Origin: Chryseobacterium geocarposphaerae | Lineage (GTDB): Bacteria; Bacteroidota; Bacteroidia; Flavobacteriales; Weeksellaceae | Length of the DNA: 64,000 bases | Reading direction: 5' to 3' | Assembly (NCBI RefSeq): GCF_002797535.1 | Contig: NZ_PGFD01000004.1 | Coordinates: 1 to 64,000 of the forward strand | Shown here: positions 1 to 64,000 of the stretch, one piece after another | Layout of the letters: the number at the start of each line of letters is the position of its first letter | How positions within the stretch are numbered: the first letter of the stretch is position 1 | Notes under the pieces: generated by a model | Seen by the model: the letters and a program-made list of their open reading frames with translations, nothing else | Databases searched by the model: none | Told to the model about the DNA's origin: nothing | Translations under genes and position numbers: made by a program

Positions 1-88
<88 letters not shown>

Positions 89-96
89 TTTTTTTA

Positions 97-130
97 AAGT
101 CTCATTCAATTACATGAATGAGACTTTTTT
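97..130 (+). terminator. rho-independent terminator of the rRNA operon
   Basis: Perfect 13-bp stem (97-109 pairing with 115-127) around a 5-nt loop, with a T-run at its right edge. It lies directly after the 5S gene and ends the rRNA transcript. Confidence 0.85.
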
Positions 131-207
131 GTTTTATATACATAAACAACCATTATTAATATTAATCTCATTCAATCAATGATAACCTAAGTCTCAATGG
201 AGTAGGG

Positions 208-310
208 TGATCTAGCCCCGATTGAACGGCATGTTTGAGCTCTTTTTATTGAGATGGGAGAAGGCTAGGCGTAAAAAAGCGAGTAGTGAAAGCGGGAAAC
301 AGCTACTAAT
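208..310 (+). ncRNA. candidate structured RNA, Flavobacteriia-type intergenic element
   Basis: The segment has pairing potential in two alternative ways. Local: CTAGCC at 212-217 pairs with GGCTAG at 263-268, and AGTAGT at 282-287 pairs with AGCTACT-type sequence at 302-307. Long-range: TAGC 213-216 with GCTA 302-305, and CCCG 217-220 with CGGG 293-296. From memory, the box pair AGCCCCGAT...GGCAT and AGTGAAAGCGGGAA...AGCT recurs in intergenic regions of flavobacterial genomes. It may correspond to the Rfam Flavo-1 motif, but that link is recollection and not checked. Strand follows the order of those boxes. No promoter was identified. Confidence 0.45.
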
Positions 311-411
311 AAAAGGTTCTTTGTAGGAATTCTGGCCGTTATATGATCAAATATAGCTACAAAGCGTTTATTTGTTATTGAAGGTTATATCATTATGAAT
401 AGCTTATAAAT

Positions 412-441
412 AAAAAACCGAAGAATTTTCTTCGGTTTTTT
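412..441 (-). terminator. terminator of secreted-protein gene 468-1115
   Basis: AACCGAAGAA/TTCTTCGGTT stem with an A-run on the left and a T-run on the right, so it can work on both strands. On the minus strand it sits about 27 bp after the stop of the 468-1115 gene. On the plus strand it could end the candidate ncRNA transcript. Confidence 0.75.
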
Positions 442-467
442 TACTATTCAAACAAATAATTTTATCT

Positions 468-1115
468 TTAAAAATGTTCCCAAAAAATTGGTTCATATGA
501 CCTAGAAAGATCTTTTATACAATTTTTAGAGAAGATCTGAAGTTTTACTATGCTTATGCTTTTTTCTTTACTATAGGGGAACTGCGGAGTCTTATCTGTA
601 GACTTCATAATACTTCCGTCAGAATAATTTACTGTCCAAGCATATTTATATTCATTGTTGGAAACATTTGGGAAGAAGTTTACGATTCCGTCACCAAATT
701 TACCCTGTTTGAAGTCTGTAACCTCAATATCACAATTTTTGCTGATATTGGTATTTTGTTTTACGTCAGCTGATGTTCCATTTATTGCATTCTCATAATT
801 CTTACCACTCAATATTTCGATTGTTTTACTGCACTGGATCATTCCTTGTGAAGTAAGTACGGATATAGATATTAACTGACGTCCTTCTTCATTAGCTTTT
901 AGTTTAATGCTACTAAGTTTGTTATCACCTATTACTGTGGCACTTTTGCCATAATTAGACCACAAGTGACAATCTCTGCACTGTCCTATATCGGGAGATA
1001 TACTGTAGGTTTCTTCATCCTGTACTTTAAGTACTGTTTTTCCAGTTATAGTACATTGTGCGAATGATAAACCGGAAATGAAGAACGCCAATAAAATTAG
1101 TAGTTGTGATTTCAT
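468..1115 (-). CDS. secreted hypothetical protein with Ig/PKD-like repeats
   Basis: A 215-residue protein that starts with a Sec signal peptide (about residues 1-19, cleavage after LSFA). The mature part has conserved cysteines (QCTITG, GQCRDCHLW, IQCSKTIEI, NCDIEV) and alternating short beta-type stretches ending in SISVLTSQGM and YAWTVNYSDGS, reminiscent of PKD/Ig-like modules. I do not recognise a named family. It is probably periplasmic or surface exposed. The gene is alone, 18 bp downstream of the carboxylase gene on the same strand, and has its own terminator, so co-transcription with 1134-2762 is possible. There is no T9SS sorting tail. Confidence 0.75.
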   Translation of the reverse strand: MKSQLLILLAFFISGLSFAQCTITGKTVLKVQDEETYSISPDIGQCRDCHLWSNYGKSATVIGDNKLSSIKLKANEEGRQLISISVLTSQGMIQCSKTIEILSGKNYENAINGTSADVKQNTNISKNCDIEVTDFKQGKFGDGIVNFFPNVSNNEYKYAWTVNYSDGSIMKSTDKTPQFPYSKEKSISIVKLQIFSKNCIKDLSRSYEPIFWEHF

Positions 1116-1133
1116 GATTATTGTTTTATAAAA

Positions 1134-2762
1134 TTATACCTGAATAACTCCCAAATTAAATTTTTCAGTAATAGGAGCATTGTTAGCGGCTTCAATTCCC
1201 ATAGAAATCCATTTTCTAGTATCTGTTGGGTTAATAATGGCATCCGTCCAAAGTCTGGCTGCAGCATAAGTTGCTTCAGTTTGTTTCTGATATCTTTTTG
1301 AGATAGTATCCAAAATTTCGTTATGCTCTTCTTCAGAAATTTCTTTTCCTTGCTTTTTTAAGGTTGATTCTTGGATTTGCGCTAAAACTTTTGCGGCTTG
1401 AGCTCCACCCATTACCGCTAGATCTGCCCATGGCCAAGCTACGATTAATCTCGGATCATAAGCTTTACCGCACATTGCATAATTTCCTGCTCCATAAGAG
1501 TTCCCTGTAATAATAGTAAACTTAGGAACAACCGAGTTGGAAACAGCATTTACCATTTTTGCTCCGTCTTTAATGATACCTCCGTGTTCAGACTTAGAAC
1601 CTACCATGAAGCCGGTAACATCCTGTAAGAATACTAAAGGAATTTTTCTTTGGTTACAGTTTGCAATGAATCTTGTTGCTTTATCGGCAGAATCAGAGTA
1701 GATTACTCCTCCGAACTGCATTTCTCCCTTACCGCTTTTAACCAGCTTTCTCTGATTAGCAACAATACCTACAGACCAACCGTCAATTCTTGCAGTAGCA
1801 CAAACAATACTTTTTCCATAATCAGCCTTGTATTCTTCATATTCGGAGTTGTCTACTATGCATTTAATGATTTCGTAAGTATCATATTGCTCAGCCCTGG
1901 AAACAGGCATAATCCCGAAAATATTATCTGGATTTTCTTTTGGCGGAAAGCTTTCAATTCTATCAAAGCCTGCTTTTTCATTACTTCCGATAGACTTCAT
2001 AATATTTTTGATTCTATCCAAAGCATCTTTATCATCTTTTGCCTTATAATCAGTAACCCCGGAAATAGAGCAGTGTGTAGTTGCTCCACCTAAAGTTTCA
2101 TTGTCAATACTTTCACCAATTGCAGCTTTTACAAGATAACTTCCTGCGAGGAAGATGGATCCTGTTTTATCTACAATCATGGCTTCATCACTCATGATTG
2201 GTAAATATGCACCACCTGCAACACAGCTTCCCATCACTGCAGAGATCTGGATAATTCCCATAGAACTCATTTTGGCGTTGTTTCTGAAAATTCTTCCAAA
2301 ATGTTCTTTATCAGGGAAGATTTCATCCTGCATCGGTAAATATACACCAGCAGAATCCACTAAATAAATGATTGGCAGCTTGTTTTCCATGGCGATTTCC
2401 TGTGCTCTAAGGTTTTTCTTTCCTGTGATCGGAAACCAGGCTCCGGCTTTTACAGAGGCATCATTAGCAACAACAATACACTGTCTTCCGGAAACATATC
2501 CTATTACCACGACAACACCACCACTAGGACATCCTCCATGCTCTTCATACATTTCGAATCCTGCAAATGCTCCAATTTCTATTGAATCTGAATTTTTATC
2601 AAGAAGATATTCAATTCTTTCTCTTGCGGTCATTTTTCCTTCGTCACGAAGTTTTTGAAGTCTTTTTTCACCGCCTCCTTTTTTTATTTCGGCAAGTAAA
2701 CGATTGATTTCTGATAATTTTAATCTGTTTTGATCTTCTCTTTTGTTGAATTCAAGGTCCAT
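1134..2762 (-). CDS. acyl-CoA carboxylase, carboxyltransferase (beta) subunit
   Basis: 542 residues, the normal length of the biotin-dependent carboxyltransferases acting on methylcrotonyl-CoA or propionyl-CoA. The subunit transfers CO2 from carboxybiotin to the acyl-CoA. It has the crotonase-like N-half (MTARERIEYLLD near residue 45, VDSAGVYLPMQ, SCVAGGAYLPIMSDEA, GSIFLAGSYLVKAA) and the C-half with the oxyanion-type glycine stretches (FLQDVTGFMVG, GNSYGAGNYAMCGKAYDPR, VMGGAQAAKVLA). The GNSYGAGNYAMCG and VMGGxQAA segments favour the methylcrotonyl-CoA carboxylase beta type, but substrate cannot be fixed by eye. No biotin carboxylase/biotin carrier subunit lies beside it, so its partner must be elsewhere. 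Start ATG at 2762. Confidence 0.9.
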   Translation of the reverse strand: MDLEFNKREDQNRLKLSEINRLLAEIKKGGGEKRLQKLRDEGKMTARERIEYLLDKNSDSIEIGAFAGFEMYEEHGGCPSGGVVVVIGYVSGRQCIVVANDASVKAGAWFPITGKKNLRAQEIAMENKLPIIYLVDSAGVYLPMQDEIFPDKEHFGRIFRNNAKMSSMGIIQISAVMGSCVAGGAYLPIMSDEAMIVDKTGSIFLAGSYLVKAAIGESIDNETLGGATTHCSISGVTDYKAKDDKDALDRIKNIMKSIGSNEKAGFDRIESFPPKENPDNIFGIMPVSRAEQYDTYEIIKCIVDNSEYEEYKADYGKSIVCATARIDGWSVGIVANQRKLVKSGKGEMQFGGVIYSDSADKATRFIANCNQRKIPLVFLQDVTGFMVGSKSEHGGIIKDGAKMVNAVSNSVVPKFTIITGNSYGAGNYAMCGKAYDPRLIVAWPWADLAVMGGAQAAKVLAQIQESTLKKQGKEISEEEHNEILDTISKRYQKQTEATYAAARLWTDAIINPTDTRKWISMGIEAANNAPITEKFNLGVIQV

Positions 2763-2918
2763 AAAAATAAATTCATTTTATATAGTGCTAAAGATACTAT
2801 TTTTAAAAGGAATTTAAACTGAATTAAAACAAGTGTTTAAAATATTGGTTTTCAGAAAATTGTGAAACTTTTAACACGAAAATATTTTTATATTATTAAG
2901 ATTTTTTTTAACTTTACA

Positions 2919-3030
2919 CTAGAGTATTGGAGGTATATTCTCTATAAAATACTCTAAGTTCCTAGTTTATTTTTTTAATAGTTTATTATTTGAAAGCCCT
3001 GAAAGTTGAACAAATTTTCAGGGTTTTTTT
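2919..3030 (+). ncRNA. candidate small RNA: hairpin followed by terminator
   Basis: TAGAGTATT (2920-2928) pairs with AATACTCTA (2948-2956). About 40 nt later CCCTGAAA (2997-3004) pairs with TTTCAGGG (3016-3023), followed by seven T. A plus-strand terminator with no coding gene upstream on that strand suggests a short transcript of roughly 100 nt. No clear promoter was found, so this is only a candidate. Confidence 0.3.
2997..3030 (+). terminator. orphan rho-independent terminator
   Basis: 8-bp stem CCCTGAAA/TTTCAGGG with an 11-nt loop and a T7 tail on the plus strand. The gene to its left is on the minus strand, so it does not terminate any annotated gene. Confidence 0.7.
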
Positions 3031-3072
3031 GTAAAAAATGAATAAATCTGCCCAATATGTTAAAGCGATTTG

Positions 3073-3080
3073 TAAATTTG
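3073..3080 (+). promoter_or_regulatory. Bacteroidetes -7 element for the EamA transporter gene
   Basis: TAAATTTG fits the Bacteroidetes TAnnTTTG consensus and ends 27 bp before the ATG at 3108. No clear TTTG -33 element was seen. Confidence 0.4.
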
Positions 3081-3107
3081 CCTATTAAAATTAAAAAGAG
3101 GTAGGGT

Positions 3108-3986
3108 ATGCATAAGTTGGCACTGTTCAGATTGCATTTAATTGTTTTTTTATGGGGATTTACGGCAATTTTGGGAAAACTTATTCATGCAAATGCACAG
3201 ATTCTGGTTTTTTACAGAATGCTGTTCGCAGCTGTTGTTCTGTATGCCTTTATCAGGATTTATAAGAAAGAAAGTATAAAGGTTTCTAAGAAAATATTTT
3301 TTCAGCTGGCTGCAATTGGTTTTGCGATGGCGCTTCATTGGTATTGTTTTTTTTATTCGATTAAAGTGTCGAATGTTTCAATAGCTTTGAGCTGCCTTTC
3401 ACTGTCGACATTATTTGCTTCCATTTTGGAGCCGATTATTTTTAAAAGAAAGATAGATGTTTCGGAAGTGATAATGGGATTGGTAATTGTGGCCTGTATA
3501 TTATTAATATTTAAAACCGAATTCCAATATAAAGAAGGGATTTTTTACGGAATATTATGTGCCATATTCGGAACGATATTTTCGGTTTTTAATGGAAAAA
3601 TGTTTGGGAAAACGAGTTCAGGAAATATCATTTTTTATGAAATTTTTTGCGGATGGTTTATGCTGATGGTGATTTATTTGTTCTCGGGGCAATTTTTTCA
3701 CATGGATGAAATAAGTTACAGAGATATTGCGTTAATATGTTTGTTGGCGAGTGTTTTTACTGCTTTTCCCATGCTAGAATCTGTAAAACTGATGAAGTAT
3801 ATTTCACCTTTTACTTTAATTTTAACAGTTAATTTAGAACCGGTCTACGGAATTATATTAGCTTTTTTTATCTTTGGAGAATCGGAGCATATGAGTCCTA
3901 TTTTTTATATCGCTTCATTTGTAATGATATTGGCAATTATTATTAATGGTTTAATAAAAGCAAAAAAACAAAAACAACTTAATTAA
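3108..3986 (+). CDS. EamA/DMT-family inner-membrane transporter
   Basis: 292 residues with about ten hydrophobic helices arranged as two EamA repeats, the usual size for drug/metabolite transporter (DMT) superfamily exporters. Each half begins with the typical pattern (LHLIVFLWGFTAILGKLI near residue 10; ILCAIFGTIFSVFNGKMFG near 150), and the C-half ends with LEPVYGIILAFFIFGE, the conserved tail of EamA domain 2. Members export amino acids, metabolites or drugs; the substrate here cannot be told. It is followed 14 bp later by the PorV-like gene on the same strand, so both may share a transcript from the element at 3073-3080. Confidence 0.9.
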   Translation: MHKLALFRLHLIVFLWGFTAILGKLIHANAQILVFYRMLFAAVVLYAFIRIYKKESIKVSKKIFFQLAAIGFAMALHWYCFFYSIKVSNVSIALSCLSLSTLFASILEPIIFKRKIDVSEVIMGLVIVACILLIFKTEFQYKEGIFYGILCAIFGTIFSVFNGKMFGKTSSGNIIFYEIFCGWFMLMVIYLFSGQFFHMDEISYRDIALICLLASVFTAFPMLESVKLMKYISPFTLILTVNLEPVYGIILAFFIFGESEHMSPIFYIASFVMILAIIINGLIKAKKQKQLN

Positions 3987-4000
3987 GCATCACCTGAAAT

Positions 4001-5083
4001 ATGATGAAAAAATACCTTTTAATACTATTTTCCTTCGCTTTTGGACTTTCCCAGTCTCAGATTATCAGAAAATATTCCAACGAATTTTTAAATATTGGAG
4101 CAGGAGCGAGAGGATTGGCAATGGGAGGAGCGGTAATCTCCAATCAGGATGATGTATATTCCCCGATGTGGAACCCGGCAGGTCTTTTATCTATTCAAAG
4201 AGACTGGCAGGGAGCTGCCATGCACGCAGAATATTTTGAATCTATTGCCAAATATGACTACTTAGCCTACGCAAAAGTATTAGAAGAAGGTGTTTTTGGA
4301 GTTTCTGTTGTAAGATTAGGGGTTGATAATATCTTGAATACTACTCAGATGATCGATTCCGAAGGGAATATTGATTACGATAAAATTACCAAATTCTCTC
4401 AGTCTGATTATGCAGCATTGCTTTCCTATGCTTTTCATCCGGCTGGAAATCCAAAGTTAGATGTAGGGGTGAATGCTAAAATCGTTTATCGTAATGTTGG
4501 AAAATTTGCTAATGGCTATGGTTTCGGTTTTGATGTTGGAGCCATTTATAAGGCAGATAATGGATGGAAGTTTGGAGGAATGCTCCGTGATGCAACCACA
4601 ACGGTTAACTTCTGGAGCATCAATCAAAAAGAATTATCAACCGTTGTGAACGGTGAAGAATTCAACCCGGCTCCTACTGATAAAATGGAGCTTACCATGC
4701 CTAAATTGAATGTAGGAGCGAGCAAATTATTTGAAATTAATAGTAGTGTTTACGTTTTGCCTGAAGCAGGTATTAATGTCGACTTTGCGAAAACAGCAGC
4801 TCTTATTTCTTCTGATATTGCAAGTATTACTCCTTATGCAGGAGCTGAGTTAGGATACCAGAAAATGATCTTTGTAAGACTAGGTGTAAATAGATTTCAA
4901 TCCATTACAGATATCGAAGACTTGAAAAGAAAAGTTTCCTTTCAGCCAAGTGCGGGGATAGGCATCAGATACAGAGGTCTTACACTGGATTATGCCATCA
5001 GTAATTCAGGAATTGGAGGATCCAATTTCTACTCCAATTTCTTCTCGTTGAAATTGGATATGGGAGAATTTAGAAATGATTAA
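4001..5083 (+). CDS. PorV/PorQ-family outer-membrane beta-barrel protein
   Basis: 360 residues with a signal peptide (about 1-19, cleaved near GLSQSQ) and no internal membrane helices. The family signature is clear near residues 32-56: GAGARGLAMGGAVISNQDD followed by SPMWNPAGLL, as in PorV/PorQ (UPF0164) barrels. Alternating amphipathic strands run to the terminal FFSLKLDMGEF. PorV shuttles T9SS substrates between translocon and attachment complex; many Flavobacteriia carry extra paralogues of unclear role, and this is probably one. Two Met codons open the frame (4001 and 4004). The stop lies 5 bp before the next gene, indicating an operon. Confidence 0.85.
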   Translation: MMKKYLLILFSFAFGLSQSQIIRKYSNEFLNIGAGARGLAMGGAVISNQDDVYSPMWNPAGLLSIQRDWQGAAMHAEYFESIAKYDYLAYAKVLEEGVFGVSVVRLGVDNILNTTQMIDSEGNIDYDKITKFSQSDYAALLSYAFHPAGNPKLDVGVNAKIVYRNVGKFANGYGFGFDVGAIYKADNGWKFGGMLRDATTTVNFWSINQKELSTVVNGEEFNPAPTDKMELTMPKLNVGASKLFEINSSVYVLPEAGINVDFAKTAALISSDIASITPYAGAELGYQKMIFVRLGVNRFQSITDIEDLKRKVSFQPSAGIGIRYRGLTLDYAISNSGIGGSNFYSNFFSLKLDMGEFRND

Positions 5084-5088
5084 AATTT

Positions 5089-5841
5089 ATGAAAATGAAA
5101 AAAGCAGCAATATTCATCCTTGCCTTTACTTCTTTAACAGCTTTTGCACAAAAAGTTTCTGATTATAAATATGTGACACTTCCTGCTAAATTTGATACTT
5201 TTAAAGAAGATTTCGGCTTAGGAGAATTGTTAACAAAAACATTACGAAGTAAAAATTATACTGTTATTCCTGCAGATAAATTACAATGGCCGTCTGAAGC
5301 AAAAGATAATCCTTGTAATGTATTATTGGCAGATATTGTTAATGACAGTGGCTTTTTGAGGAATAAGGTCTTAGTAAAGTTTAAAGATTGTAACGATAAA
5401 GAAATACAATCTATTAAAGGTGCTTCTAGTATTAAAGAATATAAAGAAGGATATCAGGATGCCTTGAAACAGACTTTTGTGTCGATTTCTCCTGCAAATC
5501 CGACAAATCAAACGATGGTTCAAACTAAAATTCAGGAAACAACAGTATCATCTACTCCTCAGTCTGTCAATACCCCTTCATCAGATAATCTTGCTGTTAG
5601 ATTCAGCAATGGTAAAATGGATCTGCAGAAAATTCAAATGGATGGTTCCCAATTTATCTTGGTGAGCCCAAACAGCTCATCTCCTTTTGCAACTTTTAAG
5701 ACTACAAGTAAAAATGATGTTTTCAGAGTAAAACTACAAAACGGGGGATCTACATTGGGGTATTTTGAAAATGGAAATATTGTCATTGAAGTTCCGCAAT
5801 CTAACGGTGAATACTCAAAAGAAGTATTTTCAAAAAAATAA
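5089..5841 (+). CDS. secreted hypothetical protein paired with PorV-like barrel
   Basis: 250 residues with a Sec signal peptide ending TAFAQ (about residue 20). The N-half (about 21-125) contains YVTLPAKFDTFKEDFGLG, LLTKTLRSKNYTVIPADK and a region that looks like a small alpha/beta domain seen in Bacteroidetes secreted proteins. A Thr/Ser/Pro-rich linker (about 135-165) leads to a C-terminal beta-rich part. Function unknown. It begins 5 bp after the PorV-like gene, and a terminator follows, so the two form a transcription unit. I infer a periplasmic or cell-surface partner, without direct evidence. ATG at 5095 is an alternative start. Confidence 0.75.
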   Translation: MKMKKAAIFILAFTSLTAFAQKVSDYKYVTLPAKFDTFKEDFGLGELLTKTLRSKNYTVIPADKLQWPSEAKDNPCNVLLADIVNDSGFLRNKVLVKFKDCNDKEIQSIKGASSIKEYKEGYQDALKQTFVSISPANPTNQTMVQTKIQETTVSSTPQSVNTPSSDNLAVRFSNGKMDLQKIQMDGSQFILVSPNSSSPFATFKTTSKNDVFRVKLQNGGSTLGYFENGNIVIEVPQSNGEYSKEVFSKK

Positions 5842-5864
5842 CTTAAAGAATTTAATGATAAAAT

Positions 5865-5892
5865 AAAAGCTCTCAATTTTGAGAGCTTTTTT
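5865..5892. terminator. bidirectional terminator between convergent genes
   Basis: AAAAGCTCTCAA (5865-5876) pairs with TTGAGAGCTTTT (5879-5890), flanked by A and T runs. It serves the plus-strand gene ending at 5841 and the minus-strand gene ending at 5910. Confidence 0.85.
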
Positions 5893-5909
5893 ATGATATA
5901 AAATCAAAA

Positions 5910-6692
5910 TTATTTTTTAATAAACTTGATTTTTTGATCGGCTTTATGATCATTCACTTTTGCAAAATAGGTTCCTGGAGCAAGATCAGAAAGCTTAACT
6001 GAAACAGTTTCACTTTTTGCAGAAACAGTTTTAAGAAGTTTTCCATTCATGTCATAGATTTCAACTGACTCAATTATATTTTTACCTTCTATAGTTAAGA
6101 GATCAGAGACAGGATTGGGATAGATTTTTGAAGAAATTTTTGTTACTTCAGAAGTAGCTAATGTTCCTATATTTGCCGTGTAATCTGTCCAGGTTCCATA
6201 GTTATAGGCTCCACAAGGAGAATCTGCAGGGGTACCATTTGCTGAATTGGCTAAACGGTTCCATACCCTCATTCTGTAATTCCCTGAAGCCACAGAGGTT
6301 GGAATGGTAAAGTTTCCTGAATAAGTTTGTGTATCACTGGCAATATAACCAGGTAAAAATAATGTTTCTCCGGCATCATCAAAATCTCCGTCTTTATTGA
6401 AGTCTATAGCCATTCCACAAGCAATCCATCCCACAGTAGTTATATTAATGCCATAAGAAGTTCCTGTACTCAGGTTTACCGTTACAGAAGTACGGTCTCT
6501 TCCAGATGTACAGGTTCCAGAGGCAAACGTATTATCGAAACTGGCAGAAGGAATGGTTACCTGAGTAATTCTCCAGTTTGTGCATCCACTGGAATAGCTA
6601 GGGTTACAATAGGTTTGTGCGCTAAAAAGATTGGTTAGTGTAAACGTAATAATTGCAGCAAATAGTTTTGCTAAAAAATAGTTTTTTTTCAT
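5910..6692 (-). CDS. T9SS cargo protein with GEVED domain and sorting tail
   Basis: 260 residues. Signal peptide at about 1-25 (ends LFSAQ). A GEVED domain follows (about 28-175), recognised by WRITQVTI, the calcium-loop-like DFNKDGDFDDAGETLF and the TWTDYTANI end. From about 185 there is a type A T9SS sorting domain: SKIYPNPVSDLLTIEG, VEIYDMNGKLLKTV, LAPGTYFAKV and the basic tail IKFIKK. The protein should be exported by Sec, then across the outer membrane by T9SS and anchored on or released from the surface. No catalytic domain is present; GEVED domains are usually adhesive or accessory modules of larger enzymes, so such a short carrier is unusual. Shares its terminator with 5089-5841. Confidence 0.9.
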   Translation of the reverse strand: MKKNYFLAKLFAAIITFTLTNLFSAQTYCNPSYSSGCTNWRITQVTIPSASFDNTFASGTCTSGRDRTSVTVNLSTGTSYGINITTVGWIACGMAIDFNKDGDFDDAGETLFLPGYIASDTQTYSGNFTIPTSVASGNYRMRVWNRLANSANGTPADSPCGAYNYGTWTDYTANIGTLATSEVTKISSKIYPNPVSDLLTIEGKNIIESVEIYDMNGKLLKTVSAKSETVSVKLSDLAPGTYFAKVNDHKADQKIKFIKK

Positions 6693-6795
6693 AATGATAA
6701 TATTTAATAATTAAATGTTTAAGCTAAATTATGAAAAAAACACTAATAATTGAATTTTTAAATTAAATAGTTATGATTTTAAGTTTTTTATTGGT

Positions 6796-8586
6796 TTATT
6801 TATTGAGAAAATCGTGAATGACTTTCGCTTTAACTTTTCCGACGATCTCCTCCAAAGTTTCCAGATTGGATTCTTTTATGCGTTTTACAGATTTCAGTTT
6901 TGAAAGTAATAATTCAATCGTTTTTTCTCCCACACCCGGAATTTCTTCCAGTTCAGATTTTATGGTAGAGTTTTTTCTTCTGGTTCTGTGATGTTTTACG
7001 CCGAAACGGTGAGCTTCATCTCTTACTCTTTGCAGAATTTTTAATGTTTCCGATTTTTTATCAAGATACAAAGGAATAGGATCTTCAGGAAAGAAAATCT
7101 CTTCCAGTCTTTTTGCGATTCCGACGATGGTAATTTTACCATATAATCCCAGTAAACGTAAACTTTTTACAGCAGAAGATAACTGTCCCTTTCCTCCATC
7201 AATCAAAATCAATTGAGGTAAGCTTTCTCCCTCATCTAGCATTCTTTTATAGCGGCGATAAATTACTTCTTCCATAGTGGCAAAGTCATTTGGACCCTCC
7301 ACTGTTTTGGGATGGAAAATTCTATAGTCGGCTTTACTTGGTTTTCCGTCTTTAAATACGACACAGGCAGAAACAGGATTTGTACCTTGTATGTTTGAAT
7401 TATCAAAACCTTCAATATGTCTTGGCTCAACAGGCATCCTCAATAACTTCTGCATTTCTGCCATTATTCTGTTGGTGTGCCTTTCCGGATCAACGATCTG
7501 AACCTGCTTTAATTTTTCTAAACGGTATTCCTTCGCATTTTTTTCGGATAATTCTACGATACGTTTTTTATCCCCAACTTTTGGAACGATCAGTTTTACA
7601 TTCGGAATTTCTACAGATAAATGGAAGGGTAGAAGAACTTCTTTTGAATCCGAACTAAACTTTTGCCTGATTTCAATTAAAGCTTCTTCCATAATATCCT
7701 CATCGGATTCTTCAAGGATTTTTTTAATTTCAGTGGTGAAACTCTGAATGATATTTCCGTTTCTGATCTTAAAGAAATTTACATAAGCAGCCGTCTCATC
7801 ACTCGTCATTCCAAATACATCCACATCATCAATATTCGGATTGACAACTGTATTTTTAGCCTGATAATCTTCAAGTATATCAAGTCTTTCCTTTATGAGC
7901 TGTGCCTGTTCAAACTGCAGATTTTCTGCATGTTTCATCATCTGGTTAATCAGATATTCTTTTGCTTTTCGGAAATCACCTTTTATAATTCCTCGAATAG
8001 CATCAATTTTTTCATCATAATCTTCTTTGCTTTCAAGTCCTTCACAAGGTCCTTCACAATTTTTGATATGATATTCTAAACAGACTTTATATTTTCCATC
8101 ATCAATTTTATTAGGTGCAAGATTAAGATTACACGTTCTGAGTTTATAAATATGCTTAATAGTATCCAACAAGATTTTAGCGGGACGTACTTTCGCGTAA
8201 GGGCCGTAATATTCAGATCCGTCTTTGATAACGTTTCTTGTCAGGAATATTCTCGGAAAATCTTCATTTTTGATACAAATCCACGGATAAGTCTTGTCAT
8301 CTTTCAACATCACATTGTAAAACGGTTGATGTTCTTTGATCAGGTTGTTTTCTAATAATAGAGCATCATACTCACTGTTTACAATGGTAGTTTCCAATCG
8401 CTGGATCTTTCCGACCATAATTTTGATCCGGTATCCAGAAAGATTTTTGTTGAAATAAGAAAGAACCCTTTTCTTTAAATTTTTTGCCTTACCCACGTAT
8501 AAAAGCTGGTCGTTTTTGTCATAATAACGATAAACACCGGGTTCGGAAGGTAAAGTTTTAAGCTGCAGTTCTAAGGAAGGATTCAT
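6796..8586 (-). CDS. uvrC: excinuclease ABC subunit C
   Basis: UvrC makes the 3' and 5' incisions around bulky DNA lesions in the UvrABC pathway. The 596-residue protein has the full family order. The GIY-YIG nuclease is at the N-terminus (PGVYRYYDKNDQLLYVGKAK, about 16-35, with NLKKRVLSYF). A cysteine-containing linker follows (CLEYHIKNCEGPCEG), then a UVR motif (about 208-240). Next is the RNase H-like 5' nuclease domain (IEGFDNSNIQGT near 388, LILIDGGKGQL, RDEAHRFGVKHHR), and tandem helix-hairpin-helix motifs at the C-end (LEEIPGVGEKTIELLLSKL). Length is normal. It stands between a secreted-protein gene with its own terminator upstream and a cargo gene downstream, so it is probably transcribed alone from the element at 8591-8598. 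Confidence 0.97.
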   Translation of the reverse strand: MNPSLELQLKTLPSEPGVYRYYDKNDQLLYVGKAKNLKKRVLSYFNKNLSGYRIKIMVGKIQRLETTIVNSEYDALLLENNLIKEHQPFYNVMLKDDKTYPWICIKNEDFPRIFLTRNVIKDGSEYYGPYAKVRPAKILLDTIKHIYKLRTCNLNLAPNKIDDGKYKVCLEYHIKNCEGPCEGLESKEDYDEKIDAIRGIIKGDFRKAKEYLINQMMKHAENLQFEQAQLIKERLDILEDYQAKNTVVNPNIDDVDVFGMTSDETAAYVNFFKIRNGNIIQSFTTEIKKILEESDEDIMEEALIEIRQKFSSDSKEVLLPFHLSVEIPNVKLIVPKVGDKKRIVELSEKNAKEYRLEKLKQVQIVDPERHTNRIMAEMQKLLRMPVEPRHIEGFDNSNIQGTNPVSACVVFKDGKPSKADYRIFHPKTVEGPNDFATMEEVIYRRYKRMLDEGESLPQLILIDGGKGQLSSAVKSLRLLGLYGKITIVGIAKRLEEIFFPEDPIPLYLDKKSETLKILQRVRDEAHRFGVKHHRTRRKNSTIKSELEEIPGVGEKTIELLLSKLKSVKRIKESNLETLEEIVGKVKAKVIHDFLNK

Positions 8587-8590
8587 ATAA

Positions 8591-8598
8591 CAAAATTA
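8591..8598 (-). promoter_or_regulatory. Bacteroidetes -7 element for uvrC
   Basis: CAAAATTA on the plus strand reads TAATTTTG on the minus strand, matching TAnnTTTG, 4 bp upstream of the uvrC ATG. A TTTG at 8614-8617 (minus strand) lies about 15 bp further upstream, slightly short for a -33 box. If correct, the transcript is nearly leaderless. Confidence 0.4.
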
Positions 8599-8616
8599 CG
8601 GAATTTAAAGCCACAA

Positions 8617-8644
8617 AAAAAGCTGTAGAATTCTACAGCTTTAT
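8617..8644 (-). terminator. terminator of gene 8666-9427
   Basis: Perfect inverted repeat AAAGCTGTAGAA/TTCTACAGCTTT (8619-8630/8631-8642) with a T-run on the minus strand. It isolates uvrC from the upstream secreted-protein gene. Confidence 0.8.
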
Positions 8645-8665
8645 AATATATGTTAATATTAAATT

Positions 8666-9427
8666 TTATCCGTTACTCATTTCGGTGTATTGATAAACCA
8701 AGAAGCTGAAATAATCCCATTCTACAGAGTTTTTAGGATATTTTTTCATGAATTCTGCATTGTCTCCGAAAAGAAAATCGTAATTGTCTTCAAAATCATC
8801 TTTGTGAAGCCACATTACTTTATCACCTTTCTTTACGTAATAAGACTTGATAACACCACCACCTAGTTGAGGAGAGCCCATCACGGAAAATCCTGTAGTT
8901 TCCTTAGCTCTCGGATCATGATAAACAGAGATAATATCATCAAATTCAGGATTGATAACCTGCATTAAAAATTCTTTATCATCTTTTTTATTTTTTAAGG
9001 AAACTGTTTGATTTACAAAATGGATACGGTCATTCGTTGTTGTATTTTTCAATTTCTTAGTCTGATAATTTCTGATATTTCCCATATATTTGGCAACTTT
9101 CATAAATTTTTCAGCTCCGTTTGGAAATACATACATTTCACTTATATTATCGGCTAGAAGAACAGTCGTTTTTTTCGTAATACTATCTTTAAGAGTTACT
9201 TCGAAAATCTGTCCTTTTTTAGTGTCGATTTTACCACAAAAACCTTTTACTGTTGTACCATCTTTTAAGGTAACTGTTGATGTTTTTTTAGGAGATGGAG
9301 AATTAAACCCTTCATTAAAAAGGTATTGTTCCATCTTTTTGATTTCTTCTTTGGAGTATTTTACTTTCTGAGCGAAAGAAACAGTGCTTACAAGAAACAA
9401 TGCAAGCAGCATGGTTTTAAATTTCAT
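8666..9427 (-). CDS. secreted hypothetical protein
   Basis: 253 residues with a clear signal peptide (about 1-19, cleavage after VSFA). The mature protein begins with a charged helix (YSKEEIKKMEQYLFNEGF), then a small beta segment with TVTLKDGTTVKGFCGKIDTKKGQIFEVTLKD, reminiscent of short RNA-binding-like or carboxypeptidase-regulatory-like beta folds. A C-terminal half rich in aromatic and acidic residues follows (WLHKDDFEDNYDFLFGD). No family is recognised and there are no catalytic motifs. It is probably periplasmic. Single-gene unit with its own terminator. Confidence 0.7.
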   Translation of the reverse strand: MKFKTMLLALFLVSTVSFAQKVKYSKEEIKKMEQYLFNEGFNSPSPKKTSTVTLKDGTTVKGFCGKIDTKKGQIFEVTLKDSITKKTTVLLADNISEMYVFPNGAEKFMKVAKYMGNIRNYQTKKLKNTTTNDRIHFVNQTVSLKNKKDDKEFLMQVINPEFDDIISVYHDPRAKETTGFSVMGSPQLGGGVIKSYYVKKGDKVMWLHKDDFEDNYDFLFGDNAEFMKKYPKNSVEWDYFSFLVYQYTEMSNG

Positions 9428-9561
9428 AGTGTTATTAATTTTTTTTATTTAAGGCGATAAAAATAACAATTTAATTGATTTGTTCTGAGAAAAATATAAC
9501 GTTGAAAAATTAGTTTTTCCAATTATTGTTAAATGTGTAATTTTAAGACAAAATTTTGAGA

Positions 9562-11049
9562 ATGATATACGGTGTAGATATTTTCAGTTTCCATGATGTG
9601 TTGGAAATCTGTAAAGCTCCAAATAAAGCTAAACTGAACAAAGCTGCAAAAGAACAAATCCTAAAATCGCAGAAGAATGTTCAGAAAATTGTAGACTCAG
9701 ATCGTTGTGTTTACGGAATTAATACAGGATTTGGTCCTCTTTGTGATACGAAAATTTCTGCAGATGAAACTGCACAATTACAATATAATCTGATCATCTC
9801 TCACGCAGTAGGAGTGGGAAAACCAATTGATAAAGAACTTTCAAAAATTATGATGATTGCTAAGGTTCACGCATTGTCAAAAGGATTTTCGGGAGTTTCT
9901 TTAGAAGTGATCGAGAGAATGATTCTAATGTTAGAAAAAGACATTATTCCGGTTGTTCCTGAGCAAGGTTCTGTTGGAGCTTCAGGAGATTTAGCGCCTT
10001 TGTCGCATCTTGTTTTACCACTATTAGGTCTTGGGAAAGTTTGGGTAGGAAATGAAATCTTTGAAACAGCGGAAGTTTTAGAAAAAAATGATCTTCAACC
10101 ATTGGTTTTAGGGCCAAAAGAAGGATTGGGATTAATCAACGGAACTCAGTTTATTCTTGCTCATGCAATTAAAGGATTGGAAAAATTTGAATACTTATTA
10201 GATCTTGCTGATATGACGGCTGCAATGAGCCTTGAAGCATACAGAGGTTCTGCAAGTCCGTTTAAAAAGGAGCTTCATGAAATCAGACCGTTTGAAGGAA
10301 GTAAAAAAGTAGCTGCAAGAATGCTGAAATTCCTGAAAGGTTCAGAAAACCTGAAAGCACACGAAGACTGTGAAAGAGTTCAGGATCCGTATTCAATGAG
10401 ATGCGTTCCGCAGGTCCACGGAGCGAGCAGAAATGCTTTTGAACATTTAAAGATGATGGCTGAAACGGAATTAAATTCTGTAACAGATAATCCGATCGTT
10501 TTAAGTGCTGAAGAGTCTATTTCAGGAGGAAACTTCCATGGTCAGCTGATGGCTCTGCCTTTGGATTATGCAACATTGGCAGCTGCTGAATTAGGAAATA
10601 TTTCCGACAGAAGAAGCTATTTATTACTGGAAGGAAAATATGGTTTACCAAGATTATTAACGGAAAGCTCCGGTTTAAATTCAGGATTTATGATCCCTCA
10701 ATATACTTCTGCAGCGTTAGTGACAGAAAATAAAACGTTGTGTTTCCCGGCTTCGGCAGATTCAATCCCAACAAGTTTAGGTCAGGAAGATCACGTTTCG
10801 ATGGGAAGTATTTCCGGGAGAAAATTCAATCAGGTTTTAGGCAATTTAGTTAATATTCTGGCTGTTGAATTAATGTTTGCAGCACAAGGATTAGAATTCA
10901 GAAGACCTTCAAAATGCTCAAAAATCATCGAAGAAAATTATGCAATCCTTCGTTCGAAAGTTGCTAAGCTTGAAGACGACCGATTAATCGGACAGGATAT
11001 GTTAGCCATTGCAGAATTGATTAATGAAAGAAAATTTGTAGTTAATTAA
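9562..11049 (+). CDS. hutH: histidine ammonia-lyase (HAL/PAL family)
   Basis: The enzyme removes ammonia from L-histidine to give urocanate, the first step of histidine breakdown. The protein is 495 residues from the ATG at 9562; a TTG two codons earlier is in frame but less likely. The self-cyclising MIO prosthetic group is supplied by Ala140-Ser141-Gly142 in SVGASGDLAPLSH. Other family blocks are YGINTGFGPLCD near 56, LINGTQFILAHA, PYSMRCVPQVHGA and SVTDNPIV. The NLIISHAVGVG block (Ser-His) fits histidine rather than tyrosine lyases, though the aromatic specificity is not certain by eye. hutU, hutI and hutG are not adjacent, so the pathway is split or the gene has another use. Confidence 0.92.
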   Translation: MIYGVDIFSFHDVLEICKAPNKAKLNKAAKEQILKSQKNVQKIVDSDRCVYGINTGFGPLCDTKISADETAQLQYNLIISHAVGVGKPIDKELSKIMMIAKVHALSKGFSGVSLEVIERMILMLEKDIIPVVPEQGSVGASGDLAPLSHLVLPLLGLGKVWVGNEIFETAEVLEKNDLQPLVLGPKEGLGLINGTQFILAHAIKGLEKFEYLLDLADMTAAMSLEAYRGSASPFKKELHEIRPFEGSKKVAARMLKFLKGSENLKAHEDCERVQDPYSMRCVPQVHGASRNAFEHLKMMAETELNSVTDNPIVLSAEESISGGNFHGQLMALPLDYATLAAAELGNISDRRSYLLLEGKYGLPRLLTESSGLNSGFMIPQYTSAALVTENKTLCFPASADSIPTSLGQEDHVSMGSISGRKFNQVLGNLVNILAVELMFAAQGLEFRRPSKCSKIIEENYAILRSKVAKLEDDRLIGQDMLAIAELINERKFVVN

Positions 11050-11069
11050 TTTTTTTGATTTAAATAAGA

Positions 11070-11099
11070 TGAAGACTTCTAAAAATGGAGTCTTTTTTG
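11070..11099 (+). terminator. terminator of hutH
   Basis: AAGACT (11072-11077) pairs with AGTCTT (11089-11094), followed by a T6 tract, 23 bp after the hutH stop. The stem is short. Confidence 0.6.
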
Positions 11100-11105
11100 T
11101 TCTAT

Positions 11106-11202
11106 TTACCGCAGGTTTCACAGATGATTGCAAATATTTTTTTAATTTTAAAATATCACATTAAGATAAACATATCTGTGTAAATCTGTGAAATTCGTGG
11201 GG
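11106..11202. repeat. inverted-repeat intergenic element of TTTCACAGAT type
   Basis: TTTCACAGAT (11116-11125) and ATCTGTGAAA (11184-11193) form a perfect 10-bp inverted repeat 58 bp apart, with an extra partial copy ATCTGTGT at 11174-11181. Sequences of the form CACGAATTTCACAGATTTACACAGAT are, from memory, frequent intergenic filler in bacteria. No function is evident. Confidence 0.45.
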
Positions 11203-11249
11203 AAATAAAAATAGTAAAATCAGTAATTTAGCAAAGTAAGAACAACAAA

Positions 11250-11696
11250 ATGGAAATTAAAAGAACAGATTCTTCCAATTCAGATTTTCAGCATTTAGTA
11301 CAATTTTTAGATCAGGATTTAGCCATTCGTGACGGTGATGAACACGGGTTCTATCATCAGTTTAATTCGATTAACCAACTGAAAAACTGTGTTCTTCTCT
11401 ATATAAATGAAAAGCCTGCAGGATGTGGAGCTTTTAAAAAATTTGAAGATGATACCGTAGAAATCAAAAGAATGTATGTATTGCCTGAACACAGAGGTAA
11501 TGGCTATGCATCAAAAATTCTTAACGAACTCGAAATCTGGGCAAAAAGTGAAGGCTTCAAATTTGGTATTTTGGAAACAGGACTTAAACAACCGGAAGCA
11601 ATTGCTCTATACAATAAAAATGGCTACAATCTTATTCCTAATTACGGACAATATGTTGGGGTTGAGAATAGTGTTTGCTATAAAAAGGAGCTGTAA
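11250..11696 (+). CDS. GNAT-family N-acetyltransferase
   Basis: 148 residues, the size of a single GNAT domain that transfers an acetyl group from acetyl-CoA to an amine. The acetyl-CoA-binding motif A is visible as EIKRMYVLPEHRGNGYASKI (about 71-90) with the RxxGxG-type pyrophosphate loop RGNGYA. GFKFGILETGLKQPEAIALY and NKNGYNLIPNYGQY are motif B-like and end in the FYxxxGY-type segment. The substrate is unknown; the profile is that of generic small-molecule or protein acetyltransferases. The preceding gap holds a repeat and no clear promoter. Confidence 0.88.
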   Translation: MEIKRTDSSNSDFQHLVQFLDQDLAIRDGDEHGFYHQFNSINQLKNCVLLYINEKPAGCGAFKKFEDDTVEIKRMYVLPEHRGNGYASKILNELEIWAKSEGFKFGILETGLKQPEAIALYNKNGYNLIPNYGQYVGVENSVCYKKEL

Positions 11697-11811
11697 ATCA
11701 TTAGGTTAATACTATTTTTAGCATAATAAAATTAATAGTAAATTAAACTTTAGATATTTTTAATTCAATGTAAAGTGATATCTTGGTTAGGCCAATCAAA
11801 TATTATTTTAT

Positions 11812-13308
11812 ATGAAAAAAAATGTCTTTTATCTACTTCTATTGTTTTTTATTTTCACTGCCTGTAGCAGGGAAGATCTTCAAAACAATCCCGGAAACAT
11901 TGAAGTGGCACAGAAAGATCCTCTGACAGCCAAACAAATCAATGAAAAAATTAATGAAACCATTAAAACGAAAGGAAGGTTTTCCTGGAATGAATCCTCT
12001 GATCATTTCGTGTGGAGTGCCATTTTTCAGGGGAATAAAATTGCTTCTATTGGATTCGGATCTTCTTTCGACAGAAGCTTGACGCCGGATAGTAAAGCGA
12101 TTGAGGAAGAAATTTTAAAAGTAATTGAACGGTACGAAGGAAAAACAGAAAGAACTTTATTATCTTCAGATCAGTATCTCAATCAAATCGATGTTGTGAT
12201 AGAAAAACAGGAAACGGTCATTGCGCTTAGGAAAATGAAAAATATCCGTTATCTGGAGCCTGCAGATTACCGTTATTTTGAAAATGAGCAAAAATTCGGA
12301 GCAACATCAAAATCGAGTAGCAGTTCATCAGGTTGCGGCTTTGAATCAACCACTTTAAGTACTTCAGATTACACCACTGTAACACCTAATGCAAAAGCGC
12401 CCTGGTCTTTCTCCAAACACAATATCATCAATGCATGGAGCTACAGTACGGGAGCTGGAATTACAATCGGCGTGATTGACAGCGGTGTTTCTCCTGAGCA
12501 GACTTTACTGGGAACCAGCTTCAATAACGGGCTTTCCTCAGGAAGAACGATCAGTAAAAATGGAGTCTATGTAGATTCAGTATGGCCGTGGAGTACAGGT
12601 TATGACGGTTCTGCGGATCAATGCGGTCATGGAACAAGTATGGCTTCGACGATGGCAGCTCCGAGAAATAATCTGGGACAGCCGGTTGGTGTTGCCTATA
12701 ATGCCAATCTGGTAACCTATAGAGCGGCTTCTAATGTTGTACTGGATGGATATCATGAACAAAACGGAGTAAAGATTGCATTTACAGAGCTGGGAAATAA
12801 TACCGGTGTTAAAATCATTTCAATGTCAATGGGACATATTTTCTCTGTGGGGAAAATCGAAGATGGAGTAAAATATGCGTATTCAAAAGGGAAACTGATT
12901 TTCTGTGCAGGAGGAACTTCCACAAGCTTTACGAATTTTGTAGGGGTAATTTTTCCGGCTTGGATGCCTGAAACCCAGGCAATCACCGGAGTAAAAGAAA
13001 ATACTTCCAACCAAAAATGCGACGTGTGTCATTCGGGAGCTGAAATTGATTTTACTTATCAAATGGAAAGAGCTTCAGGAAACAGTATTCCGGTCCTGAG
13101 TTATTACAACGCACAAACCGATTATGTAGGAGGCTCTTCTGTAGCAACAGCTTCTACAGCTGGAATTGCAGCTTTGGTATGGGCTAAAAATCCGTCCTGG
13201 ACCAGAGATCAGGTTCTGAATAAAATGAGACAGTCAGCCACGTATTATCCGACTCCGAATTCAGACTATGGATATGGAAATATTAATGTGTTACAAGCTG
13301 TCCAATAA
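11812..13308 (+). CDS. S8 (subtilisin-like) serine peptidase lipoprotein
   Basis: 498 residues. The N-terminus is a lipoprotein signal (FIFTAC, lipid Cys near 18), so the protease is probably membrane anchored. A propeptide-like segment (about 20-165) and a Ser/Cys-rich linker precede the catalytic domain. Asp223 lies in GVIDSGV, His273 in CGHGTSMAS and Ser443 in GGSSVATASTAGIA, the S8 triad in correct order. The usual oxyanion-hole block AAGN is CAGG here (Gly368 in place of Asn), which could weaken catalysis. Extra Cys residues (KCDVCHSG near 405) may form a disulfide. Monocistronic. A secreted or surface protease is inferred. Confidence 0.9.
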   Translation: MKKNVFYLLLLFFIFTACSREDLQNNPGNIEVAQKDPLTAKQINEKINETIKTKGRFSWNESSDHFVWSAIFQGNKIASIGFGSSFDRSLTPDSKAIEEEILKVIERYEGKTERTLLSSDQYLNQIDVVIEKQETVIALRKMKNIRYLEPADYRYFENEQKFGATSKSSSSSSGCGFESTTLSTSDYTTVTPNAKAPWSFSKHNIINAWSYSTGAGITIGVIDSGVSPEQTLLGTSFNNGLSSGRTISKNGVYVDSVWPWSTGYDGSADQCGHGTSMASTMAAPRNNLGQPVGVAYNANLVTYRAASNVVLDGYHEQNGVKIAFTELGNNTGVKIISMSMGHIFSVGKIEDGVKYAYSKGKLIFCAGGTSTSFTNFVGVIFPAWMPETQAITGVKENTSNQKCDVCHSGAEIDFTYQMERASGNSIPVLSYYNAQTDYVGGSSVATASTAGIAALVWAKNPSWTRDQVLNKMRQSATYYPTPNSDYGYGNINVLQAVQ

Positions 13309-13351
13309 ATAATCTTAAACTAAAAAATCAGAAAGACGGAAATATTTCAGG

Positions 13352-14524
13352 TTAATCTCCCAGCTGATAATCTAAAGGAAGCATATTTTCAATTTTATTT
13401 TTTGTAAAGTCTCCTTCAGCAATTAGTAAATCAGGAGTTGAGATGTTTCCGTCTTTTGAAACTTCAAAAGTTTCGCCTTCAGGATGTAAGTAGGATGAAA
13501 TAACAACAGGAATTGTTGTTTTTATAAACTGTTTTCCTTTCAGTTCATAGTAATACTTAGAATAATTCACCTGTAGCATATCCTTAAAACTGAAAAGAAC
13601 ATTTTTTCCATCTCTTTTCACGTAATCAGAATCCGGAATCATGGTTTTCGTGATGGCTAAAGCGTAAGGCTTTTGGCTGTTCTTTCTGTGTGAAATATCA
13701 CTAATCTCCTCTGGAATTTTCAAAAGTGTTTTTGAAGTTCTAGCCATTTCCTTGAAATTTTTCAGGATGTTCAGTTCTTCTGAGGTAGGATATTTCGGAT
13801 TGGGAATTTGTACAACATGGTTTACTATAAATTTATCTTCTGAAATTGTATTGTTATAAATACTTCTGAAAAAATGGAGCATACTTCCGTCATAGGCGTT
13901 CATCCTGTTGAGCTTTACTTTATTAGAATTTTTGGTTTCCTTAAAAAAGCTTGTTCCTGTATAGTTGACCATATTGGAATTAAAATCGGCAGAAAAGCTT
14001 ATGAGGTTATATTCAATCTCGTAGCCTAAGTTTTTATTTTCAATAATTAAAGTTTTCGGAGCTTTTACCTTTAATATTTTATTCTTTTTATCGTAAGCGA
14101 ATTTTAAAGATCTTTGATTTTTAATTTTCACGTTTTCCTGATCACTTCCGATAAAAGTATTAAGGAAATAACGGATATGATTCTTGTACGCTTCCTCGGT
14201 AAAAGGAATGATGGTCACTTCTTCAATGGTATTGGTTTTCAGGAGAAAAACTTTTAATTTTTTATTTAAAACTTCCGAAACAGGGGTTGCAAAAGTTTCA
14301 TAATCTTCTTTCTGAAAAATAATATTCCCGATATTTTTTGAAGGCAAATTGAGGCTGAAGCTTCCGTCCTCTTTAGAAGTTGTTCCTATTTTTGTTCCAT
14401 CAATATAAATGGAGACATTGGGAATTTTTTGTTCCGCATCGTTTACTACCGTTCCTTGTATCATTTGAGCAATTGAAAAGGAAAACGGAAGCAGAAATAA
14501 AAAAAGTAATACTGTTTTTTTCAT
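13352..14524 (-). CDS. secreted protein with carboxypeptidase-regulatory-like domain
   Basis: 390 residues from the ATG at 14524 (a TTG three codons upstream is an in-frame alternative). Signal peptide to about 20 (ends SIAQ). Residues about 20-95 are a carboxypeptidase D regulatory-like beta domain: IQGTVVNDAEQKIPNVSIYI, then GTTSKEDGSFSLNLP. This module is common at the N-terminus of TonB-dependent receptors and surface proteins of Bacteroidetes. The remaining 290 residues (VTIIPFTEEAYKNHIRYFL onward) match a secreted family of unknown function seen in this lineage and include no plug or barrel, so it is not a SusC receptor. Single gene; no terminator seen. Confidence 0.8.
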   Translation of the reverse strand: MKKTVLLFLFLLPFSFSIAQMIQGTVVNDAEQKIPNVSIYIDGTKIGTTSKEDGSFSLNLPSKNIGNIIFQKEDYETFATPVSEVLNKKLKVFLLKTNTIEEVTIIPFTEEAYKNHIRYFLNTFIGSDQENVKIKNQRSLKFAYDKKNKILKVKAPKTLIIENKNLGYEIEYNLISFSADFNSNMVNYTGTSFFKETKNSNKVKLNRMNAYDGSMLHFFRSIYNNTISEDKFIVNHVVQIPNPKYPTSEELNILKNFKEMARTSKTLLKIPEEISDISHRKNSQKPYALAITKTMIPDSDYVKRDGKNVLFSFKDMLQVNYSKYYYELKGKQFIKTTIPVVISSYLHPEGETFEVSKDGNISTPDLLIAEGDFTKNKIENMLPLDYQLGD

Positions 14525-14578
14525 GGCAAACAATATTACTAAATTTTTAGTGATAAAAAAATACTTAAAAATAAGTTG

Positions 14579-15406
14579 TTATCCGATTCTCACACTGGTC
14601 ATACTTAGAGATCCTCCGATTAACTCATCATTAAATAAGGTTAAATTTTCTGCTTTATCCTTCAATCCTAATGTATAAATCAAAGGAAAATAGTGATCTG
14701 GGGTAGGAACTGCATATTGCAGTGAAGTTCCCTGCTTTTGATAATCAATAATACTTTGGAAATTTCCGTCCAAAAGCCAGTTGTTTGTTTTTTCACGGGC
14801 TTCAATTGCCCAATCCCAACCAGCTCCTACTGTATTGATATTTCTCCAGTCGATCAATCTAAGGTTGTGTACAATATTGCCGCTTCCGATGATCAGAATT
14901 CCTTTTTCGCGAAGTTTATTGAGCCTTTTTGCCAGATCAAAATGATATTGTGAAGGTTTTGTATAATCAATACTCATTTGAATCACCGGAATATCCGCAT
15001 TAGGATACATATGCTTAATAACCGACCATGCGCCATGGTCCAATCCCCAATTATGGTCTTCTTCCACTACAACAGGAGCTAACAGTTCTGCTGTCTCTTT
15101 TGCCAGTTCAGGATCTCCCGGAGCGGGATATTGCACATCAAACAATGCCTGTGGAAAACCACCGAAATCATGAATCGTTCTTGGCATATCCATCGCAGTT
15201 ACTTTCGTCCCATGCGTAAACCAGTGTGCGGAGATACATAAAATTGCATTCGGTTTCGGAATTTCAGTGGCTGCTTTTCTGAAACCTCGTACAAACTGAT
15301 TTTCCTCAATGGCGTTCATCGGTGAGCCATGCCCGAGAAAAAGAACGGGCATTCTCTGGGTATTACCGAAGTTTTCGCTTATGCTTTGTAAATCGTTTAG
15401 GTTCAT
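14579..15406 (-). CDS. ygiD: extradiol ring-opening dioxygenase, YgiD/DODA type
   Basis: 275 residues from the ATG at 15406; the frame is open to a TTG at 15442 but the added residues do not fit the family. Class III (LigB-type) extradiol dioxygenases of this group cleave catechol rings such as L-DOPA using Fe(II) or Zn. Expected metal and base histidines are seen in FLGHGSPMNAIEEN, CISAHWFTHG, HNWGLDHGAWSVIKHMYP and GSGNIVHNLR, with the tail PTPDHYFPLIYTLG also typical. The natural substrate is unknown. It lies between the carboxypeptidase-regulatory-like gene and the YceI terminator, probably as a single unit. Confidence 0.9.
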   Translation of the reverse strand: MNLNDLQSISENFGNTQRMPVLFLGHGSPMNAIEENQFVRGFRKAATEIPKPNAILCISAHWFTHGTKVTAMDMPRTIHDFGGFPQALFDVQYPAPGDPELAKETAELLAPVVVEEDHNWGLDHGAWSVIKHMYPNADIPVIQMSIDYTKPSQYHFDLAKRLNKLREKGILIIGSGNIVHNLRLIDWRNINTVGAGWDWAIEAREKTNNWLLDGNFQSIIDYQKQGTSLQYAVPTPDHYFPLIYTLGLKDKAENLTLFNDELIGGSLSMTSVRIG

Positions 15407-15430
15407 TTGTATTGATAATATAGAAAAACA

Positions 15431-15471
15431 AAAAAGGTTCAAGGTTTTAGAAAAATCCCCGAACCTTTTAA
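15431..15471 (-). terminator. terminator of the yceI-type gene
   Basis: AAAAGGTTC (15432-15440) pairs with GAACCTTTT (15461-15469); read on the minus strand it is followed by a T-rich tract. It ends the 15487-15999 transcript before the dioxygenase gene. Confidence 0.65.
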
Positions 15472-15486
15472 GATATTTGTTAAAAA

Positions 15487-15999
15487 TTATGCCTGTTTTA
15501 CGAACTGTAATTCACCTGCCAATTTTACCTCATCACTTACCATTACACCTCCAGCTTCAAGAGCTGCATTCCAGTTCAGTCCGAAATCTTTTCTGTTGAT
15601 TTTTCCTTCGAAAGAAAATCCAGCTTTAGTATTTCCCCATGGATCTACATTGATTCCGTTGAAATCCACATCAAGGCTTACAGGTTTTGTAATCCCGTTG
15701 ATGGTAAGGTTTCCTGTCACATTTCCGTTCAAAGCCTGAGAATCGAAAGTAATCGTAGGATTTGCTTCAGCATTGAAGAACTCTGCAGATTTTAAGTGAT
15801 TGTCTCTGTCTGTATTGTGTGTAGAAATAGAGGCAGTCTGAATTGTTGCTGTTGTTTTAGCATTAGCAAAAGTATCATCATCAGCTTCGATTTCTGCATT
15901 GAAGTTGGTGAAGTTTCCTTTGATATTAGAAATCATCATGTGTTTTACTTTAAAAGTAATTTCACTATGCGCTGGGTCTAGGTTCCATTTTGTTGCCAT
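15487..15999 (-). CDS. YceI-family lipid-binding protein
   Basis: 170 residues forming one YceI domain, an extended lipocalin-like barrel that binds isoprenoid-type lipids in its characterised members. The opening KWNLDPAHSEITFKVKHMMI is the canonical YceI start, followed by ADDDTFANAKTTATIQTASI, HLKSAEFFNAEANPTITF and the C-terminal FGLNWNAALEAGGVMVSDEV. There is no signal peptide, unlike E. coli YceI, so this member is probably cytoplasmic. Monocistronic with a candidate promoter at 16032-16039 and its own terminator. Confidence 0.93.
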   Translation of the reverse strand: MATKWNLDPAHSEITFKVKHMMISNIKGNFTNFNAEIEADDDTFANAKTTATIQTASISTHNTDRDNHLKSAEFFNAEANPTITFDSQALNGNVTGNLTINGITKPVSLDVDFNGINVDPWGNTKAGFSFEGKINRKDFGLNWNAALEAGGVMVSDEVKLAGELQFVKQA

Positions 16000-16031
16000 T
16001 GTAATATTATTTTTTGTTGTTATTTATACTG

Positions 16032-16039
16032 CAAATTTA
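16032..16039 (-). promoter_or_regulatory. Bacteroidetes -7 element for the yceI-type gene
   Basis: Minus-strand TAAATTTG, a match to TAnnTTTG, 32 bp upstream of the ATG at 15999. Confidence 0.4.
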
Positions 16040-16144
16040 TATCAAGAGACAGACACAAGTCATTGATATAGGATAAGAAATGATTTCTGTTTTATTTTTT
16101 AAATGGTATATATGTTATTGATGATAATAAAGATTTTGAATACT

Positions 16145-16245
16145 TGTCATTTCGACGATAGGAGAAATCCAAATTACGATCAATAGATTCTTCATTTCAC
16201 TTCTGAACTGCGTTCGTAAACCTTCGGTTTATATTCAGAATGACA
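16145..16245 (+). repeat. short element with TGTCATT/AATGACA inverted ends, copy 1
   Basis: Starts TGTCATTTCGACGA and ends TTCAGAATGACA, so the tips are inverted repeats. It contains an internal hairpin TAAACC/GGTTTA. About 60 bp (16185-16245) match copy 2 at 18643-18702 with only four substitutions. Intergenic, noncoding, non-autonomous. Confidence 0.7.
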
Positions 16246-16412
16246 TTACATAATCAATAAAAAGAGGACAATCATAGGTATGTTGAAAAGCCACTATTAA
16301 GGTAAGAAATAAATTTTTATCTGTGTGTCAATATGGTTTTACAATCTTTTATTTTAACGTTTCTTAACGTGTGGGTTTTATTTCTTATTTTTGGTGGATT
16401 CAATTTTTTACA

Positions 16413-18554
16413 ATGAAATTACATAAGTTTTATTTATTGATGCTGGTTTTGGGGAGTTCAGCATTTGCGCAGACCCAAAAATTTACGATGGCGGAGGCTG
16501 TTAATGGTTTAAGAAGCAATCTTGCCGTGAAAAATATTTCTCAGTTTTCGTGGTCGAATGACGGGAAATCATACATTCAGGCAGTGAAAGGCGGATATCT
16601 GATCACAGACTTAAAAACAAGTAAACAGGATACACTGGTATCTTTATCTCAGTTAAATAAAAGTATTGCGAGTAATAAACTTAAAGCGATTCCGCAGATT
16701 AAATTTATAAATAATTCTAACGGATATTTTAATTCTGATGATCAGATGATCTGGGTTGAAAAATCAGGAAGTGACTGGAAAGTAAAGAATACTGTTGCCG
16801 TAGATAAAGAAGCTTCAAATATCAAAATCTTCGGAGATAACGAGACTTTTGCATTCACCGTAAAGAATAATTTATTTGTGAATAAAGACGGAAAAACAAT
16901 TGCCGTAACGAATGACTCTAATGAAAATATTCTGAATGGTGCTTCCAATGTGCACAGAAATGAGTTCGGAATTGATACCGGAATTTTCCCTGCACCCAAT
17001 TCTGAAAGTGTAGCATTCTATAGAATGGATCAGACAATGGTTGCAGATTACCCGATCATCGACTGGTCAGTAACTCCGGCTGTCAATCACAATATTAAAT
17101 ATCCGATGACGGGGCAAACTTCGCATCAGGTTACGTTAGGTGTTTTCAACATTAAAACTCAGTCAACCACATTCTTAAACATTGAAGGTGAAAAAGATCA
17201 GTATTTAACGGCGGTTACATGGAGCCCCGATTCAAAATATATTTTTGTGGCGGTACTGAACAGAGGGCAGAATCATATGAAAATGAATCAGTACGATGCG
17301 GCTACAGGAAATTTAGTAAAGACTTTATTTGAGGAAACCAGTGATAAATATGTTGAGCCACAACATCCATTGACTTTCTTCCCGAATTCCAATACGGATT
17401 TTATCTGGCAGAGCCAGAGAACAGGTTACAATCATTTATTTCATTATAGCTTAGAAAAAGGATTGATCGCTCAGATCACGAAAGGGGATTGGCTGGTAAC
17501 AGACATTTTAGGATTTAATGAAAGTAAAAAGGAAATTTATTTCACTTCTACGAAAGAAACTCCTTTGGAAAAACATTTGTACAGAATTAACTGGACGAAT
17601 TTCAAAATGCAGCGAATGGATAATGCGGAAGGAGTTCACGCAGGAATTTTAAGCAGCGACGGAAATTACTTATATGACTCTTACAGCAATGCAAATACGC
17701 CTAGAGTTGTTAATGTGATTAATACCAATACATTAAAATCAACAAATATTCTTACCGCTGAAAATACGTTAAAAAATTATCAGAGACCTGAGATCAAAAG
17801 TGTAAATTTCAAAGCTGATGACGGTACGATCTTATATGGCAAAATGATTCTTCCGACGGATTTTGATGCCAATAAAAAGTATCCGGCAATTGTTTATTTA
17901 TACAACGGACCGCATTTGCAGCTAATTACCAATACATTCCCGGCTTCCGGAAACCTTTGGTATGAATATATGGCTCAAAACGGATATATTATCTTCACAA
18001 TGGACGGAAGAGGTTCTGCCAACCGCGGCCTGAAATTCGAACAGGCGGTATTCAGAAATTTAGGAACAACGGAAATGAACGACCAGATGAAAGGAGTTGA
18101 ATATTTACAGTCACTTCCTTATGTAGATTCCGAAAGAATGGGAATTCACGGATGGAGCTTCGGAGGATTCATGACGACAAGCTTTATGCTTCGTAAGCCG
18201 GATGTTTTCAAAGTAGGAGTTGCAGGAGGACCTGTAATCGACTGGAGCATGTACGAAATCATGTATGGGGAAAGATATATGGATACTCCACAGGAAAATC
18301 CGCAAGGCTATGCAACGGCCAATCTTTTGGATAAAGTTCAGAACTTAAAAGGAAAACTGTTAATGATCCACGGAGCACAGGATGATGTAGTAGTTTGGCA
18401 GCATTCGGTTAAATTCATCAAAGCTGCAGTAGACAACGGTGTTCAGCTGGATTATTTTGTATATCCGGGACATCCTCACAATGTAATCGGAAAAGACAGG
18501 GTACATTTGATGCAGAAGATCACAGATTATTTTGATCAGAATTTGAAGAAATAA
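16413..18554 (+). CDS. S9 family dipeptidyl-peptidase IV-like serine peptidase
   Basis: 713 residues from the ATG at 16413; the frame is open upstream to a GTG but the signal peptide (MKLHKFYLLMLVLGSSAFAQ) begins here. The exported enzyme removes X-Pro dipeptides from peptide N-termini. Residues about 80-470 form the DPP IV beta-propeller (WSPDSKYIFVAVLNRGQNHMKM, FIWQSQRTGYNHLFHY). The alpha/beta-hydrolase domain carries Ser582 in GIHGWSFGGFMT, Asp657/658 in GAQDDVVVWQHS and the expected His698 in DRVHLMQ. The RGSANRGLKFEQAVFRNLG segment is also typical of S9B. It lies between two direct copies of a palindromic repeat. Probable role: periplasmic peptide use. Confidence 0.93.
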   Translation: MKLHKFYLLMLVLGSSAFAQTQKFTMAEAVNGLRSNLAVKNISQFSWSNDGKSYIQAVKGGYLITDLKTSKQDTLVSLSQLNKSIASNKLKAIPQIKFINNSNGYFNSDDQMIWVEKSGSDWKVKNTVAVDKEASNIKIFGDNETFAFTVKNNLFVNKDGKTIAVTNDSNENILNGASNVHRNEFGIDTGIFPAPNSESVAFYRMDQTMVADYPIIDWSVTPAVNHNIKYPMTGQTSHQVTLGVFNIKTQSTTFLNIEGEKDQYLTAVTWSPDSKYIFVAVLNRGQNHMKMNQYDAATGNLVKTLFEETSDKYVEPQHPLTFFPNSNTDFIWQSQRTGYNHLFHYSLEKGLIAQITKGDWLVTDILGFNESKKEIYFTSTKETPLEKHLYRINWTNFKMQRMDNAEGVHAGILSSDGNYLYDSYSNANTPRVVNVINTNTLKSTNILTAENTLKNYQRPEIKSVNFKADDGTILYGKMILPTDFDANKKYPAIVYLYNGPHLQLITNTFPASGNLWYEYMAQNGYIIFTMDGRGSANRGLKFEQAVFRNLGTTEMNDQMKGVEYLQSLPYVDSERMGIHGWSFGGFMTTSFMLRKPDVFKVGVAGGPVIDWSMYEIMYGERYMDTPQENPQGYATANLLDKVQNLKGKLLMIHGAQDDVVVWQHSVKFIKAAVDNGVQLDYFVYPGHPHNVIGKDRVHLMQKITDYFDQNLKK

Positions 18555-18561
18555 AATATTT

Positions 18562-18593
18562 AAAATCCAGCCGATGAGGTTGGATTTTTTGTT
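18562..18593 (+). terminator. terminator of the S9 peptidase gene
   Basis: AAATCCA (18563-18569) pairs with TGGATTT (18581-18587), extended inward by a GCC/GGT pairing with one wobble, followed by a T-run; 8 bp after the stop codon. Confidence 0.7.
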
Positions 18594-18605
18594 TGAAAGA
18601 AGCTT

Positions 18606-18702
18606 TGTTATTCCGAGAGATAAGAAATTGTTGACTGGAAAAGATTCTTCATTCCACTTCTGAACTGCGCTTGTAAACCTTCGATTTATATTCAGAATGA
18701 CA
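18606..18702 (+). repeat. short element with inverted ends, copy 2
   Basis: Same orientation as copy 1 and nearly identical to it over the right 60 bp; left tip TGTTATTCCGA is degenerate, right tip TTCAGAATGACA intact. Directly after the terminator of the S9 peptidase gene. Confidence 0.7.
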
Positions 18703-18749
18703 CAGCACCGTTCTTATCAAAGATCAATGCATCTGAATTGTAAGAAACC

Positions 18750-18757
18750 TAATTTTG
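18750..18757 (+). promoter_or_regulatory. Bacteroidetes -7 element for the luciferase-like gene
   Basis: TAATTTTG, a match to TAnnTTTG, 19 bp before the ATG at 18777. Confidence 0.4.
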
Positions 18758-18776
18758 TATCACTAAAATCAACAAT

Positions 18777-19802
18777 ATGGAATTAGGAATAGGAATGTTC
18801 GGTGACCTGGCTTTTGATCAGACAACCGGAAAATATAAAGACGCAGGAGTAAAAATTCGCGAGATCCTTGAGCAGGTAAAATTCATGGATGAGGTAGGAA
18901 TCGACGTTTTTGCAATGGGAGAGCATCACCGGCCCGATTATGCGGTGTCATCACCTGAAATTGTTTTGGCAGCAGCAGCAAGCATTACGAAAAATATAAA
19001 ATTGGCAAGTGGTGTTACAGTTTTAAGTTCATCCGAGCCAGTGAAAGTATATGAGGATTTTTCGACATTAGATCTCATTTCTGACGGTCGTGCAGAGATA
19101 TTTGTTGGAAGAGGAAGTTTTATAGAATCTTTCCCTTTATATGGTTATTCTCTGAACGATTATGAACAGCTTTTTGATGAGAAATTAGAGTTGTTATTAA
19201 AGATCAATTCGGAAGAAAATGTTTCCTGGTCCGGTAAGCTACGTGCACCGATGCAAAATCAAACCGTTTATCCGAGAGCAAAAAATGATGGAAAATTATC
19301 GATATGGAGAGCGGTTGGCGGAACTCCGCAATCGGTTTTAAGTGCTGCGCAGTTAGGAATGCCTTTAGTGGTGGCTATTATTGGTGGAATGCCGATTCAG
19401 TTTAGAAACTTAATTGAATTTTATAAGCAGGAATATAAAAAAGCAGGTCATGATGTAGATAAAATGCAGATTGCAATCCATTCGCATACTTTTGTAAATG
19501 ATGACCAAAAAGTGGTGGATGGATATTTCCATAACTATAAATCTCAGATGGACAGAATCGGTGCTTCCAGAGGTTGGGCACCTTACACAAAAATGCAGTA
19601 TGACGGAGGAAGAAGCAAAGACGGAGCTCTATTTATCGGAAGTGCGGCTGAAGTAGCTGATAAAATAGCCTACATGAAAGAAATCTTCGGAATTACAAGA
19701 TTTATCGGTCACATGGATGTGGGAGATCCTTCACATGATATTATGATGAAATCTATCGAATTGTTTGGGAATGAAGTGAAACCGCTTATTAAAAACTTAT
19801 AA
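18777..19802 (+). CDS. LLM-class flavin-dependent oxidoreductase
   Basis: 341 residues of a single luciferase-like monooxygenase TIM-barrel domain. These enzymes use FMNH2 or F420 to oxidise small substrates; Bacteroidetes members are presumed FMN-dependent. Seen family blocks are GIDVFAMGEHHRPDYAVSSP (about 40-59), IKLASGVTVLSSSEPVKVYE, DLISDGRAEIFVGRGSF, WRAVGGTPQSVLSAAQLGMP and a C-terminal LFIGSAAEVADKIAY. The substrate is unknown. Single gene with its own candidate promoter and a strong terminator shared with the convergent gene. Confidence 0.9.
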   Translation: MELGIGMFGDLAFDQTTGKYKDAGVKIREILEQVKFMDEVGIDVFAMGEHHRPDYAVSSPEIVLAAAASITKNIKLASGVTVLSSSEPVKVYEDFSTLDLISDGRAEIFVGRGSFIESFPLYGYSLNDYEQLFDEKLELLLKINSEENVSWSGKLRAPMQNQTVYPRAKNDGKLSIWRAVGGTPQSVLSAAQLGMPLVVAIIGGMPIQFRNLIEFYKQEYKKAGHDVDKMQIAIHSHTFVNDDQKVVDGYFHNYKSQMDRIGASRGWAPYTKMQYDGGRSKDGALFIGSAAEVADKIAYMKEIFGITRFIGHMDVGDPSHDIMMKSIELFGNEVKPLIKNL

Positions 19803-19804
19803 AG

Positions 19805-19839
19805 AAAACCGCCGCGGGAATTCCAGCGGCGGTTTTTTT
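19805..19839. terminator. strong GC-rich terminator between convergent genes
   Basis: AAACCGCCGC (19806-19815) pairs perfectly with GCGGCGGTTT (19826-19835) plus a T-run to 19839; stable 10-bp stem. It overlaps the last bases of the convergent minus-strand gene. Confidence 0.88.
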
Positions 19840-20281
19840 ATCTTTCTAATTTTTCTTTGTAGTCATTTAAAAGGGCTGCCAGCTTTTTTGCAGACATTCC
19901 GTACGTATCGGGAAACGCTCCTTTTTTAGATTTTATTTTTGAATTTTCCAGATATTTCTCATCAATATCAAAAGTTACAAGCCTGTTCAGGAAGATCTGT
20001 TTTGTGCTAAAGTTACTTACAGCCTGCCACGGAATGAACGTCGTTCTGGAAAGGGTTTTCATTTCAAGACCTTTTTCGTTAATCTTAAGATAAGAAGTAT
20101 TCGGAATTAAGTTGATGGAAAAAATAATTAAACTGATCCCGAATAAGAAAATAATAAGAATGGCAGCCCAAATATTCTTTTCCATAAGCGAAATACCCAT
20201 ACAGATAAATGCGATGCTGATGAGAATCAGGATAATGTTTTTTAGCTTTCCGGGTCTTAAAGTAAGGGGTAAATTTTGCAT
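19838..20281 (-). CDS. STM3941-type small membrane protein
   Basis: 147 residues with two adjacent membrane helices (about 15-33 and 37-56) followed by a cytoplasmic PH-like beta domain: SYLKINEKGLEMKTLSRTTF, IPWQAVSNFSTKQI. It ends with a helix AKKLAALLNDYKEKL. The layout and the FIPWQAV motif match the STM3941 family, whose function is unknown. Last gene before the terminator at 19805-19839; 40 bp downstream of sbcC on the same strand, so read-through from the sbcD-sbcC operon is possible. Confidence 0.8.
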   Translation of the reverse strand: MQNLPLTLRPGKLKNIILILISIAFICMGISLMEKNIWAAILIIFLFGISLIIFSINLIPNTSYLKINEKGLEMKTLSRTTFIPWQAVSNFSTKQIFLNRLVTFDIDEKYLENSKIKSKKGAFPDTYGMSAKKLAALLNDYKEKLER

Positions 20282-20321
20282 GATAATCTTTAATAATCCA
20301 AGTCTATAAAATTATGAATTT

Positions 20322-23300
20322 CTAAATAAGCTCAATCAAACTTCCGCGTTCTTCATCTTTTCGAATATTGAGGGACACGGGAATTTTCTCTTTCAGCTCT
20401 TCCACATGCGAAATAATTCCTACAACTCTGTTTTCTTTCTGAAGATTCATCAGGGTTTCAAATACTACATTTACGGATTCTAAGTCCTGGGTTCCGAAGC
20501 CTTCATCAATGAAGAAGAAGTTTGATTCTGATTGTGCATTACTTTGAACACTTTCTGCCAAAGCTAAAGCAAGACTCAGAGAAACCTGGAACGCCTGTCC
20601 TCCGGAAAGCGTCTTTACACTTCGGCATTTGCCTTCATTCAGGTAATCGATAATTTCAAAATCATTGTTTTCATTCAATTGCAGACTTAGCTGATTTCTT
20701 GTCATCCGGTGAAAACGGACATTGGCATGATCACATAACTGTCGCAGGTAAATGGAGGAAACGTACTGTACAAAGCCGGCTCCTTTAAAGAGATTGGTCA
20801 TAATCTTCAGATTTTCCGAGCGCTTTTGAAGCTGAGCCAAATCTTTTAAAAGACCTTCTTTTTTCTTAAACTCTTTTTCCAGTCGCTCAATTTCGGTAGT
20901 GATCTTTATGACTGAATTATTAACCGTTTTTACATCATTTTCAGAAGCCTTGAATTGATTTTCTAGGGCTGAAAATTCTTCTTCATTGAAAGAAAAATCC
21001 TTCAGCTTCATTTCAAGTTCAAGAATGCTGTTTTTCAGTGTTTCAAATTGAATCCTGAAATGCTGGATGATATTTCTAGTTTCCTGAACATTGATTTCCT
21101 GTATAAGAATCTGTTGAATCTCATCCAAACTATTAAAGAACTGTTCTGACAAAGCCTTCCCAATTAAATCTTGATTGCCTGCGATGTTTTTTTCTAATTC
21201 AGAGATTCTTTTTTCCAGTTGAGAAACCACTGTTTTCTGTTCCGCAAGTTTTGGTGTAATCTCTTTTTCCTCTTTAACGAGTTGCTGATAATTCTGCTCA
21301 GTTTCATAGTTGGATTGAGAGCGTTGAGAGAGAATTTCCCCGACCTCTGCAATTGTTTTTTTCCTGTAATCAATCCAGGTCAAAACTTTTAAATTTCCTT
21401 CATTTGTTTTGATCTGTTCTTCTTTCTTAGCTTCATCTAGTCTGAATTTTTCTAAGGCTTTATTATAACTGTCCAGGTTTTCTCTTTCCTTATCCAGATT
21501 TTTTTGTTCAAGACTGATTTGAAGATTCAGTTCATCCATCTGTTTTTCAATGGAAAAAGATTGTTGGCGTTTTTCTTCAAAATCATTCGGATTTTCAGCA
21601 TTAAATTCTTCCCAGTTAAAGCTTTTATGATGTTCTTCAATTGTATTTTGAATCTGTTGTAAGCTCTCTTTTTCCGAGTTCAGTTGTTCTTCAAAGATTT
21701 TTTTACGGTCAAGAATTTTTTCAATATCTAAAAATCGTTTTTGGATGTTTTCTTTCTGAATTTCAATCTGCTCAATCTGTTTCTGGATTTCATTTAATTC
21801 CGAATTGACATCATCAAACTCAACAATATTCGGATGCTCCAGAGCTCCACAAAGTGGACATGATTCTCCATCATGCAGTTCATTGGCAAAATGTGCCAGT
21901 TTTTGTTGAACCTCAAGATGATTTTTCTTTTCTGAAAGTGATTTTTTCTCTTTTTCTAGAGCTTCAGCGTGAGTTTTAAAATCATTTCTGAAAGTTTCAG
22001 GATTGATTTTAAAGGACTTCAACTCTTCTGATATTTTTTCAGTTTCAGCTTTTTTTAAACCAATTTTTTCAATTTGATTTTGAAAAACCTCATTCAGCTT
22101 TTTCTTTTCCGAAAACCAGTTTCCCACACTTAATAATAAAGCAGAGTCTAGCTTTTTTAGTTTTAAAAGTTCTGCACTTTTTGAAAGCTCTTCAATTTTT
22201 TGCTGAATTAGCTTCTGATTAGCCTCAACTTCTTTTACTTTTTTCGAGCCTTTTTCGGTTCGGTCTTTCAAAATATCAATTTCTTCTGAAAATTTAAGCA
22301 TTTGAAGGATCAGACTTAAATCTTGTTCCTGAAGTTTAGATTCATTTAAAGCTTCGTATCTAGGCTGAATCACGGAAAGCTTATTCTTGGTGTTTTCAAA
22401 CTGAATTTCGGTTTCCTGTAAAATGTTAAGCTGATATTCTTTATTCTTTTTTTGATCCGATATTTCTGTTTCGAGCTTGTTTTTTTCGGAAAGCAAAGGC
22501 GTAAAAATCCTTGAAACTCTGTCGTAGATTTCAGTTTTCTTGTCTAGAGCGTCAATTTCGGTTCTCCTTTCAGTCAGCTTTTCAAAATCGGTTTTTTTCC
22601 GTTGTAGAAGCTCAACCTCATCTTTCAGGCTTTTTAGTTTTGAATATTTTTCTTCGGTTTCTTTAAAAACTTTCTGTATCTCGTTAAACTTCAGCTGTTC
22701 GGCTTTTAAATATTCTTTCTGTGCTGAAATCTGTTCTTCATTCACTTCCTCAAAGCCTTTCAGCTGTCCTTCCAGCTGGTCCAGTTCTGATCTGTTTCTT
22801 AGATTTAAGGCTGAAACATTCTGCTGAAGATCAAAACGCTGAAGACTGAAGATTTCCTTCATCATATTGGTACGTTCGGTTGCGCCAAGTTCTATGAATT
22901 CTTTGAACTGTCCCTGAGGAATAATGATCGTCCTTTTAAAGTTGGCATAACTCAATCCGATAAGCTTTTCCGAATTGGAATGCTCCAAAGGAATCCAGCT
23001 TTCGTTTTTCCATTCGTAAAATACGACATTCGGGGTTTTTACATCTTCAAAATTTTTGGAATTGCGTCTGAACTCTCTTGTGGCCCGGTATTTTTTATTT
23101 TCATAATTAATAAAATCAAACTCGATATAAGATCTGTTTGATTTCAGATTCATCATATTGTAAGTACGCTTATCTCTTGCGTTCAGTCTCTCGGTTTCTC
23201 CATAAAGTGCAAAAGAAATGGCTTCCAGAATAGAAGATTTTCCGGAACCGACCGAACCAAAGATCCCAAAAAGCCCGGCTTCGGTAAGGCTTTGAAAATC

Positions 23301-23360
23301 AATTTTCTGACGTTCCTGGTAAGAGTAAATCCCTTCTAAAGTAAGTTGAATAGGAATCAT
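20322..23360 (-). CDS. sbcC: exonuclease SbcCD, ATPase subunit SbcC
   Basis: SbcC is the Rad50-like SMC ATPase that with SbcD cuts DNA hairpins and end-blocked duplexes. The 1012-residue protein has Walker A GSVGSGKSS (Lys41) and two long coiled-coil arms (about 180-480 and 520-850, Glu/Lys/Gln rich). The zinc-hook CPLC is at Cys501/Cys504. The ABC signature LSGGQ is at 918-922, and Walker B FFFIDEGFG with Asp952 and Glu953. Length matches the family. Its ATG overlaps the sbcD stop codon in a TAATG arrangement, so translation is coupled and the order is small ORF, sbcD, sbcC. Confidence 0.96.
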   Translation of the reverse strand: MIPIQLTLEGIYSYQERQKIDFQSLTEAGLFGIFGSVGSGKSSILEAISFALYGETERLNARDKRTYNMMNLKSNRSYIEFDFINYENKKYRATREFRRNSKNFEDVKTPNVVFYEWKNESWIPLEHSNSEKLIGLSYANFKRTIIIPQGQFKEFIELGATERTNMMKEIFSLQRFDLQQNVSALNLRNRSELDQLEGQLKGFEEVNEEQISAQKEYLKAEQLKFNEIQKVFKETEEKYSKLKSLKDEVELLQRKKTDFEKLTERRTEIDALDKKTEIYDRVSRIFTPLLSEKNKLETEISDQKKNKEYQLNILQETEIQFENTKNKLSVIQPRYEALNESKLQEQDLSLILQMLKFSEEIDILKDRTEKGSKKVKEVEANQKLIQQKIEELSKSAELLKLKKLDSALLLSVGNWFSEKKKLNEVFQNQIEKIGLKKAETEKISEELKSFKINPETFRNDFKTHAEALEKEKKSLSEKKNHLEVQQKLAHFANELHDGESCPLCGALEHPNIVEFDDVNSELNEIQKQIEQIEIQKENIQKRFLDIEKILDRKKIFEEQLNSEKESLQQIQNTIEEHHKSFNWEEFNAENPNDFEEKRQQSFSIEKQMDELNLQISLEQKNLDKERENLDSYNKALEKFRLDEAKKEEQIKTNEGNLKVLTWIDYRKKTIAEVGEILSQRSQSNYETEQNYQQLVKEEKEITPKLAEQKTVVSQLEKRISELEKNIAGNQDLIGKALSEQFFNSLDEIQQILIQEINVQETRNIIQHFRIQFETLKNSILELEMKLKDFSFNEEEFSALENQFKASENDVKTVNNSVIKITTEIERLEKEFKKKEGLLKDLAQLQKRSENLKIMTNLFKGAGFVQYVSSIYLRQLCDHANVRFHRMTRNQLSLQLNENNDFEIIDYLNEGKCRSVKTLSGGQAFQVSLSLALALAESVQSNAQSESNFFFIDEGFGTQDLESVNVVFETLMNLQKENRVVGIISHVEELKEKIPVSLNIRKDEERGSLIELI

Positions 23361-24565
23361 TATGGATTAAGAATTTCGTTAAACAAATTAATGAGGTCTT
23401 CATTAGCATCCTGACCGCCGTTTTTAGCTTTAAAATAATCCCTAAACAAGGTTTGGATATCCTGATTGAGATTGATGTCACTAAGGCTATTCGTATCAGT
23501 TTCGAGATTTTTTACTTTGGGAATCAGATATACAATTCCGTTATGAGACTGATACAGCAGTTTTCTTTCTTCAGCTTTTAAATAAGTTTCGCTTTCTAAA
23601 GTAAGTTCTACTAGCGAGTTTTGATTTTCATTCAGCCATTCTACAGCAGTTTCCACACTTTGAAACGTTTTTCGGACCAGTGGTTTTCCGTTTTTTAAAG
23701 CAATTCTTTCGTAAGAAACTGGTTGATTGGGTTCAGTATTAATAATCGATACATATTTCGTGTGCCCAGCTTCACTGAAACTGTAGCACAAAGGCGAAGA
23801 TGAATACACAACAGGTCTTTCTTCTGTACCTATATTTTTAAAACCATGAAGATGCCCCAAAGCGGTATATTGAATCTGATCAGGAATAATATCCGAAAAA
23901 ACAAGATCCGCATTGCCAATTTTAAGAGGTTTCTCTCCTTCTGGTTCATCAAGAAGCGGAGCTCCCTTTTTGTTCATATATAAATGAGTGATCAACAGGT
24001 TGATTCCATTCTCATCACAGAATTCATCCGCAGTTTCTTTCCAGTGCTTTTCCAGTATATTGTTCAGCTCTGCTTCTTTATTTTCTCCAAAATATTCCTT
24101 CAGGCGGATTTCGTTAGCATAAGGGGTATGAAGTAAACGTACCGGGAAAGAATGTTCTTTCAGTTCCAGTTCTAAAAAACCTGCAGCTGATTTTGAAATT
24201 TTAAAATCTTCCAGGGCAAAAGGAGAAATTTTTGCTTTGGGATAACCAATCAGAATAATTCCACATTCTCTTGCTAAAGGATCCGGAGCATCAATAAAGC
24301 TGGGAGAATCATGGTTCCCGGAAATAGCAATTACAGGACGTTTCCCTTTATGTGAAAGTCTTTTTAAGGTTTTATAAAAAAGTTCAACGGCTTCTGTCGA
24401 CGGATTGAAATTATCGAACAAATCTCCGGCAATCAGAACCAGGTCCACATTTTGTTCGTTGGCAATCTCAACAATTTCGTTCATCACCGAAATCTGCTCT
24501 TCCATTCTCGAAAAGCGGTCGAGACGTTTCCCCAAATGCCAGTCGGCGGTATGTAGGATTTTCAT
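23360..24565 (-). CDS. sbcD: exonuclease SbcCD, nuclease subunit SbcD
   Basis: The Mre11-like metallophosphoesterase nuclease of the SbcCD complex, Mn-dependent. 401 residues with the phosphoesterase motifs in order: DWH (Asp8, His10) in HTADWHLGKRLDRF, GDLFD (Asp48) in LIAGDLFDNFNP, and GNHD (Asn84, His85) in AISGNHDSPSF. Further metal ligands are in LLITHLYMNK and TALGHLHGFK. The C-terminal part (about 300-401) is the cap and SbcC-binding region. The start codon overlaps the stop of a 50-codon ORF upstream (ATGA), and the stop overlaps sbcC (TAATG). Confidence 0.96.
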   Translation of the reverse strand: MKILHTADWHLGKRLDRFSRMEEQISVMNEIVEIANEQNVDLVLIAGDLFDNFNPSTEAVELFYKTLKRLSHKGKRPVIAISGNHDSPSFIDAPDPLARECGIILIGYPKAKISPFALEDFKISKSAAGFLELELKEHSFPVRLLHTPYANEIRLKEYFGENKEAELNNILEKHWKETADEFCDENGINLLITHLYMNKKGAPLLDEPEGEKPLKIGNADLVFSDIIPDQIQYTALGHLHGFKNIGTEERPVVYSSSPLCYSFSEAGHTKYVSIINTEPNQPVSYERIALKNGKPLVRKTFQSVETAVEWLNENQNSLVELTLESETYLKAEERKLLYQSHNGIVYLIPKVKNLETDTNSLSDINLNQDIQTLFRDYFKAKNGGQDANEDLINLFNEILNP

Positions 24566-24714
24566 ATTTTATTATCAGCTTCTCTGGCTTTAAAATCTTC
24601 TCGAATCTGTTTCAAACGTGCTTTTCTTTCGGCTTCGGCATTTTGTATCTTCCGTTTTTTATTGTCGATTTTCTTTTTATGCAATTTTCTGTTGGCGTCT
24701 GTATTTCTACTCAT
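24562..24714 (-). CDS. small basic helical protein upstream of sbcD
   Basis: A 50-codon ORF read from the sequence: it begins MSRNTDANRKLHKKKIDNKK and ends FKARED-like as FKAREADNKI, then TGA. It is very rich in Lys, Arg, Asp, Asn and Ala with no hydrophobic core, predicted to be one amphipathic or coiled-coil helix. The stop overlaps the sbcD ATG (ATGA), a typical coupled operon junction, which is the main argument that it is translated. I do not recognise a family. The charge suggests nucleic-acid binding or a subunit-like role with SbcCD, but this is inference. Starts at ATG 24714. Confidence 0.6.
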   Translation of the reverse strand: MSRNTDANRKLHKKKIDNKKRKIQNAEAERKARLKQIREDFKAREADNKI

Positions 24715-24868
24715 CTTAGCTGGTTTTAGGTGAACGGTAAAATGGAATATTTAACCTCAGCGATTTCATAGGGTAAATGTAAGAAACTAAAAAGGCAAAG
24801 TGAAATTTTGTGATTATTTTCTGATATATATAAGTTGATTAGGTATATATTTGTTATTGACTCTGAGA

Positions 24869-25780
24869 TTATTTATTCTCAAATGTCACAGGTTCTGTAT
24901 CTTTGGGCGGACTAATATCATAATAAGTAAATTCATCAGATCCTTTATACCATCTATAGCGTACTTGTTTGAACCTGAATAATTGCATATTTTCATCGAT
25001 TGTTTCCTGGATTTGTTTTATATTTTTATTTGTAACAAATATCCCTCCTGTCACATTCAAAACATCTCCTCCATTGCTTGAATATACATCAATATCATTT
25101 TCCCACATTAAGTTTTTTACAATCTCAGTATATCTTTTTCTTAATTTAGGGAATCCTGATTTTTGCAGGTTTTGTACTTTTTCTTTTAATTTTTTTGCGA
25201 GTTTTTTAGTTTCTATATCATCAGAATCTTCTCCTTCTTTGATAATTGTAGAATAGGCACTAAATAAAACTAGGTCCATTTGTAAAGCAGTTATACTTTC
25301 TCCTTTGCCAATCATAACACCTTTATCAATTGCAATTAATTCTCTTTCAATTTGTGATTTGATGTTATCTTTTAAACGTTCTTCCGTTTTTTCTTTTTTG
25401 TTATCACTTACATTTTGTAATGTTTCAGATTTTTTTATGCTGTCTACAATAGGCTTTAGCTCTTCAATTTTTGAAATAGCATCTTTATAATTTTTGTCAT
25501 GTGATGAAACCAATTGAAAACTGTCATATGCTTTTACATATTCCTTTTTGTTATAATGGTCTAAACCTGCCTTATAATTATCAGAAAAAATGACAGCAAC
25601 AATAGCACTAACAAACAAGATTGAAAAAAAACTTGAAGGCAAAATGTAAAGTATTTTTTTCCATAGATCGGTTTTGTGTTTTATCATAGCATAAATTCCT
25701 AATGGAGGAAATACAAAAAATAAAATAATGAGAAGAGTCTTATTGTTGTACCATTCTTTTTTGCTTTCTATTGGAGACAT
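24869..25780 (-). CDS. membrane-anchored hypothetical protein
   Basis: 303 residues with two N-terminal membrane helices (LLIILFFVFPPLGIYAMI near 15-32 and LPSSFFSILFVSAIVAVIF near 47-66). A TPR-like pair of helices follows (YKAGLDHYNKKEYVKAYDSF), then a long charged helical region (about 105-220) and a mixed C-terminal domain. It resembles loosely defined Bacteroidetes proteins with a superinfection-immunity-like short membrane segment, but I cannot assign a family. No catalytic residues are seen. Transcribed alone on the minus strand, divergent from the VF530 gene. Confidence 0.75.
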   Translation of the reverse strand: MSPIESKKEWYNNKTLLIILFFVFPPLGIYAMIKHKTDLWKKILYILPSSFFSILFVSAIVAVIFSDNYKAGLDHYNKKEYVKAYDSFQLVSSHDKNYKDAISKIEELKPIVDSIKKSETLQNVSDNKKEKTEERLKDNIKSQIERELIAIDKGVMIGKGESITALQMDLVLFSAYSTIIKEGEDSDDIETKKLAKKLKEKVQNLQKSGFPKLRKRYTEIVKNLMWENDIDVYSSNGGDVLNVTGGIFVTNKNIKQIQETIDENMQLFRFKQVRYRWYKGSDEFTYYDISPPKDTEPVTFENK

Positions 25781-25926
25781 AATATTAAATTAATTAGATT
25801 GTTAGCTTTATACTTCATTGTTTTGCTAAAATATATATATCAATCCGTATATATTTACGGGAACACGTATCTGTGAATGTTTTTTATAATTAGCGTATAA
25901 GAACAATTTATATTTACTTTTACACT

Positions 25927-26172
25927 ATGGAACAACAATCAAAAGATCCGCTTCACGGAAAAAGACTGGATGCCATTCTTGAAGAATTGGTAGAGTATTA
26001 TCAGGGATTTGAAAAGCTGGGAGAGCAGATCAATATCAAATGCTTTACGGATAATCCGAGTATCAGTTCTTCTTTGAAGTTTCTGAGAAAAACTCCATGG
26101 GCGAGAACCAAAGTGGAAAGCTTGTATCTCTTTGTGCTAAGACAGAAAAAACGAGAGGAAGGAAATAAGTAA
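25927..26172 (+). CDS. VF530-family (DUF2132) DNA-binding protein
   Basis: 81 residues with the full family core: DPLHGKRLDAILEELVEYYQ, INIKCFTDNPSISSSLKFLR, KTPWARTKVESLYLF. VF530 proteins are small helical proteins reported to bind DNA; their biological role is not established. Length is typical. It is a single gene, divergent from 24869-25780, and the following FKBP gene has its own candidate promoter. Confidence 0.9.
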   Translation: MEQQSKDPLHGKRLDAILEELVEYYQGFEKLGEQINIKCFTDNPSISSSLKFLRKTPWARTKVESLYLFVLRQKKREEGNK

Positions 26173-26233
26173 AATTAAAATCTGAATCAAATTTCCCTGA
26201 AATTTTTATCAGAATCAATCATTTCAAAAAGAC

Positions 26234-26241
26234 TATATTTG
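26234..26241 (+). promoter_or_regulatory. Bacteroidetes -7 element for the FKBP gene
   Basis: TATATTTG, a match to TAnnTTTG, 42 bp before the ATG at 26284. Confidence 0.42.
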
Positions 26242-26283
26242 TCAAAAATTAATCGTGAGCATATCACGAAAAAAAGAAAAAAT

Positions 26284-26784
26284 ATGACAATTGAAAACAA
26301 TCATGTTGTAGCGGTAAGCTACATTCTTCACACCATCGAAGAAGATGGAAGCAAGATTTTAGTAGAGGAAACAACGGCAGAAAATCCACTTACATTTTTA
26401 TATGGTGTAGGAATGATGATTCCGAAATTCGAACAAAATATTCACGGTTTGAAGGCAGGGGATAAAGCTGCATTCGTGATTCAGCCGGAAGAAGCATACG
26501 GTGAAAGACATCCTGACTCTATTGCGCAGTTGCCTCTTGAGATGTTCAATGAATCAGGAGTTCCGCCGGTAGGTGCTATTTTGCCATTATCAGACAATCA
26601 GGGAAATAACTTCCAGGCTATCGTAATAGAGGTAACTCCGGAAGTTGTAGTAGCAGATCTTAATCACCCGATGGCTGGGAAAACATTGGATTTCCAAGTG
26701 GAGATTTTAAATACACGTCCTGCAACGGAAGAAGAGCTGTCACATGGACACGCTCACGGAATTGACGGAAACGAAGCTCACTAA
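26284..26784 (+). CDS. SlyD-like FKBP-type peptidyl-prolyl isomerase
   Basis: 166 residues from the ATG at 26284; the frame is open upstream to a TTG at 26239 that falls within the promoter, so the shorter start is chosen. FKBP/SlyD enzymes speed proline isomerisation and act as chaperones. The FKBP part has VVAVSYILHT, FLYGVGMMIPKFEQNIHGL and GDKAAFVIQPEEAYGERHP; an inserted flap (about 75-130) is the chaperone domain of SlyD proteins. The His-containing tail (LSHGHAHGIDGNEAH) is a short version of the SlyD metal-binding tail. Cytoplasmic. Followed by a strong terminator. Confidence 0.92.
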   Translation: MTIENNHVVAVSYILHTIEEDGSKILVEETTAENPLTFLYGVGMMIPKFEQNIHGLKAGDKAAFVIQPEEAYGERHPDSIAQLPLEMFNESGVPPVGAILPLSDNQGNNFQAIVIEVTPEVVVADLNHPMAGKTLDFQVEILNTRPATEEELSHGHAHGIDGNEAH

Positions 26785-26804
26785 GAGGTTCTTTTTTTAT
26801 AATA

Positions 26805-26836
26805 TAATGTCCGGCTGAAAAAGCCGGACATTTTTA
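26805..26836 (+). terminator. terminator of the FKBP gene
   Basis: AATGTCCGGCT (26806-26816) pairs with AGCCGGACATT (26822-26832) around a GAAAA loop, then T-rich; very stable. Confidence 0.88.
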
Positions 26837-26871
26837 TTGATATTTTTAATCTTCTTTTGTTATGGGATAAC

Positions 26872-26935
26872 TGTCATTCTGAATGTCATGAAGAATCTTT
26901 AATAATATTAGATTTCTCCTTTCGTCGAAATGACA
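26872..26935 (-). repeat. short element with inverted ends, copy 3
   Basis: Begins TGTCATTCTGAA and ends TCGAAATGACA. Read on the minus strand its left part (TGTCATTTCGACGAAAGG, then AGAAATCT) matches copy 1, so this copy lies in the opposite orientation and is shorter (64 bp). Intergenic. Confidence 0.65.
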
Positions 26936-26989
26936 GGCTTTCCCAAAATCTATACTATAATTTATTGATAGCGGATTAATAGTTTTATT

Positions 26990-27367
26990 TTAATCTAAAA
27001 ACTCACCGGTCACATAAAACCAGCGATTCTGTATCATTTTGAATTGTGACAGCTCATGATGAACCTGCTGTTTTCCATTTTCGTCAGTATAAAAGGCTTT
27101 AAATTCAACTTTATTCATCGAAGGTTTGCTTACGATTTCCAGTTTTGTCCATTCATTGATTTCTCCCCATTCCTGTAAATCTTTTTTACTGTGGTTTTGT
27201 CTCTTGCTTGGAAATGTGGTTTGCATTAAATATTCACCATTTGGAATCGCAAATGCAGAAAATCTGGAACGCATTAATGCTTCAGCGGTTGGAGCATTTT
27301 TTTCTCCGGTATGATAAGGTTTACAGCAATCTTCGTAAGATTTTCCTGAGCAGCAAGGACAATTCAT
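26990..27367 (-). CDS. ychJ: YchJ-family SEC-C zinc-binding protein
   Basis: 125 residues of the YchJ/UPF0225 family. The N-terminal SEC-C metal site is CPCCSGKSYEDCCKPYH (Cys3, Cys5 and Cys6 near the start, Cys15/Cys16 region), which binds zinc in homologues. The NTF2-like body follows with ALMRSRFSAFAIPNGEYLM and WTKLEIVSKP. Function is unknown; the fold suggests a small binding or accessory protein. Only one SEC-C motif is present, whereas some members carry a second at the C-terminus. Monocistronic. Confidence 0.9.
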   Translation of the reverse strand: MNCPCCSGKSYEDCCKPYHTGEKNAPTAEALMRSRFSAFAIPNGEYLMQTTFPSKRQNHSKKDLQEWGEINEWTKLEIVSKPSMNKVEFKAFYTDENGKQQVHHELSQFKMIQNRWFYVTGEFLD

Positions 27368-27429
27368 TTTTTATAATTTAACTGCAAAAGTCTCAAAAGT
27401 TTTTTGATAATTAAAATTACAGGCAAAAA

Positions 27430-27457
27430 AAGAAGCACTCTAAATGAATGCTTCTCA
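27430..27457 (-). terminator. terminator of gene 27469-27891
   Basis: AGAAGCA (27431-27437) pairs with TGCTTCT (27449-27455); the A-run at 27425-27430 gives a T-run on the minus strand. It lies 12 bp past the stop. Confidence 0.65.
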
Positions 27458-27468
27458 AATTGATTTTG

Positions 27469-27891
27469 CTAATCTTTGTCTTCTATTTTGGTATCAATAA
27501 AAGTATATTCATTAGTTGTCATATCCATTGATATACTTTTCGATGTAAACTTTATATGAGATTTGTCCGGAATTTCATAGGTGTAAACATCTGTATTTCC
27601 TGAATCAAAATGTAATTCATGAAACTCTTCGTTTTCGATCCACCATTGTCCTTTTTCCACATGTTGGTTGACTTCACAATTTTGAACTGTTGTAAAAATA
27701 AGGGTAAATGTTCCGTCTTCCTTTCTGTCCATTACCCAAAGTTTTTCCATTCCATTAATCTGCTGATCTTTCTCACTGCCTTTCCATATTCCTACCAATT
27801 TTTTATCAATTTTATTGGCTTGCGGTTTTGCTTTTTGTGCGTAAATATTTCCGAACCCTAAGATTAGTGTGCTTAAAATAATTTTTTTCAT
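27469..27891 (-). CDS. secreted lipocalin-like small protein
   Basis: 140 residues with a signal peptide (to about 19, GNIYAQ). The mature part has KLVGIWKGSEKDQ, GTFTLIFTTVQN, EKGQWWIENEEFHELHF and YEIPDKSHIKFTSKSI, a run of strands with the GxW start typical of lipocalin-like domains of Bacteroidetes. The ligand is unknown; periplasmic location is inferred. Starts 2 bp after the stop of the 282-residue gene, so the two are co-transcribed, ending at the terminator at 27430-27457. Confidence 0.78.
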   Translation of the reverse strand: MKKIILSTLILGFGNIYAQKAKPQANKIDKKLVGIWKGSEKDQQINGMEKLWVMDRKEDGTFTLIFTTVQNCEVNQHVEKGQWWIENEEFHELHFDSGNTDVYTYEIPDKSHIKFTSKSISMDMTTNEYTFIDTKIEDKD

Positions 27892-27893
27892 GG

Positions 27894-28742
27894 TTATTTA
27901 AAATGTATAGTTAAATCCATCTCACTGTTTACTTTAATTCCTGCACTTGTTGCTGGAATCCATTTTGTGTTTTGAACGAATTTTTTTAGTTGATTTATAA
28001 AATAAGATGAGTATTGATAGTTTTTTTTGTTTTGAAAACTAATGTCAACTTTGATATCTGAAATTTTCCCGGTCTTATATAAAATAAAGTTGGCTCCCAT
28101 ATAAGAATAAAGGTCTTTATCTTTTCTAAACTCAAAACCGGAAGGATATTTCGTGTTTCTCCAAAAATGGTCTTGACTGTTTTTAAAAAAGTCATTATAC
28201 TCTTTATCACCAGGATATCTTGATACCCAATCACATTCTTCGAAACGGTAGATTTTATTAGGGTTTTTCTTTACATATTCTAATTTTGAAACTTCTCGTA
28301 GAGAGTCAATGAAATTTGGTCCGAATTTTCTGTCGATTTCTTTACGCATTATTTGAGCGTAACAATTTTGAAGATGATAAGGAACTGTACAAGAAGTGAA
28401 TGCGGAATCTACTTCAATATTATATTTTTTTAATAGTTCCGTCATTTCTGCATCTCCATTATATTGCTCTACCATTCCGAAATAATGAAAGTAAACCAGT
28501 TTATTTTTTTTAATATCTAAATTGGCTTTTTCAGTTTCTGATTGGCAAGCAGAGTCCAAATATTTCCTTTCTTCTTCATCCCATTGCGCTCTTTGAATAG
28601 AATCTTCAACTGAAACCGTATCAGATTTTATTTGATAAAAAGATCCTGACTTGTTTTCGAATCTTTTATTTTTCATTGTAAAACAAGCCAGAATTATTAT
28701 GGATAAAGGTGATAGTACTTTAATTCCAATATTTGATACCAT
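27894..28742 (-). CDS. membrane-anchored protein with TonB-C-like end
   Basis: 282 residues. The N-terminus (LSPLSIIILACF, about 10-21) is either a membrane anchor or a lipoprotein signal with Cys20. The central part is charged and has several Cys (ACQSET, TSCTVPYHLQNCYAQ). The last 90 residues (TGKISDIKVDISF, QLKKFVQNTKWIPATSAGIK, MDLTIHF) match the shape of the TonB C-terminal domain, as in other Bacteroidetes orphan TonB-C proteins. No proline-rich TonB stalk is present, so energy transduction is doubtful. Co-directional with the lipocalin-like gene 2 bp downstream. Confidence 0.7.
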   Translation of the reverse strand: MVSNIGIKVLSPLSIIILACFTMKNKRFENKSGSFYQIKSDTVSVEDSIQRAQWDEEERKYLDSACQSETEKANLDIKKNKLVYFHYFGMVEQYNGDAEMTELLKKYNIEVDSAFTSCTVPYHLQNCYAQIMRKEIDRKFGPNFIDSLREVSKLEYVKKNPNKIYRFEECDWVSRYPGDKEYNDFFKNSQDHFWRNTKYPSGFEFRKDKDLYSYMGANFILYKTGKISDIKVDISFQNKKNYQYSSYFINQLKKFVQNTKWIPATSAGIKVNSEMDLTIHFK

Positions 28743-28755
28743 AAATGATATTTTG

Positions 28756-30894
28756 TTATTTAATAAAACCCCTGTTTCTCAATAAAGGTTTGATATCCGG
28801 ATCATGTCCTGTGAAATCTCTGAATGCCTGGTTCAGATCAACAGAATTTCCTACGGAAAGAATATATTTTCTGAAACGGTCTCCGTTTTCTCTCGTCAAT
28901 CCGCCGTTCTTTGAAATCCATTCCCATGCGTCATTATCCAATGTTTCTGACCATAAATAAGCATAATATCCTGCAGAATAACCACCGCCCCAAATATGAG
29001 CAAAATAAGGCGTATGATATCTCGGTGGAACTGTTGCTAAAGTAAATCCGTGTTTTGCCAGTGATTGTTTTTCGAAATCTAAAACAGGAATCAGTTCACT
29101 TTCATTGGTTACGGTATGCCAATCCATATCTAATTCGGCTGCAGAAACCAATTCGGTGGTCATATATCCCTGATTAAAGGTAGCTGCTTTTTTAATTTTA
29201 TCAACTAAAGCTTGTGGAATGGGTTGTTTCGTTTGGTAATGAAGGGCATAATTTTTTAAAACTACCGGATCTAAAGCCCAGTGTTCGTTAATTTGTGAAG
29301 GGAATTCCACAAAATCTCTCGGTACATTAGTTCCTGAAAGGGAAGGGTATTTCTGGCTTGCAAACATTCCGTGAATAGAGTGTCCAAACTCGTGGAAAAT
29401 TGTGGTTACATCATCATAACTGATTAATGAAGGTTTTCCAGGAGCAGGTTTCTGATAATTGTAGCAGTTTACAATAACCGGTTTTGTTCCTAAAAGGTAA
29501 GACTGCTCAACGAAATTGCTCATCCAGGCTCCACCATTTTTAGAATCTCTTGTGTAGAAATCCAGGTAATAGATGGCGATAGATTTTCCGTCATGATCGA
29601 AAACTTCGTACGTTACAACATCAGGATGATATACCGGAAGGTCTGTTCTTTTTTTGAAGGTTAATCCATAAAATTTTTCGGCAGCGAAGAAAACTCCTTT
29701 TTCCAGTACGGTTGTGATTTCGAAGTAAGGCTTGATTTCACTTTCATCAAGATCAAATTTTGCCTTTCTAACCTGTTCTGCATAAAAATTCCAATCCCAA
29801 GGTTCAAGTTTGAAACCTCCTTTCTGCTGGTCAATCAGATCCTGAATATCTTTAGCTTCCCGTCTTGCTGTTTCTACGGCAGGTGTTGCGATCTGGTTCA
29901 TTAATTTAGTGGCAGCTTCAGGAGTTTTGGCCATCTGATCCTGCAGTTTCCACTCCGCGAAACTTTTTTTACCCAAAACCTGAGCTTTTTTAAGTCTTAG
30001 TTTCGCTAATTTTTCAATCGTTTCTCTGGTATCGTTTCCATCTCCTTTTTCAGCTCTCAACCAGGATGCTTTGAATAATTTTTCTCTTGTTGCTCTGTTT
30101 TTTAAGTTTTGTAAAAGAGGCTGTTGTGTTGTATTTTGTAGTGCTAATAAATATTGACCAGGTTTTCCTGCATTTTTAGCATCACTTGCAGCGGCAGCAA
30201 TTTCATCAGCAGAAAGTCCGTCCAGTTCCTTTGCATCGGTAAAGAAAACTCCGCCTTGTTTTCTCGCTTCTAATAATTTGTTTGAATATTGTGTAGAAAG
30301 TGAAGCCAGCTCCTGATTAATTTGCTTTAATTTTTCTTTGTCAGCAGAAGAAAGATTAGCTCCTGCGATTTCGAAGTTTTGTTTATAGTATTGTAATAGT
30401 CTTTTGCTTTCCGCATCTAAACCGTTTTCAGAAATTGCTTTAATTCTTTTATAAAGATTCTCGTTCAGATACATTTTATCGGAATGAGCTGCAAAAATCG
30501 GAGCATATTCTTCATCTAAAGCCTGTAAAGTAGGATTGGTATTTGCGCTTGTAAGGTTTGAGAATACAATAACAGCTCTTTTTAAAATTTCGCCGCTTTT
30601 TTCTAACGCAACAATAGTATTCTCAAAAGTAGGAGCGTCTGGATTATTGGCAATACCTAAAATCTCAGCATCATGTTGCTTGAGTCCGAAATCAAAAGCG
30701 GGTTTAAAATGTTCGTTCTTAATTTTATCAAACTCAGGAGCTTCATACTGAAGCTTACTTTTCTTCATGAAAGGATTTGATGCTAGTGATGCAGGAATAA
30801 TGATTTCCTGTTGATTATCGGCTTTTTTCATTGTAGTACAAGAGTAGTTAAATGCTAATGCAGAAATTAATAATACCGATGTAATATTTTTCAT
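28756..30894 (-). CDS. M3-family metallopeptidase (Dcp-type) lipoprotein
   Basis: 712 residues. The zinc site HEFGHSIHGMF (HExxH in IFHEFGHSIHGM) with the downstream Glu in the next helix defines peptidase family M3 (thimet/Dcp), which trims dipeptides from C-termini of short peptides. N-terminal helical repeats (about 45-480) and the C-terminal FAHIWGGGYSAGYYAYLWSE and DFTGHDPDIKPLL blocks are those of Dcp. A lipoprotein signal (NYSC, lipid Cys near 19) puts it in the periplasm, unlike cytoplasmic E. coli Dcp. The stop lies 13 bp from the start of 27894-28742, so these may be one unit. Confidence 0.94.
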   Translation of the reverse strand: MKNITSVLLISALAFNYSCTTMKKADNQQEIIIPASLASNPFMKKSKLQYEAPEFDKIKNEHFKPAFDFGLKQHDAEILGIANNPDAPTFENTIVALEKSGEILKRAVIVFSNLTSANTNPTLQALDEEYAPIFAAHSDKMYLNENLYKRIKAISENGLDAESKRLLQYYKQNFEIAGANLSSADKEKLKQINQELASLSTQYSNKLLEARKQGGVFFTDAKELDGLSADEIAAAASDAKNAGKPGQYLLALQNTTQQPLLQNLKNRATREKLFKASWLRAEKGDGNDTRETIEKLAKLRLKKAQVLGKKSFAEWKLQDQMAKTPEAATKLMNQIATPAVETARREAKDIQDLIDQQKGGFKLEPWDWNFYAEQVRKAKFDLDESEIKPYFEITTVLEKGVFFAAEKFYGLTFKKRTDLPVYHPDVVTYEVFDHDGKSIAIYYLDFYTRDSKNGGAWMSNFVEQSYLLGTKPVIVNCYNYQKPAPGKPSLISYDDVTTIFHEFGHSIHGMFASQKYPSLSGTNVPRDFVEFPSQINEHWALDPVVLKNYALHYQTKQPIPQALVDKIKKAATFNQGYMTTELVSAAELDMDWHTVTNESELIPVLDFEKQSLAKHGFTLATVPPRYHTPYFAHIWGGGYSAGYYAYLWSETLDNDAWEWISKNGGLTRENGDRFRKYILSVGNSVDLNQAFRDFTGHDPDIKPLLRNRGFIK

Positions 30895-30954
30895 AAATTA
30901 GTTGTTATTAAAAGTATAAAGATATTAAAACTAAAATTTATAAAAGAACCAAAC

Positions 30955-31773
30955 ATGAGATCACAAACTATTTTTATTTTTTCGGCCTTCCTGTTATTAG
31001 CTTCATGCGATAAGCATGAACGAAGAAATGGAGACAAGGAAAAAAGCAGCTGGGTGGAAAAGGTTGTTACCACCGATAACGGACCAGTGAAACAAAGGGA
31101 AATCACCGGCGATTTTGATGAAATTGAAGTTTCCCAGGCCATTGATGCTGAAGTTATAAAATCTGATGTAGAAAAAGTGGTGATTTCTGCACCTCAAAAT
31201 ATTATTGATGAGGTTCTGGTAGACAACGACGGCGGTAGTCTTCATATTCATTATAAAAAAGGAATAAGAGTCATGAATACGCATAATGTTTCTGCAAAAA
31301 TTTATACTAAAGATTTTTCGAAGCTTAATGCAAATTCTGCAGCAAAAATTACTGTTAAGGACAAGTTTATCCAGGAGAAAACACATATTGAAGTTTCCAG
31401 TGCAGGGAGTATTTCCGGAGATCTTGAAGCGAATGATTTTGATATTTCTGTGGACAGCAGCAGTAATTTTAGCGGAAAAATATGGGCTGTTGATCTGGAT
31501 ATTGATGCTTCTTCAGGAGCAAGTATTGATGTTTCAGGAAAAGCTAAAAATGCGGAGGTAAGTTCTTCTTCAGGAAGTAGTGTTTCGGCTAAAGAACTTA
31601 TTGCTGATCACGTAAATGCAGATGCATCTAGCGGAGCAAGTGTACAGATCAGTGCTTCTTCATCCATTAAAGCAGAAGCTTCTTCAGGGGGAAGCGTAAA
31701 TGTATATAAAAAAGGAAATGTAACTTCTGTAACGAAAGAAGAGAACAGTGGCGGAAGTGTGTCGATTGAGTAA
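30955..31773 (+). CDS. GIN-domain lipoprotein (DUF2807)
   Basis: 272 residues. Lipoprotein signal LLASC (Cys19), then a charged linker, then a right-handed beta-helix of the GIN/DUF2807 type: GDFDEIEVSQAIDAEVI, VSAKIYTKDFSKLNANSAAK and many repeats of the form SSGASV/SSGSSV (about 160-250). The family is often called putative auto-transporter adhesin head domain. The role is unproven; surface or periplasmic adhesion is inferred. The Ser-Gly-Ala repetition at the C-end is an intrinsic feature of the helix turns. Confidence 0.87.
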   Translation: MRSQTIFIFSAFLLLASCDKHERRNGDKEKSSWVEKVVTTDNGPVKQREITGDFDEIEVSQAIDAEVIKSDVEKVVISAPQNIIDEVLVDNDGGSLHIHYKKGIRVMNTHNVSAKIYTKDFSKLNANSAAKITVKDKFIQEKTHIEVSSAGSISGDLEANDFDISVDSSSNFSGKIWAVDLDIDASSGASIDVSGKAKNAEVSSSSGSSVSAKELIADHVNADASSGASVQISASSSIKAEASSGGSVNVYKKGNVTSVTKEENSGGSVSIE

Positions 31774-31796
31774 TTATTACTATAATATTATACAAA

Positions 31797-31834
31797 CAAA
31801 TCCTTCGCTAAATTGCAGCGGGGGATTTGTTTTA
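31797..31834. terminator. terminator between convergent genes
   Basis: CAAATCC (31797-31803) and CGCT (31806-31809) pair with AGCG (31817-31820) and GGATTTG (31823-31829), with one internal mismatch, followed by T4. It serves the GIN gene and possibly the antiporter gene whose last bases it touches. Confidence 0.6.
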
Positions 31835-33715
31835 ATCTTCTATTTCATCTTCCTCATCTGCCGTTGAAGAACCTTCCCAGTTTCGGGTGTCGAAATTAAG
31901 ATTATCATAAGCTAATAATTCCTCTTCCCGCTGAAGGATTTCTTTTGTGGTAAAAAGATTAAGATCATCTCCTTCTTCTTTTATTTTTGCTAATTTCCTT
32001 ACCGAAGCTTTATCTATAGCCATAAACCGTTGTCCGAGTCTTCTTGCAGCATATTTTCTCATGCCTGTTTCGTGCAGAACGTCTACTGCCATATCAACAG
32101 CAGTCCCGAGTGTTTCACGGTAGATATTGTCGATTCCGTTGTTAAGGTAGCTATATGCATCAATTCTGTTTTTAGCTCTGACGAAGATTTTCACTTTAGG
32201 ATAATGCTCCCGTACAAGCTCTGCAATGAATTTATTGTCATCAGGATCATCAAGGCAAAGCACTAAAATCTGCGCATCTTCAATTCCTGCAGCTCTTAAA
32301 ATAGGAAGCCTTGTAGCATCTCCGTAATACACCTTGAAGCCGTAGCTCCTTAATAGCTTCACACGGTCCGAATCTCTGTCCAAAACGGTTGCAGCTACTT
32401 TATTGGCTTTAAGCAATCGTCCTACCGTACTCCCAAAGTGTCCAAAACCGACAATAATAATTTTTTTCTGGGAAATAGTATTGTCCAGAATGTTAAAATC
32501 ACTGTCTTGTTCAGGGACTTCTTTGATGAATTTAGGGGTGATTATTTTATCATTAATAATTAAAAGCAATGGTGTAATACACATTGTGATTGCCGTTACT
32601 GCCATCATTTGTGCATTGAGTTCCGGATTTATCAGATAAAGGCTTGAAGCGTAATTGATCAGTACAAAAGCGAATTCTCCTACCTGAGAAAGAGCAAAAG
32701 CGTAAAATAAGCTTTGGGGAGTATCAATTTTGAAAAACTTCCCGATAAAAAATAAAACAATAAATTTTATACTTAAAACGGCAAAAACAGTACTGAAAAT
32801 AAAGACAGGATCTTTCTGAATAATATTAAAATTCATGGTAGAACCTACACTTACAAAAAAGACAGCAAGCAATAATCCTTTGAAAGGATCAATCTGGGCT
32901 TCCAATTCATGGCGGAACTCACTGTTGGCGAGCATTACCCCTGCAAGGAACGCTCCTAAAGCGGGAGAAAGGCCAATTGCAACCATCAATTCTGAAACAC
33001 CAATCACCAAGAATAGGGAAGAGGCTGTTAAAAGCTCTGTCATTCCGGATTTTGAAACGTATCTTAAAAAAGGAACAAAAACATAGCGCCCCAATAAAAT
33101 CAACATCGCAACACCCAGAATTACGGTTGCAAACTGCATCCACTCCGGAAGCGTCTGTATAAGAACCTGGATTTCGTTATCGTGATGCCTTGCTTTATAA
33201 TTAGCAACAAGTGGTAAAATTGCCAAAATAGGAATCACGGCAATATCCTGAAATAAAAGTGTTGAGAATGAAGCTTCTCCGGCTAGTGTTTTTAAATTGT
33301 TTTTTTCCTGTAAAGTCTGTAGAACGATAGCAGTAGAAGATAGTGCAAAACACATCGCAATGGCAAAAGCTTTGTCGATTTTCCAATCAGCCCAGATAAA
33401 AACTAAAAAAAGGAGGGAAGTGGTTAGAAGCATTTGTGTGAGACCCAGCCCAATGATTTTCTTTCGCATTTCCCAGAATTTTCTGGGTTCAAGTTCCAAT
33501 CCGACCAAAAACAAAAGCATGATCACTCCAAATTCACTGGCATGCATAATGTCGTTTACATCTTTACCTGTAAGTTTTAAAACATAAGGACCAATAATAA
33601 TCCCTCCGGCAAGATAACCGATTACAGAACTTAGCCCAAACTTTCTTACGAGCGGAACCATAATGATGGCAACGCCTAAAAAAATAAGGGTATTCATTGC
33701 TAAGCTAGATTCCAT
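31832..33715 (-). CDS. CPA2-type cation/proton antiporter with RCK domain (Kef-like)
   Basis: 627 residues. The first 380 form a Na+/H+ antiporter (CPA2) domain with about 12-13 helices, including MLLFLVGLELEPRKFWEMR, FALSSTAIVLQTLQ and LSPALGAFLAGVMLAN. A TrkA-N/RCK domain follows (IIIVGFGHFGSTVGRLL near 414, GDATRLPILRAAG), which senses NAD(H) in Kef systems. Size and layout match KefB/KefC. Its ATG is 3 bp after the stop of a flavodoxin-like reductase gene that matches the KefF/KefG ancillary subunits, supporting a K+ efflux system protecting against electrophiles. Whether this organism uses glutathione as in E. coli is not visible. Confidence 0.9.
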   Translation of the reverse strand: MESSLAMNTLIFLGVAIIMVPLVRKFGLSSVIGYLAGGIIIGPYVLKLTGKDVNDIMHASEFGVIMLLFLVGLELEPRKFWEMRKKIIGLGLTQMLLTTSLLFLVFIWADWKIDKAFAIAMCFALSSTAIVLQTLQEKNNLKTLAGEASFSTLLFQDIAVIPILAILPLVANYKARHHDNEIQVLIQTLPEWMQFATVILGVAMLILLGRYVFVPFLRYVSKSGMTELLTASSLFLVIGVSELMVAIGLSPALGAFLAGVMLANSEFRHELEAQIDPFKGLLLAVFFVSVGSTMNFNIIQKDPVFIFSTVFAVLSIKFIVLFFIGKFFKIDTPQSLFYAFALSQVGEFAFVLINYASSLYLINPELNAQMMAVTAITMCITPLLLIINDKIITPKFIKEVPEQDSDFNILDNTISQKKIIIVGFGHFGSTVGRLLKANKVAATVLDRDSDRVKLLRSYGFKVYYGDATRLPILRAAGIEDAQILVLCLDDPDDNKFIAELVREHYPKVKIFVRAKNRIDAYSYLNNGIDNIYRETLGTAVDMAVDVLHETGMRKYAARRLGQRFMAIDKASVRKLAKIKEEGDDLNLFTTKEILQREEELLAYDNLNFDTRNWEGSSTADEEDEIED

Positions 33716-33718
33716 ACA

Positions 33719-34240
33719 TTATTGGTTCAAAAGTTCTGTAAATTTCTGTTTATGTAAGATGATGTCTTTTTTTGATAATTTATTAGCCTCGTAAACGATC
33801 TTAATATTTTTAAGATTGGCTTTAAAAACATTTAACGAAACGATAAGACCGCTGATAAGCTCTTCAACAGTATATTTATAAGTTCCGTGTCTGCTGAAAG
33901 ATCTCTCTTTTCCTCCAGTTGTTACCAAGATGTAAACCTCTTTGTTTTCCAACGGATTATATTCTCCTTCTTTCAGCCAGTCGCGATCAAAAACTTCATC
34001 AATCCAAAGTCTCAGCAGAGGAGGGATTCCGAACCAGATCAAAGGAAACTGAAAAATAAAACGGTCATAATTCTTTAATCTTTTTCTTTCGCGAAAAGCA
34101 GCGATATGAAAATCAGGATATTCTTCGTAAAGATCTCTGAGGGTGAAATGTTGATGACGGACATAGAAATTGATGAGCTCTACATTAGAATTGGAGTGCT
34201 CCAGATAAGGATGTGCAAAAACTACCAACGTCTTCTTCAT
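33719..34240 (-). CDS. KefF/KefG-like NAD(P)H oxidoreductase
   Basis: 173 residues of the flavodoxin-fold quinone reductase type: LVVFAHPYLEHSNSN at the N-terminus, FIFQFPLIWFGIPPLLRLWI (FMN-site helix) and ILVTTGGKERSFSRHG. The ancillary subunit binds FMN and NAD(P)H and activates the Kef antiporter. The translational proximity to the antiporter gene (3 bp) makes this role likely. The plausible promoter region to the right is AT-rich, including an 18-bp AT-only palindrome at 34309-34326 with no identified binding partner. Confidence 0.9.
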   Translation of the reverse strand: MKKTLVVFAHPYLEHSNSNVELINFYVRHQHFTLRDLYEEYPDFHIAAFRERKRLKNYDRFIFQFPLIWFGIPPLLRLWIDEVFDRDWLKEGEYNPLENKEVYILVTTGGKERSFSRHGTYKYTVEELISGLIVSLNVFKANLKNIKIVYEANKLSKKDIILHKQKFTELLNQ

Positions 34241-34401
34241 AAACCTGTTTTCAGTAAATTTAATGATTTTTTTTTGAATTAAAGGCGGGTTATATGTTAG
34301 TTTATTGATTTTTTAATATTAAAAAAGATGTTTATGTTGAAATAAACTAAAAAATGACAGGTTAAATTTTGTTTTCTTTAATCCTGTTGTTTTTATTAAT
34401 G

Positions 34402-34432
34402 AAAAAATCGCTCATAATTGAACGATTTTTAT
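34402..34432 (-). terminator. terminator of the LemA-TPM operon
   Basis: AAAAATCG (34403-34410) pairs with CGATTTTT (34423-34430), with an inner TCA/TGA pairing, and is followed by T-runs on both sides. On the minus strand it ends the operon at 34464. Confidence 0.7.
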
Positions 34433-34463
34433 TTACCTTAATGGTTATTTGATTTTGTATAAT

Positions 34464-35261
34464 TTACCATCCTCCTGATGCACCACCACCGCCAAAGCTT
34501 CCGCCGCCACCGAAACCTCCAAATCCACCACCAGAGCTGCCGCCTCCAAATCCACCGCCGCCGAAACTACCGGGGAAAGGGAAAAAACCTCCGGGATAGT
34601 TTCTTCTGCCACGTCTTGTGATCAGGACGTCATCGTCATCGTTTCCGCCATTTCCTCCTCCTCTGTTTCCAAAAAGGATGGCAAGAATAATAAAGATGAC
34701 AAAAGCAATAAGCAGTATTTTTAAAACACTTCCGTCACCGCTTTCCTGATTGGCAATAGGTTTGAATTTTCCCTGAACGGCTTCCATTAAGGCCGAAGTC
34801 CCCCGGTTGATTCCTTCATACCATTCACCTTTTTTAAAATGAGGAGTAACGATATAATCTAAAATTTGCCCTGCAACTGATGCGGTTAAGTATTGTTCAA
34901 CAGCTCGTCCCTGCTGGATCGACATAGTGTGGTCTTCGGTTGCAATTAAAAAAACAATTCCGTTATCAATATCTTTTTTTCCTATTCCCCATTTTTCACC
35001 AAACATGGTTGCTAAAAAGTTGACATCTTCTCCCTTTGTTGAAGGGATGATAATAACCTCAATTTCCGTAGAGGTAGAATCTGCAAATTTGATGAGTTTG
35101 TCATTCAGCTTATCTTTTTCCTGCTGGCTTAATAAATTGGCTTCATCATAAACAGGATAAAGAATCGGTGGCTTTTTGGGAATAGTATATTGTGCTGATA
35201 CAAGACCGTAAAAGCATAGCAGTAAGAATAAAAATACTATTTTAAGAGAACGTAATCTCAT
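34464..35261 (-). CDS. TPM-domain protein with C-terminal membrane helix (YgcG-like)
   Basis: 265 residues. Signal peptide (about 1-23, FYGLVSAQ), then a TPM domain (about 30-165: YPVYDEANLLSQQEKDKLND, STEIEVIIIPSTKGEDV, GIVFLIATEDHTMSIQQG), one membrane helix (VLKILLIAFVIFIILAILFG, about 181-200) and a Gly/Ser/Phe-rich tail ending GGSFGGGGASGGW. TPM proteins in plants are phosphatases needed for photosystem II repair; the bacterial role is unclear. The last of the LemA operon: the preceding TPM gene overlaps its start by 20 bp. Confidence 0.88.
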   Translation of the reverse strand: MRLRSLKIVFLFLLLCFYGLVSAQYTIPKKPPILYPVYDEANLLSQQEKDKLNDKLIKFADSTSTEIEVIIIPSTKGEDVNFLATMFGEKWGIGKKDIDNGIVFLIATEDHTMSIQQGRAVEQYLTASVAGQILDYIVTPHFKKGEWYEGINRGTSALMEAVQGKFKPIANQESGDGSVLKILLIAFVIFIILAILFGNRGGGNGGNDDDDVLITRRGRRNYPGGFFPFPGSFGGGGFGGGSSGGGFGGFGGGGSFGGGGASGGW

Positions 35262-35670
35262 TAGATAATTGGTTGGGATTTTCTCCGGTTACGGGAAAAT
35301 GTTTTTTAAGTTCAAGCCCTGTTTCCAGAATTGCACTTTTCAAGGCTTTATAATAGTTTCCCTTAGCAAACTCAGCAGTAATATAATCATGCAGATGATC
35401 CCAATAGGATTGTTGTACTTTCTCATGAATTCCCGTATCACCAATAATGGTAAGGTATTTTTGTTCAAAATTTACATGGAAAAGCACTGCATTTTTCCCG
35501 GTAGTTTTATTAAGGCATAATTTTTCGAAAATTTTAAACGCCGTTTTGGCATTGTCGTTTTCAGTATTCGAATCAATATGCACTCTGATCTCACCGGTAG
35601 AATGTTCTTCTGCTGATTGAATAGCTTCCACAAGGGAAGCTATTTGCTGATCTGTAAGGAAACTTTTCAT
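35242..35670 (-). CDS. small TPM-domain protein
   Basis: 142 residues without signal peptide or membrane helix; TPM domain core LVEAIQSAEEHSTGEIRVHI, NAVLFHVNFEQKYLTIIGDT, HDYITAEFAKGNYYKAL. It starts with the ATG that shares its A with the lemA stop (TAATG) and its 3' end overlaps the next gene by 20 bp, so translation of the three genes is tightly coupled. Probably cytoplasmic or membrane-peripheral. Function not established. Confidence 0.88.
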   Translation of the reverse strand: MKSFLTDQQIASLVEAIQSAEEHSTGEIRVHIDSNTENDNAKTAFKIFEKLCLNKTTGKNAVLFHVNFEQKYLTIIGDTGIHEKVQQSYWDHLHDYITAEFAKGNYYKALKSAILETGLELKKHFPVTGENPNQLSNEITFS

Positions 35671-36278
35671 TATTCTGAGAATACTTCAGGTGCTTTTTCA
35701 GCTCCTGCTTCAGCTTTGAATGCAGGTTTTTCTTTGAAATTGGTAAAGTTTGCCAGAATATTGTTCGGAAACTGTTTAATTGAAGTATTATACTTCTGTA
35801 CAGCCTGATTATAATATACCGTTTCGCTTCTGATACTGTTTTCGATTGCAGTATATTCTCTTTGGAAGTTAATATATTGCTGATCGGCTTTTAGATTTGG
35901 ATACTGTTCTACAACAGCCATCAATCTGCTTAAAGCTCCGGATAATTGTCCTTGTGCAGCCTGGAATCTTGCAAGATCCTGTTCGGTCATATTGCTTGGG
36001 TCAATATTGATAGACGTTGCTTTTGAGCGGGCTTCAACCACTTTTGTAAGGGTTTCCTGTTCAAATTTTGAATAAGATTTTACGGTTCTTTCCAAGTTCG
36101 GAATAAGATTCGCTCTCTTCTGATACACGGTTTCTACATTGGCCCATTTGGTAATAACTTCCTGCTCCTGAGCTACGAAATTATTATATCCGTTTTTACC
36201 CCAGAAAAATAATACAGCAACAATAATGAGTAGAGCAATACCGATGGTTCCGGCGCTCAGACAGCCCTTGTTTTTCAT
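35670..36278 (-). CDS. lemA: LemA-family membrane protein
   Basis: 202 residues with one N-terminal membrane helix (GTIGIALLIIVAVLFFWG, about 8-25) and a four-helix-bundle domain characteristic of LemA: NNFVAQEQEVITKWANVE, QKRANLIPNLERTVKSYSKF, LMAVVEQYPNLKADQQYI, YNTSIKQFPNNILANFTNF. LemA proteins occur with TPM proteins across bacteria and may act in envelope stress; the exact activity is not established. First gene of the three-gene operon, with a TATATTTG promoter-like element 30 bp upstream. Confidence 0.93.
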   Translation of the reverse strand: MKNKGCLSAGTIGIALLIIVAVLFFWGKNGYNNFVAQEQEVITKWANVETVYQKRANLIPNLERTVKSYSKFEQETLTKVVEARSKATSINIDPSNMTEQDLARFQAAQGQLSGALSRLMAVVEQYPNLKADQQYINFQREYTAIENSIRSETVYYNQAVQKYNTSIKQFPNNILANFTNFKEKPAFKAEAGAEKAPEVFSE

Positions 36279-36307
36279 AGTTTAATTTTTTAAATTCTTG
36301 TCCTAAC

Positions 36308-36315
36308 CAAATATA
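36308..36315 (-). promoter_or_regulatory. Bacteroidetes -7 element for lemA operon
   Basis: Minus-strand TATATTTG, 29 bp upstream of the lemA ATG. Faces the folA element at 36328-36335 in a divergent promoter region of 72 bp. Confidence 0.42.
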
Positions 36316-36327
36316 CAAATTATGTGC

Positions 36328-36335
36328 TAATTTTG
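36328..36335 (+). promoter_or_regulatory. Bacteroidetes -7 element for folA
   Basis: TAATTTTG, 15 bp before the folA ATG at 36351; fits TAnnTTTG. Confidence 0.4.
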
Positions 36336-36350
36336 CAGAAAATTATTTGA

Positions 36351-36845
36351 ATGACAACAATAGTGGTGGCAATGGGAAAGAAAAACGAAATCGGTTTTGA
36401 AAACCAATTGCTTTGGCATCTTCCGAAAGATTTAAAACATTTTAAAGATCTGACTTCGGGGCACCCGATTATCATGGGAAGAAAAACATATGAGAGTATC
36501 GGAAAACCGCTGCCTAACCGCACCAATATTGTTGTATCCAGACAAAAAGACTGGTTTGAGGAAGGAATTTTAATTGTCGGAAGCATTAAAGAAGCTGTAA
36601 AATTTGCAAAAAAGATTGATGAAGAAGTTTTCATTATCGGGGGTGGTAATATTTATGCACAGACAATGGATGTTGTTGACAGACTGGAGGTAACTTTGGT
36701 GAAAGCAGACTTGGAAGCCGATACTTATTTTCCCAAAATTGATCCTAAAGTATGGAGAAAGGTGGATGAGGTTTGCCATGAGAAAGATGAAAAAAATCAA
36801 TATGATTTTTGTTTTCAGACGTACGAAAGAATTAAGAGTGAATAG
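36351..36845 (+). CDS. folA: dihydrofolate reductase
   Basis: Reduces dihydrofolate to tetrahydrofolate with NADPH. 164 residues, the usual DHFR size. Signature IGFENQLLWHLPKDLKHF (about 13-30) includes Trp22-type and the acidic active-site residue (Asp27) in WHLPKDL. HPIIMGRKTYESIGKPLP is the NADPH-adenosine-binding block, followed by NIVVSRQKDW and EVFIIGGGNIYAQ. No fusion to thymidylate synthase. Divergent from lemA. Confidence 0.96.
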   Translation: MTTIVVAMGKKNEIGFENQLLWHLPKDLKHFKDLTSGHPIIMGRKTYESIGKPLPNRTNIVVSRQKDWFEEGILIVGSIKEAVKFAKKIDEEVFIIGGGNIYAQTMDVVDRLEVTLVKADLEADTYFPKIDPKVWRKVDEVCHEKDEKNQYDFCFQTYERIKSE

Positions 36846-36893
36846 TTGAGAGAATCTGTCTTCCAACTTCTGGTATCTAATATTTAAATGTTT

Positions 36894-36901
36894 TATCTTT
36901 G
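36894..36901 (+). promoter_or_regulatory. Bacteroidetes -7 element for gene 36920
   Basis: TATCTTTG, match to TAnnTTTG, 18 bp before the ATG at 36920. Confidence 0.42.
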
Positions 36902-36919
36902 CACTTCTAAAATTTAATA

Positions 36920-37486
36920 ATGAATAAATACATAAAGTTCGTAACCTCTGCGATTATTATTGCAATAGCAGTTTATCTGATGATGAACAGAAACATCGGT
37001 TGGGGAATTGTTTTGGTGGTGGTTGCTGCTGCGCCTATTTTACTTTTCTTTAAAAATGAATATATTCTTTTGGCTTTCTGGCAATTAAGAAAACAAAATA
37101 TGGAAAAGGCGGCTGTTTGGCTGCAAAGCATTACCAATTATCAAACTCAGCTTCATAAATCTCAATATGGATATTATCATTATCTGTTAGGATTAACACA
37201 AGCTCAGGATCACCCGACAAAAGTGGAGCCTTTAATGAGAAAAGCTTTGGAATATGGATTGAATATGAAGCACGACAGAGCAATGGCTACCTTGAACCTT
37301 GCAGCTGCAGCAATTTCTAAAGGAAGAAAACAGGAAGGACAAAAGCTATTGGAAGAAGCCAAGAGGTTAGACAGCGCAGGAATGATGACGGATCAGATCA
37401 AAATGATGAAAGATCAGCTGAAAATGCCAACAATGCAGAAGCATATGCATAATCCTCACATGAGAAACAGAGGAAAATTCTTTTAA
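36920..37486 (+). CDS. membrane-anchored TPR-like protein
   Basis: 188 residues. Two N-terminal membrane helices (FVTSAIIIAIAVYLMMN and IGWGIVLVVVAAAPILLFF) followed by TPR-like repeats (MEKAAVWLQSITNYQTQLHK, YYHYLLGLTQAQDHPTKV, LEYGLNMKHDRAMATLNL, RKQEGQKLLEEAKRL). The tail is Met/His-rich (MPTMQKHMHNPHMRNRG), which could bind metal, though this is inference. A hypothetical scaffold in the inner membrane; no known name. Own promoter and terminator. Confidence 0.8.
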   Translation: MNKYIKFVTSAIIIAIAVYLMMNRNIGWGIVLVVVAAAPILLFFKNEYILLAFWQLRKQNMEKAAVWLQSITNYQTQLHKSQYGYYHYLLGLTQAQDHPTKVEPLMRKALEYGLNMKHDRAMATLNLAAAAISKGRKQEGQKLLEEAKRLDSAGMMTDQIKMMKDQLKMPTMQKHMHNPHMRNRGKFF

Positions 37487-37518
37487 TTAAAAGAATTTTC
37501 GGAATCGATTTATAAGAC

Positions 37519-37547
37519 AAAAGCACCTGAATTCAGGTGCTTTTTTA
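37519..37547. terminator. bidirectional terminator
   Basis: Perfect palindrome AAAAGCACCTGAA/TTCAGGTGCTTTT (37519-37544) with a T-run; between convergent genes ending 37486 and 37559. Confidence 0.88.
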
Positions 37548-37558
37548 TATTTTGAATG

Positions 37559-38191
37559 TCACATTTCAGCATCATTATTATACCCGTAGAATTTCGGAAT
37601 CTGCCAATGGTATTTTACGGCTAAAGTTCTGATCGTTACAATTAATAAAATGGTAAAAATCTGAATGACCGTAAAAGAAAGAGGGGTAAATTTTGTTAAC
37701 AGTAAAAATATGGAGCCCCCAACAATGCAGGCTGTTGCATAAATTTCTTTTCTGAAGATTAAAGGAATTCTGTTGAGTAAAATATCCCGGATAATCCCTC
37801 CGAAGCAACCTGTAATAGTTCCCAAACCAATACATATCAAAGGATGTATACCGACATGCAATCCCTTTTGAATCCCGATTATTGTAAATAATCCAAGTCC
37901 GAAGCTGTCAAAAATAAATAAGGTAACCTGAAAGTTTTTTTCAAGAGATTTAAAAATCATGGTGAAAATACTGGTCAGGATAATCAACGCGCAAGTCAGG
38001 AGATCATGCATCCAGAAGACCGGAATATCGAGCAATAAATCTCTTACAGTTCCGCCTCCAACAGAAGTCACGAATGCAATAATAAGGACTCCAAACGGAT
38101 CCAGACGTTTTTGCATGGCGGCAAAGCTTCCCGACATGGAAAAGGAAATCGTTCCGAGTACTTCTATGGCAAAATTGAACTGTTCGTGCAT
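37559..38191 (-). CDS. TRIC-type (UPF0126/YadS) membrane channel family protein
   Basis: 210 residues, with about seven membrane helices and two inverted UPF0126 repeats: FAIEVLGTISFSMSGSFAAM with SVGGGTVRDLLLDIP in the first, and FDSFGLGLFTIIGIQKGL with GCFGGIIRDILLNRIP in the second. The GGGxxRD and GGxxRD motifs correspond to the conserved GxxRD pore motifs of prokaryotic trimeric intracellular cation (TRIC) channels. K+ or other monovalent ion conduction is inferred. Stand-alone gene. Confidence 0.9.
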   Translation of the reverse strand: MHEQFNFAIEVLGTISFSMSGSFAAMQKRLDPFGVLIIAFVTSVGGGTVRDLLLDIPVFWMHDLLTCALIILTSIFTMIFKSLEKNFQVTLFIFDSFGLGLFTIIGIQKGLHVGIHPLICIGLGTITGCFGGIIRDILLNRIPLIFRKEIYATACIVGGSIFLLLTKFTPLSFTVIQIFTILLIVTIRTLAVKYHWQIPKFYGYNNDAEM

Positions 38192-38287
38192 ATTTTATAA
38201 AAAATAAATGATAGTTGATGAATGATTTCTTTTTAAGCAAATTTTCTACCATTCTTCAACTATCATTTAAAGCTTATTGAAATTTTT

Positions 38288-38758
38288 TTATTTTTCTTTT
38301 TCAACTCTAACGGAATCCGGAACCAGCAGTTCATATTCTCCGCCGTGGTTGATAATTTCTCTTACAATGCTGCTGCTGATGAAAGATTTTCCTGATGAAG
38401 TTAATAAAAATACCGTTTCAAGTTTTTTATGAGCCAGTGTTCTGTTGGTATGGGCAATGGCTTTTTCAAATTCAAAATCTGCAGGATTCCTTAAACCTCT
38501 GATAATGTATTGAGCATTTTTTTCAAAACAATAATCTACAGTTAATCCTTCAAAGAAATCCACTTCCACGTTGGGAAACTCTGCAACGGAATTTTGAATA
38601 AATTCTATCCTTTTTTCCAGAGGAAACATATATTTTTTCTGAGAATTCTGGCCAATGGCAATGATTAATTTATCAAAAAGCGGAGCTGCTCTTTCAATAA
38701 TATCGTAATGTCCTAGAGTAATAGGATCAAAAGATCCCGGGAAAACAGCAATTTTCAT
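38288..38758 (-). CDS. coaD: phosphopantetheine adenylyltransferase
   Basis: Catalyses the fourth step of coenzyme A synthesis, joining phosphopantetheine and ATP. 156 residues with the nucleotidyltransferase motifs: FPGSFDPITLGHYDIIERAA (TxGH), IRGLRNPADFEFEKAIAHTN, FLLTSSGKSFISSSIVREI (ISSSxxRE). Length is right. Two bp after the ddl stop, so it forms an operon with ddl. Confidence 0.96.
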   Translation of the reverse strand: MKIAVFPGSFDPITLGHYDIIERAAPLFDKLIIAIGQNSQKKYMFPLEKRIEFIQNSVAEFPNVEVDFFEGLTVDYCFEKNAQYIIRGLRNPADFEFEKAIAHTNRTLAHKKLETVFLLTSSGKSFISSSIVREIINHGGEYELLVPDSVRVEKEK

Positions 38759-38760
38759 AA

Positions 38761-39753
38761 CTATTTCAGGTTTTTGGCTAACGCTTTTTCAACTTCATTT
38801 CCGCAAAGATCGGTAATAGAGATTCCGTAGATTTTTGCCTGTTGAGGAAGAATACTTGCAGGCGAGAATCCAGGATTTGTATTCATTTCCAGCATATAAG
38901 GAATCCCGTTCATCAGAATATATTCGCTTCTGGAAAAGCCGCTCATTCCCAAAGAATTGTAGGCTCTTTTTGCAATTTCTTCTACTCTAAGTCTTGTTTC
39001 ATCATCAATTCTTGCCGGAGTAATTTCTTCGGAAGCACCTTCATATTTTGCTTCATAATCGAAGAATTCATTTTGAGGAACGATTTCTGTAATTCCTAGA
39101 ACAATCGTTTCTCCTTTAAAATCAATTACACCGACAGAAACTTCCATTCCGTCTAGAAAACTTTCGATTAAAATCTCATCATCTTCTTTGAATGCAATTT
39201 CTGTTGCTGCAATCAACTTAGATTTTTCTTTAACCTTTGAGATTCCTAAAGAAGATCCTGATTGGTTAGGCTTCACAAAAACCGGAAGTCCAAGATTTTC
39301 TATAATTTCATCAACATTGATTTCTTCTCCTTTTCTTAAATAAACACTTTTTGCGGAAGGAATTCCATATTTTGAAAGTACTGCTAATGTATCTTTTTTA
39401 TTGAATGTTAAGGCGCTTTGGTAAAAATCGCAGCCGGTATATTTTTGTCCGATAGCATCCCAGTACGCCTGTAGGATTCCGTTTTCTCCGGGTGTTCCGT
39501 GGATGATATTAAAGCAGACATCAAATTGTAATGTTTCATTATTATCTAATGCGACTGAAAAATCGCCTTTATTAATGCTATATTTTTTATCATTTTCGTC
39601 CAAAAAATACCATTCATTTTTGAGGATAACTACTTTGTATACATTGTATAAGTTTCTGTCTAAAGAATCATAGATCAATTGACCGCTTTTTAAGGAAACA
39701 ACGTATTCATCAGAATAGCCTCCCATTACTACGGCAACATTTTTTTTGTTCAT
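38761..39753 (-). CDS. ddl: D-alanine--D-alanine ligase
   Basis: Forms the D-Ala-D-Ala dipeptide for peptidoglycan. 330 residues with ATP-grasp layout: N-domain AVVMGGYSDEYVVSLKSGQL, FNIIHGTPGENGILQAYWDA, KKDTLAVLSKYGIPSAKSVY, VFVKPNQSGSSLGISKVK, and YILMNGIPYMLEMNTNPGFS (metal-binding MNTNPG). The normal Ddl lengths are about 300-360. First gene of the ddl-coaD operon; promoter-like TAAATTTG 21 bp upstream. Divergent from the PASTA gene. Confidence 0.96.
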   Translation of the reverse strand: MNKKNVAVVMGGYSDEYVVSLKSGQLIYDSLDRNLYNVYKVVILKNEWYFLDENDKKYSINKGDFSVALDNNETLQFDVCFNIIHGTPGENGILQAYWDAIGQKYTGCDFYQSALTFNKKDTLAVLSKYGIPSAKSVYLRKGEEINVDEIIENLGLPVFVKPNQSGSSLGISKVKEKSKLIAATEIAFKEDDEILIESFLDGMEVSVGVIDFKGETIVLGITEIVPQNEFFDYEAKYEGASEEITPARIDDETRLRVEEIAKRAYNSLGMSGFSRSEYILMNGIPYMLEMNTNPGFSPASILPQQAKIYGISITDLCGNEVEKALAKNLK

Positions 39754-39774
39754 ATCTATATAGTATCAATGAAG

Positions 39775-39782
39775 CAAATTTA
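39775..39782 (-). promoter_or_regulatory. Bacteroidetes -7 element for ddl-coaD
   Basis: Minus-strand TAAATTTG (plus CAAATTTA), 21 bp upstream of the ddl ATG. Confidence 0.42.
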
Positions 39783-39872
39783 ATGATTTTATGGAATCTA
39801 AGCCGTGAAAATAAGAAATTTTAAAATCTGAATGAATTGTGTTAAATAAAAGTACATTCTAAAATTATTAGC

Positions 39873-39880
39873 TATATTTG
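39873..39880 (+). promoter_or_regulatory. Bacteroidetes -7 element for PASTA gene
   Basis: TATATTTG, 26 bp before the ATG at 39907; the divergent counterpart of the ddl element. Confidence 0.42.
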
Positions 39881-39906
39881 CCGTTATAATTAAAGTAACT
39901 TTAAGT

Positions 39907-40953
39907 ATGTTTAAATCACTTTTCAATTGGAAAGTTTTACTGAATTTATTAGTAGCCATCGGTGTTTTTGTGGGGTTGGTGTGGCTTACCTTCCGTTGGT
40001 TGGAATATCATACTAATCATGGCCAGGAAATTCCTGTTCCAAATGTGGTTAATAAAACCGTACATGAAGCAATAAAAATATTGGATGATACAGGATTGGA
40101 ATATGAAGTGGACAGTTCAAAATACGATCCGAAATTCAGACCATTTCAGGTTCTTCAGGTATTTCCTTCACCAGGTTCCCGTGTAAAAGACGGAAGAACA
40201 GTAAGATTGAAAGTGAACCCTAAGACCTGGGCTGCAATTGCTCTTCCGGATGTAATTAATAAATATTCAGGACTGGCTTTCCAAAGATTGGAACAGGTAG
40301 GTTTAAAAGTAGGTGATACAATATATGAACCGAGTATTCAGAAAGATGCGGTTCTTAGAGTCCTATTTAAAGGAGTAGAAGTAAAGCCTAAAACCAAATT
40401 GCCAAGATTCTCCATCGTGGATGTTGTAATCGGTTCAGGGCCTATGAGAAACATTGCGATTCCGAATGTTGTTGGGTTAACAGTAAAAGAGGCAAAAGCA
40501 CTTATCTTAAGAAGTAAGTTTGAACCGGGAGTGGTAGAATTTGAAGACGGAGGTAAAGATGAGTCTGATATTGTATATTATCAGGATCCGGGAGCGGGAG
40601 ACGTCCGGGATCAGGGAATGCAGATCGATCTCTGGGCAAGTAAAAGAACGCCTGCTGAGTTGAGAGATAAAATAGATCAACTTAATTCTGTGTATCGTAT
40701 GAAGGTGGATACAGCTCTTCCTCCTGTAAGGTATGAAGAAGTAGCTGTAGAGCCCGCTCATATTGAAGAACCGGCTGCACCTAAAAAAGAAACTTCTAAA
40801 CCGGAGCCTACTAAGTCGGAAACTCAGAAAAGTACAACCGTAAAACCGACTACTTCTACGGATGACAAGACAAAAACAACAGGAAGTAATAATAAGGGAA
40901 CTGCACAGCAACCTGCTGAAAAGCCAAAGGCTAAAAAAGTAATTATCCAGTAA
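39907..40953 (+). CDS. PASTA-domain membrane protein, no kinase domain
   Basis: 348 residues. Short N-tail, one membrane helix (LLNLLVAIGVFVGLVWLTF, about 11-29), then three PASTA repeats in the periplasm: IPVPNVVNKTVHEAIKILDD (about 41), IALPDVINKYSGLAFQRLEQ (about 115), and IAIPNVVGLTVKEAKALILR (about 185). A low-complexity Lys/Thr/Pro tail (about 285-348) follows. PASTA repeats bind peptidoglycan fragments in Gram-positive kinases and PBPs, but this protein has no catalytic domain. The divergent promoter with ddl supports a cell-wall-related job. Followed by a terminator. Confidence 0.88.
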   Translation: MFKSLFNWKVLLNLLVAIGVFVGLVWLTFRWLEYHTNHGQEIPVPNVVNKTVHEAIKILDDTGLEYEVDSSKYDPKFRPFQVLQVFPSPGSRVKDGRTVRLKVNPKTWAAIALPDVINKYSGLAFQRLEQVGLKVGDTIYEPSIQKDAVLRVLFKGVEVKPKTKLPRFSIVDVVIGSGPMRNIAIPNVVGLTVKEAKALILRSKFEPGVVEFEDGGKDESDIVYYQDPGAGDVRDQGMQIDLWASKRTPAELRDKIDQLNSVYRMKVDTALPPVRYEEVAVEPAHIEEPAAPKKETSKPEPTKSETQKSTTVKPTTSTDDKTKTTGSNNKGTAQQPAEKPKAKKVIIQ

Positions 40954-40976
40954 TATTACGATTATTATAAAACTAT

Positions 40977-41006
40977 AGGCTTCAACTTCACCATGTTGAA
41001 GCCTTT
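40977..41006 (+). terminator. terminator of the PASTA gene
   Basis: AGGCTTCAAC (40977-40986) pairs with GTTGAAGCCT (40995-41004) and ends in T4; 24 bp past the PASTA stop. RluA-type gene starts 21 bp later. Confidence 0.75.
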
Positions 41007-41026
41007 TGTGTAAAAAATATAAAACA

Positions 41027-42100
41027 ATGACAGAAGATAACGAAGATTTTTTAGAAGAAGAATTATTAAATACAGACAGTATTGATAATATTGATATTGA
41101 TGAAGAAAATAAAGGATTGTACGAACATCTTAATATCACTGTTGATAAAAGTCAGGAGCCTTTACGAATCGATAAGTTTTTATTAATTTTTCGTCAAAAC
41201 TCTTCAAGAAATAAAATTTCCCAGACTTGCAGAGCCGGAAACGTTATTGTGAACGGAGCCGCAGTAAAACAGAACTACCGTGTAAAACCGGGAGATCAGA
41301 TTTCTGTATTATTAGCACATCCTCCGAGAGAAAATGTGATTATTCCACAAGATATTCCGATTAATATCGTTTATGAAGATGATGATCTTATTGTGGTAGA
41401 CAAAGATCCCGGAATGGTAGTGCATCCCGGATTTGGAAATTGGGACGGAACTCTGGTAAATGCGTTGGCTTTTCACTTTGAAAAAAATGGCTCCAAATCC
41501 GATCTTGACAGAGTAGGATTGGTGCACAGAATAGATAAAGATACTTCGGGACTGCTTGTTATCGCAAAGAATGAATATGCTTTAAGCTTTCTGGCAAAAC
41601 AATTTTTTGACAGAAAAACAAAAAGGCTGTATTGGGCATTTGTATGGGGAAATGTCCAGGATGATGAAGGAACGATCAGAGGTCATATCGGCCGACATCC
41701 TAAAAACAGAATGCAGATGCATACCTATGAAGACGGAAGTCAGGGGAAACATGCAGTAACCCACTATAAAGTACTGGAAAGATTTAAATATATGACTTGG
41801 GTGGAGTGTAAACTGGAAACCGGAAGAACTCATCAGATCAGAGCACACTTTAAGCACATTGGCCATACCTTGTTTAATGATGAAAGATACGAAGGCCATA
41901 CGCCTCTTCGTGGGGTGAATCTTCCTAAGTATAAGCAGTTTATAAAAAATGTATTTGAAATTCTGCCTAGACATGCGCTTCATGCCCATACATTAGGATT
42001 TATACATCCGACCACAAAGAAAGAATTATATTTTGAGAGCCCAATGCCAAAAGATATGGCGGATGCTGTAAAAAAATGGAGAAATTATTTAGAAAACTAA
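41027..42100 (+). CDS. RluA-family pseudouridine synthase (RluD-like)
   Basis: Converts uridines in 23S rRNA or tRNA to pseudouridine. 357 residues from ATG 41027 (open to a TTG at 41006 inside the terminator). An acidic N-extension (about 1-33) precedes the S4 RNA-binding domain (LRIDKFLLIFRQNSSRNKI). The synthase domain has the catalytic Asp in GLVHRIDKDTSGLLVIAK (HRxDxxTSG), plus DKDPGMVVHPG, and LETGRTHQIRAHFKHIGH. Bacteroidetes members annotate as RluD; the exact site is not visible. Confidence 0.93.
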   Translation: MTEDNEDFLEEELLNTDSIDNIDIDEENKGLYEHLNITVDKSQEPLRIDKFLLIFRQNSSRNKISQTCRAGNVIVNGAAVKQNYRVKPGDQISVLLAHPPRENVIIPQDIPINIVYEDDDLIVVDKDPGMVVHPGFGNWDGTLVNALAFHFEKNGSKSDLDRVGLVHRIDKDTSGLLVIAKNEYALSFLAKQFFDRKTKRLYWAFVWGNVQDDEGTIRGHIGRHPKNRMQMHTYEDGSQGKHAVTHYKVLERFKYMTWVECKLETGRTHQIRAHFKHIGHTLFNDERYEGHTPLRGVNLPKYKQFIKNVFEILPRHALHAHTLGFIHPTTKKELYFESPMPKDMADAVKKWRNYLEN

Positions 42101-42120
42101 AAATATATTGAGAATTTTTT

Positions 42121-42128
42121 TATATTTG
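42121..42128 (+). promoter_or_regulatory. Bacteroidetes -7 element for PorP/SprF gene
   Basis: TATATTTG, 23 bp before the ATG at 42152. The PorP-like frame extended upstream would read through it, arguing for the downstream ATG. Confidence 0.42.
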
Positions 42129-42151
42129 TTGAATTGAAATCAAGATTTGTT

Positions 42152-43102
42152 ATGAGAAAACTATATGCTATCGTATGTTTAGCTCTTTTGTCGAATGCAT
42201 ACAAAGCACAAGAATCACTTCCATATTATCAACAATACCTTTTGGATGGTGATTTCCTGTTCAATCCTGCTCAGTATGGGAAAACAGATGACGTTCAACT
42301 TAATCTTAACTACCAACAGCAATTTTCAAAGTTTAATGATGGACCAAACGTACAATCAGTAGGGATCAACGCTAATATCTTTGATAGAGTGGGTGCTGGT
42401 ATTTCTGTTTTTAGAGATAGCAACGGACCTATTTCTGCAGGAGGGATTACAGCTGGAGCTTCTTACTTTATTCCTCTAAGTAGTGAAGGAGACAGAAAAG
42501 ATCAGTTCTCTTTTGGTACAAGTGTAAACTTTTATAATATGAATTTTGATTATACTCAGGTGAATACTGAACAGGGGTATGATCCTAATTTAATTGGGAC
42601 GGAAGGTAATATCTTCATGGTATATGCTAACTTCGGTTTGGCAGCTACTTATAGAAACTTATTCGGGGGAGTATCCGTTAATGATATTGCTTTAAGTAAT
42701 GACGAATCTATCGTTAACAACTACGAGCCGTCTCCAATCAAGTTTTTCTTAAACTTAGGGTATGATTGGCATGTAGGAGATAATATGTATTTCACTCCGT
42801 CAGTATTGGTAAACTTGAACACCAACTCTACAAGATTGATGGATTACAACTTGATGGCAACTTTCTTCAATGATATCAACTCTTTCTCTTTCGGGGTAAG
42901 CTATAGAGCTGCTCAGAATAGATTTGATAATCAGCAGTTACAAATCGCTCCGGTTGTTAAAGTTAGATTTAACAAATTTATGGTAGGAGCTACTTATAAC
43001 CTGGGATTGTCTGATATTCAGGATTATGGAGGAAACAGCTTTATGGTAAGTGTTGGGTATAACTTCGATAACTTCATTAACCGTAGAGGATATAGATATT
43101 AA
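42152..43102 (+). CDS. PorP/SprF-family outer-membrane protein (T9SS type)
   Basis: 316 residues from ATG 42152. Signal peptide (MRKLYAIVCLALLSNAYKAQ, cleaved near 20). The mature part matches PorP/SprF barrels: LPYYQQYLLDGDFLFNPAQY at the start (family box NPA[QY]xG), then 12-14 amphipathic strands (GVNDIALSNDES-type loops, RVGAGISVFRDSNGPISAGG) and the C-terminal GGNSFMVSVGYNFDNF. PorP proteins are accessory membrane components of T9SS and gliding; SprF pairs with the adhesin SprB. No SprB-like gene is adjacent, so this may serve another cargo. Confidence 0.9.
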   Translation: MRKLYAIVCLALLSNAYKAQESLPYYQQYLLDGDFLFNPAQYGKTDDVQLNLNYQQQFSKFNDGPNVQSVGINANIFDRVGAGISVFRDSNGPISAGGITAGASYFIPLSSEGDRKDQFSFGTSVNFYNMNFDYTQVNTEQGYDPNLIGTEGNIFMVYANFGLAATYRNLFGGVSVNDIALSNDESIVNNYEPSPIKFFLNLGYDWHVGDNMYFTPSVLVNLNTNSTRLMDYNLMATFFNDINSFSFGVSYRAAQNRFDNQQLQIAPVVKVRFNKFMVGATYNLGLSDIQDYGGNSFMVSVGYNFDNFINRRGYRY

Positions 43103-43124
43103 TCAATTTAATTTAAATAAATTT

Positions 43125-43154
43125 GAGCTCTGGATTTTTTCAGAGCTTTTTTTA
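43125..43154 (+). terminator. terminator of PorP/SprF gene
   Basis: AGCTCTG (43126-43132) pairs with CAGAGCT (43141-43147), T-rich loop and T-run; 23 bp past the stop. Confidence 0.72.
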
Positions 43155-43159
43155 TTTTT

Positions 43160-44284
43160 ATGATTTATATACATATCCCGTTTTGTAAGCAAAAATGCAG
43201 CTATTGTAATTTTCACTTTTCCACTTCTTTAAACTTTAAAGATGAAATGCTGGCTGCGATGAAAAAGGAAATCTTTTTGCGAAAAGATGAGCTACAAAAT
43301 AAAAACCTGCATTCCCTTTATTTTGGCGGCGGAACTCCATCTATTCTCTCTCCCGATGAAATTAAATCTTTAACAGATGAAGTTTTAAAATATTTTAGTT
43401 TTGAACAAGATATTGAAATTACACTTGAAGCCAATCCGGATGACTTGGATAAAAATTTTTTAAAAGGCTTATCAAACTCTCTGATAAATCGTCTGTCAAT
43501 TGGAACTCAAAGTTTCTTTGAAGAAGATCTAAAATTGATGAATCGTGCACATACGGCATCAGAAGCGGAAGATTCTATCAAAAGGGCACAGGATTTTGGT
43601 TTTGAAAATCTAAGTATTGATTTAATTTATGGTTCACCGACTTCCAACCTTGAAATCTGGAAAGAAAATCTGAATAAAACAATGGCTCTTGAAGTTCCTC
43701 ATATTTCCTCTTATGCTTTGACTGTAGAACCTAAAACAGCTTTGGAAAACTGGATTTCGAAGGGAAAAGTTGTCAGTCCAAAAGAAGAGGAGCAAAACAA
43801 AGAATTCTATTATTTATCTGATTTTTTAAAAGATAATGGTTTTGAGCATTATGAAGTTTCCAATTTTGCAAAGCCGGGATTTTATTCAAGACACAATTCC
43901 TCCTACTGGAAATATAAAGAATATCTGGGAATTGGCCCTTCTGCACATTCTTACAATGGTTTTGATGTCAGAAGCTGGAATGTTGCCAATAATCAACAGT
44001 ATATTAAAAAGCTGGATTCAAATCTTCTGGCTAAAGAAGAAGAAATTCTCTCTCAGGAAGACCAGTTTAATGAGATGATTATGATTGGCTTAAGAACTAT
44101 TTGGGGAGTAGATCTTTCAAGCTTGAAAGAAAAATTCAGTGAAAATATTCTTGAACATTTTCAGAATGAAATTAAAACAAAACTGGAAGAAGGAATCTTA
44201 ATAATTGATAGCAATCATTTGAAAATTCCGGAAGAACATTGGTTTATGGCCGATGGAATTGCTTCGGATTTATTTATTGTTTAA
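43160..44284 (+). CDS. hemW: radical SAM family heme chaperone HemW
   Basis: 374 residues. The radical SAM cluster is CKQKCSYC (Cys9, Cys13, Cys16: HIPFCKQKCSYCNF); YFGGGTPSIL and NRLSIGTQSFFEEDLKLMNR are the SAM-binding and HemN/HemW signature regions. HemW inserts heme into acceptor proteins. Historically annotated as oxygen-independent coproporphyrinogen oxidase; the absence of the long HemN N-extension and the C-terminal HemW type (RTIWGVDL) favour HemW. The gene is single with no clear promoter. Confidence 0.93.
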   Translation: MIYIHIPFCKQKCSYCNFHFSTSLNFKDEMLAAMKKEIFLRKDELQNKNLHSLYFGGGTPSILSPDEIKSLTDEVLKYFSFEQDIEITLEANPDDLDKNFLKGLSNSLINRLSIGTQSFFEEDLKLMNRAHTASEAEDSIKRAQDFGFENLSIDLIYGSPTSNLEIWKENLNKTMALEVPHISSYALTVEPKTALENWISKGKVVSPKEEEQNKEFYYLSDFLKDNGFEHYEVSNFAKPGFYSRHNSSYWKYKEYLGIGPSAHSYNGFDVRSWNVANNQQYIKKLDSNLLAKEEEILSQEDQFNEMIMIGLRTIWGVDLSSLKEKFSENILEHFQNEIKTKLEEGILIIDSNHLKIPEEHWFMADGIASDLFIV

Positions 44285-44398
44285 ATTAATCATATATTAA
44301 GATGCTTCGGTTTTGCTCAGTATGATACTACTTAGAATTCCTCATTAAATTAAAATGATTAGTATTAGGATTGGCGTGCTGAGTAAGTTGAGGCATTC

Positions 44399-44414
44399 AT
44401 ATCAAATATGATAT
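44399..44414. promoter_or_regulatory. inverted repeat upstream of murI
   Basis: ATATCA (44399-44404) and TGATAT (44409-44414) around AATA; about 20 bp upstream of the murI -7 element, in the position of a possible operator. No protein partner can be named; may be chance in AT-rich DNA. Confidence 0.25.
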
Positions 44415-44433
44415 ATTTTGACGCAAAATTCCT

Positions 44434-44441
44434 TATTTTTG
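44434..44441 (+). promoter_or_regulatory. Bacteroidetes -7 element for murI
   Basis: TATTTTTG, TAnnTTTG type, 19 bp before the TTG start at 44461. Confidence 0.42.
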
Positions 44442-44460
44442 TATAAAATTTCAGCTAGAT

Positions 44461-45291
44461 TTGAAAAATAAAAAACCAGACTATTCGCATCTTTCAGCCA
44501 GCCAGCCTATCGGTATTTTCGATAGTGGAGTAGGTGGATTAACGGTAGCTAAAGAGATAAAAAGGCTTCTTCCTCATGAAGATTTAATTTACTTTGGAGA
44601 TACAAAACATCTTCCTTACGGCGAAAAATCTAAAGAAGCAATTATTGAGTACTCTACAAAGATTACTAATTTTTTATTGGAACAGAACTGTAAAGCGATT
44701 GTTATTGCATGTAATACAGCAACTGCCAATGCTTTAGATGAAGTGATGCAATCTGTTGCAGGCAGAGTTCCCGTTATTGATGTTATCAACCCTGTAGCAG
44801 AAAAAGTTTCCTATGAAATCCATAATAATGTTGGAGTCATTGCGACAAAGGCTACAGTGAATTCCGGGTTATACAAAAAAAGTATCCGTAAACATAATAA
44901 ATGGATTAAGGTAGATGAACTGGCAACGCCATTATTGGTTCCTGCCATTGAAGAAGGCTTTAAAAACCATCCGATTACCCATGCTATTATTTATAATTAT
45001 TTAAGTAATAATAAGCTTAAGAATATTGAAACGTTAATTTTAGGATGCACTCACTATCCTTTATTGATTGATGAAATTAAACAGTATTACGGAAACCGTG
45101 TCCGTGTGATTGATTCGCCGAATATTGTAGCCAATCATTTAAAAATCATTTTAGATAAATATAATCTTCTGAATGATAACAATCCGAAACCGAATTATCA
45201 TTTCTACCTTTCGGATCTGACAAAGAATTTCGAGAAAATCTCAAAAAAGTTCTTCGGAAAAACCATTGACTTAGAGTTAAAAGTATTATAA
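44461..45291 (+). CDS. murI: glutamate racemase, TTG start
   Basis: Makes D-glutamate for peptidoglycan. 276 residues with the two catalytic Cys sites: IVIACNTATANALDE (ACNTATA) and LILGCTHYPLLIDEI (GCTHYPLL), with GIFDSGVGGLTVAKEIKRLL near 18. The start codon is TTG at 44461; no ATG lies close by in frame upstream, and the promoter-like element sits 19 bp away, so a TTG start is likely. Length fits a MurI with a short N-extension. Promoter and terminator delimit a single gene. Confidence 0.95.
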   Translation: MKNKKPDYSHLSASQPIGIFDSGVGGLTVAKEIKRLLPHEDLIYFGDTKHLPYGEKSKEAIIEYSTKITNFLLEQNCKAIVIACNTATANALDEVMQSVAGRVPVIDVINPVAEKVSYEIHNNVGVIATKATVNSGLYKKSIRKHNKWIKVDELATPLLVPAIEEGFKNHPITHAIIYNYLSNNKLKNIETLILGCTHYPLLIDEIKQYYGNRVRVIDSPNIVANHLKIILDKYNLLNDNNPKPNYHFYLSDLTKNFEKISKKFFGKTIDLELKVL

Positions 45292-45293
45292 AC

Positions 45294-45326
45294 AAAAAGC
45301 TGTTTCTAAATGAAACAGCTTTTTTA
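45294..45326. terminator. bidirectional terminator between murI and rsmD
   Basis: AAAAAGCTGTTTC (45294-45306) pairs with GAAACAGCTTTTT (45312-45324), T-run; convergent genes end at 45291 and 45350. Confidence 0.9.
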
Positions 45327-45349
45327 TTGCAGAATCAACGTAAAATTCA

Positions 45350-45928
45350 TTATTCTGTTATTTCTGTATTTTCTTCTTTATTAGGTTCAAAAAAACTGAA
45401 GCTCACATTTCCGTATTTTCGGGTATCAATCAGATTAGGATGGTCAAATTTCATTCTGCTTTGATGTTCTACGACCAATATTCCGTTTTCTTTTAAATAT
45501 TTATTATTCAAAACTAAAGAAATCAATTCGTAGTATTTTTTCTCTTCCATCTCGAAAGGCGCATCAGAAAATACGATCTCAAAAGACTTTTTATTTCTGA
45601 ATTTTTTTAACCAGTCAAAAACATCACCTCTCTGAACATTTACCTGTAAATTGAAATCCAATTCCGAAGCAGTCGTATTGAGAAAACCCGTATGTTTCGG
45701 ATTCATTTCTACAGAAGTGATATCTTGGCATCCTCTTGAAGCAAATTCAAAGGTGATAGAGCCAATTCCTGCAAATAAATCGAGTACAGAGATAGATTGC
45801 ATGTCATATGTATTCTCCAAAATACTAAATAATGCTTCTTTTGCAAAATCTGTAGTAGGTCTTACATCAAAGTTCTTCGGAGCCGCTATTTTCTTGGCTT
45901 TCCACTTGCCTGAAATTATTCTGTACAT
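45350..45928 (-). CDS. rsmD: 16S rRNA (guanine966-N2)-methyltransferase RsmD
   Basis: 192 residues, normal length. The Rossmann-fold methyltransferase has MYRIISGKWKAKKI (RsmD start), VRPTTDFAKEALFSIL (the conserved RPTTD/ALFS block), VLDLFAGIGSITFEFASRG (SAM-binding motif I, about 48-66) and SVEMNPKH. The catalytic [DN]PP[FY] motif reads SDAPFEM here (Asp122-Ala123-Pro124-Phe125), with the first Pro replaced by Ala. The neighbours (DUF3822 upstream on the same strand) match the usual Bacteroidetes cluster. Confidence 0.9.
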   Translation of the reverse strand: MYRIISGKWKAKKIAAPKNFDVRPTTDFAKEALFSILENTYDMQSISVLDLFAGIGSITFEFASRGCQDITSVEMNPKHTGFLNTTASELDFNLQVNVQRGDVFDWLKKFRNKKSFEIVFSDAPFEMEEKKYYELISLVLNNKYLKENGILVVEHQSRMKFDHPNLIDTRKYGNVSFSFFEPNKEENTEITE

Positions 45929-45941
45929 ATATGTTTAGGTT

Positions 45942-45997
45942 TTAGGTTGTAGATCCTAGGTGACAGGTAATACCTGCATCTGGCTCTTGCAACCTAA
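45942..45997. repeat. long imperfect hairpin between rsmD and DUF3822 gene
   Basis: TTAGGTTG (45942-45949) pairs with CAACCTAA (45990-45997); AGAT (45951-45954) with ATCT (45978-45981); CAGGTA (45964-45969) with TACCTG (45971-45976). A nested stem of repeat type (AGGTTTTAGGTTGTAG elements). The DUF3822 stop codon lies inside its right arm, so it may affect the mRNA 3' end. Confidence 0.55.
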
Positions 45998-46710
45998 TTA
46001 AGTATGAAATTTTTATTTGGAATATTATCAAAAACGATTTTCAGATTCTTTACAAATTTCTGTAGCTCTGAAATAAAGGTTTCATTTTCTGTGGTCTCAC
46101 CATAAGCAAAAAAGCTGGTTTCATTAATTCCAAAACCTATCTTGCTTAGGGTAAACATTATAAAATAAAGAAAATCAACCTCTGAATTGACATCCAGATT
46201 GTTGTATAAGATGATATTCCTATCATCAATGGCAAAAAACTCACACTGATTATGATACAGATTAATGTGAATTTCCTTGCTGCTTTTATTATGAATAGAG
46301 TTTAAAAACTTTTCCCCAGAAAAATTGAAATGAACAGGTATCCCTAAGCTTTTTATTTTCTGATAAAAATTCTTCGGGAAAGTATAATAAAACTGAACCT
46401 TGAATTTTTTGTTGACAGAAAGCATTAATTCTTCGTTTTCCTTATCAACAGGAGCGTTAAAAGCAATTAAGTCAAATCCTGCATCATGTTCAGAAAATCC
46501 TTCCGGCATTAAGGTAAAGTGGTTCAGGGCTGAAATTACCTGAATTTCGTCAAACTTTTGTTTACCCAACACTTCATCCAGCTTTTGGGAGATGAAATTT
46601 TCCGGAGTTTCTTCGTCTACAAAATAGGACTTTTCTTCCACAACGCTTTTATTTTTAGCGATTTGGGAAATTAATCCGTCTTTGGTAAAAAGTAAATTAA
46701 GTACGTTCAT
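45994..46710 (-). CDS. DUF3822-family protein
   Basis: 238 residues with the family core MNVLNLLFTKDGLISQIAKN, FDEIQVISALNHFTLMPEGF, FDLIAFNAPVDKENEELM and FSKIGFG-type tail (MFTLSKIGFGINETSFF). The family, limited to Bacteroidetes, is predicted to have an actin-like ATPase fold and is typically found beside rsmD. Function unknown. It precedes rsmD in the direction of transcription (rsmD is 65 bp downstream) and is probably co-transcribed despite the hairpin between them. Confidence 0.86.
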   Translation of the reverse strand: MNVLNLLFTKDGLISQIAKNKSVVEEKSYFVDEETPENFISQKLDEVLGKQKFDEIQVISALNHFTLMPEGFSEHDAGFDLIAFNAPVDKENEELMLSVNKKFKVQFYYTFPKNFYQKIKSLGIPVHFNFSGEKFLNSIHNKSSKEIHINLYHNQCEFFAIDDRNIILYNNLDVNSEVDFLYFIMFTLSKIGFGINETSFFAYGETTENETFISELQKFVKNLKIVFDNIPNKNFILN

Positions 46711-46723
46711 ATTTCAATTCCTG

Positions 46724-46731
46724 CAAATTTA
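46724..46731 (-). promoter_or_regulatory. possible -7 element for DUF3822 gene
   Basis: Minus-strand TAAATTTG, 13 bp upstream of the ATG at 46710, inside the end of the Smr gene. Could give the DUF3822-rsmD part its own transcript. Confidence 0.3.
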
Positions 46732-47223
46732 GTGAAATTCTACCATTACTGCACCCGATTGATGATGAAGTATTTCCTTATTATAAAAATCAAGATTGGT
46801 ATGCCTTTCCAAAGTATCCCAAACGAGTTTTTGTAATGTTCCGTCTCCAATTCCGTGTACGATTTCCAGTCTTTTAAGATGGTTTTTTCTACAGAATTCA
46901 AGCGTTTCCATTAGTTTTTCCTTTTGGATGAATAATCTTTCAAAACTATCGTAATCATTCGGATTCTTAACTAAATTATGAAAATGCAGATCCAAAACCA
47001 AATGATTCCTCTGATGTTTCTTTGAAATATTTTTTTTCGGTTCAGCTTTCTTTACAATTTCTACGGTCTCGTAAAAATCTGAAACTTTCGGAACCAGTTT
47101 TTCTTTCGGATATTGATGGGTAAAACCATATTCATCTTTAAATACCACAATATTTCCATGTACGGAAGTTACTACTCCGTTTAAATCTTCATCTACCACA
47201 GAAACTTTGTCTCCAATCTTCAT
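46729..47223 (-). CDS. Smr-domain protein with N-terminal KOW-like domain
   Basis: 164 residues. A small beta-barrel N-domain (MKIGDKVSVVDEDLNGVVTS, HGNIVVFKDEYGFTHQYPKE, about 1-45), linker, then a C-terminal Smr domain (LVLDLHFHNLV near 84, ERLFIQKEKLMETLEFCRKN, LEIVHGIGDGTLQKLVWDTL with the HGxGxG motif). The pair matches a short MutS2/Smr-like protein common in Bacteroidetes; Smr domains cut DNA or RNA in several contexts. No MutS ATPase is attached. The stop is 18 bp before the next ATG. Confidence 0.88.
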   Translation of the reverse strand: MKIGDKVSVVDEDLNGVVTSVHGNIVVFKDEYGFTHQYPKEKLVPKVSDFYETVEIVKKAEPKKNISKKHQRNHLVLDLHFHNLVKNPNDYDSFERLFIQKEKLMETLEFCRKNHLKRLEIVHGIGDGTLQKLVWDTLERHTNLDFYNKEILHHQSGAVMVEFH

Positions 47224-47234
47224 TTTATTACAAT

Positions 47235-47729
47235 TTATTTCGGTCCCAATTCAATAACTTCCAAATCTTTGATTTCTGTACCGTCAATCACAAAACGCAT
47301 CATGGTTCTCATTTTATGCCAACCCTGTTTGCCGCAAGCTCCGGGATTCAGGTGAAGTAAATTATTTTTTTCATCAAACATCGCCTTCAAAATGTGAGAA
47401 TGTCCGGAAATAAATAAATTCGGAGCTTTTTCTGAAATTTCTTTTTTAGCCAAAGGACTATATTTTCCGGGATATCCGCCTATATGAACCATCAGGACTT
47501 CGACATTTTCACAGAAAAAACGATTGACTTCCGGAAATTCAGAACGGATTTTTGCATTGTCAATATTTCCGTAAACCCCTTTTATAGGCTTAACCTTTTC
47601 CAGCTGTTCAATGACGTCCATACTTCCGAAATCTCCACCATGCCAGATTTCATCAGCTTGCTGAGCGTATTCCAAAATCCGGTCATCGATGTAGGAATGA
47701 GAGTCGGAGAGAAGGAGGATTTTTGTCAT
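47235..47729 (-). CDS. YfcE-type metallophosphoesterase
   Basis: 164 residues of a single calcineurin-like phosphoesterase: SDSHSYIDDRI (DxH), HGGDFGS (GD), VYGNIDN (GNxD), FISGHSHI (GHxH). This is the motif order of YfcE/MJ0936-type phosphodiesterases. Cytoplasmic. Its ATG overlaps the stop of the upstream secreted-protein gene (TAATG). Confidence 0.92.
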   Translation of the reverse strand: MTKILLLSDSHSYIDDRILEYAQQADEIWHGGDFGSMDVIEQLEKVKPIKGVYGNIDNAKIRSEFPEVNRFFCENVEVLMVHIGGYPGKYSPLAKKEISEKAPNLFISGHSHILKAMFDEKNNLLHLNPGACGKQGWHKMRTMMRFVIDGTEIKDLEVIELGPK

Positions 47730-48178
47730 TATCTAAGTGTTCTTTCAGTGATGTTTTCGTCGTATTTATCTTTAAAAACGTGTACTCTGTCAGGGTTAAG
47801 CTCTCCCTCAGTATTGATTACTCTTTCTTTTAATAACCATTTAACCAACTTTTCCATTCCTTTTCTGGAATTCATGAAGTTGGCTATTTTCGTAAAATCC
47901 TTGGACTCTACTTTTGTTTTTTCAGATAAAAAATTTAGAATGAAATAATCATCATCCTGATACATTGGCGTTTCATTATCCATGTACTTATACATCAGAA
48001 TTTCATCATCATTTTTCATGGTAAAGAAAGAATACTGGGCTACATTTATTTTTTCTGCTTTTAAAATTTGTTTACCGTCAAGCAAAACCTTGTCATCCTT
48101 AATAACAACTTCCTGAGAAAAATAAAAGTTACAGCTTACTATTAATAAAAATATAGCCAGTAATTTTTTTGGTGTCAT
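47729..48178 (-). CDS. small secreted hypothetical protein
   Basis: 149 residues with a signal peptide (to about 21, CNFYFSQ). The mature part is short and strand-rich (EVVIKDDKVLLDGKQILKAE, YSFFTMKNDDEILMYKY) with a Lys-rich helix at the end. No recognised family; unrelated to the adjacent phosphoesterase in sequence. Coupled to it via TAATG overlap. Promoter-like element 23 bp upstream. Confidence 0.72.
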   Translation of the reverse strand: MTPKKLLAIFLLIVSCNFYFSQEVVIKDDKVLLDGKQILKAEKINVAQYSFFTMKNDDEILMYKYMDNETPMYQDDDYFILNFLSEKTKVESKDFTKIANFMNSRKGMEKLVKWLLKERVINTEGELNPDRVHVFKDKYDENITERTLR

Positions 48179-48200
48179 TTTTTAATGTTTAAACTTTTTG

Positions 48201-48208
48201 CAAATATA
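48201..48208 (-). promoter_or_regulatory. Bacteroidetes -7 element for gene 47729-48178
   Basis: Minus-strand TATATTTG, 22 bp upstream of the ATG at 48178; divergent to the plus-strand element at 48237. Confidence 0.42.
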
Positions 48209-48236
48209 GCTGTTAAATAAAAATCTTAATATTTAG

Positions 48237-48244
48237 TAAATTTG
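48237..48244 (+). promoter_or_regulatory. Bacteroidetes -7 element for serine hydrolase gene
   Basis: TAAATTTG, 14 bp before the ATG at 48259. Confidence 0.42.
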
Positions 48245-48258
48245 GAAAAATTAAAAAA

Positions 48259-49803
48259 ATGAAACAAAAACTTTCTTTTTTCCTTTTTCTTTTGACCGTT
48301 GGTATTGCCAATGCACAAATAGAAGAGAAAAAACTGGATGAATTGGTCCAGAACACGCTAAAAACTTTTGATGTTCCCGGTATGTCTGTGGGAATTATTA
48401 AAGATGGTAAATTAATTTATTCAAAAGGTTTTGGAGTGCGTTCATTGACAACAAAACAGCCGATGGATGACAATACTTTAGTGGGAATTGCCTCCAATTC
48501 AAAAGGATTTACCTGTACAGCATTAGCAATTTTAGCAGATGAAGGAAAATTGAACTGGGATGATAAAGTTTCAAAATATATTCCTGAATTTCAAATGTAT
48601 GATCCGTATGTTTCCCAAAATGTTACCATTAAGGATTTGGTGACGCACAGAGCCGGATTAGGTTTAGGACAGGGAGATCTAATGTTTTTTCCGGAAGGAG
48701 GAAATTTAACCGTAAATGATATTGTTCATAATGTAAGATATTTAAAACCGGAAAATCCTTTCAGAACTACTCTGGATTATAATAATATCATGTTCATTGT
48801 TGCCGGAGAAGTGATTCACAGAATTTCAGGACTGAGCTGGGCAGAATTTATTGAGCAGAGAATTATGAAACCTGTGGGAATGACATCAAGTTTTGGAAGT
48901 TATAGCAGAGCAAAAGCTGTTGCCAATAAGATCGATGCCCATGCTCCTGTAGACGGAAAGGCGATTGCAGTTCCTCATGATTGGAATGAAACAGCGAATG
49001 CAGCAGGAGGAATTATGAGTAATATTAAAGATATGACACTTTGGGCCGAATGTCTTTTAAATAATTTTACCACAAAAGACGGGAGGAAATTAGTTTCAGA
49101 TAAAAATGTTCAGCAGCTTTGGAGTCTGCAGATCCCAAGTGGAGTGGCGGCAAAAAATCCGTACGATACAAGTTTTTACGGATACGGAATGGGATGGTTT
49201 TTAAGCGATGTGAAAGGTCACAAACAAATTCAGCATACAGGAGGATTAATCGGCACAGTAACCCAATTTACATTAATTCCGGATATGAAACTGGGAATTG
49301 TAGTGTTGACCAATCAACAATCGGGAGCAGCTTTCAATACCATTACAAACACTGTTAAAGATTCTTATTTGGGAATTGCCGACAGAAACTGGCTGAAAAC
49401 TTATGGTGACCGAATGAAAAAGATGGAAGAAGGTTTTGACAAGCAAAAGAAGGAAGCCTTTGCGAAATCAGAAGCTTTCAGAAAAGATAAAAACTTACAG
49501 CCGAAATCAGAACAATTTGTCGGAACTTATAACGACAGATGGTTCGGTGACGTAGAAGTTTCTCAGCAGGGAAATACATACAGAATTCTGTGTAACAATT
49601 CTCCAAGACTGAAAGGAGAATTGTTACCTTATTCAAATAATTCTTTCATCATCAAATGGGATGACAGAAGCTATGATGCAGATGCTTACATTATTTTTGA
49701 TTATGATGAAACAGGAAAAGCCGAATCTGCCAGAGTAAAGCCGATTTCTGATGTTACCGATTTCAGTTTTGATTTTGATGATTTAGATCTTAAAAGAAAA
49801 TAA
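48259..49803 (+). CDS. class C beta-lactamase-like serine hydrolase with DUF3471 tail
   Basis: 514 residues. Signal peptide to about 20 (GIANAQ). The serine hydrolase domain has SxxK with Ser79 and Lys82 (ASNSKGF), a YxN motif in LDYNNIM, and the KTG-like HTGG in IQHTGGLIGTVTQF. The C-terminal part (about 405-514: LQPKSEQFVGTYNDRWFGDV, SFIIKWDDRSYDADAYI) is a DUF3471 beta domain. Most such enzymes are D-Ala carboxypeptidases or esterases; beta-lactamase activity cannot be claimed by motif alone. Single gene with own promoter and shared terminator. Confidence 0.92.
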   Translation: MKQKLSFFLFLLTVGIANAQIEEKKLDELVQNTLKTFDVPGMSVGIIKDGKLIYSKGFGVRSLTTKQPMDDNTLVGIASNSKGFTCTALAILADEGKLNWDDKVSKYIPEFQMYDPYVSQNVTIKDLVTHRAGLGLGQGDLMFFPEGGNLTVNDIVHNVRYLKPENPFRTTLDYNNIMFIVAGEVIHRISGLSWAEFIEQRIMKPVGMTSSFGSYSRAKAVANKIDAHAPVDGKAIAVPHDWNETANAAGGIMSNIKDMTLWAECLLNNFTTKDGRKLVSDKNVQQLWSLQIPSGVAAKNPYDTSFYGYGMGWFLSDVKGHKQIQHTGGLIGTVTQFTLIPDMKLGIVVLTNQQSGAAFNTITNTVKDSYLGIADRNWLKTYGDRMKKMEEGFDKQKKEAFAKSEAFRKDKNLQPKSEQFVGTYNDRWFGDVEVSQQGNTYRILCNNSPRLKGELLPYSNNSFIIKWDDRSYDADAYIIFDYDETGKAESARVKPISDVTDFSFDFDDLDLKRK

Positions 49804-49807
49804 ATAA

Positions 49808-49837
49808 AAAAACTCCAACAAGCTGTTGGAGTTTTTT
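49808..49837. terminator. bidirectional terminator
   Basis: AACTCCAACA (49811-49820) pairs with TGTTGGAGTT (49824-49833), A-run before and T-run after; convergent genes end at 49803 and 49857. Confidence 0.9.
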
Positions 49838-49856
49838 TATGCGTATATTATTTTTT

Positions 49857-50333
49857 CTAAATCTTCCCCGGCTCATAAAAAAATAAAAGCTTTTTGTTAG
49901 CTCCGTCAAAATCGGTCCAGGAATCGCAATCTATTTCAAAGCCGGCCACGCCACAGGTCGGAAAATGAAAAATATCTTCGGAAATAGAATTGGCAAAATT
50001 AGAGATTCCGTTATTATGAGAGAAAAAAGCGACTGAATTGTGCTTGTTATCTAAATCGTAAATCACCGACTCAAAATTTCTTTCCGACGGATTATACAAT
50101 TTCTCATCGGTATCAAAATTAAGATTATAGGTCTGATTGAAAATCTTACACGTATTTAATGCTCTTACAGCAGGGCTGGAAACAAGGTAGTCTATAGATA
50201 TATTATTGGCTTTTAAAAACCTCGACATATTCATGGCATCTTCCAATCCTTTATCTGCCAAAGGTCTGTCAAAATCTTCGGTTTCCTCCGGCCAGTCGCT
50301 CTTCGCATGTCTAACGAGTATGATTTTCTTCAT
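49857..50333 (-). CDS. SixA-like histidine phosphatase
   Basis: 158 residues of the phosphoglycerate-mutase-like/SixA type: IILVRHAKSDWPEETEDFDR (catalytic RHA, His8-9), LADKGLEDAMNMSRFL, DYLVSSPAVRALNTC and FFSHNNGISNF (second His). Acts on phosphohistidine proteins or small phosphoesters. Terminator upstream shared with the serine hydrolase; divergent from ruvX. Confidence 0.9.
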   Translation of the reverse strand: MKKIILVRHAKSDWPEETEDFDRPLADKGLEDAMNMSRFLKANNISIDYLVSSPAVRALNTCKIFNQTYNLNFDTDEKLYNPSERNFESVIYDLDNKHNSVAFFSHNNGISNFANSISEDIFHFPTCGVAGFEIDCDSWTDFDGANKKLLFFYEPGKI

Positions 50334-50433
50334 AATTTAAGTAGTTTGGAAGAATAAAATTATAAAAAAAATAATGGAATAAAACATGATTCATAAAAAA
50401 AACTGTGTGTAGAATAAAATCATTAAAATTTAC

Positions 50434-50441
50434 TAAATTTG
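50434..50441 (+). promoter_or_regulatory. Bacteroidetes -7 element for ruvX-def
   Basis: TAAATTTG, 7 bp before the ATG of ruvX at 50449; would give a near-leaderless transcript. Confidence 0.42.
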
Positions 50442-50448
50442 CAGACTT

Positions 50449-50865
50449 ATGGGACAAATCCTTGCAATAGACTATGGAAAGGCCCGTTGTGGTATTGCTG
50501 CAACGGATGATATGCAGATTATTGCGAGTGGTTTGGATACGGTTCAGACTCCTGTTTTGATTGAGTTTTTGAAAAAATATTTTAACGAAAACAGAGTGGA
50601 TGAAGTGGTAATCGGACTTCCTGTAGATTTGAAAGGAAATATTTCTGAAGTGGAAACAGATATTTTACAATTTATAGAAATTTTTAAAAAAGAATTTCCC
50701 ATGATAAAAGTAAACCGCTTCGATGAAAGATTTACATCCAAAATGGCTTCATTTTTTATTTCCCAAAGCGGGAAAAGTAAAAAACAAAGACAGGAAAAAG
50801 GATTAATAGATAAAGTAAGTGCAACCATCATATTGCAAAATTTTTTAGAACAAAGAACAAGATGA
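50449..50865 (+). CDS. ruvX: Holliday junction resolvase RuvX/YqgF
   Basis: 138 residues, RNase H-like fold: ILAIDYGKARCGIAATD (catalytic Asp at 7-8), VIGLPVDLKGNISE and RFDERFTSKMASFF (RNase H-type acidic motif ERxTS). YqgF/RuvX resolves Holliday junctions and is also implicated in 16S rRNA maturation. Ends with a 4-bp overlap (ATGA) with def, so translation is coupled. Confidence 0.95.
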   Translation: MGQILAIDYGKARCGIAATDDMQIIASGLDTVQTPVLIEFLKKYFNENRVDEVVIGLPVDLKGNISEVETDILQFIEIFKKEFPMIKVNRFDERFTSKMASFFISQSGKSKKQRQEKGLIDKVSATIILQNFLEQRTR

Positions 50866-51434
50866 TTTTACCGATAAGAGCCTTTGGGGACCCTGTTTTG
50901 AGAAAAATAGGTAAGGATATAGATAAAGATTATCCCGAGTTACAAGAGTTGATAGATAACATGTTCGAAACCATGTATAGTGCCAACGGAATTGGTTTGG
51001 CTGCACCACAGATCGGACTGGATATTCGTTTGTTTGTAATTGATGTTACTCCTTTGGCAGAAGATGAAGACTATGAGGATATTAAGGATGAATTGGCAGA
51101 ATTTAAAAAGGTTTTTATTAATGCCAGAATTCTTGAAGAATCCGGTGAAGAATGGAAGTTTAATGAAGGATGTCTTTCCATTCCTGATGTGAGAGAAGAT
51201 GTGAAAAGAAAAAGTACGATTCTTATCGAATATTATGATGAAAATTTCGTTAAGCATACAGAAACTTTTTCCGATATTAGAGCCCGCGTAATTCAGCATG
51301 AATATGATCATATAGAAGGAACGCTGTTTACAGATCATTTAAGTGCTTTAAAAAAGAAATTGGTAAAGGGAAAACTTACTAAAATTACACAAGGCGATGT
51401 CAGTATCAACTATAAAATGAGATTCCCAAAATAA
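50862..51434 (+). CDS. def: peptide deformylase
   Basis: Removes the formyl group from nascent proteins. 190 residues with the three motifs: GIGLAAPQIG (GxGxAAPQ), EGCLSIPDV (EGCLS) and QHEYDHIEGTLF (HExxH), which bind Fe2+/Ni2+/Zn2+. The ruvX-def order overlaps by 4 bp. Length at the upper side of the family owing to an extended loop (about 75-100). A DUF5606 gene follows 76 bp later. Confidence 0.97.
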   Translation: MILPIRAFGDPVLRKIGKDIDKDYPELQELIDNMFETMYSANGIGLAAPQIGLDIRLFVIDVTPLAEDEDYEDIKDELAEFKKVFINARILEESGEEWKFNEGCLSIPDVREDVKRKSTILIEYYDENFVKHTETFSDIRARVIQHEYDHIEGTLFTDHLSALKKKLVKGKLTKITQGDVSINYKMRFPK

Positions 51435-51510
51435 GTTTGAAATAAAAAAATAAAAATATTAAACAGCAGGAAGCCTTTAGCCGACTGCTATATTCACAAA
51501 AAATAAAATT

Positions 51511-52071
51511 ATGCTGTTAGAAAAAATAATTTCAATTTCCGGAAAACCAGGACTTTTCAAGTTAGTTTCTCAATTAAGAAACGGATTTATTATTGAAGAT
51601 GTTACAACTAAGAAAAAAGTAAGCATCGGTAACTCTAGCCAGGTAAGTTTGCTAGATAATATCGCAATGTTTACATTTGATAAAGAAGTTCCTTTGTTCG
51701 AAGTTTTTGAAAATATTGCTAAAAACTACGATTACAAAGAAGCTATTCATCATAAATCTTCTGATGCTGAACTGAAAGAATTCATGACGGCTTCTCTTCC
51801 GAACTACGATACGGAAAGAGTATATGCTTCTGATATCAAGAAATTGGCTCAATGGTATAATATTCTTCAGAAAGCAGGATATATTACTCCGGAAAGCTTT
51901 GTAAAAGCAGAATCTGAAACTTTAGAAGGTGAGCCTGCAGAAGAAGTAAGCGTAGAAAAAGAAGCTCCTAAAAAAGCGGCTCCAAAAGCAGAAAAGCCGG
52001 CAACTCCAAAAGTAAAAGCGACTTCTGCAGCTAAAGCAGCTCCAAAAAGTACACACAGAAAACAAGGATAA
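51511..52071 (+). CDS. DUF5606-family protein
   Basis: 186 residues. The N-terminal domain matches the DUF5606 core (MLLEKIISISGKPGLFKLVS, GFIIEDVTTKKKVSIGN, VPLFEVFENIAKNYDYKEAI, WYNILQKAGYITPESFV), followed by a Lys/Ala/Pro-rich tail (about 139-186) with low complexity typical of nucleic-acid-associated proteins. DUF5606 is of unknown function, Bacteroidetes-restricted, and located beside def. Terminator immediately after it. Confidence 0.88.
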   Translation: MLLEKIISISGKPGLFKLVSQLRNGFIIEDVTTKKKVSIGNSSQVSLLDNIAMFTFDKEVPLFEVFENIAKNYDYKEAIHHKSSDAELKEFMTASLPNYDTERVYASDIKKLAQWYNILQKAGYITPESFVKAESETLEGEPAEEVSVEKEAPKKAAPKAEKPATPKVKATSAAKAAPKSTHRKQG

Positions 52072-52095
52072 TTTTGTCTTTGAATCTAAAATACA

Positions 52096-52125
52096 GACCT
52101 CGCCCGAAATGGCGAGGTTTTTTTG
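52096..52125 (+). terminator. terminator after DUF5606 gene
   Basis: ACCTCGCC (52097-52104) pairs with GGCGAGGT (52111-52118), loop CGAAAT, T7 tail. Confidence 0.9.
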
Positions 52126-52150
52126 TTTATATTGTTATAACGGTTAGTTG

Positions 52151-52226
52151 TGTCATTCTGACGAAGGAAGAATCTATTATGTTGGAAAGAGATTCTTCAT
52201 TTCGCGTCGCTGCATTCAGAATGACA
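52151..52226 (+). repeat. short element with inverted ends, copy 4
   Basis: TGTCATTCTGACGA at the left and TTCAGAATGACA at the right (76 bp); shares AGATTCTTCATTTC with copies 1 and 2. Between the DUF5606 terminator and the mazG promoter, again intergenic. Confidence 0.7.
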
Positions 52227-52237
52227 GAAACATTCCT

Positions 52238-52245
52238 TAAATTTG
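52238..52245 (+). promoter_or_regulatory. Bacteroidetes -7 element for mazG
   Basis: TAAATTTG, 22 bp before the ATG at 52268. Confidence 0.4.
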
Positions 52246-52267
52246 TATCACTTTGAATTCTCAAACT

Positions 52268-53035
52268 ATGAATACCAAACAGGAAAAACTGGAAGCGTTC
52301 GGAAGATTACTAGATATTATGGATGATTTGCGTGAAAAATGTCCGTGGGATCAGAAGCAGACTTTGCAATCACTCCGTCATCTGACTTTGGAAGAAACCT
52401 ATGAACTTTCTGATGCGATCTTGCAGGAAGATCTGCAGGAAATAAAAAAAGAGCTTGGAGATGTTTTGCTGCATCTGGTTTTTTATGCTAAAATTGGTTC
52501 GGAAAAAGGAAGTTTTGATATAGCAGATGTTATTAATTCACTGAATGAAAAGCTGATTTTCCGCCATCCTCATATTTATGGAGATACTGAAGTAAAGGAT
52601 GAAGAAGAAGTGAAACAGAACTGGGAAAAATTAAAACTAAAAGAGGGCAACAAATCTATTTTGGGAGGAGTTCCTAAAAGTCTGCCTAGTTTGGTAAAAG
52701 CGTTTAGAATTCAGGATAAAGTAAAAGGAATCGGTTTTGAATTCCACGATGCGGAAGATGCATGGAAAAAAGTAGACGAAGAAATTCAGGAGTTCCACGC
52801 AGAAACGGATCCGGATAAAAAAGAGCAGGAGCTGGGAGATGTATTTTTTTCTTTGATCAATTATGCAAGAATTTCCGGTATCAACCCGGATTCAGCATTA
52901 GAAAGAACCAATTTGAAATTCATTTCAAGATTCCAGAAAATGGAAGACTTGGCGGCTGAAGAAGGCTTAAAACTTGCAGATATGACCTTAGAAGAAATGG
53001 ATGTTCTTTGGGAAAAAGCTAAACTTTTGCAATAA
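52268..53035 (+). CDS. mazG: nucleoside triphosphate pyrophosphohydrolase MazG
   Basis: Hydrolyses (d)NTPs to the monophosphate. 255 residues from ATG 52268 (a TTG five codons earlier is possible). Two MazG domains: CPWDQKQTLQSLRHLTLEET (about 27-46) with ELGDVLLHLVFYAKIG and EEIQEFHAETDPDKKEQELG with DVFFSLINYARISGINPD, containing the ExxE...ExxD metal sites. The C-end MTLEEMDVLWEKAK is also typical. FUSC gene begins immediately after the stop (TAA then ATG), so it is an operon of three. Confidence 0.95.
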   Translation: MNTKQEKLEAFGRLLDIMDDLREKCPWDQKQTLQSLRHLTLEETYELSDAILQEDLQEIKKELGDVLLHLVFYAKIGSEKGSFDIADVINSLNEKLIFRHPHIYGDTEVKDEEEVKQNWEKLKLKEGNKSILGGVPKSLPSLVKAFRIQDKVKGIGFEFHDAEDAWKKVDEEIQEFHAETDPDKKEQELGDVFFSLINYARISGINPDSALERTNLKFISRFQKMEDLAAEEGLKLADMTLEEMDVLWEKAKLLQ

Positions 53036-54115
53036 ATGAAGGTACAAAACCCGATACATCATCGATTTCAATATTTGTTGGAATTCAAGAAAACGGAAAG
53101 GAAATGGCATTTTCCTTTTCTTGCAGCATTGTGCATCGGAAGCTGCCTTCTTATCGGGTATTTTTTAGGAAAACCCAACTATGGGGCACTTTCGAGTTTA
53201 GGAGCACTAACGATTTTATATTTCACATCAGCCTCGATTACGCAGAGAATGATCCATTTGCTTGTTTGTGCATTCGGAATTGTATTTTCCTTTACGGTAA
53301 GTTCTTTTTTCAGCTTTAATGCTTATTTTGCTGCATTGTCATTGGGGATTGTTTCGTTTTTAGCCCATTTTATTTCATCTTATTTTAAAATTCCTCCACC
53401 GGGAAACTTTTTCTTCATTATGGTTGCTGCAATGGCAAGTACCTATAAATTTGATTTGAACTTTATTCCAACCAGAGTGGGACTTGTTGCGATGGGAGCA
53501 ACTTTATCATGTTCATTAGCTTTTTTATATTCGGTTTTTATTGAAAAAAGTAATGTAGTTACGGTTCCCAGAAGAGCATTCAAAAAAAGAAGATATACCA
53601 AATTTGTGGAGAGTGCCGTCATCGGATTTTTCATGGCTTCGACTTTAATTATTGGGCATCTTTTAAAATTTGAAAATACCTATTGGATTTCTATCGCAGC
53701 AGTTGCGATTATTCAAGGAAGGAACTTTGAACATGTCCGGCAACGAAATATGCACAGGATTTTGGGAACCTTCATTGGAATTGGTTTTGCCTGGCTGATT
53801 CTTTTGTTTGATCCCGAAAAGATCGTAATGATCATTATTATCACGGTTTTACAGTTCATTATTGAATTATTAATTGTAAGAAATTATGGTTTTGCAGTCA
53901 TTTTTATTACACCTTTAACAATTCTTCTGGCAGAAGCAGGAAGTGAGATTCACCATGATCTTGAAAAGCTGATGCATGCAAGGCTGATAGATACCATTAT
54001 AGGAAGCTTAATAGGTTTGGCTGCAGGTTTTTTTCTGCACCATCAGCAGATTATTAATAACTTAGAGAAAAATATTCGCTTTTCGTATTTTCAGTTTAAA
54101 AAATTAAAAAAATAG
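53036..54115 (+). CDS. FUSC-family inner-membrane protein
   Basis: 359 residues with about eight membrane helices in two sets: FPFLAALCIGSCLLIGYFLG, YGALSSLGALTILYFTSASI, FIMVAAMASTYKFDL and later WISIAAVAIIQGRNFEHVRQ, LGTFIGIGFAWLILLF, IGSLIGLAAGFFLHH. The internal repeat and RxxxRxxGTxxG box (VRQRNMHRILGTFIGIGFAW) match the fusaric-acid-resistance FUSC/aromatic acid exporter family. Efflux of an unknown compound is inferred. Begins directly after mazG. Confidence 0.9.
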   Translation: MKVQNPIHHRFQYLLEFKKTERKWHFPFLAALCIGSCLLIGYFLGKPNYGALSSLGALTILYFTSASITQRMIHLLVCAFGIVFSFTVSSFFSFNAYFAALSLGIVSFLAHFISSYFKIPPPGNFFFIMVAAMASTYKFDLNFIPTRVGLVAMGATLSCSLAFLYSVFIEKSNVVTVPRRAFKKRRYTKFVESAVIGFFMASTLIIGHLLKFENTYWISIAAVAIIQGRNFEHVRQRNMHRILGTFIGIGFAWLILLFDPEKIVMIIIITVLQFIIELLIVRNYGFAVIFITPLTILLAEAGSEIHHDLEKLMHARLIDTIIGSLIGLAAGFFLHHQQIINNLEKNIRFSYFQFKKLKK

Positions 54116-54117
54116 AT

Positions 54118-54990
54118 ATGTTACGTATTGTTGTTGTATCGGCACTTTTGTTGTGGAGCTGTAACCCAAAAGCTCAGGATTCGCCTAAGACGGATGAGTT
54201 GCAAGTAGAGTTTTCTCTGCCTAAGAAACTGAAAGAAGTTTCGGGGATTGCTTTATCCCAAGACAAAAAAACAATTTGGGCCATAGAAGACCAGGGAAAT
54301 AAAAATGTAGTATACGGAGTGGATATGCAAGGGAAGCTTCTTAAGGATGTTCTGGTAGAAAATGCCGAAAACAATGACTGGGAAGATATTACAAAAGACG
54401 CTCAGGGAAATATTTATTTAGGAGATTTTGGAAATAATGATAATAACAGACAGAATCTCTCTATTTTAAAATTAGGCTTAAAAACGCCATCTCAGGCAAC
54501 GACAAAAGTTATTCAGACTACAAAATTTCATTATGAAGGTCAGACAGAGTTTCCTCCAAAGAAATCGAATTGGCTGTATGATTGTGAAGCCTTTGTGGAA
54601 ATGGATGGAAACTTCTATCTCTTTACAAAAAACAGAAGCAAAGGTTTTGACGGGACTTTTCTGGTTTTCAAGATTCCTAATAAAGAAGGCGATTTTGAAG
54701 CAAAATTGATAGGAAAGTTGAAGCTTAACGGCAAATACAGTGATGCGGCGATCACTTCTGCGGCGATCAACAGCACAAAAGATAAAATAGTCTTATTAAA
54801 TCACAAAAATATTCATGTGCTCTCCGGGTTTTCTGCAAATGATTTTAATACGGCTAAAATTCAGAAAATTTCACTCAATCATAATTCTCAAAAAGAAGCA
54901 GTTGTTTTTCTGGATGACAAAACCCTGCTGATTGCTGATGAAAAAGATAAAGATACAGGAGGAAATATTTATAAATTCAATCTGAAATAA
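54118..54990 (+). CDS. beta-propeller-like lipoprotein
   Basis: 290 residues. Lipoprotein signal LLLWSC (Cys15). The mature chain has repeating strand motifs (LKEVSGIALSQDKKTIWAIE, NDWEDITKDAQGNIYLGDFG, WLYDCEAFVEMDGNFYLFTK) consistent with a six- or seven-bladed propeller, similar to SdiA-regulated-like proteins. The DNxNRQN loop carries acidic residues that might bind metal. Function unknown. Adjacent to FUSC gene by 2 bp, so the last member of the operon. Terminator follows. Confidence 0.82.
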   Translation: MLRIVVVSALLLWSCNPKAQDSPKTDELQVEFSLPKKLKEVSGIALSQDKKTIWAIEDQGNKNVVYGVDMQGKLLKDVLVENAENNDWEDITKDAQGNIYLGDFGNNDNNRQNLSILKLGLKTPSQATTKVIQTTKFHYEGQTEFPPKKSNWLYDCEAFVEMDGNFYLFTKNRSKGFDGTFLVFKIPNKEGDFEAKLIGKLKLNGKYSDAAITSAAINSTKDKIVLLNHKNIHVLSGFSANDFNTAKIQKISLNHNSQKEAVVFLDDKTLLIADEKDKDTGGNIYKFNLK

Positions 54991-54993
54991 AAG

Positions 54994-55024
54994 CTAAATC
55001 CGCAGAATTTTTCTGCGGATTTTT
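54994..55024. terminator. bidirectional terminator
   Basis: AAATCCGCAGAA (54996-55007) pairs with TTCTGCGGATTT (55011-55022), T-run; between convergent genes. Confidence 0.9.
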
Positions 55025-55061
55025 TATAATTATTAAAATTTCAGATCGGTAATAGCTAGAA

Positions 55062-58000
55062 TTAAAAAGTCATTCCTACTCCCCCGGAAATTCTTCCGCC
55101 ATCGGAACCTGTGAAATAATTCAATCTTGCGGAAAATGTTTCTACAATGCTCATCCAGAAACCGCCACCAATAGACTGATGCCATTTTTTTGAATCTTCG
55201 TGATCATTCCAGACTCTACCGATGTCATATCCTACCAGAATTCCCATGTTTGCAGGAACAATAGGGTTTCTTACCCTCCCGAAATCCCATCGGATTTCAG
55301 AGTTGTTGGTAAAATAAGATCGTCCTGAAAACCTGTCATTTCTGAAAGCCCTCATTCCGTTGTTGCCACCTATACTTGCGGCCTGATAGAATTCAAAGTT
55401 GTTATTGTTGATCCACATTGCGTTGGTGGAATTCGCCAATACGAAGTTTCCTCTTTTATCAAGTCTGTGATCAATAGAAAGCGAACCGTTGAGAATAAGG
55501 AAATTTTTGTCAATATTTGAAAGATTGGTTTTCCAGTCTGCATTCACAACAAACTCCATTCCTAAGGTAGGGAAAGCTGTATTGTCTAAATTTTTGTAGC
55601 TAAATGTATAGTTGGCTCCCGCAAATTGCTGGCTATTGAACACCTCCTGGTTAACATCCGGAGAAACGTCTACAAAACGATTGCCTTTTCTCTGTACCTT
55701 ATTGTTTTCAAACGTAAGCTGAAACTGATGTTGCAGATTCATCCAGCTTTTTTTAGAAATAGACGGAGCAAAATTGAGTTTTGAGATTCTCGCTCTGTTA
55801 TACTTCCGGTCTGTACTTTCTTTATCATATTCACTTTCATTGGATAACCCGAAAAAGTTTTCAGAGAATCGGGGAGTGGTGTACAACGCATCAATATTAA
55901 AATCCCATCCGGCGATTGCTTTTTTGAAAATTCCTTTATAAGCAAGATTAAAGCCGGCTGTAGCAGTATAAAAATTGGCTTTTAAGCTGTGCTTTTGTGT
56001 ATAAGGATCACGAATGAAATTATTAACGGTATAATTGACTAATGCACCAATAATCACTCCGTCATCAGGATTATAATCAGCATTAGGATATCCCGCTACA
56101 AAATTATATTTTGGATGTTTATAATTATAAGTGTTGATATCATAATCATCAGAAATTTTCTTTGTTCCTTCACCGTTATAAGTATTTTTCTGTGATTTGA
56201 AATCGTAGATCTTTACCTTGCTTCCGTTAGCAACAGTATAGGTGTCATGATTATAACCTCCGATTAATCTGATGTTCATCTTTGGACGGCCCTCTCCGGA
56301 AACTTCATAGATGTCATCATCTTCCAGCCCATAGATCCAGAGTTCTTTGGTTTTTGAATCGTCATACGTTTTTTCGAAAACAAGTTCCGGGTTTTCTTTA
56401 TTCTTATCAAGCTTATACTGCTGTACAAGGACTGAGTCTCCAGTTTTGGTAATGACAAATTTGTCAGGATTTACGGTTCCGGCTAATGGTACTTTTTCCT
56501 GTAAAACGTTATAATATTGAGCAGCATAATCCTGCAGTTTTGTTTTTCTGGATTTTAATTTTCGCTGTATATCTGCAAGCGTTTCATCCTGTACTTCTTT
56601 GGGAATATTGGTAAATGCTTCGTCAATATTTTTATCTGTAAGATGTTCCTGGATATATTTGGCCTGAGAAATCCAGTCTTCCTGAGTTGCTCCTTTTAAG
56701 AATATTAAATCTAACGGATAAGGCTCCATATTCATCCATTTTACATTTTTAATATCTTCTTTAAAGGTTTTCATATGTCGGATCGCCGGAATGTTCATGA
56801 TGATTTTGAAAGCTGCTCCGTCATATTTACTGAAAGCCTGATCTCTGTCTCTCGGAATCGGTTTGTAAATGACTTTGTCGCCGGTTTCATATTCTGCCCA
56901 TTTCCATTGATCGGAATGTCTGTCCCAGTCACCAATCAGCATATCAAAAATTCTTGCACGGATGTAAGATTCCTTATCGATTGAATATTTATAGTTTTTA
57001 TTTAAATTTTTAAGGACATCATCTGTAGAAAGAATGTCTTTTGCATTATCCAGTGAAGCCAGTGTTTTCGGGTCCGAAGAAAAACGTTCTTCAATCATAT
57101 ACATTTCATCACCATACGACTGGTTATATTCACCTAAAGCCTGCTGTTTAGGGATATAATATAATCTTGGATTGGAATGGGGAATATCAAGTTTCTCAGC
57201 CATATTACCGACTGAAAAAGGTGTGAAGGGATGATTGGTCGTATAAAAATCCAGTAAGAATTTATCTGGGAAAGTATTGTTCAGTTCGTTTCCGAAAGTG
57301 CTTTTCTTGAAAGCCATATTATTCAGAAAACGGACAGCACTTTTTTTAACGCCTCTCATTACGAATTCCTGACCATCCTGAGCTTTTAGGCGCAAACTGT
57401 TCGACTGGTTTCCGCCTCCTTCCCTGAAAGGTGTATATCCTCCGTCAAGTGTTGAAATATTTGCAGTAGGAGCTTCAATCGGTATTCCGTAATATTTTCT
57501 GTAATGTTCACCCCAAAGCCATCTGTAAATCGGTCCCTTTTGTGTTAATTTTTTAGGATAAATGGTAGAAGTGACGGTAGATGGAAAGGAGTTAGGGTAA
57601 TTATTGATAAATTCTTTAGGTTTTTCAATCACCTGAACGTGGGTAAGCTTTTGCAGCGTATTATCTTTTGTTGAAAAATATTCGATATCCGAACTCTGAT
57701 CTTTTCTGATATTCAATATGGCAAAACCACTTCCTCCGTAGGAAAAATCTGTTCTTGAACCGATTGTTGCAGGATCTACTTTTGAACCTGCCCCACTGAT
57801 GATCTGCCGGATGTTTCTTTCTTCATGATATTGAAGGTTATGATCATGCCCCGAAACAAAAATGATATTTTCTTTCTCCTGAACAATACTTTTTAACCGG
57901 TTGGCTAAATCAGCGTAATGCTGGTTGTTGATATCTTCCGGGTTTGCTCCGGAAGAACTTCTTAAAATATTGATGATGCTTGCAATTCCGGGAAGAGGAA

Positions 58001-58775
58001 TTTTTGAGTTTAAAGGAAAAAGATGAGAAGCAGCAGAGTTATATCCTGCATGAGTTCCGCTGCTGATCACAGGATGATGCAATGCTACAATAATTCTTTT
58101 ATCCTGATTTTTATTAACAAGGTCTTTAAATTCAGTGAAAAGATCTTCTCGGGTTTTAATGTCACAGTTTTTATTGATTCCGGGATAATTGTCCCAGTTG
58201 GCCAGTACCCATTCAGTATCGACTACAATTAATTTGATATCTTTTGTCAGGCTAATATCATCCAGAGGACAGGAATTTTTGGGCAGGAATGCTTTTTTAT
58301 CATTAAAATAATTTTTTACGAGATCTTCCTGGGCTTTTAATCCATCAAGGCCATTATACCAATCATGATTTCCTGGAATTACCAATGTTTTTCCTTTGAA
58401 ATTTTTGGTTATGTTCAATTGATTTTCCAATTTCTGCTTTGCCAGTGCGTAATCTTTATCAGATTCTTTGGGCATTCCGTTAGGATAAATATTATCGCCC
58501 AAAAAAATAAGCATCGAGTTTTTATCGGCAGAATCCAGTTTTGATTTTAATAAGCCTAATGTCTGCTGAGCCTGAGGTTCATCAGCATTTCCTGCGTCAC
58601 CTATCAGGAAAATTTTGAAATCATTTTCAGTCTTGATATCAGAATGTTGTATTTCAGATAAGTTTTTACCCTTTTTTACGTTATATGTTGCGCAGGAATA
58701 GAGTACTCCTGCAGATAATACCGTTCTTACGACAACGGAAGTATTTTTTAGATGAGTTTTAAAGGATAAATTCAT
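55062..58775 (-). CDS. tripartite lipoprotein: phosphoesterase, kinase-like region, beta-barrel
   Basis: 1237 residues. Lipoprotein signal LYSC (Cys28). Residues about 52-380 are a calcineurin-like phosphoesterase: GDAG (Asp60), GDNIYPNG (Asp94), GNHDWYNG (Asn136, His137), LHHPV (His233/234) and GHDHN (309-312). About 480-760 has no classic assignment but contains GDWDRHSDQWKW (Asp618-Arg-His620) and PRDRDQAFSKYDG (Asp643, Asp645), resembling the catalytic and metal motifs of CotH/Fam20/HipA-type kinases. About 900-1237 is a barrel ending ISGGVGMTF, with Omp85/BamA-like GGNNGMRAF and FDFG-type (IRWDFGRV) strands. Such large proteins occur in Bacteroidetes and are annotated as metallophosphoesterase or surface antigen; activity is unknown. 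Confidence 0.85.
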   Translation of the reverse strand: MNLSFKTHLKNTSVVVRTVLSAGVLYSCATYNVKKGKNLSEIQHSDIKTENDFKIFLIGDAGNADEPQAQQTLGLLKSKLDSADKNSMLIFLGDNIYPNGMPKESDKDYALAKQKLENQLNITKNFKGKTLVIPGNHDWYNGLDGLKAQEDLVKNYFNDKKAFLPKNSCPLDDISLTKDIKLIVVDTEWVLANWDNYPGINKNCDIKTREDLFTEFKDLVNKNQDKRIIVALHHPVISSGTHAGYNSAASHLFPLNSKIPLPGIASIINILRSSSGANPEDINNQHYADLANRLKSIVQEKENIIFVSGHDHNLQYHEERNIRQIISGAGSKVDPATIGSRTDFSYGGSGFAILNIRKDQSSDIEYFSTKDNTLQKLTHVQVIEKPKEFINNYPNSFPSTVTSTIYPKKLTQKGPIYRWLWGEHYRKYYGIPIEAPTANISTLDGGYTPFREGGGNQSNSLRLKAQDGQEFVMRGVKKSAVRFLNNMAFKKSTFGNELNNTFPDKFLLDFYTTNHPFTPFSVGNMAEKLDIPHSNPRLYYIPKQQALGEYNQSYGDEMYMIEERFSSDPKTLASLDNAKDILSTDDVLKNLNKNYKYSIDKESYIRARIFDMLIGDWDRHSDQWKWAEYETGDKVIYKPIPRDRDQAFSKYDGAAFKIIMNIPAIRHMKTFKEDIKNVKWMNMEPYPLDLIFLKGATQEDWISQAKYIQEHLTDKNIDEAFTNIPKEVQDETLADIQRKLKSRKTKLQDYAAQYYNVLQEKVPLAGTVNPDKFVITKTGDSVLVQQYKLDKNKENPELVFEKTYDDSKTKELWIYGLEDDDIYEVSGEGRPKMNIRLIGGYNHDTYTVANGSKVKIYDFKSQKNTYNGEGTKKISDDYDINTYNYKHPKYNFVAGYPNADYNPDDGVIIGALVNYTVNNFIRDPYTQKHSLKANFYTATAGFNLAYKGIFKKAIAGWDFNIDALYTTPRFSENFFGLSNESEYDKESTDRKYNRARISKLNFAPSISKKSWMNLQHQFQLTFENNKVQRKGNRFVDVSPDVNQEVFNSQQFAGANYTFSYKNLDNTAFPTLGMEFVVNADWKTNLSNIDKNFLILNGSLSIDHRLDKRGNFVLANSTNAMWINNNNFEFYQAASIGGNNGMRAFRNDRFSGRSYFTNNSEIRWDFGRVRNPIVPANMGILVGYDIGRVWNDHEDSKKWHQSIGGGFWMSIVETFSARLNYFTGSDGGRISGGVGMTF

Positions 58776-58801
58776 AAATTTACAATAACAAAATTTCAGT
58801 G

Positions 58802-59977
58802 ATGAGCATTTTACAAAAAGCCAAAGATTATGTTGAAATCTTATTCAAAGATAAGTTATCTTCGGTATATTTTTATCATAATTTTATTCATACTACCTAC
58901 ACGGTCAACAAGGCCGAAGAAATCTTAAAGCATACTCAGGTCTCAGAACAGGATCAAGAGAAAGTTTTGCTTGCTCTTTGGTTTCATGATACGGGGTACA
59001 TAGAATGTGCACAGAACCATGAAGAAAAAGGAGTCGAGATTATGAAAGACTTTTTGAAAAAAGAAAATTATCCTGAAAACTATATTGAGGATGTTGCCAA
59101 GCTTATTTTAGCTACTAAAATTACATATGAGCCCCAGAATCTGCTGGAAAAAATTGTCAAAGATTCGGATTGCAGCCATTTTGCAAGCCACGATTATAAT
59201 GATATTTCTGATGCATTAAGAAAAGAATGGGAACTTACCAATGTGAGATGCTTTTCCAATGATGAATGGAATGCCGGAAACCTGGAAATGCTGAAAAATA
59301 AGCATAGGTTTTATACAGACTATGCAAAAACAGCCTGGCAGCCTCTGAAGGAAAAAAACATCAAAAAAATCGAAAAAAAATTGGAAAAAGAGGAAGGAAA
59401 AGAAGGCAAAAAAGAGGGTTCCGAAAATAAGAAAGAAAAAGAACCTAAATCTGACAGAAGTGTGGATACTTTGTTCAGAGTAACTTTGAGCAATCATACG
59501 AGACTGAGTGATATTGCAGACAGCAAAGCGAATATCTTATTGTCTGTAAATGCGATCATTATTTCGGTTTGTCTTTCTGTATTGGTTCCCAAGCTGGATA
59601 CACCTAAGAACTCACATTTGATCATTCCTAGCTTTATTCTTTTGTTATCGGCAGTTTTAACGATCATATTTGCTATTTTATCTACAAAACCTAATGTTAC
59701 GCAGGCAAGATTTACCATGCAGGATGTTGCAGACCGAAAAGTAAATCTTTTATTCTTTGGTAACTTTAATAGAATGATTTTCGATGATTACCAGAGCGCG
59801 ATGAACATTTTGATCAAAGATCGTGATTATATTTACGATTCGATGGTGAAAGATTTATATTATCTGGGGAAAGTACTTGACAGAAAATACAGGCTTTTGT
59901 CTATAACCTATAAAATCTTTATGGCCGGAATTATCATTTCCGTATTATCTTTCGGATATGCTTTTCTTTCACTGTAA
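58802..59977 (+). CDS. HD-domain phosphohydrolase fused to Pycsar-effector (PycTM) domain
   Basis: 391 residues from ATG 58802 (GTG one codon earlier possible). N-terminal HD domain (about 1-165): His26 and His30 in YFYHNFIHTTY, His62-Asp63 in LWFHDTGY, His73, Asp121 in VKDSDCSHF. A Lys/Glu-rich linker (about 185-215) leads to a PycTM-type domain (about 218-391): LFRVTLSNHTRLSDIADSKA, ANILLSVNAIIISVCLSVLV, IPSFILLLSAVLTIIFAILS and a last helix ending GYAFLSL. PycTM proteins are membrane effectors of cyclic-pyrimidine (Pycsar) anti-phage signalling. No cyclase gene is nearby. Bestrophin gene follows 22 bp later. Confidence 0.88.
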   Translation: MSILQKAKDYVEILFKDKLSSVYFYHNFIHTTYTVNKAEEILKHTQVSEQDQEKVLLALWFHDTGYIECAQNHEEKGVEIMKDFLKKENYPENYIEDVAKLILATKITYEPQNLLEKIVKDSDCSHFASHDYNDISDALRKEWELTNVRCFSNDEWNAGNLEMLKNKHRFYTDYAKTAWQPLKEKNIKKIEKKLEKEEGKEGKKEGSENKKEKEPKSDRSVDTLFRVTLSNHTRLSDIADSKANILLSVNAIIISVCLSVLVPKLDTPKNSHLIIPSFILLLSAVLTIIFAILSTKPNVTQARFTMQDVADRKVNLLFFGNFNRMIFDDYQSAMNILIKDRDYIYDSMVKDLYYLGKVLDRKYRLLSITYKIFMAGIIISVLSFGYAFLSL

Positions 59978-59999
59978 ATTATTTTAAATTTAAAAACTG

Positions 60000-60914
60000 A
60001 TGATTGTAAGACAGCGTACCAACTGGCTGAAAATGCTTTTTATATGGAGAGGTTCTGTATTAAAGAAAATTATTGTTCAGCTTTTTTCCATTACGTTGTT
60101 TTCTTTGGCCATCTATTTTTTCAAAGGAAAAATTTTTGATTACAAAGTTCATCTCAATCCGACTATTTTTACTTTGATCGGGCTGGCTCTTGCTATCTTT
60201 ATGGGATTCTGCAATACAGCAAGCTATGACCGTTATTGGGAAGGAAGAAAACTTTGGGGATTGTTGGTGATTGAAACCCGGTCTTTAACCCGTCAAATTT
60301 TATCTTTGGTAGATGGACCGCAAAATGAGGAAAAGCAAAAAATTGTAAGAATGATTTCTGCTTTTTGCTGGTCTTTAAATTATCAATTAAGAAATAAACC
60401 AGGGAAAGAACATCTTTCGAGGCTGCTTTCTCCGGAGCAGGTAGAAAAGCTGAATGGGAAAAAATTTATTCCCGGTATTATTTTAGGATTTATTGCTGAT
60501 TGGATCAAAGAGCAGAACAGAAAAGGAAATATTGATACCATTGTTTTAACGCAGCTCGATCATCAGTTGAATCAATTTTCGAGTATTTCCGGAGGTTGTG
60601 AAAGGATTTTAAATACACCATTACCCTTTGCATATAGTGTTTTACTGCATCGTACCGTATATTTTTACTGTTTTTGGCTTCCTTTTGGATTGGTTGATAC
60701 ATTGGGCTGGATGATGCCTCTGATTGTGGGTTTGATAAGTTATACCTTTATTGCATTAGATGCGATTATTCAGGAAATTGCAGAACCTTTTGGTGAAGAA
60801 GAAAATGACCTTGCCCTGAACACCATTTGCAGAACAATTGAGTTTTCTATTTTTGAGCAGGCAGAAATTCCACAAGAGGAGCTTAAGGTGCCGGACTCTT
60901 ATTTTATTGATTAA
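60000..60914 (+). CDS. bestrophin-family anion channel
   Basis: 304 residues. Four core helices with LKKIIVQLFSITLFSLAIYF, LNPTIFTLIGLALAIFMGFC, the bestrophin box NTASYDRYWEGRKLWGLLVI (about 72-91), and the neck/C-terminal GLVDTLGWMMPLIVGLISYT with LDAIIQEIAEPFGEEENDLA. Bacterial bestrophins are pentameric ion channels (anion or sodium). Starts 22 bp after the HD-PycTM stop, so a two-gene operon is likely. The last 11 bp overlap the tail of the convergent GAF gene. Confidence 0.94.
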   Translation: MIVRQRTNWLKMLFIWRGSVLKKIIVQLFSITLFSLAIYFFKGKIFDYKVHLNPTIFTLIGLALAIFMGFCNTASYDRYWEGRKLWGLLVIETRSLTRQILSLVDGPQNEEKQKIVRMISAFCWSLNYQLRNKPGKEHLSRLLSPEQVEKLNGKKFIPGIILGFIADWIKEQNRKGNIDTIVLTQLDHQLNQFSSISGGCERILNTPLPFAYSVLLHRTVYFYCFWLPFGLVDTLGWMMPLIVGLISYTFIALDAIIQEIAEPFGEEENDLALNTICRTIEFSIFEQAEIPQEELKVPDSYFID

Positions 60915-63228
60915 TCATATTTTGGGTAAGAATAGAAACCCTTAACGCTAAAAGCCCTGTAATCCCTTGTAAATCTTCTACTTTTAAAAATTCTACATCA
61001 TGGTGAAGAATATTTTTTTTCTGTAATTTACTGATGTAATCTAAATATTCTTTTTGATTTTCCATTCCGAAATAAACTATGGTAACTTTTCCAGGGCAAG
61101 TAATTCTTTCGGTGGAATCTTTGATATGAGCTTTATCCAAACGTTTTTTAATGATCTCATAATAGGAATTATAAGCGCCATCTATATCAAAACGTTTTTC
61201 ATCCATTCTGAAGCGGATATCAACTTTCTCGTTATACACAAATATTAAAGAGGCTATATCCAAAGGAACAGGCAGGTTTGTTTTGAAGCTTTGAAACTCC
61301 TGTTCTAGTGTACAAACGGTTTTCAATTGCCAGTATCTCAATCTGTGGACTACTTTTGAGGTATAATGTAGTTCTGGAGCAATCGTATTGCCAATATAGA
61401 GATTATGTTCTACACCATCTGATTTAAATCTTTCATAATAATGTGGAAAAATCTGCTGTGCCTTAATTTGGTTTTCATCCAGAATATCTGCCAGTTTTCT
61501 GTTGACCAATGTGATGGATTCATCCAGATTTTTTCTGCGGTTATAGAAAAGATGATTTTGAACGAATACTTTTGAGAAATAGTCTTTAATTTTAGATTTT
61601 ACTTCTTTAGTACTTTTTATTTCCAGTTTTCCCTGTAAAAAAGGATGGATTTCATCTCTTAAAAGTCTTTGAAAACGCTGCTCCGTATCTGCTTTGATGT
61701 CATTGTTCAGTTCGTTTTCAAAAATATCTAATGCCAGTAAATATTTTTCTGAATCTGAGTTGATGAGCGAAAAAAGATCATGAAGACTTTCTATCTGTTC
61801 ATTTAAATCTTCAAGCATTAAATTATAACGCTTTTCAGACGAAGAACGGATATCAGAAAAACCAAAAAGCGGAGTCAGATTTTTAAACGAAATCTGCTTC
61901 AATGTATACATTTTCCTACCTAAAAAAGCATTGTAATACTTTTCGGCTTCGTTTCTGAATTTCCATACCACACTATCATGGATTGTAGTATATTCTCTTT
62001 GAATAATGGCTTCAATCTGGTTATTTCTTTCAAAAGTAAACCTGCTTAAAGAGAAAAGAATCATATCCGCAAAGAATTCAAGCTTTTTGAGCTTCAGTCC
62101 GTTGAAACTGTATGCTATAGGAGAAGTAAACTCCATAATTGCAAGAAGTTCATTGTCTTTCATGATAGGGATTACCATGAAGCTGTTGATATTATTATTT
62201 TTTAATATACTGAAGGAAGGAAGTTTTTGTATTTCATGATCTAAATGGTCAACATTTGAAATAACAACAGGTTTGGAATTATGACTCAGATTATTGAACG
62301 TACTTTCCCTAACCTCCTGATCAAAAGTATTGATCCAGAAATCGAGAATATGATTGGTAAAGACGTTCTCATAGATCGGAACATTTTCCAGTCTTTTTTC
62401 CTTTTTGTTGAAAAGCATTAACCCGAAATTAAGCTCAGAAACATCAAAATAAGATTTGAAAATTTCCTTCAGATTTTCATCAGGAACAAGATTCTCCGGA
62501 TCAATTTTAATCATGGTTGATTTTAAATCCGATAACGCCACTTCTGAGGTGCAGTCTACCAGAGAAATAATGGTAAACCCGCTTAATATCCATGATTTTG
62601 AAGGGAAATATTTTTTCCATAATGCAGTATCATCCAGATTTTCCAGAAGCATATCTATAACAGCATCCGGGGGAATTGGAGCATCCTGTGTAGGATAAAC
62701 CTCCGAAAAATCGGAATTTACCGTGATTTTATAATGCTTCATGATTCCCTGTTTATTGGGAATATCATAATAAAAGGGTAGTGTGGACTTGATATCTCTT
62801 TTGAAATAGGTCTGTAAGATGAGACAGCAGCAGAAAACATAAAACTCATCATCATCAATGTTTCTGAGCTCAATTTCAAAATCTTTTCCTGCTTCTTTCA
62901 GAATATTTTTGAATCGCTCGGTATAATTGAACGTAATATTGGAAAGCGGAATACTTGCCGCTTTTATTTCATTATTAGTTAAACCGGTAGGAAACAGGTC
63001 GGCTAGTAAAAGCTTGATAATATCCTCATATTTGTCTAGTAAGGACACATCCTGAAAGCCATTTTTCAGCTCCTGAAAATTGTTGGTCTTCTCGATCAGG
63101 GATTCGGCATAATTGGCACGATACTCTAACCTGTCATTATAACGGATATGTTCCAACACATCCAAATACTTTTTGAATGATATGTAAACCTGAAATGGAG
63201 CGTCTTTTTTATAAAGGTTTGCCAACAA
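60904..63228 (-). CDS. large GAF-domain protein of unknown function
   Basis: 774 residues. A GAF-like domain occupies about 260-400 (LKEIFKSYFDVSELNFGLML, NINSFMVIPIMKDNELLAIM, LKLKKLEFFADMILFSLSRF). The flanking N-region is helical, with an unusual Cys triplet (FYVFCCCLILQTYF), and the C-half is a charged helical domain with FRMDEKRFDIDGAYNSYYEI and CPGKVTIVYFGMENQKEYLD. No histidine kinase, cyclase or phosphodiesterase domain is visible. GAF domains bind cyclic nucleotides, heme or small ligands, but the ligand is unknown. Convergent with, and overlapping by 11 bp, the bestrophin gene. Confidence 0.82.
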   Translation of the reverse strand: MLANLYKKDAPFQVYISFKKYLDVLEHIRYNDRLEYRANYAESLIEKTNNFQELKNGFQDVSLLDKYEDIIKLLLADLFPTGLTNNEIKAASIPLSNITFNYTERFKNILKEAGKDFEIELRNIDDDEFYVFCCCLILQTYFKRDIKSTLPFYYDIPNKQGIMKHYKITVNSDFSEVYPTQDAPIPPDAVIDMLLENLDDTALWKKYFPSKSWILSGFTIISLVDCTSEVALSDLKSTMIKIDPENLVPDENLKEIFKSYFDVSELNFGLMLFNKKEKRLENVPIYENVFTNHILDFWINTFDQEVRESTFNNLSHNSKPVVISNVDHLDHEIQKLPSFSILKNNNINSFMVIPIMKDNELLAIMEFTSPIAYSFNGLKLKKLEFFADMILFSLSRFTFERNNQIEAIIQREYTTIHDSVVWKFRNEAEKYYNAFLGRKMYTLKQISFKNLTPLFGFSDIRSSSEKRYNLMLEDLNEQIESLHDLFSLINSDSEKYLLALDIFENELNNDIKADTEQRFQRLLRDEIHPFLQGKLEIKSTKEVKSKIKDYFSKVFVQNHLFYNRRKNLDESITLVNRKLADILDENQIKAQQIFPHYYERFKSDGVEHNLYIGNTIAPELHYTSKVVHRLRYWQLKTVCTLEQEFQSFKTNLPVPLDIASLIFVYNEKVDIRFRMDEKRFDIDGAYNSYYEIIKKRLDKAHIKDSTERITCPGKVTIVYFGMENQKEYLDYISKLQKKNILHHDVEFLKVEDLQGITGLLALRVSILTQNMINQ

Positions 63229-63440
63229 CTGAAATTTAGGGTAAAGTTATGAAAAAAATAGATTTTTTCAGGAATGAAAAGCCAGAGAAATGTGAGATTT
63301 ACGAATGTATCTGAATTTAAATGAAATCACGTTTTATATGTTCAATAAAAAATGAAGACTGTTGTTATTGTGATAATTAAAATGGAAATCTTATGGTCTG
63401 CGGATGTGTACTATTGGAATAAAGCTAAGTGATAAAGCAA

Positions 63441-64000
63441 TTATTTTATCCTGCTTTTATGAACGTAGCCTTTATTACCTTCTTTGGTTTTGACTAACCA
63501 CCAATCGCTTGACTGATCTAGAACTTCTATTTGCTCTCCTGAGTTTATTTTTTCTAAAACTTCAGAAGATGTATTTTTATCTTTCCTTAGGTTGGTATAC
63601 CCATCATTGTCGTGGATAAAATATTCTATATTTTCACCTTTAATGATATAAGATTTAAAAAACGGTCTATATTTTATATTGTAAAGGGATAGTTCATTTT
63701 TATCAAGTTTATTCAAAATACTATCATCAATATATCTGTATAGATTATAATACATTATTGTTTTATTTTTCCAGCCAGTATCATAAGATGGAGAAAAAAT
63801 GGCTTCAATTTTTTCACATTGCTCAATTCGTTTTTTTAAGTCTGGAATCGAAAATTTATTGACAACATCTTCACTGATTAATAAGGCATCTTTTTGAAAA
63901 TTAATATCTACAATATTTTTATCAAAATAGTCTTTATTGGTCAGCAATGCCTGCGGAAGATTATGATTGATATAATCAACGAGTTTATTTTGTTTGTATT
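63441..64000 (-). CDS. SH3-domain protein, 5' end beyond window
   Basis: The reading frame continues without stop through position 64000, so the true start lies outside and this is a partial gene. Translating the edge gives (..)YKQNKLVDYINHNLPQ before LTNKDYFDKN. The visible C-terminal part has a bacterial SH3 (SH3_3) domain over the last 55 residues: NLRKDKNTSSEVLEKINSGE, IEVLDQSSDWWLVKTKEG, NKGYVHKSRIK. The N-part is helical with charged residues. SH3_3 domains bind peptidoglycan or mediate peptide binding. A TTG at 63947 is not the real start. No signal peptide can be seen. Confidence 0.75.
   Translation of the reverse strand, partial: YKQNKLVDYINHNLPQALLTNKDYFDKNIVDINFQKDALLISEDVVNKFSIPDLKKRIEQCEKIEAIFSPSYDTGWKNKTIMYYNLYRYIDDSILNKLDKNELSLYNIKYRPFFKSYIIKGENIEYFIHDNDGYTNLRKDKNTSSEVLEKINSGEQIEVLDQSSDWWLVKTKEGNKGYVHKSRIK

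Follow-up and report, generated by a model that had tools for sequence, protein, structure and literature searches.

The window analysed here, a stretch of 64,000 nucleotides from a Chryseobacterium-type bacterium, carries on its minus strand an ORF at 55062–58775 that starts with ATG and encodes a protein of 1237 amino acids. Three domains are present in this single chain: a phosphatase-type domain, a predicted protein-kinase-like fold and a predicted outer-membrane barrel. The initial annotation had proposed that one lipoprotein joins these parts, and the lipoprotein-type leader, the phosphoesterase, the kinase-fold domain and the barrel were all recovered. The gene, its features and its neighbours are as follows.

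55062..58775, minus strand: whole gene, with leader, phosphoesterase, kinase-fold domain, beta linker and Omp85 barrel (ORF and relatives)
58692..58775, minus strand: lipoprotein-type leader, residues 1–28, with Cys28 last (LYSC-ATY; sequence, lipidation predicted)
57636..58628, minus strand: calcineurin-like phosphoesterase of purple-acid-phosphatase type, residues ~50–380 (Pfam PF00149, PDB sequence matches, residue conservation)
56481..57488, minus strand: kinase-fold domain, residues ~430–765 (AF2 model of 397–870, Foldseek/VIA, hhalign to CotH)
57405..57419, minus strand: glycine-rich loop GGGNQ, residues 453–457, between predicted beta1 and beta2 (sequence and predicted strands)
57342..57356, minus strand: RGVKK, residues 474–478, in predicted strand beta3, with Arg474 at the usual Lys place and Lys478 at the strand end
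56898..56933, minus strand: predicted catalytic loop GDWDRHSDQWKW, residues 615–626, between alphaE and beta7 (sequence)
56832..56855, minus strand: predicted metal-binding (DFG-position) motif PRDRDQAF, residues 641–648, directly after beta8 (sequence)
56103..56480, minus strand: beta-rich linker from kinase-fold domain to barrel, residues ~766–891 (secondary structure of two models)
55071..56102, minus strand: predicted 16-strand Omp85 barrel, residues ~892–1235 (predicted model, Omp85 match)
55329..55358, minus strand: loop-6 motif variant GMRAFRNDRF, residues 1140–1149 (sequence, family alignment)
54118..54990, plus strand: convergent neighbour, SdiA-regulated/phytase-like protein with a lipoprotein-type leader (Pfam PF06977, E 5.4e-6, above cut-off)
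58799..59977, plus strand: divergent neighbour, HD-domain hydrolase fused to a PycTM membrane domain (Pfam)
60904..63228, minus strand: neighbour, 774-aa GAF-type protein (GAF, E 3.9e-4, just below cut-off)

The leader of the window protein reads as lipobox-like (VLYSC-ATY, Cys28), and when 77 full-length plus-strand relatives from named genomes were searched with a crude pattern, 76 showed a comparable Cys.

Phosphoesterase domain and Omp85 barrel

The Pfam Metallophos model (PF00149) matched residues 54–250 with an E-value of 8.3e-11 and 43.1 bits against a cut-off of 21.5. All of GDAG, GDNIY, GNHD, HHP and GHDH are present, in agreement with the initial annotation, which had placed a full set of calcineurin-like phosphoesterase motifs at the N-terminus. 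The metal-ligand set D, GDxxY, GNH, H and GHxH, which we take to be of the purple acid phosphatase type, is complete in the window protein, and tartrate-resistant acid phosphatase (TRAP, ACP5) was matched among PDB sequences with an E-value of 3e-8. Purple acid phosphatases and TRAP have these five metal-ligand motifs, GDxxY included, in common with the window phosphoesterase, but the latter shares its chain with a kinase-fold domain and a barrel. In 150 fused proteins, the ligands were conserved as follows: D60 in 135, D94 in 144, Y97 in 134, N136 in 140, H137 in 134, H234 in 149, H310 in 147, and H312 in 137. Phosphoesterase ligands are lost in 12 of these proteins, where the key residues of the kinase-fold domain are still intact.

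The Omp85 subfamily ‘Metallo’ has been described as carrying a PF00149 domain before the barrel (Heinz and Lithgow 2014, PMC4104836). In the accessible text of that paper, PF00149 is labelled a metalloprotease domain, the word kinase does not occur, and no domain is mentioned between PF00149 and the barrel, whereas the window protein has a kinase-fold domain there. Matched by domain description rather than by sequences, the window protein is very probably a ‘Metallo’ member. The phosphoesterase–Omp85 fusion has thus been in print since 2014; no report of the kinase-fold domain was found in the literature searched on the question. A Riemerella metallophosphoesterase, with phosphatase activity reported according to the title of Niu et al. 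(2021), was rejected as the same protein; it is probably a different one, since a review table (PMC10202324) enters it as a T9SS effector.

Scanned alone, the barrel passed the cut-off of the Pfam Omp85 model (PF01103; 45.4 bits vs. 24, E 1e-11), and its predicted structure has 16 barrel strands, which upholds the earlier view of the C-terminal part as an Omp85-type barrel. When the whole protein was scanned, NCBIfam Omp85_fam gave an E-value of 4e-14 but stayed below its cut-off (52.9 bits vs. 200). At E<=0.01, the Omp85 model matched 2 and the related ShlB model 37 of 56 aligned barrels, including that of the window. GMRAFRNDRF, a variant of the Omp85 loop-6 VRGF/Y motif, stands where the barrel alignment has the family consensus GLRGYRNxRF. 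The best match of the barrel profile among PDB sequences was Cysteine Rich Protein B (E 0.59), with BamA at E 9, and scans of the whole protein found no family match for linker residues 766–891. N-terminal POTRA domains are typical, though not universal, in the Omp85 superfamily; Pfam and NCBIfam scans yielded no POTRA family match in the window protein.

An enzyme domain together with an Omp85 barrel is also found in type Vd secretion, PlpD being described as an Omp85 protein with POTRA and patatin domains whose N-terminal enzyme domain is exported (PMC4104836). By analogy, the barrel, supported by its family match and 16-strand model, could move the N-terminal enzyme domains of the window protein to the surface or medium. 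We regard this as very unlikely, since, in place of a free N-terminus and POTRA domains, the window protein has a lipoprotein-type leader, as do its relatives (76/77), and no POTRA match. Moreover, the three domains are encoded by three consecutive genes in two genomes of one genus, and in this split operon the separate kinase-fold and phosphoesterase proteins have lipobox-like leaders and adjoin the barrel.

Predicted kinase fold and conserved motifs of the middle domain

The initial annotation had read the middle region as kinase-like and had suggested structure prediction with Foldseek and profile comparison. In the AF2 model of residues 397–870, the middle domain was of high confidence (pLDDT 92.6), and AF2, Foldseek and VIA together point to a two-lobe kinase fold, in line with that reading. 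All ten Foldseek matches at E<=1e-3 share the kinase fold (CtkA, HipA, CotH, Rio2, PI4KII); the best 10 are distant fold matches, with TM-scores of 0.24–0.36 by query and 0.30–0.56 by target and rmsd of 9–14.5. After VIA re-alignment, which covered mainly model residues 4–366 of the kinase model and 125–482 of the barrel model, 49 of 50 chains among the matches listed had a kinase fold, with rmsd of 4–5 in the best rows. Fam20C was matched at the level of fold with a Foldseek E-value of 1.5e-3. Fam20C, too, has an atypical kinase fold with DRH and an Asp metal motif and acts outside the cytosol, but it has no barrel and carries the beta3 Lys, where the window domain has Arg. The PI4KII, HipA and CtkA kinases are not known to be envelope proteins of this kind.

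The best sequence-level link of the middle domain is to CotH, with an hhalign probability of 51–67% and the catalytic loops aligned, while HipA profile scores of 24.6–33.9 ranged upwards from control level (control maxima 23.5–25.0). The catalytic Asp and the DxD metal motif are in register with CotH within the predicted kinase fold, and P-x-D-x-D-x-x-[FL] is common to both; however, CotH (PF08757) has D-x-[YF] in place of DRH, and the window domain, fused to a phosphoesterase and a barrel, is missed by the Pfam CotH model. At the sequence level, homology to CotH is suggestive only. Membership in Pfam CotH or HipA was rejected: no CotH match was found in the window protein, its whole genome or the 25 families listed for the 72 relatives in the alignment, and HipA_C was found in neither the window protein nor its genome and matched 1 of the 72 relatives (E 0.019). 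No Pfam model for the middle domain was found in the window protein or these relatives, its profile matched citrate synthase alone among PDB sequences (E 0.87), and PHROGs gave nothing useful for it.

The motifs are strongly conserved among the 150 fused proteins, the counts including related and phylogenetically non-independent sequences: G453 and G454 are kept in 148, R474 in 150, K478 in 149, D616 in 150, D618 in 145, R619 in 147, H620 in 146, Q623 in 144, D643 in 148, and D645 in 149. GxWDRHxxQ and PxDRDxxF are thus near-invariant family motifs, and the conservation expected by the initial annotation for the Asp and His residues was found for D616, D618, R619, H620, D643 and D645 in sets of both 72 and 150 sequences. 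Chance occurrence of the motif was ruled out by the predicted kinase fold and this near-invariance; a profile of residues 410–800 detected 5479 proteins at E<=1e-3 among 7997 candidates scored, and D-x-DRH-xx-Q was present in 231 of 240 fetched proteins. The metal-binding Asp had been assigned to Asp645, which is indeed near-invariant; in the model, however, the position of D643 after strand beta8 makes it an equal or better candidate for the DFG-type metal Asp. Among kinase-fold relatives with only a barrel, D643 was present in 37 and D645 in 33 of 45, the losses being partly due to alignment or truncation.

According to the strand assignment of the predicted model, the ATP-anchoring beta3 Lys is absent and Arg474 takes its place; the domain may therefore bind another donor or none. 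Since this Arg is invariant (150/150) and ATP is presumably absent from the periplasm, the domain might be a pseudokinase that binds a substrate or ligand, replaces POTRA before the barrel and leaves the phosphoesterase as the sole enzyme in the chain. Its location where POTRA domains usually are and the loss of DxD residues in a minority of kinase-fold and barrel relatives fit such a role. We nevertheless consider it unlikely, as the catalytic Asp, DRH, Q/N and DxD belong to the best-conserved positions in both sets, while binding alone needs less, and the catalytic residues are intact in the 12 fused proteins with a decayed phosphoesterase.

Proposed role at the outer membrane

With a phosphatase, a kinase fold and a barrel in one chain, the protein would likely act on phosphate groups outside the cytoplasm. 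We lean towards a three-domain envelope protein whose barrel would hold the phosphoesterase and a CotH/PI4KII/HipA-type kinase-fold domain at the outer membrane, where they would probably add phosphate to an envelope target and remove it again. The Omp85-type barrel is the predicted anchor of both domains, and the outer membrane would also hold the N-terminal lipid. Both catalytic domains would be periplasmic, because Omp85 N-termini point to the periplasm and no acidic signal follows Cys28, such a signal being, by the rule we assume, that for surface export. Asp618 or Asp616 would serve as the catalytic Asp and Asp643 and/or Asp645 as the metal ligand, with a nucleotide or some other high-energy compound as the donor of the phosphate, which could then be taken off the same target by the phosphoesterase.

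An active transferase might instead phosphorylate or adenylylate a lipid, a glycan or a small molecule, with the phosphoesterase trimming compounds of that class. Candidates would be lipid A, a lipid headgroup or an inositol phosphate, and this explanation overlaps with the one preferred above. It appears rather unlikely, being purely hypothetical as to substrate, and CotH, the best sequence-level link, is described as a Ser/Thr protein kinase (PMC7821199).

Returning to the envelope kinase–phosphatase reading, the kinase-fold domain appears to sit where other Omp85 proteins have their POTRA domains. It also seems central to the system, because its key residues stay intact where the phosphoesterase has decayed and it occurs with the barrel only or alone. 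More tentatively, and with some doubt, one could propose a phylum-wide family of outer-membrane kinases in which a CotH-like extracytoplasmic kinase replaces POTRA on Omp85 barrels, frequently fused to an opposing phosphatase; such proteins would act as self-contained machines of the outer membrane for phosphorylation and dephosphorylation. To our knowledge, few enzymes are known to phosphorylate outside the bacterial cytoplasm, and the phosphate-donor problem is unsolved. An active domain would mean that Bacteroidota have an envelope kinase, in many cases with its own phosphatase, whereas a pseudokinase would represent another route to an Omp85 protein lacking POTRA domains.

Distribution and genomic neighbours

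A survey of 296 genomes from the phylum gave matches to the middle domain in 113. The module is separable, with fused, kinase-fold plus barrel, and stand-alone proteins all found, one stand-alone relative of about 430 aa coming from Christiangramia. A phage-defence reading by way of the PycTM neighbour was rejected: in PADLOC, that neighbour had PycTM/2TM-effector matches, and the kinase-fold domain had no more than weak PDC-M03A matches (E 6e-4 and 1.3e-3). A relative of the HD-PycTM protein, which has one full-length copy in the genome, was present at 65 of 80 named loci, with the two divergent starts separated by ~26 bp in many Flavobacteriia, and it is likely a functional partner. The SdiA-regulated/phytase-like neighbour was found at 62 and the GAF-type neighbour at 56 of these 80 loci. 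Relatives with a kinase-fold domain and a barrel are annotated, where named, as ‘BamA/TamA family outer membrane protein’, ‘bacterial surface antigen (D15)’ or ‘hypothetical protein’.

Domain anatomy of the fusion protein

The fusion gene and the parts of its product are as follows.

Fusion gene and domains of its product
55062–58775, minus strand: fusion gene, ORF of 1237 residues
N-terminus: leader with a lipobox-like Cys28 (from sequence)
After the leader: calcineurin-like phosphoesterase (PF00149 match)
Between phosphoesterase and linker (residues about 430–765): middle domain, predicted kinase fold
56103–56480 (residues 766–891), after the middle domain: beta-rich linker
C-terminal part: Omp85 barrel

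This domain anatomy is near certain, with the kinase fold (AF2 model and Foldseek) and the barrel being high-confidence predictions. The initial annotation had placed all calcineurin-like phosphoesterase motifs in the N-terminal part and an Omp85-type barrel at the C-terminus; both assignments were borne out, the former by the PF00149 match and the presence of GDAG, GDNIY, GNHD, HHP, and GHDH, and the latter by an Omp85 barrel match. Tartrate-resistant/purple acid phosphatases were the only PDB sequence matches of the phosphoesterase at E ≤ 0.01 (6 sequences, best E 3e-8). No model recognised the middle domain in Pfam and NCBIfam scans of the fusion protein. A GGxxxDxY motif is conserved in the linker, which could be placed in no family, and PADLOC returned weak PDC-M03A matches to kinase-fold residues 597–748 (E 6e-4 and 1.3e-3).

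The fusion gene is present in a single copy in the 4.1-Mb genome, the one other match to its product being weak and 52 residues long (against residues 855–906, E 0.013). The top relative among the matches listed, from Chryseobacterium sp. Y16C, matches at 99% across residues 410–800. A phosphoesterase–Omp85 fusion has already been published as the 'Metallo' subfamily (Heinz and Lithgow 2014, PMC4104836); the word kinase is absent from the text of that paper, and phosphoesterase and phosphatase terms are absent from recent Bacteroidota BAM and TamL papers (PMC12611786, PMC12045153; term search). Literature listings covering open-access papers contained no report of a kinase-like middle domain.

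The predicted kinase-fold domain and its probable relation to CotH

The Asp and His residues to which the initial annotation had drawn attention proved to be conserved in homologues. Among 150 distinct fused proteins, the window protein included, R474, at the usual place of the beta3 Lys, and D616 are invariant, and other residues of the predicted catalytic loop (D618 in 145, H620 in 146) and metal-binding motif (D643 in 148, D645 in 149) nearly so; D616, R619, W626, D643, R644, and D645 each occur in 72/72 aligned middle domains. Stand-alone proteins, consisting of the kinase-fold domain only, have D616, D643, and D645 in 13/13 cases and D618 in 11/13. Kinase+barrel proteins, without the phosphoesterase, are looser (D643 in 37/45, D645 in 33/45), this set including one piece of a disrupted fusion gene (L048) and some ORFs truncated at an internal ATG. 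The L048 gene, from Chryseobacterium sp. E1, is divided among several ORFs, and its neighbours, too, include short or split ones, which may reflect either a decayed copy or sequencing errors.

Seven phosphoesterase and six kinase-fold residues were scored per fused protein, and both sets are complete in 131/150. Another 12 (L226–L230, L234, L262, and others) combine a decayed phosphoesterase active site, lacking 2 to 6 of the 7 residues, with a complete kinase-fold set. The reverse decay is clear in one protein (L074, 2/6) and mild in one (L256, 5/6); in the remaining 5/150 both sets are changed. As the 150 proteins are related to one another, neither these counts nor those of single residues represent independent events, and alignment errors may contribute.

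In hhalign comparisons, a CotH-family profile (27 ORFs, sampled Bacteroidota) aligned to the middle domain with a score of 46.6 (P 5e-5, probability 67%), the catalytic and metal loops being in register, against at most 25.0 for eight unrelated control profiles from neighbouring genes and the other domains of the fusion protein. Three other middle-domain row sets (208, 58, and 150 rows) gave 43.0–46.2 for CotH, at most 23.5 for controls, and at most 18.3 for reversed queries. Of the families proposed initially, CotH stands above the controls, and HipA scores range from about the control level upwards (25.8, and 24.6–33.9 in the repeats). Given these scores, the middle domain is likely to be a distant relative of CotH, although sequence alone does not prove it; it could not be assigned to PF08757 (CotH). 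CotH is a distant relative of Fam20C and a Ser/Thr kinase that loses its activity when Asp228 is substituted (PMC7821199). The chances that the middle domain acts as a kinase appear about even, since an Arg occupies the Lys position and a source of ATP is missing. The kinase-fold and phosphoesterase domains may plausibly act in opposition on one target.

Architectures, spread, and cellular location

The whole fusion protein was matched in 160/395 genomes of the phylum (E ≤ 1e-5), and the middle-domain alignment in 113/296 genomes (139 matches, E ≤ 1e-8). By frame size only, 81 of these matches are of fused size (≥1150 aa), 41 of kinase+barrel size (790–1149 aa), 2 between 600 and 790 aa, and 15 under 600 aa; each architecture was confirmed by examples (domain searches, loci of relatives). 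A profile search matched 3402 proteins out of 7998 scored candidates; among the 120 matches listed, most are about 860 aa long with an Omp85 barrel, their named sources including Chitinophagaceae, Cyclobacteriaceae, and Ignavibacteriaceae.

In two genomes of one genus (L191 and L192), the three domains are encoded by separate genes that follow one another on the same strand, in the order kinase-fold (518–519 aa), phosphoesterase (403 aa), and barrel (388 aa), with gaps of 6–17 bp. In L192, the second and third genes pass the Pfam cut-offs for PF00149 and Omp85, respectively, and the phosphoesterase has five of five motifs. These split triplets provide our strongest argument for joint action of the three parts. 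Kinase-fold genes that stand alone, with neither barrel nor phosphoesterase, are also found next to one another, three in L212 (5126–8378 and 8469–10151) and two in L213.

A lipobox-like leader is present in 76/77 fused proteins; by eye, most of 16 kinase+barrel starts resemble plain signal peptides, and the stand-alone starts include a single membrane segment in 5/13 and lipobox-like leaders in several others. Judging from these leader types, the family is very likely extracytoplasmic. The N-termini of Omp85 proteins point into the periplasm, and an acidic stretch after the lipoprotein Cys is a surface-export signal; since no such stretch was seen in the leader of the fusion protein, its N-terminal domains would lie on the periplasmic side of the outer membrane.

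Genomic neighbourhood

Two genes border the fusion gene.

Neighbouring genes
58799–59977, divergent from the fusion gene: HD-domain hydrolase + PycTM fusion, HD-PycTM (Pfam, PADLOC)
54118–54990, convergent to the fusion gene: SdiA-regulated/phytase-like protein (lipoprotein-type leader)

Among 80 named loci, relatives of HD-PycTM occur in 65, the SdiA-regulated/phytase-like gene in 62, a GAF gene in 56, and MazG, bestrophin, and FUSC genes, which all flank the window fusion gene as well, in 17, 11, and 5, respectively, these counts being lower bounds owing to short contigs, and some matches being locus-end fragments or not adjacent. The start-to-start gap between the divergent HD-PycTM and fusion genes (L032–L110), taken at the 62 loci where both starts were measurable, is exactly 26 bp in 27, 19–29 bp in 15 more, and −24 to 4408 bp in the other 20; in the window (58775–58802) it is 23 bp to the HD-PycTM GTG and 26 bp to the next ATG. 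Given this spacing of about 26 bp between the start codons, the promoter of each gene probably overlaps the start of the other.

We infer that the HD-PycTM gene, of which the genome has one full-length copy, is a functional partner of the fusion gene. PycTM is a Pycsar effector family in Pfam, and PADLOC gave PycTM and 2TM effector matches; the gene does not clearly belong to a defence system. HD-PycTM relatives also lie within the analysed stretch of 16/41 kinase+barrel loci, two of them partial.
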